Both the position numbers and the translations under genes were made by a program. From Bryobacterales bacterium (GTDB taxonomy: Bacteria; Acidobacteriota; Terriglobia; Bryobacterales; Bryobacteraceae), in contig PLGA01000637.1 in assembly GCA_003139735.1 (NCBI GenBank), positions 1 to 10,834 on the forward strand: DNA of 10,834 bases, in the 5' to 3' direction. The notes beneath the pieces were generated by a model. It saw nothing but the letters and a program-made list of their open reading frames with translations, searched no databases and was not told the DNA's origin. Shown here one piece after another: positions 1 through 10,834 of this stretch (its first letter is position 1; each line of letters starts with the position of its first letter).

Positions 1-92
1 GAGCCGCGAACGTGAGAGAGCGGTCCCCGGAAGAGCCGTCCCCGGGAGAGCAGCCCCCGCCCGCCCCCCCCGACGAAAGCCCGGACTCCTGA
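1..92 (+). CDS. 3' end of an upstream coding sequence (possibly scpB)
   Basis: The frame beginning at base 3 is open to a TGA at 90-92 and encodes a Pro/Glu/Ser-rich tail ending in PPDESPDS. The stop overlaps the next start by one base (TGATG), which indicates an operon. In many bacteria scpB (condensin accessory protein) directly precedes rluB, so an ScpB tail is the likely identity. That is inferred from gene order, because the visible tail is low complexity and has no diagnostic motif. Confidence 0.55.
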   Translation, partial: AANVRERSPEEPSPGEQPPPAPPDESPDS

Positions 93-847
93 TGCCCGAA
101 GAACGCATCCAGAAGATCCTATCGCAAGCCGGCGTATCCTCCCGCCGCCAGGCCGAGCGCATGATTCTCGAAGGACGCGTCGCCGTGAACGGCGCCGTGG
201 TCACGGAACTCGGCTCCAAGGCCGACCTCGATCGCGACCACATCAAGGTGGACGGCCGCCTGATCCGTGCGCCGCAACACCACGTTTACATCGCCTTGAA
301 TAAGCCCATCAACACCGTGACCACGCTCAGCGATCCCGAGGGCCGCCCCACCGTGATGGACTTGCTCCGCGGAGTGAAGCAACGCGTGTACCCCGTGGGC
401 CGTCTCGATTTTCACAGCGACGGCCTCTTGTTGATGACCAACGACGGTGAGCTGGCCAACGCCATCATGTCCGCCCACACCCACCTGGAGAAGACCTACG
501 TCGTCAAGGTGAATGGGGATCTGACCCCGGAGCAGGAGCGCCAATTCCGGGAGGGCGTCCCGATTTCGGGCCGGCGTACGCTGCCGGCCGGCCTGCGCCT
601 CATTCGCAAGGCCGCCAACCCCTGGTATGAGGTACGCCTGACGGAGGGCCGCAATAACCAGATCCGGATGATGTTCAAGCACTTCGGCCGGCTGGTGGAG
701 AAACTCCGGCGCGTGCGCATCGGGCCGCTCGAACTCGGGCCGCTCAAACCCGGCCAGTTCCGCCATCTGAGCGCGGAGGAAGTTCGGGCGTTGCAGCGCG
801 CCGTCCAAAAAGCGCACGCCTCCCCCCGGCCGGCAGGCGCCCGATGA
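92..847 (+). CDS. rluB: RluB/RsuA-family pseudouridine synthase
   Basis: This 251-aa protein should isomerise a specific uridine to pseudouridine in rRNA, most likely 23S rRNA by analogy with RluB. An N-terminal S4 RNA-binding domain (about residues 3-50, with SSRRQAERMILEGRVAVNG) precedes the synthase domain. The signature PVGRLDFHSDGLLL (101-114) contains the expected catalytic Asp106, and EGRNNQIRMMF (about 188-198) is the second conserved motif of the family. The length is normal. The ATG overlaps the stop of the gene before it, and the TGA overlaps the ATG of the gene after it (ATGA), so three genes appear translationally coupled. RluB, RluE/F and RsuA cannot be told apart here with certainty. 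RluB is favoured by gene order and length. Confidence 0.9.
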   Translation: MPEERIQKILSQAGVSSRRQAERMILEGRVAVNGAVVTELGSKADLDRDHIKVDGRLIRAPQHHVYIALNKPINTVTTLSDPEGRPTVMDLLRGVKQRVYPVGRLDFHSDGLLLMTNDGELANAIMSAHTHLEKTYVVKVNGDLTPEQERQFREGVPISGRRTLPAGLRLIRKAANPWYEVRLTEGRNNQIRMMFKHFGRLVEKLRRVRIGPLELGPLKPGQFRHLSAEEVRALQRAVQKAHASPRPAGAR

Positions 848-1236
848 ACCCGGCGTCCGCCATCCTCCGCTCCGCCAAGACCATCGCGGTGGTGGGCCTC
901 TCGGGCAAGCGTTTTCGCGCCAGTTTCGGCGTGGCGGAATGCCTGCAGCGAGCCGGCTATCGGATCGTCCCGATCAATCCCCTCGAAACTGCGGTTTTGG
1001 GCGAGAAATGCTACCCGGATCTGGACTCCGTGCCGGACCCCATCGACATTGTGGACATCTTCCGGCGCTCCGAGTTCGTGCCGGAAATTGTCGAGGCGGC
1101 CATTCGCAAAGGCGCCAAGGCGGTCTGGATGCAGGAGGGCGTAATCCACGAGCAAGCCGCCCGACGCGCCGAAGCCGCCGGCCTGGCGGTCTTCATGGAC
1201 CGCTGCATCCTGAAGGACCACAGCCGGCTCGCGTAG
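844..1236 (+). CDS. CoA-binding domain protein (YccU-like)
   Basis: This 130-aa protein is a single Rossmann-like CoA-binding domain of the YccU type. It opens with a nucleotide-binding strand-loop (TIAVVGLSGKRFRASFGVAE, about 13-32), followed by YRIVPINP and the conserved helix-strand region DIVDIFRRSEFVPEIVEAAI. The segment AVWMQEGVIHEQAARRAEAAG and the C-terminal MDRCILKDH are also characteristic. The family binds CoA or related nucleotides; its cellular role is not well defined. It starts four bases inside the end of the pseudouridine synthase gene, a spacing typical of coupled translation. Confidence 0.85.
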   Translation: MNPASAILRSAKTIAVVGLSGKRFRASFGVAECLQRAGYRIVPINPLETAVLGEKCYPDLDSVPDPIDIVDIFRRSEFVPEIVEAAIRKGAKAVWMQEGVIHEQAARRAEAAGLAVFMDRCILKDHSRLA

Positions 1237-1247
1237 CCCGTCGGGGT

Positions 1248-1601
1248 TTAGCCAAGCTTGTCGATGACCAGTTCGTCGCCCACCGCGGTCCCGGTCTCGG
1301 CCGCTCTCCCGGCAGGCAATTCCAGCACGGAGTGGGCGCTCAGGCATAGCGAGAGCCGCCAGGCAGGCACGGCCCGCCGCACCTTGCGCACCTTTCGCTT
1401 CCGGTCGAGGTACACCAGATCGATGGGGAACTTCATGAAGAACGTATGGACCGATTCGCACGGGACGATCCACAATCCCTCGCCCGGCGCCAGCCGTTCA
1501 TGTTTGAGCAAACCGACCCGCCTCTTGGCGCTGGTGTCCGCCATCTCGGCGGCCTCCGCCAGGACCGTCCGCCGGGTCTGATTTCGAACCAGAATCTTCA
1601 T
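1248..1601 (-). CDS. DUF192 family protein
   Basis: The 117-aa reading from ATG at 1601 (MKILVRNQTRRTVLAEAAEM) fits the DUF192 family. It contains the hallmark VHTFFMKFPIDLVYLD (51-66) and SVLELPAG (91-98). The frame continues 24 codons further upstream to 1673, but that extension runs through an inverted-repeat intergenic region and looks non-coding, so the inner ATG is preferred. Many family members carry a signal peptide; this one shows none. The function is unknown. It follows pnp in the same direction after a 93-bp gap that holds two hairpins. Confidence 0.85.
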   Translation of the reverse strand: MKILVRNQTRRTVLAEAAEMADTSAKRRVGLLKHERLAPGEGLWIVPCESVHTFFMKFPIDLVYLDRKRKVRKVRRAVPAWRLSLCLSAHSVLELPAGRAAETGTAVGDELVIDKLG

Positions 1602-1611
1602 GGTTTGGTGG

Positions 1612-1669
1612 CGCAGACGATCGTTTTTCGTCGTCTGCGTTGGCAGGCCACGGAAAACGATGGCCTGCC
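1612..1669. repeat. Tandem pair of perfect hairpins with complementary loops
   Basis: Two 9-bp perfect inverted repeats stand side by side, each with a 10-base loop. The first has arms CGCAGACGA (1612-1620) and TCGTCTGCG (1631-1639). The second has arms GGCAGGCCA (1642-1650) and TGGCCTGCC (1661-1669). The first loop, TCGTTTTTCG, is complementary at 9 of 10 positions to the second loop, CGGAAAACGA. The pair lies between the pnp stop and the DUF192 start. There is no T-run after either stem, so a standard intrinsic terminator is unlikely. It may be a mobile palindromic repeat or an mRNA-stabilising element. Confidence 0.75.
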
Positions 1670-1694
1670 CCACAGTTAATTCCTGGACACTGCG

Positions 1695-3803
1695 CTAATT
1701 CTTGCCTTGGTTGAGCTTCTCCCGCTGTTCGCGGAGCACCGCCCTGCGGCTGAGCTTGATTTTGTTGCCTTCCAAAGCCAGAACTTTGACCAGGATCTGG
1801 TCGCCTTCCTTCAGCTCATCGCGGACGTCGCGTATGCGGTTCTCGGCGATCTCGCTGATGTGCAGCAGCCCATCGGTTCCCGGGAAGATCTCGACGAACG
1901 CGCCGAAATCCACCAGCCGGACCACCGTCCCCAGGTACGTCTTCCCCACCTCGGCCGAAGCCGTCAGGTCCGAAATAATCTGGAGCGCCTTCTTGGCCGA
2001 CGCTTCATCCGCCGAAGCCACGTGGACCGTTCCATCGTCCTCGACATCGATCTTGACGCCGGTCTGCTCGATGATTCCGCGGATGACCTTGCCGCCGGGT
2101 CCGATGACGTCTCGGATCTTGTCGGTCGGAATCTTCAGGGTGTAGATGCGCGGCGCGTATTGCGACATGGCGGACCGCGGCTCCGCGATCGCCTCGTACA
2201 TCTTGTCGAGAATGAACAGCCGGCCCCGGCGCGCCTGCTCCAGAGCTTCCTTCATGAGGGCCGTGGTCACGTTGGTGACCTTGATGTCCATCTGCAGCGC
2301 CGTAATGCCCGTGCGCGTGCCGGCCACTTTGAAATCCATATCGCCGTAATGATCCTCGGCGCCGGCGATGTCGGTCAGGATGGCGTACTTATCGCCTTCC
2401 TTCACCAAGCCCATGGCCACGCCGCCCACGTGCGCCGGCAGAGGCACGCCCGCATCCATCAGGGATAGCGACGCGCCGCAGACCGCCGCCTGCGAGCTGG
2501 AGCCGTTCGATTCCAGGGTGTCGCTCACCACACGCATGGTGTACGGGAATTTGTCGGCGTCCGGGATCAGCGGGCTTAGGGCGCGCTCCGCCAAAGCGCC
2601 GTGGCCGATCTCGCGCCGGCCCGCGCCGCGCATGAAGCCCACCTCTCCCACGCTGAACGGCGGGAAGTTGTAGTGCAGCATGAAACGCTTGGAAGGAGAT
2701 TCGCCGGGTTCCAGCAGCTCGATGCGCTGCTCGTCGTCCTTGGTGCCCAGCGTCACCGTCACCAGCGCCTGAGTCTCGCCGCGAGTGAACAGGGTCGAGC
2801 CGTGCGTACGCGGCAGAATCCCGGTCTCGATCGTGATCTTGCGGATCTCATCCATCGCGCGGCCATCCGGACGGCGATGGTTCTCCAGCATCTCGTCGCG
2901 GAAGATGCGCTCCTTGAGAGCGTCGTAGCACTTGGCGCCTTCCGCCTGCTGCTCTTCCGGCAGCGCCTCCACCACGCGGTGCTTCACTTCGGCCACTTTC
3001 GCGTAGCTCTCCAGCTTTTCGTATTTCTGGGTGTTCAGCGCGTCGGTCAGATCCGCGCGGGCGGCTTGCGCAACCTGCGCGTAAAGCGCCTGGTCGAGCG
3101 TGGGCGGCGTGTACGCCCGTTTGGGCTTGCCGGCCAAGGCAACCAGTTTGCGGATGCCGGCGGCGATCTTCTTGCAGCAATCGTGGCCGAATTCAATGGC
3201 GCCGAGCACCTCCGTTTCCGAAACCTCGCGCGCGCCGGCTTCCACCATCACGATCCCGTGTTCGGTGCCGGCAACCACGATGTTCAATTTGGACTCGCGG
3301 CCCTCCGTGTAGGTGGGGTTCGCGACATAAGCGCCATCCTTCATTCCCACCCGCACTCCGGCCAGTACGTGCTCGAACGGAATATCGGAAATGGCTAGCG
3401 CGGCTGCTGCGCCCGCGATCGCCAGGGAATTCGGATCCTGCTCGGGATCGGCCGACAGCACCATGGCGATCACCTGGGTTTCGATCATGAACCCTTCCGG
3501 GAACAGCGGACGGATCGGCCGGTCGATCAGACGGCAGGTGATTACTTCTTTTTCCGAGGGACGGCCCTCGCGTTTGATAAAACCGCCGGGAATCTTACCG
3601 GCGGCGTAAGTGTATTCTCGATAGTCTACGGTGAGCGGAAAGAACCCGGCTCCCGGTTTGGCCTGCTCGGCCATGCAAGCGGTGACGAGGACGACCGCGT
3701 CCCCGGAGCGAACGACTACGGCGCCGTTCGCCTGTTTGGCCATCTTGCCCGTTTCCAGGGTAAGCGTACGGCCGCCCAGATCTACTTCAACTGTATGAAC
3801 CAT
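1695..3803 (-). CDS. pnp: Polyribonucleotide nucleotidyltransferase (PNPase)
   Basis: PNPase degrades RNA 3' to 5' by phosphorolysis and is part of RNA turnover complexes. From the ATG at 3803 the protein has 702 residues, the usual family length. Two RNase PH domains are visible; the second contains the catalytic-region block GAEDHYGDMDFKVAGT. These are followed by a KH domain (IPTDKIRDVIGPGGKVIRGI) and an S1 domain (TYLGTVVRLVDFGAFVEIFP to NKIKLSRRAV). The open frame extends 39 codons upstream to 3920, but that stretch runs through a structured leader. The inner start matches the family N-terminus (MVHTVEVDLGGRTLTLETGK) and has GGAGG upstream, at a rather long spacing of about 13 bases. It lies downstream of rpsO, the classical rpsO-pnp arrangement. 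Confidence 0.97.
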   Translation of the reverse strand: MVHTVEVDLGGRTLTLETGKMAKQANGAVVVRSGDAVVLVTACMAEQAKPGAGFFPLTVDYREYTYAAGKIPGGFIKREGRPSEKEVITCRLIDRPIRPLFPEGFMIETQVIAMVLSADPEQDPNSLAIAGAAAALAISDIPFEHVLAGVRVGMKDGAYVANPTYTEGRESKLNIVVAGTEHGIVMVEAGAREVSETEVLGAIEFGHDCCKKIAAGIRKLVALAGKPKRAYTPPTLDQALYAQVAQAARADLTDALNTQKYEKLESYAKVAEVKHRVVEALPEEQQAEGAKCYDALKERIFRDEMLENHRRPDGRAMDEIRKITIETGILPRTHGSTLFTRGETQALVTVTLGTKDDEQRIELLEPGESPSKRFMLHYNFPPFSVGEVGFMRGAGRREIGHGALAERALSPLIPDADKFPYTMRVVSDTLESNGSSSQAAVCGASLSLMDAGVPLPAHVGGVAMGLVKEGDKYAILTDIAGAEDHYGDMDFKVAGTRTGITALQMDIKVTNVTTALMKEALEQARRGRLFILDKMYEAIAEPRSAMSQYAPRIYTLKIPTDKIRDVIGPGGKVIRGIIEQTGVKIDVEDDGTVHVASADEASAKKALQIISDLTASAEVGKTYLGTVVRLVDFGAFVEIFPGTDGLLHISEIAENRIRDVRDELKEGDQILVKVLALEGNKIKLSRRAVLREQREKLNQGKN

Positions 3804-3827
3804 TGTGTTTTTTAAACCTCCAACCTC

Positions 3828-3899
3828 GGCCGGAAACCAGTCCCGGCCTGTCAAAATCGGTCTCCCCAAAGGGATCCCCATTGAGACTGGAGTTGACAG
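3828..3899 (-). promoter_or_regulatory. Structured pnp leader (two stem-loops)
   Basis: The 159-bp gap between rpsO and pnp can fold into two hairpins. The one nearer the pnp start has arms GGCCGG (3828-3833) and CCGGCC (3843-3848) with a 9-base loop. A longer one has outer arms CTGTCAA (3848-3854) and TTGACAG (3893-3899), a symmetric 5-base internal loop on each side, and inner arms GTCTC (3860-3864) and GAGAC (3883-3887). In E. coli the pnp leader stem is cut by RNase III and mediates autoregulation. A similar role here is inference from position and shape. Confidence 0.5.
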
Positions 3900-3962
3900 G
3901 ATGGATGGCCCTTCGGGCATCGGGGACGCGCCCCGGCCCGCCGAACCAGTTTGGCGGATGGA

Positions 3963-4232
3963 CTAGCGCCGAATGCCAAGCCGTTGCAGAACCGCCTTGT
4001 AGAGTTCCGGATCCGTCTTGCGAAGGTACGTCACAAGCCGGCGCCGCTTGGCAACCAAGGTCAAAAGCCCCTTGCGGGAGCCGTTGTCCTTTTTGTGCGC
4101 CGCGAAGTGCTCCAGGAGCAGCGTCAGGCGCTGACTCAATAGGGCAATTTGAACTTCTGGCGACCCGGTGTCGGATTTGTGACGCTGATTCGTCGAGAGG
4201 ATCTGCTGCTTTGCTTCGCTCGCCAGTGCCAT
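3963..4232 (-). CDS. rpsO: 30S ribosomal protein S15
   Basis: The 89-aa protein from ATG at 4232 is a full-length S15. S15 binds the central domain of 16S rRNA early in 30S assembly. Recognisable blocks are HKSDTGSPEVQIALLSQRL, HFAAHKKDNGSRKGLL, LVAKRRRLVTYLRKTDPELY and the C-terminal LGIRR. The frame stays open upstream to 4475, but this extension crosses a palindromic repeat and a pseudogene and is not part of S15. AGGAG lies about 13 bases before the start. S15 often represses its own mRNA through a folded leader; no such element can be assigned with confidence here. Confidence 0.97.
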   Translation of the reverse strand: MALASEAKQQILSTNQRHKSDTGSPEVQIALLSQRLTLLLEHFAAHKKDNGSRKGLLTLVAKRRRLVTYLRKTDPELYKAVLQRLGIRR

Positions 4233-4283
4233 TCTAGAGGTAGTGCTCCTTGTCTTCTCTAAATCTCGTTTAGGTACGAATAC

Positions 4284-4292
4284 AGAATACCA
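4284..4292 (-). promoter_or_regulatory. Candidate extended -10 promoter for rpsO
   Basis: On the minus strand the sequence reads TG-G-TATTCT, an extended -10 box without a recognisable -35 element. It would start transcription about 45 bases upstream of the rpsO ATG. Placing the start here would exclude the palindromic repeat further upstream from the transcript. Confidence 0.3.
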
Positions 4293-4298
4293 CATTGC

Positions 4299-4365
4299 AA
4301 GGGACAGACGAGCCTGTCCCAAGGCGCGGTTTTTTGCGCCGCGTGGACAGACCCGTCTGTCCCTG
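4299..4365. repeat. Nested palindromic repeat upstream of rpsO
   Basis: The outer arms AGGGACAGACG (4300-4310) and CGTCTGTCCCT (4354-4364) are perfectly complementary over 11 bp. Each half also folds on its own: GGGACAG/CTGTCCC (4301-4307, 4314-4320) and GGACAGAC/GTCTGTCC (4345-4352, 4355-4362, 2-base loop). The centre holds a third hairpin, GGCGC (4323-4327) and GCGCC (4336-4340), around a T-run. The element can therefore switch between one long stem and a three-hairpin form. It abuts the relic gene upstream and may have been inserted into it. Confidence 0.75.
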
Positions 4366-4567
4366 GTTTGCGCTATCCCACGTTCCATCCGCGCGGGCGC
4401 GATCTTCTCGGCCTGCATCAGGAAAATCGGTTCGGCGAGCGGCGTGACCACCGGCGAACTGGCCCCGTCGATCACGTAGGCTTCCTGCCGGGCCGCGGCC
4501 CGTCGTACTTTTGCGCCAAGGCGGCGAAGGCCAGCGCAAACAAGAGCAGCGGAGCGCGGCGTGCCAC
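4366..4567 (-). pseudogene. Relic of a secreted acidobacterial protein, frameshifted and truncated
   Basis: From GTG at 4567 the minus strand encodes a clear signal peptide (VARRAPLLLFALAFAALA) followed by QKYDGPRPGRK, then a stop at 4472. A second frame continues with YVIDGASSPVVTPLAEPIFL and MQAEKIAPARMERG before it runs into the palindromic repeat. From memory, Acidobacteria carry secreted proteins that begin AQKY-GPRPP and reach GASSP-TPLA-PIFL some 30 residues later. If so, an internal piece and the 3' end are missing here and the frame has shifted. Part of this relic shares its frame with rpsO, which explains why S15 seems extended upstream. The identification is recall; the two-frame pattern is visible directly. 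Confidence 0.55.
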
Positions 4568-4608
4568 GGGTACTATCTTAACCCGTGGAGTGGGCTTTCC
4601 AGCCTGCC

Positions 4609-4630
4609 ATGCCGCCATTCCTGGCGGCAT
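4609..4630. repeat. Perfect 9-bp hairpin between the relic gene and the antitoxin
   Basis: The arms ATGCCGCCA (4609-4617) and TGGCGGCAT (4622-4630) enclose the loop TTCC. It lies between the divergent relic gene and antitoxin relic. The bases after it are pyrimidine-rich but not a T-run, so a terminator is doubtful. It resembles the other palindromic intergenic elements of the window. Confidence 0.6.
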
Positions 4631-4662
4631 TCTTCCCCGCCCCGAAGTGCTATATAAGGAGT

Positions 4663-4950
4663 ATGAACACCGCCCACGATATTTAGCCGTTGACGTATTT
4701 TCGCCGGCAATCGGCCGATGTTGTAAAGCGGTTGAAGGCCACCCGCCGTCCCATGGTTCTTACCATCAACGGCAAAGCGGAATTGGTGGTTCAGGATGCC
4801 GCGTCCTATCAACGGCTCCTCGATATCGCCGCCCAGGCTGACCCCCGCGAGGGGATTCGCCAAGGCCTGGACGACATTTCGCGGGGCCGCACGCGCCCAG
4901 CGCGCGAAGTCTTCGACGCTCTCCGCGCCGAATATGACATACCGCGTTGA
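4663..4950 (+). pseudogene. Phd/YefM-type antitoxin with a nonsense codon
   Basis: From ATG at 4663, immediately behind AAGGAG, the frame reads MNTAHDI, then TAG (4684-4686), then PLTYFRRQSADVVKRLKATR and PMVLTINGKAELVVQDAASY to the end. The conserved core is that of Phd/YefM antitoxins, DNA-binding proteins that neutralise a RelE/ParE or Doc toxin and repress their own operon. Relatives have Tyr or a similar residue at position 8, so a point mutation probably created the stop. Re-initiation at TTG 4690 would yield an 86-aa protein lacking the first nine residues, which belong to the DNA-binding edge. The partner toxin is also destroyed. Confidence 0.75.
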
Positions 4951-5053
4951 ACTGACGGACCGCTCGACTCCAGTAACACTTCTGACGAGCATGGGCGGTA
5001 CGATTGAGGGACAGACCTGCGGAAAGGAGCGAGAGCAATGGCCCCGCCGATGA
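4934..5053 (+). pseudogene. 5' remnant of a RelE/ParE-type toxin gene
   Basis: An ATG at 4934 overlaps the end of the antitoxin frame by 17 bp, the usual arrangement for this toxin-antitoxin class. The first residues, MTYRVELTDR, match the start of RelE/ParE toxins. After about ten residues the similarity ends and the frame runs as unrelated sequence into the TIGR03435 start region, stopping at 5053. The toxin was evidently cut by a deletion that joined it to the next gene's upstream region. The call rests on a short match plus gene context. Confidence 0.5.
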
Positions 5054-5345
5054 CGGGAACGGCGCTGGCGGTATTAATTAGCTGGGGGTCGGCGAACGGC
5101 CAGACCGCCGACACACGGCCTGTATTCGAGGCGGCTTCGGTCAAGCCCGCTGGCCCTTTCGTGCCGACGCCGAACCTTGTCTTCATGCGCGGCGGTCCGG
5201 GATCGGATGATCCGGGACAGATTGCTTGGACGCGGGTCACGCTGACGACTGTGCTGACGCGGGCTTATGAAGTTTCCAGGGACCAAATCTCAGGCCCCGA
5301 CTGGCTCAACACCGAGATGTACAGCATCGTCGCCAAGATTCCGCG
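5038..5345 (+). pseudogene. TIGR03435 family protein, N-terminal part (interrupted)
   Basis: The start ATG at 5038 has AAAGGAG 8 bases upstream. A short hydrophobic signal-like leader (MAPPMTGTALAVLISWGSAN) is followed by FEAASVKPAGPF, ARVTLTTVLTRAYEV-type sequence (here WTRVTLTTVLTRAYEVSRDQ) and ISGPDWLNTEMYSIVAKIP. These are the hallmarks of TIGR03435, a family of unknown function found in many copies in Solibacter-like Acidobacteria. After codon 102 the family sequence stops and a stop codon follows four codons later, at 5353-5355. The rest of the gene begins at 9783. The two parts sum to 930 nt, exactly 310 codons, and the codon split across the junction becomes CGG. The leader suggests an exported protein. 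Confidence 0.88.
5341..5345 (+). repeat. Left copy of the 5-bp direct repeat CCGCG
   Basis: CCGCG at the left edge of the insert is repeated at 9778-9782. The flanking bases differ on both sides (ATT before and TCT after here; ACA before and GAA after on the right), so the shared stretch is exactly five bases. It may be a target-site duplication, the overlap of a site-specific recombination, or microhomology. Confidence 0.8.
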
Positions 5346-5467
5346 TCTTCGATAGTTGGGGATTTTGATAGCAGCGATGCTTTCGATGCTTTCGCAGTAA
5401 TCTCTTTCAGCACCTTGTACGGCTGATTGATGTCACCAGCATGAATCTCTATGTCAGTAACCTTCAT
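5346..5467 (-). pseudogene. YbjQ/heavy-metal-binding-like protein, N-terminal fragment
   Basis: An ATG at 5467 follows a good ribosome binding site (AGGAG, about 8 bases upstream on the minus strand). It encodes MKVTDIEIHAGDINQPYKVL, a stretch KEITAKASKASLLSKS, then PTIED, where the insert ends. From memory this matches the beginning of small cytosolic proteins in the YbjQ-like group, which continue with an alpha/beta domain of roughly another 60 residues. About 40 codons remain; the frame then reads antisense host sequence to a stop at 5306. The tandem 9-bp repeat GATGCTTTC (5376-5393, plus strand) is the Lys-Ala-Ser repeat of this protein. The call on the family is moderate; the truncation follows from the position of the junction. 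Confidence 0.5.
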
Positions 5468-5501
5468 TGTGATCGCTCCTAGTCGGTTCTGGTGCTCTAC
5501 C

Positions 5502-5936
5502 TTACTTTCCACAACCGGCCCGTTCCCACTTATCCTTTTCCTTGGCGGCGGCAGTCGTCTGCCATTGCATGTTGCTTGGGGCATCTGTTCCACCACACGC
5601 CAACGGGTTGATGTGGTCGATTATGTAGCCGGGGCAAGCGCCTCCAAGTTTGTGGACGCCGGGAGCGGGGCACGGACTGGACGCCTCGAATTGACGTTTC
5701 GCCGTCTCGCTTCGAGCGATTCGGCCTTTGGCGTTGCGCTTCACGCCGGTCGCTGTTTTTGCCGCCGTTGTTTTCGTCGCAGCCTTCGTTGCCGCTTTTG
5801 GCGCTGAACGATCATGAGCTTGGACTACGACGCCATCTTTGCGAGTGTACGTGCCAACGTGGACAGATTTCGATTGTGGGTACGCCAGCGCAATGAAGAT
5901 CAAACATAGGCACAGCGCAAATGATCGGACCTTCAT
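5502..5936 (-). CDS. Exported HNH endonuclease
   Basis: This 144-aa protein begins with a signal peptide (MKVRSFALCLCLIFIALAYP). A short segment, VGTYTRKDGVVVQAH (28-41), resembles the YxRKDGTxVxxHxR element seen in exported bacterial proteins. An Ala/Lys/Thr-rich linker follows (43-64). The nuclease domain spans about 70-141: GRIARSETAKRQFEASSPCP, then CPGYIIDHINPLACGGTDAP and SNMQWQTTAAAKEKDKWE. D107-H108 and N121 are the likely HNH residues, with C89/C101 as possible structural metal ligands. HNH enzymes of this type cut DNA non-specifically or at nicks; the substrate here is unknown. The ATG overlaps the stop of the upstream gene (ATGA), so translation is coupled. It probably acts in the periplasm or outside the cell. 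Confidence 0.8.
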   Translation of the reverse strand: MKVRSFALCLCLIFIALAYPQSKSVHVGTYTRKDGVVVQAHDRSAPKAATKAATKTTAAKTATGVKRNAKGRIARSETAKRQFEASSPCPAPGVHKLGGACPGYIIDHINPLACGGTDAPSNMQWQTTAAAKEKDKWERAGCGK

Positions 5937-6322
5937 TTCTTTCTCGTATAGACTTTCTTGCCGCTGGTGCTGTAGTGGTACTCGCCGCCTCTAGGTCCGG
6001 TATAGTTTGGTTGCCCTGATGCGGTTGTCGTGCCATTGGGCGTTTCCCCCGCCCCGGCCTTCGCTGTAGGCGTGGCGGGCTTGCTAGGCGTGTCCGTGGT
6101 GTTTGCAGTGCTGGCGGGCGTTTCTTGCTTACTAGCAGCCGCAGTAGTGGGCTTGGCTGGAGTTTCGGCGCTACCCTTTGCGGCTACACACTTGCACAAG
6201 TACTCGCCGTCGCCGGTAGCGGCACATTTGCAGTCTAGGTTTGCTGGTAACTGTGCCCGAAGCGCCAGGGCCAGCGTGAATACAATCGAAATAGCCAGAA
6301 CAACCGGAAGGGTCCGCTGCAT
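5933..6322 (-). CDS. Exported Cys-rich protein with PBCV-type basic adaptor motif
   Basis: The 129-aa protein has a signal peptide (MQRTLPVVLAISIVFTLALA), then a small cysteine cluster (C31, C33, C43, C45), a long Thr/Ala/Pro-rich linker (about 52-104) and the C-terminal motif YTGPRGGEYHYSTSGKKVYT (107-126) followed by RKK. The TGPRGGxY-GKKVY motif is that of the small PBCV-specific basic adaptor family, which is appended to many otherwise unrelated proteins, including bacterial surface and toxin-like ones. The start has a perfect AAAGGAGG site close by. It is the first gene of a two-gene operon with the exported HNH nuclease, suggesting a partner or targeting role, but no function is established. 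Confidence 0.75.
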   Translation of the reverse strand: MQRTLPVVLAISIVFTLALALRAQLPANLDCKCAATGDGEYLCKCVAAKGSAETPAKPTTAAASKQETPASTANTTDTPSKPATPTAKAGAGETPNGTTTASGQPNYTGPRGGEYHYSTSGKKVYTRKK

Positions 6323-6334
6323 GGGCCTCCTTTC

Positions 6335-6368
6335 GGTATTTTCATACCTCTTGGTACTCTATCACCAA
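6335..6368 (-). promoter_or_regulatory. Candidate promoter of the exported HNH operon
   Basis: On the minus strand a weak -35 (TTGGTG, 6363-6368) and a -10 (TATGAA, 6341-6346) are 16 bases apart, just before the AAAGGAGG site and ATG. A dyad, GGTAT (6335-6339) and ATACC (6344-6348), overlaps the -10 and could be an operator. A second dyad, ATCAC/GTGAT (6361-6365, 6370-6374), overlaps the -35. Confidence 0.3.
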
Positions 6369-6481
6369 TGTGATGAAAAGGAACAGTGTTTTCTAATTGC
6401 CGCCGCTGACAAGAAGGCAGCGGAAGGCGGGAATGTCGTATCCGGCGAAGGAGCGCCCATCCTCATGCCGCTGTTGCCTAT

Positions 6482-6532
6482 CCAGTGAACTGGTGAATTG
6501 GCTTGCCAAACTTGCCAGTTCTGTCGTATGCT
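6482..6532 (+). promoter_or_regulatory. Promoter with nested operator palindromes for the RHH-methyltransferase operon
   Basis: A -35 TTGCCA (6503-6508) and a -10 TATGCT (6527-6532) are separated by 18 bases and would start transcription a few bases before the ATG at 6545, giving a very short leader. Three dyads cover this region: CCAGT/ACTGG (6482-6486, 6489-6493), TTGGC/GCCAA (6498-6502, 6505-6509) on top of the -35, and a wider GAACTGG/CCAGTTC pair (6487-6493, 6515-6521) nearly co-centred with it. CTTGCCA also occurs twice, 9 bases apart. This is the layout expected for an autoregulated RHH operator. Confidence 0.55.
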
Positions 6533-6544
6533 ATCTTTTGGTTC

Positions 6545-6742
6545 ATGAAGAAGTATGAACCGCCTTCAAAACCCGGACGAAAGCCAGCCAAGCACTCGAA
6601 CCCTGAGTACGTCCAGGTGACGGCATACGTGCCAAGGGAAATGCGGAACAAGGTAAAGGCACGGCTGGCCGAACTGGAGATGGAATTGTCCGATTTGGTC
6701 GAAGGGATGTTGAGCGATTGGCTGGCGAAGCAGAGAGGATAG
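6545..6742 (+). CDS. Ribbon-helix-helix (RHH) transcriptional regulator, probable RM controller
   Basis: The preferred start is ATG 6545 (MKKYEPPSKPGRKPAKHSNP), giving 65 residues; an upstream in-frame ATG at 6503 lies on the -35 box and is unlikely. A basic N-terminal arm (2-20) is followed by YVQVTAYVPREMRNKVKARL, AELEMELSDL and VEGMLSDWLAKQ. This is the beta-strand, helix, helix pattern of CopG/Arc/MetJ-type dimers that insert a two-stranded ribbon into the major groove. The stop lies one base before the methyltransferase ATG, so the two genes share a transcript. Nested palindromes on the promoter suggest autorepression. Classical RM controllers (C proteins) are helix-turn-helix proteins; an RHH protein in this position is unusual. 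No strong Shine-Dalgarno is seen. Confidence 0.65.
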   Translation: MKKYEPPSKPGRKPAKHSNPEYVQVTAYVPREMRNKVKARLAELEMELSDLVEGMLSDWLAKQRG

Positions 6743-6743
6743 A

Positions 6744-7613
6744 ATGGGAACGGTTGCTTCACGGAAAATGATTGAAGCGTGTGAAATCATCGTAGGCGAT
6801 TCTCGAAATATCCTGGCGAAACTTCCGGCTGAGACGTTTCACTGCGCCATTACAAGTCCACCGTATTGGGGTCTCCGTGACTATGGCATCGTTGGACAAA
6901 TCGGTGCTGAGATGGAAATGGAAGAATACATTTCCGATTTGGTGATGGTATTCCAGGGTGTGAAGCGAGTCCTTCGGGATGACGGATCATTGTGGCTGAA
7001 TATAGGCGACTCGTACACCAGCGGGAACCGTGGCTGGCGTCAAGCTGACGGCAAAAACTCCGCAAGAGGAATGAGCTACAGACCACCCAATCCAAAAGGT
7101 CTTAAAGATAAGGAACTGATTGGGATTCCGTGGCGGCTGGCTATTGCGCTACAAGCGGACGGTTGGTATCTTCGCTCAGACATCATCTGGTACAAACCCA
7201 ACTGCCAACCAGAGAGCGTGAAGGATCGGCCTACACGTTCACACGAACACGTTTTCCTTCTGACAAAGAATGAAAACTACTATTACGACCACGAAGCTGT
7301 GAAAGAGCCTACGATGCCGGGATCATTCCGAAGTCGCCGTGACGTTTGGTTAATCAACACTGAGGCTTCGAGAGAAGCCCACTTCGCAATGTTTCCGCCT
7401 TCGCTTGTGAAGGTCTGTATGGAAGCTGGAAGTCCCAAAGGAGCGTGCATTTTGGACCCGTTCTTTGGAGCCGGAACGGTTGGTGTTGTAGCGCTGAGAA
7501 ACGAACGACGTTGTGTAGGTATCGAACTGAAACCCGACTATGCGGAGATTGCACGGAAGCGAATAGCCGCCGTAAATCCTATGCTACCTCTGCGTTCAGT
7601 GGAATCCGCCTGA
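6744..7613 (+). CDS. DNA methyltransferase, beta class, probably N4-cytosine
   Basis: The 289-aa enzyme transfers a methyl group from S-adenosylmethionine to an exocyclic amino group in DNA and protects the host from the neighbouring endonuclease. The order of motifs is that of the beta class: catalytic TSPPYWGLRDYG (37-48) first, and the SAM-binding DPFFGAGTVGVVA (238-250) and VGIELKPDY (258-266) near the C-terminus. TRSHEHVFLLTK (164-175) and HFAMFPPSLV (213-222) are further conserved blocks. SPPY is most common in N4-cytosine methylases, DPPY in N6-adenine ones. The segment between YYYDHEAVKEP and RRDVW, where many relatives hold the target recognition loop, is short. It has GAGG ahead of the ATG. 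An alternative start is Met9. The 3' end overlaps the endonuclease gene by 35 bp. Confidence 0.9.
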   Translation: MGTVASRKMIEACEIIVGDSRNILAKLPAETFHCAITSPPYWGLRDYGIVGQIGAEMEMEEYISDLVMVFQGVKRVLRDDGSLWLNIGDSYTSGNRGWRQADGKNSARGMSYRPPNPKGLKDKELIGIPWRLAIALQADGWYLRSDIIWYKPNCQPESVKDRPTRSHEHVFLLTKNENYYYDHEAVKEPTMPGSFRSRRDVWLINTEASREAHFAMFPPSLVKVCMEAGSPKGACILDPFFGAGTVGVVALRNERRCVGIELKPDYAEIARKRIAAVNPMLPLRSVESA

Positions 7614-8370
7614 TGCCCCACTCAGCGTGTACAAAGCATAGGTCCTTTCTCAATTTCTGAATCTGTAGCTTTCGCTCCGTACCGCCGTCAAAATAAAGTT
7701 CAAATACAAGCCTCCCATGCTCAATCACCGAACACCGTCCGGGTTTTGGAGTCTGTCTGCTAGTGTGGTTCATGAGCGGGGGACAGTTGGCAGATTTTTG
7801 CAAAAGAGCCTTTGGGATTTCTACAAGCTCGTACTCCTGTAAGGTCGCTGAATCCGTGAGACGGCGAAGCTGAAGGATGCGGTCATAGGCTTCCATGTGC
7901 CGGAAAAAACGGTCACGCAACCCTACCAAATCCTCCTCGTTGACCCACTGGCCTTTACCTAGCTCCATGAATTTTGAGATGTGCAAGAAATCTCTTCGGA
8001 TGTCTCTGTCCGCTTGTGTCTTCAAGCTGAACGGCGTTCCCATAATCGTGATGTCATGTCCAGGATTGCACTTGTCCGCAAGCGTGGATTCAATCCCGCA
8101 CTGGTTCAGCACACGATTGAACGCATATTCAAATCTGTCCTTTGATAAAGCCTCTCTCGAAAAGCAGTGGTGGATTTGGAGCGCATCACCGAACATTTCC
8201 AAAACACAATCTGTGATGAGATCGGACGCTGGATTTCGTTTGAGAACGGGGTCAATAGTGAACTGCCGAATCACGCCTTCCATCCAATCCAATTGGCTCT
8301 CGCTTAGATCGGTTAGAGATTGGGCAAGAGCCTTGATCTTAGCGGCTCTCGCTTGAGGGTCAATCGGCAT
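7579..8370 (-). CDS. Type II restriction endonuclease, SmaI-like from memory
   Basis: The 263-aa protein converges on the methyltransferase and is the obvious restriction partner. A helical N-terminus (1-60) precedes IHHCFSREALSKDRFEYAF, then the likely active site GHDITIMGTPFSLKTQADRD (104-123), in which D106 and K117 could belong to a PD-(D/E)xK-type centre with Ser115 in the place of the second acidic residue. Next come HISKFMELGKGQW (130-142), YELVEIPKALL (180-190), TPKPGRCSV and VFELYFDGGTERKLQIQKL. I associate the HISKFMELGKG and KPGYC/FELYFDGGTERKLQ pattern with SmaI (site CCCGGG), whose methylase is also N4-cytosine specific; this is unverified recall. Length and completeness fit an intact enzyme. 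It has no visible Shine-Dalgarno and may be translated from a nearly leaderless mRNA. Confidence 0.75.
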   Translation of the reverse strand: MPIDPQARAAKIKALAQSLTDLSESQLDWMEGVIRQFTIDPVLKRNPASDLITDCVLEMFGDALQIHHCFSREALSKDRFEYAFNRVLNQCGIESTLADKCNPGHDITIMGTPFSLKTQADRDIRRDFLHISKFMELGKGQWVNEEDLVGLRDRFFRHMEAYDRILQLRRLTDSATLQEYELVEIPKALLQKSANCPPLMNHTSRQTPKPGRCSVIEHGRLVFELYFDGGTERKLQIQKLRKDLCFVHAEWGIRRIPLNAEVA

Positions 8371-8377
8371 TGGAACG

Positions 8378-8401
8378 TATAGTAGAACACAATTTGGCCG
8401 T
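8378..8401 (-). promoter_or_regulatory. Candidate promoter and operator of the endonuclease gene
   Basis: On the minus strand CTACTATA (8385-8378) sits 7 bases before the ATG and could supply a -10 box (TACTAT), giving a nearly leaderless mRNA. No good -35 is seen. Just upstream, plus-strand AATTTGGCCGT (8391-8401) resembles the AATTGGC half of the palindrome at the RHH promoter. Confidence 0.3.
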
Positions 8402-8418
8402 TAAGAGCGCATACGCTT

Positions 8419-8631
8419 CTAGGCCCGTGGGTGCGTCGGTAAAGGGCGGGCGATGGAATCTCGCACTTCTTTGGCTTCGGCTCTCATCAGCGCCAAACGG
8501 CGAAGCACGGGAGCCGGGTCAATTTTCTGGTGGCTTCCCATTTTCCGAATGGTGGTGATGGCAATACGAAGACCGCCACGAAGAAGGTCAAGCTGGCGAA
8601 TCACGTCCGCACGTGTGGCGGGAGTAGGCAT
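8419..8631 (-). CDS. Small hypothetical protein, 70 aa
   Basis: From ATG at 8631 the frame encodes MPTPATRADVIRQLDLLRGG, then LRIAITTIRKMGSHQKIDPA and PVLRRLALMRAEAKEVRDSI, ending in ARPLPTHPRA. It is basic and predicted to be mostly two helices, the second a possible coiled coil. I recognise no family. It lies upstream of the endonuclease on the same strand, separated by 48 bp, and carries the same CTACTATA box as the endonuclease just before its start. That box is only 2 bases from the ATG, too close for a normal -10, so a start further in (GTG at 8604) is possible. Its last codons are echoed by a second copy at 9188-9212. It could be a regulator or accessory protein of the RM system, but nothing proves it. 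Confidence 0.4.
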   Translation of the reverse strand: MPTPATRADVIRQLDLLRGGLRIAITTIRKMGSHQKIDPAPVLRRLALMRAEAKEVRDSIARPLPTHPRA

Positions 8632-8711
8632 AGTATAGTAGTGCGCCACCAGCGGAGTTTTTCTCAGGAATATTCGCAGGATGCCGGTTGCCTGCGGCGT
8701 GGCCGATTTCA

Positions 8712-8767
8712 TTCAAGAATTGGCCGTGTTGTGGTAGAGTGAGGGCGATTCTCGATCTTTCAGGAGA
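8712..8767 (+). promoter_or_regulatory. Candidate promoter and ribosome binding site of the 107-aa gene
   Basis: A weak -35 TTCAAG (8712-8717) and -10 TAGAGT (8735-8740) are 17 bases apart. Between them is GAATTGGC (8717-8724), identical to the 8 bases at 6495-6502 on the RHH promoter. AGGAG (8762-8766) precedes the GTG at 8776 with a 9-base spacing and decides that start. Confidence 0.35.
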
Positions 8768-8775
8768 GTAGAGCC

Positions 8776-9099
8776 GTGGAGAGCCGCAAGTTTTACGTTA
8801 CGCCCAATCAAATTTTGGACGTTGAGATCGTTGGCGACGTTAGATACCACGAAGCCGGGTCACCAACAGGAATGACGAATATTGTTCTTGTTGACTCCGG
8901 GGAATTTGAGGTCCAGCCAGATACGGAGGCGAAGTCGTGGCTTACCATCGGCTTCAAAGATCCTGACAAGGAGTGGATTACTCTGCACGGCGATGAAGCG
9001 GATACGGCGTGGAAGAACTTCAGAAGGGCGGCGAATATTGAGGGCGAGGCGGTGGTAATGGGGCTGAACGATCTTGATGAAATGCGCTCGAAATCGTGA
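8776..9099 (+). CDS. Hypothetical protein, 107 aa
   Basis: The gene starts with GTG at 8776, supported by AGGAG 9 bases upstream. The protein opens MESRKFYVTPNQILDVEIVG and contains the segments TNIVLVDSGEFEVQPDTEAK, SWLTIGFKDPDKEW and AANIEGEAVVMGLNDLDEMR. It is acidic, lacks signal peptide and membrane segments, and looks like a small alternating alpha/beta or mostly beta cytosolic domain. I do not recognise a family. It is transcribed away from the endonuclease side and shares an 8-base match with the RHH operator. In this setting it could be cargo, an inhibitor or modulator of the RM enzymes, or an unrelated passenger. Codon use looks like real coding sequence. Confidence 0.65.
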   Translation: MESRKFYVTPNQILDVEIVGDVRYHEAGSPTGMTNIVLVDSGEFEVQPDTEAKSWLTIGFKDPDKEWITLHGDEADTAWKNFRRAANIEGEAVVMGLNDLDEMRSKS

Positions 9100-9517
9100 C
9101 TGGTCGTTTTTCGCTAATAAGCCCCGGTGCTTTCTTCCGTTTGGCCGCACGCCGCATAGTTTTGTCTTCTGCCGTTTCCCGGCGCTTTTAGGCCCGTGGC
9201 TGCATTGGCGGGCGCTACGATGGGGTTGGGGGTGGGGGCGCTGTGGTAGCTAGGCGAATCCTAGTTCACGCCTACAAATGCTGGCGTCATGAATCACGCT
9301 CCTACTCCTGGTGCATTCCCTCTTCCGCTCGACTCGAATTTGCGGCGCTCCTGGTGCTCCGTTCTTGATGTAGCTTTCTAGTCTGGTAGGATTACTGGTA
9401 GGATGGCGGTTAGGGTGGTAGGATTCTCCAAAAAGCGGATTTTTGATGCCTCTAACGTATTGAAAATAAAGCTATTGATTGGGCAAAACGTCCGAATCCC
9501 TCTTCCTCCGCCATACT

Positions 9518-9560
9518 TTTAGATACATCTAAATGCTGTTTTATCAGGTAGATACATCTA
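9518..9560. promoter_or_regulatory. Two copies of the palindrome TAGATACATCTA
   Basis: TAGATACATCTA occurs at 9520-9531 and 9549-9560, 29 bases apart. The first copy extends to arms TTTAGAT (9518-9524) and ATCTAAA (9527-9533). The second copy ends 10 bases before the -35 of the integrase promoter. Duplicated identical palindromes next to a promoter are a standard sign of an operator for a dimeric repressor or activator, or of excisionase binding sites. Confidence 0.6.
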
Positions 9561-9570
9561 TCCCATCGGT

Positions 9571-9598
9571 TTGACGGCTGGTAGAACGGTGGTAGGAT
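9571..9598 (+). promoter_or_regulatory. Promoter of the truncated integrase gene
   Basis: A -35 TTGACG (9571-9576) and a -10 TAGGAT (9593-9598) are 16 bases apart. Six bases separate the -10 from the ATG at 9605, so transcription should begin at or next to the start codon, giving a leaderless mRNA. No Shine-Dalgarno is present, which agrees. Confidence 0.5.
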
Positions 9599-9604
9599 AG
9601 AAGT

Positions 9605-9782
9605 ATGGAACAGCATTTGACGATCTACCGGAACCATACGCCAGCGTGCGTGCATGGCTACCGGAAACCCATCAGGGACGGCGATTCAACCGTCCCTGAT
9701 TGCTCCTGCCCTTTGAACGCAGCCGGGTACTTGCGCCACGTCGTAAACCAGGACGGCACGCCCAAGCGCATCCAACACCGCG
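9605..9782 (+). pseudogene. Tyrosine recombinase/integrase, N-terminal fragment
   Basis: From ATG 9605 the frame encodes MEQHLTIYRNHTPACVHGYR, a charged loop, DCSCPLNAAGYLRHVV and TPKRIQHR. From memory this is the N-terminus of site-specific integrases common in Acidobacteria and their mobile elements, which begin LYRRH-C-HG with a downstream CxCP pair and continue with the SAM-like core-binding and catalytic domains. Only about 59 codons are left; the sequence is cut at the right edge of the insert, then reads GILQVISSI out of frame in the TIGR03435 gene to a stop at 9811. The catalytic Arg-His-Arg-Tyr residues are all missing, so the protein cannot recombine DNA. Reading across a circular joint gives only a few residues before a stop, so the missing part is not at the left end. 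Confidence 0.65.
9778..9782 (+). repeat. Right copy of the 5-bp direct repeat CCGCG
   Basis: This is the counterpart of the copy at 5341-5345. TIGR03435 coding sequence resumes directly after it, in frame with codon 103. Confidence 0.8.
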
Positions 9783-10404
9783 GAATACTACAAGTCATCA
9801 GTTCGATCTGATGCTGCAAGACCTCCTGGCGAAACGTTTCCACCTAACTCTTCACCACGCCACGAGAGATTTCCCGGCCTACGACCTGGTTGTGGCGAGT
9901 GGCGGGCCAAAGATGAAACCCTGGCGTCCGGACGCGAATGCCGTGACCGTCCCACCGGCTAGCGCGACTTTTCCGCACGGCCTCGACAAGGGCGGCTTTC
10001 CTGTGCTGCCGCCGGGCGCCACAACGCTGACCACGATTCGCAATGGGGTGGTGTATTCGACGAATAGATCGACGATGGCTGGTTTCGCCGCACAGTTGGG
10101 GGGCATGGTGAATTTGTCGGATGGTAGCAGCAGTGCGACGCCTCGTGTGGTTGACAAGACCGGCCTGACGGGAAAGTTCGATTTCAGGCTGGAATTTGCG
10201 ATGTCTGTGATGCCGCTGTCAGGTGAGCGAGGCGACCAACCGCCGCCTGACGAAAGTGGCGCGAGCCACCTGGCGGGCAGTGGTGGTCCAACCCTTTTCA
10301 CCGCACTCCAGAAACAACTCGGCCTGAGGTTGCAGAAGGGGAAGAAGGCCAGCCTGGATCTCCTGGTAATCGACCACGTGGACAAAGTCCCGACTCAGAA
10401 CTGA
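9783..10404 (+). pseudogene. TIGR03435 family protein, C-terminal part (interrupted)
   Basis: This is the rest of the gene begun at 5038. It opens TTSHQFDLMLQDLLAKRFHL, then TRDFPAYDLVVASGGPKMKP, a variable middle, STMAGFAAQLGG, the signature PRVVDKTGLTGKFDFRLEF, and ends with TLFTALQKQLGLRLQKGKKA and LLVIDHVDKVPTQN. These are all typical C-terminal features of TIGR03435. No new ribosome binding site precedes it, so it is probably untranslated now. No further frameshift or stop is seen in either half, which indicates a recent insertion. Its stop lies 25 bp before that of the convergent Rrf2 gene. Confidence 0.88.
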
Positions 10405-10429
10405 TTCCTTCGCAGAGCTTCCCGCCCCC

Positions 10430-10834
10430 CTACTGCATCAGCCTTAACCCGCCCGGCCCCGGAATGGTCCGCACCCACGAATTCATCTCTTCTTCGTTTT
10501 GCAGCAGATCGCGCAGCGTGGCCTTGCCCAGCACGCCATCCACGGCCACCTGCAACGCCCGCCACAGCGAACGCACGGAGCAGTCCACCGAACGCGTGCA
10601 AATGGCGGCCTGGCCGGCGTGGCTGTCGCAGAAGTCGCTTTCGAATAGCCGCCCCCCGAGCGCGTCCATCACGTCGCCGATCACAATCTCCGCGGCCGGC
10701 CGCGCCAGCGTGTAGCCGCCTTCCTTGCCGCGCGCCGCTTTCACGAACCCGCCTTTGCGCAGCGCCCGCAGGATCTTGGCGGCGTACGCCGTCGACACGC
10801 CCTCCGCCTCGCTGATTTCCGGAATGGTCAGCGA
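10430..10834 (-). CDS. Rrf2/IscR-family transcriptional regulator (5' end outside window)
   Basis: The frame is open to the window edge: SLTIPEISEAEG continues into VSTAYAAKILRALRKGGFVK and ARGKEGGYTLARPAAEIVIG, the winged helix-turn-helix DNA-binding region of Rrf2 proteins. The cysteine segment FCDSHAGQAAICTRSVDC follows, with Cys-x9-Cys-x5-Cys, compared with Cys-x5-Cys-x5-Cys in IscR. This suggests an Fe-S cluster sensor, though the wider first spacing is noteworthy. SVRSLWRALQVAVDGVLGKA and TLRDLLQ form the dimerisation helix and end. In many Acidobacteria such a gene precedes suf genes for Fe-S assembly; those would be transcribed downstream on this strand, but here the convergent TIGR03435 gene lies there instead. 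About 25 N-terminal residues are missing from view. Confidence 0.85.
   Translation of the reverse strand, partial: SLTIPEISEAEGVSTAYAAKILRALRKGGFVKAARGKEGGYTLARPAAEIVIGDVMDALGGRLFESDFCDSHAGQAAICTRSVDCSVRSLWRALQVAVDGVLGKATLRDLLQNEEEMNSWVRTIPGPGGLRLMQ

Follow-up and report, generated by a model that had tools for sequence, protein, structure and literature searches.

How did a 4,437-bp segment carrying restriction-modification (R-M) genes come to lie inside one reading frame of a Bryobacterales genome, and what kind of DNA was it before it arrived? The window analyzed in this study is a stretch of 10,834 nucleotides, positions 1-10834 of a contig that is 13,544 bases long. A first-pass annotation of it proposed an exact insertion of an R-M island into a TIGR03435 gene, with a clean pair of empty and filled sites. 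The features that bear on the question are as follows.

5038..5345, plus strand: 5' part of the interrupted TIGR03435/DUF3738 gene (102 codons plus 2 nt; profile positions 2-72, E 1.1e-16)
5341..5345, no strand: left-hand CCGCG of the 5-bp direct repeat (junction comparison)
5346..5467, minus strand: 5' fragment of a ybjQ/UPF0145-type gene, about 41 codons, cut at the left joint (homolog comparison)
5502..5936, minus strand: 144-aa protein with a weak HNH-nuclease match (PHROG HNH E 0.008-0.01; Pfam HNH E 0.08-0.16)
5933..6322, minus strand: 129-aa protein with a PBCV_basic_adap-like C terminus (Pfam E 0.0014, narrowly missing the curated cut-off)
6503..6742, plus strand: small ribbon-helix-helix-like protein (weak matches: NF041793 E 7e-4, below cut-off; PHROG Arc-like E 0.07)
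6744..7613, plus strand: DNA methyltransferase (N6/N4 class), partner of the SmaI-family endonuclease (PF01555 E 1.8e-46; PADLOC MTase_II E 2.3e-124)
7579..8370, minus strand: SmaI-family type II restriction endonuclease (PF17411 E 2.2e-91, positions 2-238 of 240)
8419..8712, minus strand: 97-aa ORF without a credible family (PADLOC, PHROGs)
8776..9099, plus strand: 107-aa ORF without a credible family (Pfam, NCBIfam, PADLOC, PHROGs)
9490..9513, plus strand: attP-like copy of the 24-base 3' end of tRNA-Ser(TGA) (alignments)
9605..9777, plus strand: 5' fragment of a tyrosine-integrase-type gene, about 58-59 codons, cut at the right joint (comparison with P0034/P0035)
9778..9782, no strand: right copy of CCGCG (junction comparison)
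9783..10404, plus strand: 3' remainder of the split TIGR03435 gene (positions 70-241 of the profile, E 2.3e-45)

The interrupted gene and its joint

The two halves of the TIGR03435 gene (308 + 622 = 930 nt) form the uninterrupted frame that the annotation had claimed; the translation is 309 aa plus a stop with zero internal stops, and the combined halves cover the NCBIfam TIGR03435 profile (241 positions) over its whole length, which places the protein in this bacterial family, a multi-copy one. The split point was correctly given as codon 103, since 308 nt equals 102 codons plus 2 nt, and the left half read in frame into the insert reaches a stop at 5355. The exactness of the 4,437-bp insertion is borne out by the open joined frame and by paralogs that align to it without a gap at the joint, one on contig C194 of the same assembly (307 aa) and one in the same-genus genome G003 (318 aa). 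Across the joint, the DNA of the C194 paralog reads AAGGTTCCGCCGAATGCTACG and that of the joined gene AAGATTCCGCGGAATACTACA; judged against the paralogs, no host bases were lost at insertion. Joining through a single CCGCG also agrees with our comparison, in which CCGCG was the only repeat common to both junctions (five matching bases on the left and none on the right). Identity of at least 5 bp arose in 0.56% of 200,000 simulated random crossovers between this insert and these flanks. CCGCG may have been duplicated from the host or may come in part from the donor. The insert has a G+C content of 52.7%, lower than the 63.1% and 62.5% of its flanks. The undamaged state of both halves makes the suggested recency of the event plausible. 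TIGR03435 was mentioned in none of the papers searched.

The filled site of the proposed pair therefore stands, but the empty site is represented by paralogs and not by an orthologous allele: no intact TIGR03435 gene was found at this locus in G001, G002 or G003. The neighboring Rrf2 gene is present in all four same-genus genomes, our own included. G001 and G002 could be aligned on the Rrf2 side only, and the stretches taken from them contained no TIGR03435 match beside Rrf2. G003, the sole one of the other three genomes matched on both sides of the locus, holds other ORFs in its relB-Rrf2 interval. A conspecific empty allele did not turn up. No second copy of the insert was found in its own genome, where the lone other match was a TIGR03435 paralog.

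Donor genes at the ends of the insert

The left end of the insert falls within the ybjQ-type gene. Of 32 matches to the fragment, one is the ORF of the window itself; the remaining 31 homologs all run on beyond SPTIED, and 27 are 113-127 aa long. One homolog, P0003, matches PF01906. Among 400 genomes, the fragment had a match in only one, its own. At the right end, the integrase-type gene is cut at about codon 59 and is thus not the complete gene expected of an intact tRNA-integrated island. Its homologs P0034 (241 aa, 71%) and P0035 (171 aa, 69%), themselves without a Pfam match, extend beyond the joint as HRSL-D/E-TKDW, and related frames reach 391 aa in G180 and 451 aa in G200. The 58-aa fragment was matched in 5 of 300 genomes of relatives and 2 of 396 genomes of the phylum, its own being counted in both. 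Plasmid records contained no match to the integrase fragment or P0034, phage records none to P0034, and viral contigs no relative of the integrase fragment, the endonuclease, P0034 or the attP region.

Two possibilities were considered and rejected. A terminal inverted repeat was discarded because the score of the interior ends is ordinary among random pairs (10 at 25 bp, a value reached by 696 of 2000). An insertion sequence or composite transposon was set aside since no transposase matched any scanned ORF of the insert, neither 5306-5596, 5502-5936, 5933-6322, 6503-6742, 6744-7613, 7579-8370, 8776-9099 or 9605-9811 (Pfam, NCBIfam and PHROGs) nor 8419-8712 (PADLOC and PHROGs).

An attachment-like tRNA-Ser end inside the insert

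Genomic islands that target tRNA genes with a tyrosine integrase are a known kind, and the insert has in common with them a copy of the tRNA-Ser 3' end beside the integrase start. This attP-like copy is identical at 23 of 24 positions to the intact tRNA-Ser(TGA) gene of the host (C388:1-90) and lies 91 bp upstream of the integrase start and 264 bp before the right CCGCG. The only Rfam match had an E value of 0.9, under its gathering score. In G085, a tRNA-Ser(TGA)-integrase arrangement is collinear with the tRNA-Ser end of the insert, and in G200 a full-length integrase relative with a Phage_integrase domain is located after a tRNA. Unlike in such islands, the integrase here is truncated and the attachment-like site was not used for insertion: the tRNA-Ser end is internal, and the insert is bounded by CCGCG instead of by tRNA-end direct repeats. 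The R-M cargo of the proposed island is upheld; the view that the CCGCG-bounded segment is itself an island is not supported. With donor genes cut at both ends and an internal attP-like tRNA-Ser end, the insert is best read as a fragment of a tRNA-Ser island that was joined outside its attachment site. The attP-like end between cargo and integrase start is the order of an excised circle or of tandem copies, and this site suggests that the source was one or the other. No complete island of this kind carrying the same R-M pair was found, and none of the papers searched dealt with Acidobacteria, genomic islands, integrases and tRNA-Ser combined.

The restriction-modification pair

SmaI cuts CCCGGG, and the pair in the insert is of the SmaI type by its profile matches, a PF17411 endonuclease with a linked methyltransferase. 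Its features in common with the SmaI system are the PF17411 endonuclease and the N4/N6-type methyltransferase (motifs TSPPY and DPFFGAGT); the associated small protein differs, here appearing to be of the ribbon-helix-helix kind. The gene of this small protein lies immediately upstream of the methyltransferase gene, and its product is a possible regulator. The endonuclease and methyltransferase genes are convergent and overlap by 35 bp. Both proteins are apparently full length and match relatives in G074 and L029 over almost their whole lengths; the G074 endonuclease is 77% identical over residues 8-263. A scan of genome contigs with the endonuclease returned one relative, and plasmid records gave eight matches, each below 60% identity. 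The insert DNA matched 57 plasmid and 31 phage records, and the methyltransferase region was involved in all 20 matches listed for each. Among solved structures, the endonuclease had no match under E 0.5, and the methyltransferase matched 12 sequences.

Proposed ways in which the fragment was joined

We suggest, with a probability of roughly two in three, that the insert was captured from a tRNA-Ser island as a fragment and joined to the chromosome by illegitimate recombination at CCGCG. The original island would have integrated at the tRNA-Ser 3' end using its tyrosine integrase, and an excised circle or tandem island copies would have been the donor of the fragment. Fragment and chromosome would then have been joined at a 5-bp CCGCG match in one TIGR03435 paralog, the fragment being either circular or linear on entry, at the cost of the TIGR03435 gene and of no host bases. 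The R-M pair probably favored retention of the fragment by harming cells that lost it. The 5-bp identity and the gapless joint against the paralogs are what a short-identity crossover without host loss should leave.

The joint of the putative 4.4-kb circle would read CAACACCGCGTCTTCG. Several points count against capture: a fragment joined without host loss is less expected than an insertion that deletes a few host bases; one crossover with a circle needs a circle that had already lost the DNA between integrase and ybjQ, an extra step that was not observed; and the target palindrome may point to an enzyme of twofold symmetry. That Ku was not detected in the assembly, that P0034 and P0035 lack a Pfam match and that no complete island was found also weigh against it.

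A more specific form of capture, which we put forward tentatively, is that a deletion-derivative tRNA-Ser circle integrated by one reciprocal 5-bp crossover and was kept since losing this SmaI-type pair is harmful. Such a circle, having lost its integrase, could not have recombined at its own attachment site, and the locus would be a natural case, seen at sequence level, of integration selected by restriction. For capture by illegitimate recombination, a laboratory parallel is given by Takahashi et al. 2011 (PMC3031569), in which an R-M plasmid and the E. coli chromosome underwent reciprocal crossing-over at 1 or 3 bp of identity in 2 of 28 products, and in which integration of the PaeR7I plasmid was retained through selection by restriction. 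Its Type III products resemble our locus in that R-M DNA was joined at very short identity, the joint lacks an IS and no mobility enzyme of its own was used. They differ in that a whole plasmid was joined at 1 or 3 bp in the laboratory, whereas here a partial island fragment was joined at 5 bp in a many-contig genome and the circle is only a deduction.

A linear piece of foreign DNA simply ligated into a double-strand break of the host, with neither circle nor crossover and with CCGCG partly from the donor, is a variant of capture whose odds overlap with those of capture itself, and we regard it as rather doubtful. Ends that cut genes suit a random fragment, and a histidine-arginine conserved in P0034 and P0035 predicts CAC/CAT-CG at the right end of the donor. 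The donor may therefore have supplied some of the repeat, in which case the host duplication would measure 0-5 bp. Against it, no host bases were lost, the attP order still requires a circle or tandem source, and Ku, present in 27 of 61 genomes searched, was not detected in the 82%-complete assembly, which leaves end joining through Ku without support.

It is unlikely that the R-M unit is a transposon-like element that inserted itself with a 5-bp target duplication. R-M units that are flanked by a short target duplication and end in imperfect inverted repeats are on record (PMC3874152, after Furuta et al. 2010). An apparently intact R-M pair and a short direct repeat at the ends are features that our insert has in common with the units described there, and its R-M relatives in G074 and L029 stand in differing contexts. 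However, the insert lacks inverted repeats, unrelated genes are cut at both ends, and over 12.8 kb compared, the DNA in common with G074 is limited to the methyltransferase and endonuclease region (window 6789-8350).

Also unlikely is site-specific integration by an undescribed recombinase acting in trans and recognizing the palindrome or CCGCGG. The target, ATTCCGCGGAAT, forms a perfect palindrome of 12 bp, one of five in the flanks among 6,386 positions, and the 5-bp identity at the joint would suit such an enzyme. Nevertheless, the donor ends fall inside conserved coding regions, the insert retains no complete recombinase, and the sole attachment-like site seen, the tRNA-Ser end, was left unused.

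That a chimeric metagenome assembly produced the split gene is highly improbable. In its favor, the assembly is in many pieces (661 contigs, with 82% completeness and 4% contamination), and N runs farther along the contig are implied by X residues in translations past 10834. However, neither CCGCG shows any sign of an assembly break or an N, both joints would need the same host base and a preserved frame, and ORFs across the joints recur elsewhere in contigs that are perhaps not independent assemblies, the 68-aa right-joint ORF including its chimeric tail in 7 contigs (1 member sequence; longest contig 16,364 bases) and the left-joint ORF in 1 contig of 4,710 bases (3 member sequences).

Travel of R-M genes without a linked mobility gene has been inferred largely from genome comparison, according to PMC3874152. 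Capture at this locus would be a clear and fairly ordinary case, useful as a natural example of movement by R-M genes that lack their own mobility enzyme. Both joints are placed at base resolution, and the unused internal tRNA-Ser attachment-like marker suggests a circular or tandem island donor. On this evidence, island cargo that lands in one of several paralogs can thereby outlast its integrase.

Among the remaining ORFs of the insert, the 97-aa ORF may not be a gene. By eye, the 144-aa protein has a signal-like N-terminal stretch, and the 129-aa protein likewise has a signal-like N terminus.

Exact insertion into a TIGR03435 gene

The first-pass annotation proposed that an exact insertion splits a TIGR03435 gene, and we found this to be the case. 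The features concerned are as follows.

5038-5345, left part of the split TIGR03435 gene (308 nt)
5341-5345 and 9778-9782, CCGCG copies bounding the 4,437-bp insert
6503-6742, small ribbon-helix-helix-like ORF
6744-7613, plus strand, DNA methyltransferase
7579-8370, minus strand, SmaI-family endonuclease
9490-9513, copy of the last 24 bases of tRNA-Ser(TGA)
9783-10404, right part of the split gene (622 nt)

The two parts join into a frame of 930 nt, which is 309 aa and a stop, and a profile search matched the left ORF to TIGR03435 positions 2-72 and the right ORF to positions 70-241. Two intact paralogs, one on contig C194 of the same genome and one in the same-genus genome G003, align without a gap across the joint, with ordinary gaps elsewhere, and in the DNA of C194 every base across the joint has its counterpart in the joined halves. 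CCGCG is the sole sequence common to both joints; identity of at least 5 bp arose in 0.56% of 200,000 random insert/flank crossovers. The G+C content is 52.7% in the insert versus about 63% in the flanks. The insertion is genuine and clean.

An assembly break at CCGCG, which the same annotation had raised against its own reading, is an unlikely source of the joints. Neither joint contains N bases, the contig extends to 13,544 bases, and the ORFs crossing the joints are listed on contigs, which may or may not stem from independent samples: the right one, nine-residue chimeric tail included, on seven, and the left one on one, with three member sequences.

The search for relatives with an uninterrupted gene was successful for the paralogs, but no orthologous empty allele was found beside Rrf2 in G003 or in two further same-genus genomes (G001 and G002). 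In G003, Rrf2 is followed by a toxin-antitoxin-like ORF pair and a ParE-like toxin (all by eye) and then relB, and homology to the window stops at 4963 and restarts at 10421; in the stretches compared beside Rrf2 in G001 and G002, Rrf2 itself is the sole match. These neighbourhoods indicate that the TIGR03435 gene is a variable occupant of the spot. At 4934-4963 the window carries a ParE/RelE-like toxin start (MTYRVELTDR, by eye), which overlaps the end of an antitoxin-like ORF (4690-4950). Its homology to G003 is lost at 4963, and the antitoxin thus seems to be left without its toxin at the start of the TIGR03435 gene.

The insert is a truncated island fragment

The insert had been regarded as an island in its own right, a description that we abandon because both of its ends cut genes; it has no boundaries of its own. 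At the left, a minus-strand ybjQ/UPF0145-type gene is cut after its first ~41 codons, and all 31 ybjQ-type homologs (the window's own ORF excluded) extend beyond SPTIED, the motif at which the window's frame enters host sequence. At the right, an integrase gene is cut after its first 58-59 codons; exactly at the joint position, the homologs P0034 (71% identical) and P0035 (69%) go on as HRSLDTKDW and HRSLETKDW. Neither has a Pfam match, and Phage_integrase is matched by more distant relatives in genomes G180 (391 aa) and G200 (451-aa frame). At E 1e-10, P0034 matched 6 of 250 genomes, with the window fragment as the only match in its own assembly. What was inserted is a truncated piece of an island, in which the restriction-modification (R-M) pair seems to be of full length. 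In two other genomes of the family a related integrase is reduced to about its first 50-60 codons (L024 1501-1662; L025 1501-1680), adjoining tRNA-Ser or tRNA-Ser-like sequence, so this integrase has decayed more than once at a point close to its start.

The integrase start lies 91 bp beyond the tRNA-Ser copy, which resembles an attachment site. An intact tRNA-Ser(TGA) stands 74 bp upstream of a related integrase fragment in G085, a tRNA-Ser-like sequence with no ARAGORN call lies upstream of another fragment in G047, and a tRNA called as SeC lies ~70 bp upstream of the full-length relative in G200. The window has the tRNA end alone, and cargo adjoins it on the other side; judged from this gene order, the source would be an excised circle or tandem islands rather than one island that still occupies its tRNA. 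The genome's intact tRNA-Ser(TGA) occupies the very end of contig C388 (L069 1-90). Since the final 21 bases of this tRNA match the site in the insert exactly, an assembly branch may be what ends the contig there.

Joining at CCGCG

The attachment-like site was unused in the present insertion. None of the scanned insert ORFs matched a transposase, and there is no inverted repeat at the insert ends. In the simplest account, illegitimate recombination at CCGCG would have joined the island fragment, either linear or in the form of a small circle, to the chromosome. The closest tested parallel is in E. coli: PMC3031569 describes reciprocal crossing-over between an R-M plasmid and the chromosome at 1 or 3 bp of identity in 2 of 28 products, and integration products kept through restriction-dependent selection. 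The insertion of an R-M-bearing fragment is a further instance of an already known phenomenon. The locus is of moderate use, as its sequence displays both joints together with the unused attachment-like site.

From the H-R of P0034 and P0035, donor sequence is expected at the right end as far as arginine's CG. The ybjQ cut codon encodes valine in 25 of the 31 homologs and alanine in six, so the donor share of CCGCG at that end could go either way, and between 0 and 5 bp of host sequence may have been duplicated. The insertion hit a perfect 12-bp palindrome, ATTCCGCGGAAT, which is suggestive at most, since five such palindromes, the target included, occur in 6,386 flank positions. Ku is present in 27 of 61 genomes searched and was not found in the window's own, incompletely assembled genome.

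The R-M cargo

Of the 263 residues of the endonuclease, 236 are covered by a match to PF17411 (SmaI); for the methyltransferase there are matches to PF01555 and to PADLOC type II methyltransferases. Over almost their whole lengths, the two proteins can be aligned with relatives in genome G074 and locus L029, where the genes are likewise convergent. At E 0.001 the endonuclease matched 12 of 300 relatives' genomes, its own included, with identities of 50-77% in three of the others and 27-33% in eight. In the stretch compared, the R-M region alone is common to G074 and the insert at the DNA level, a pattern suggesting that the two genes travel independently of the remainder of the fragment. The ribbon-helix-helix-like ORF stops one base upstream of the methyltransferase start and had no match in the compared stretches of G074 and L029; it is possibly a regulator, unlike the usual C proteins. 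In G074, a 421-bp direct repeat (contig C46, L085 7075-7495 and 9961-10381; 90.7% identical), from a gene resembling fumarylacetoacetate hydrolase (by eye), flanks the 77%-identical SmaI-type R-M pair, an arrangement that recalls R-M insertions accompanied by a long target duplication.
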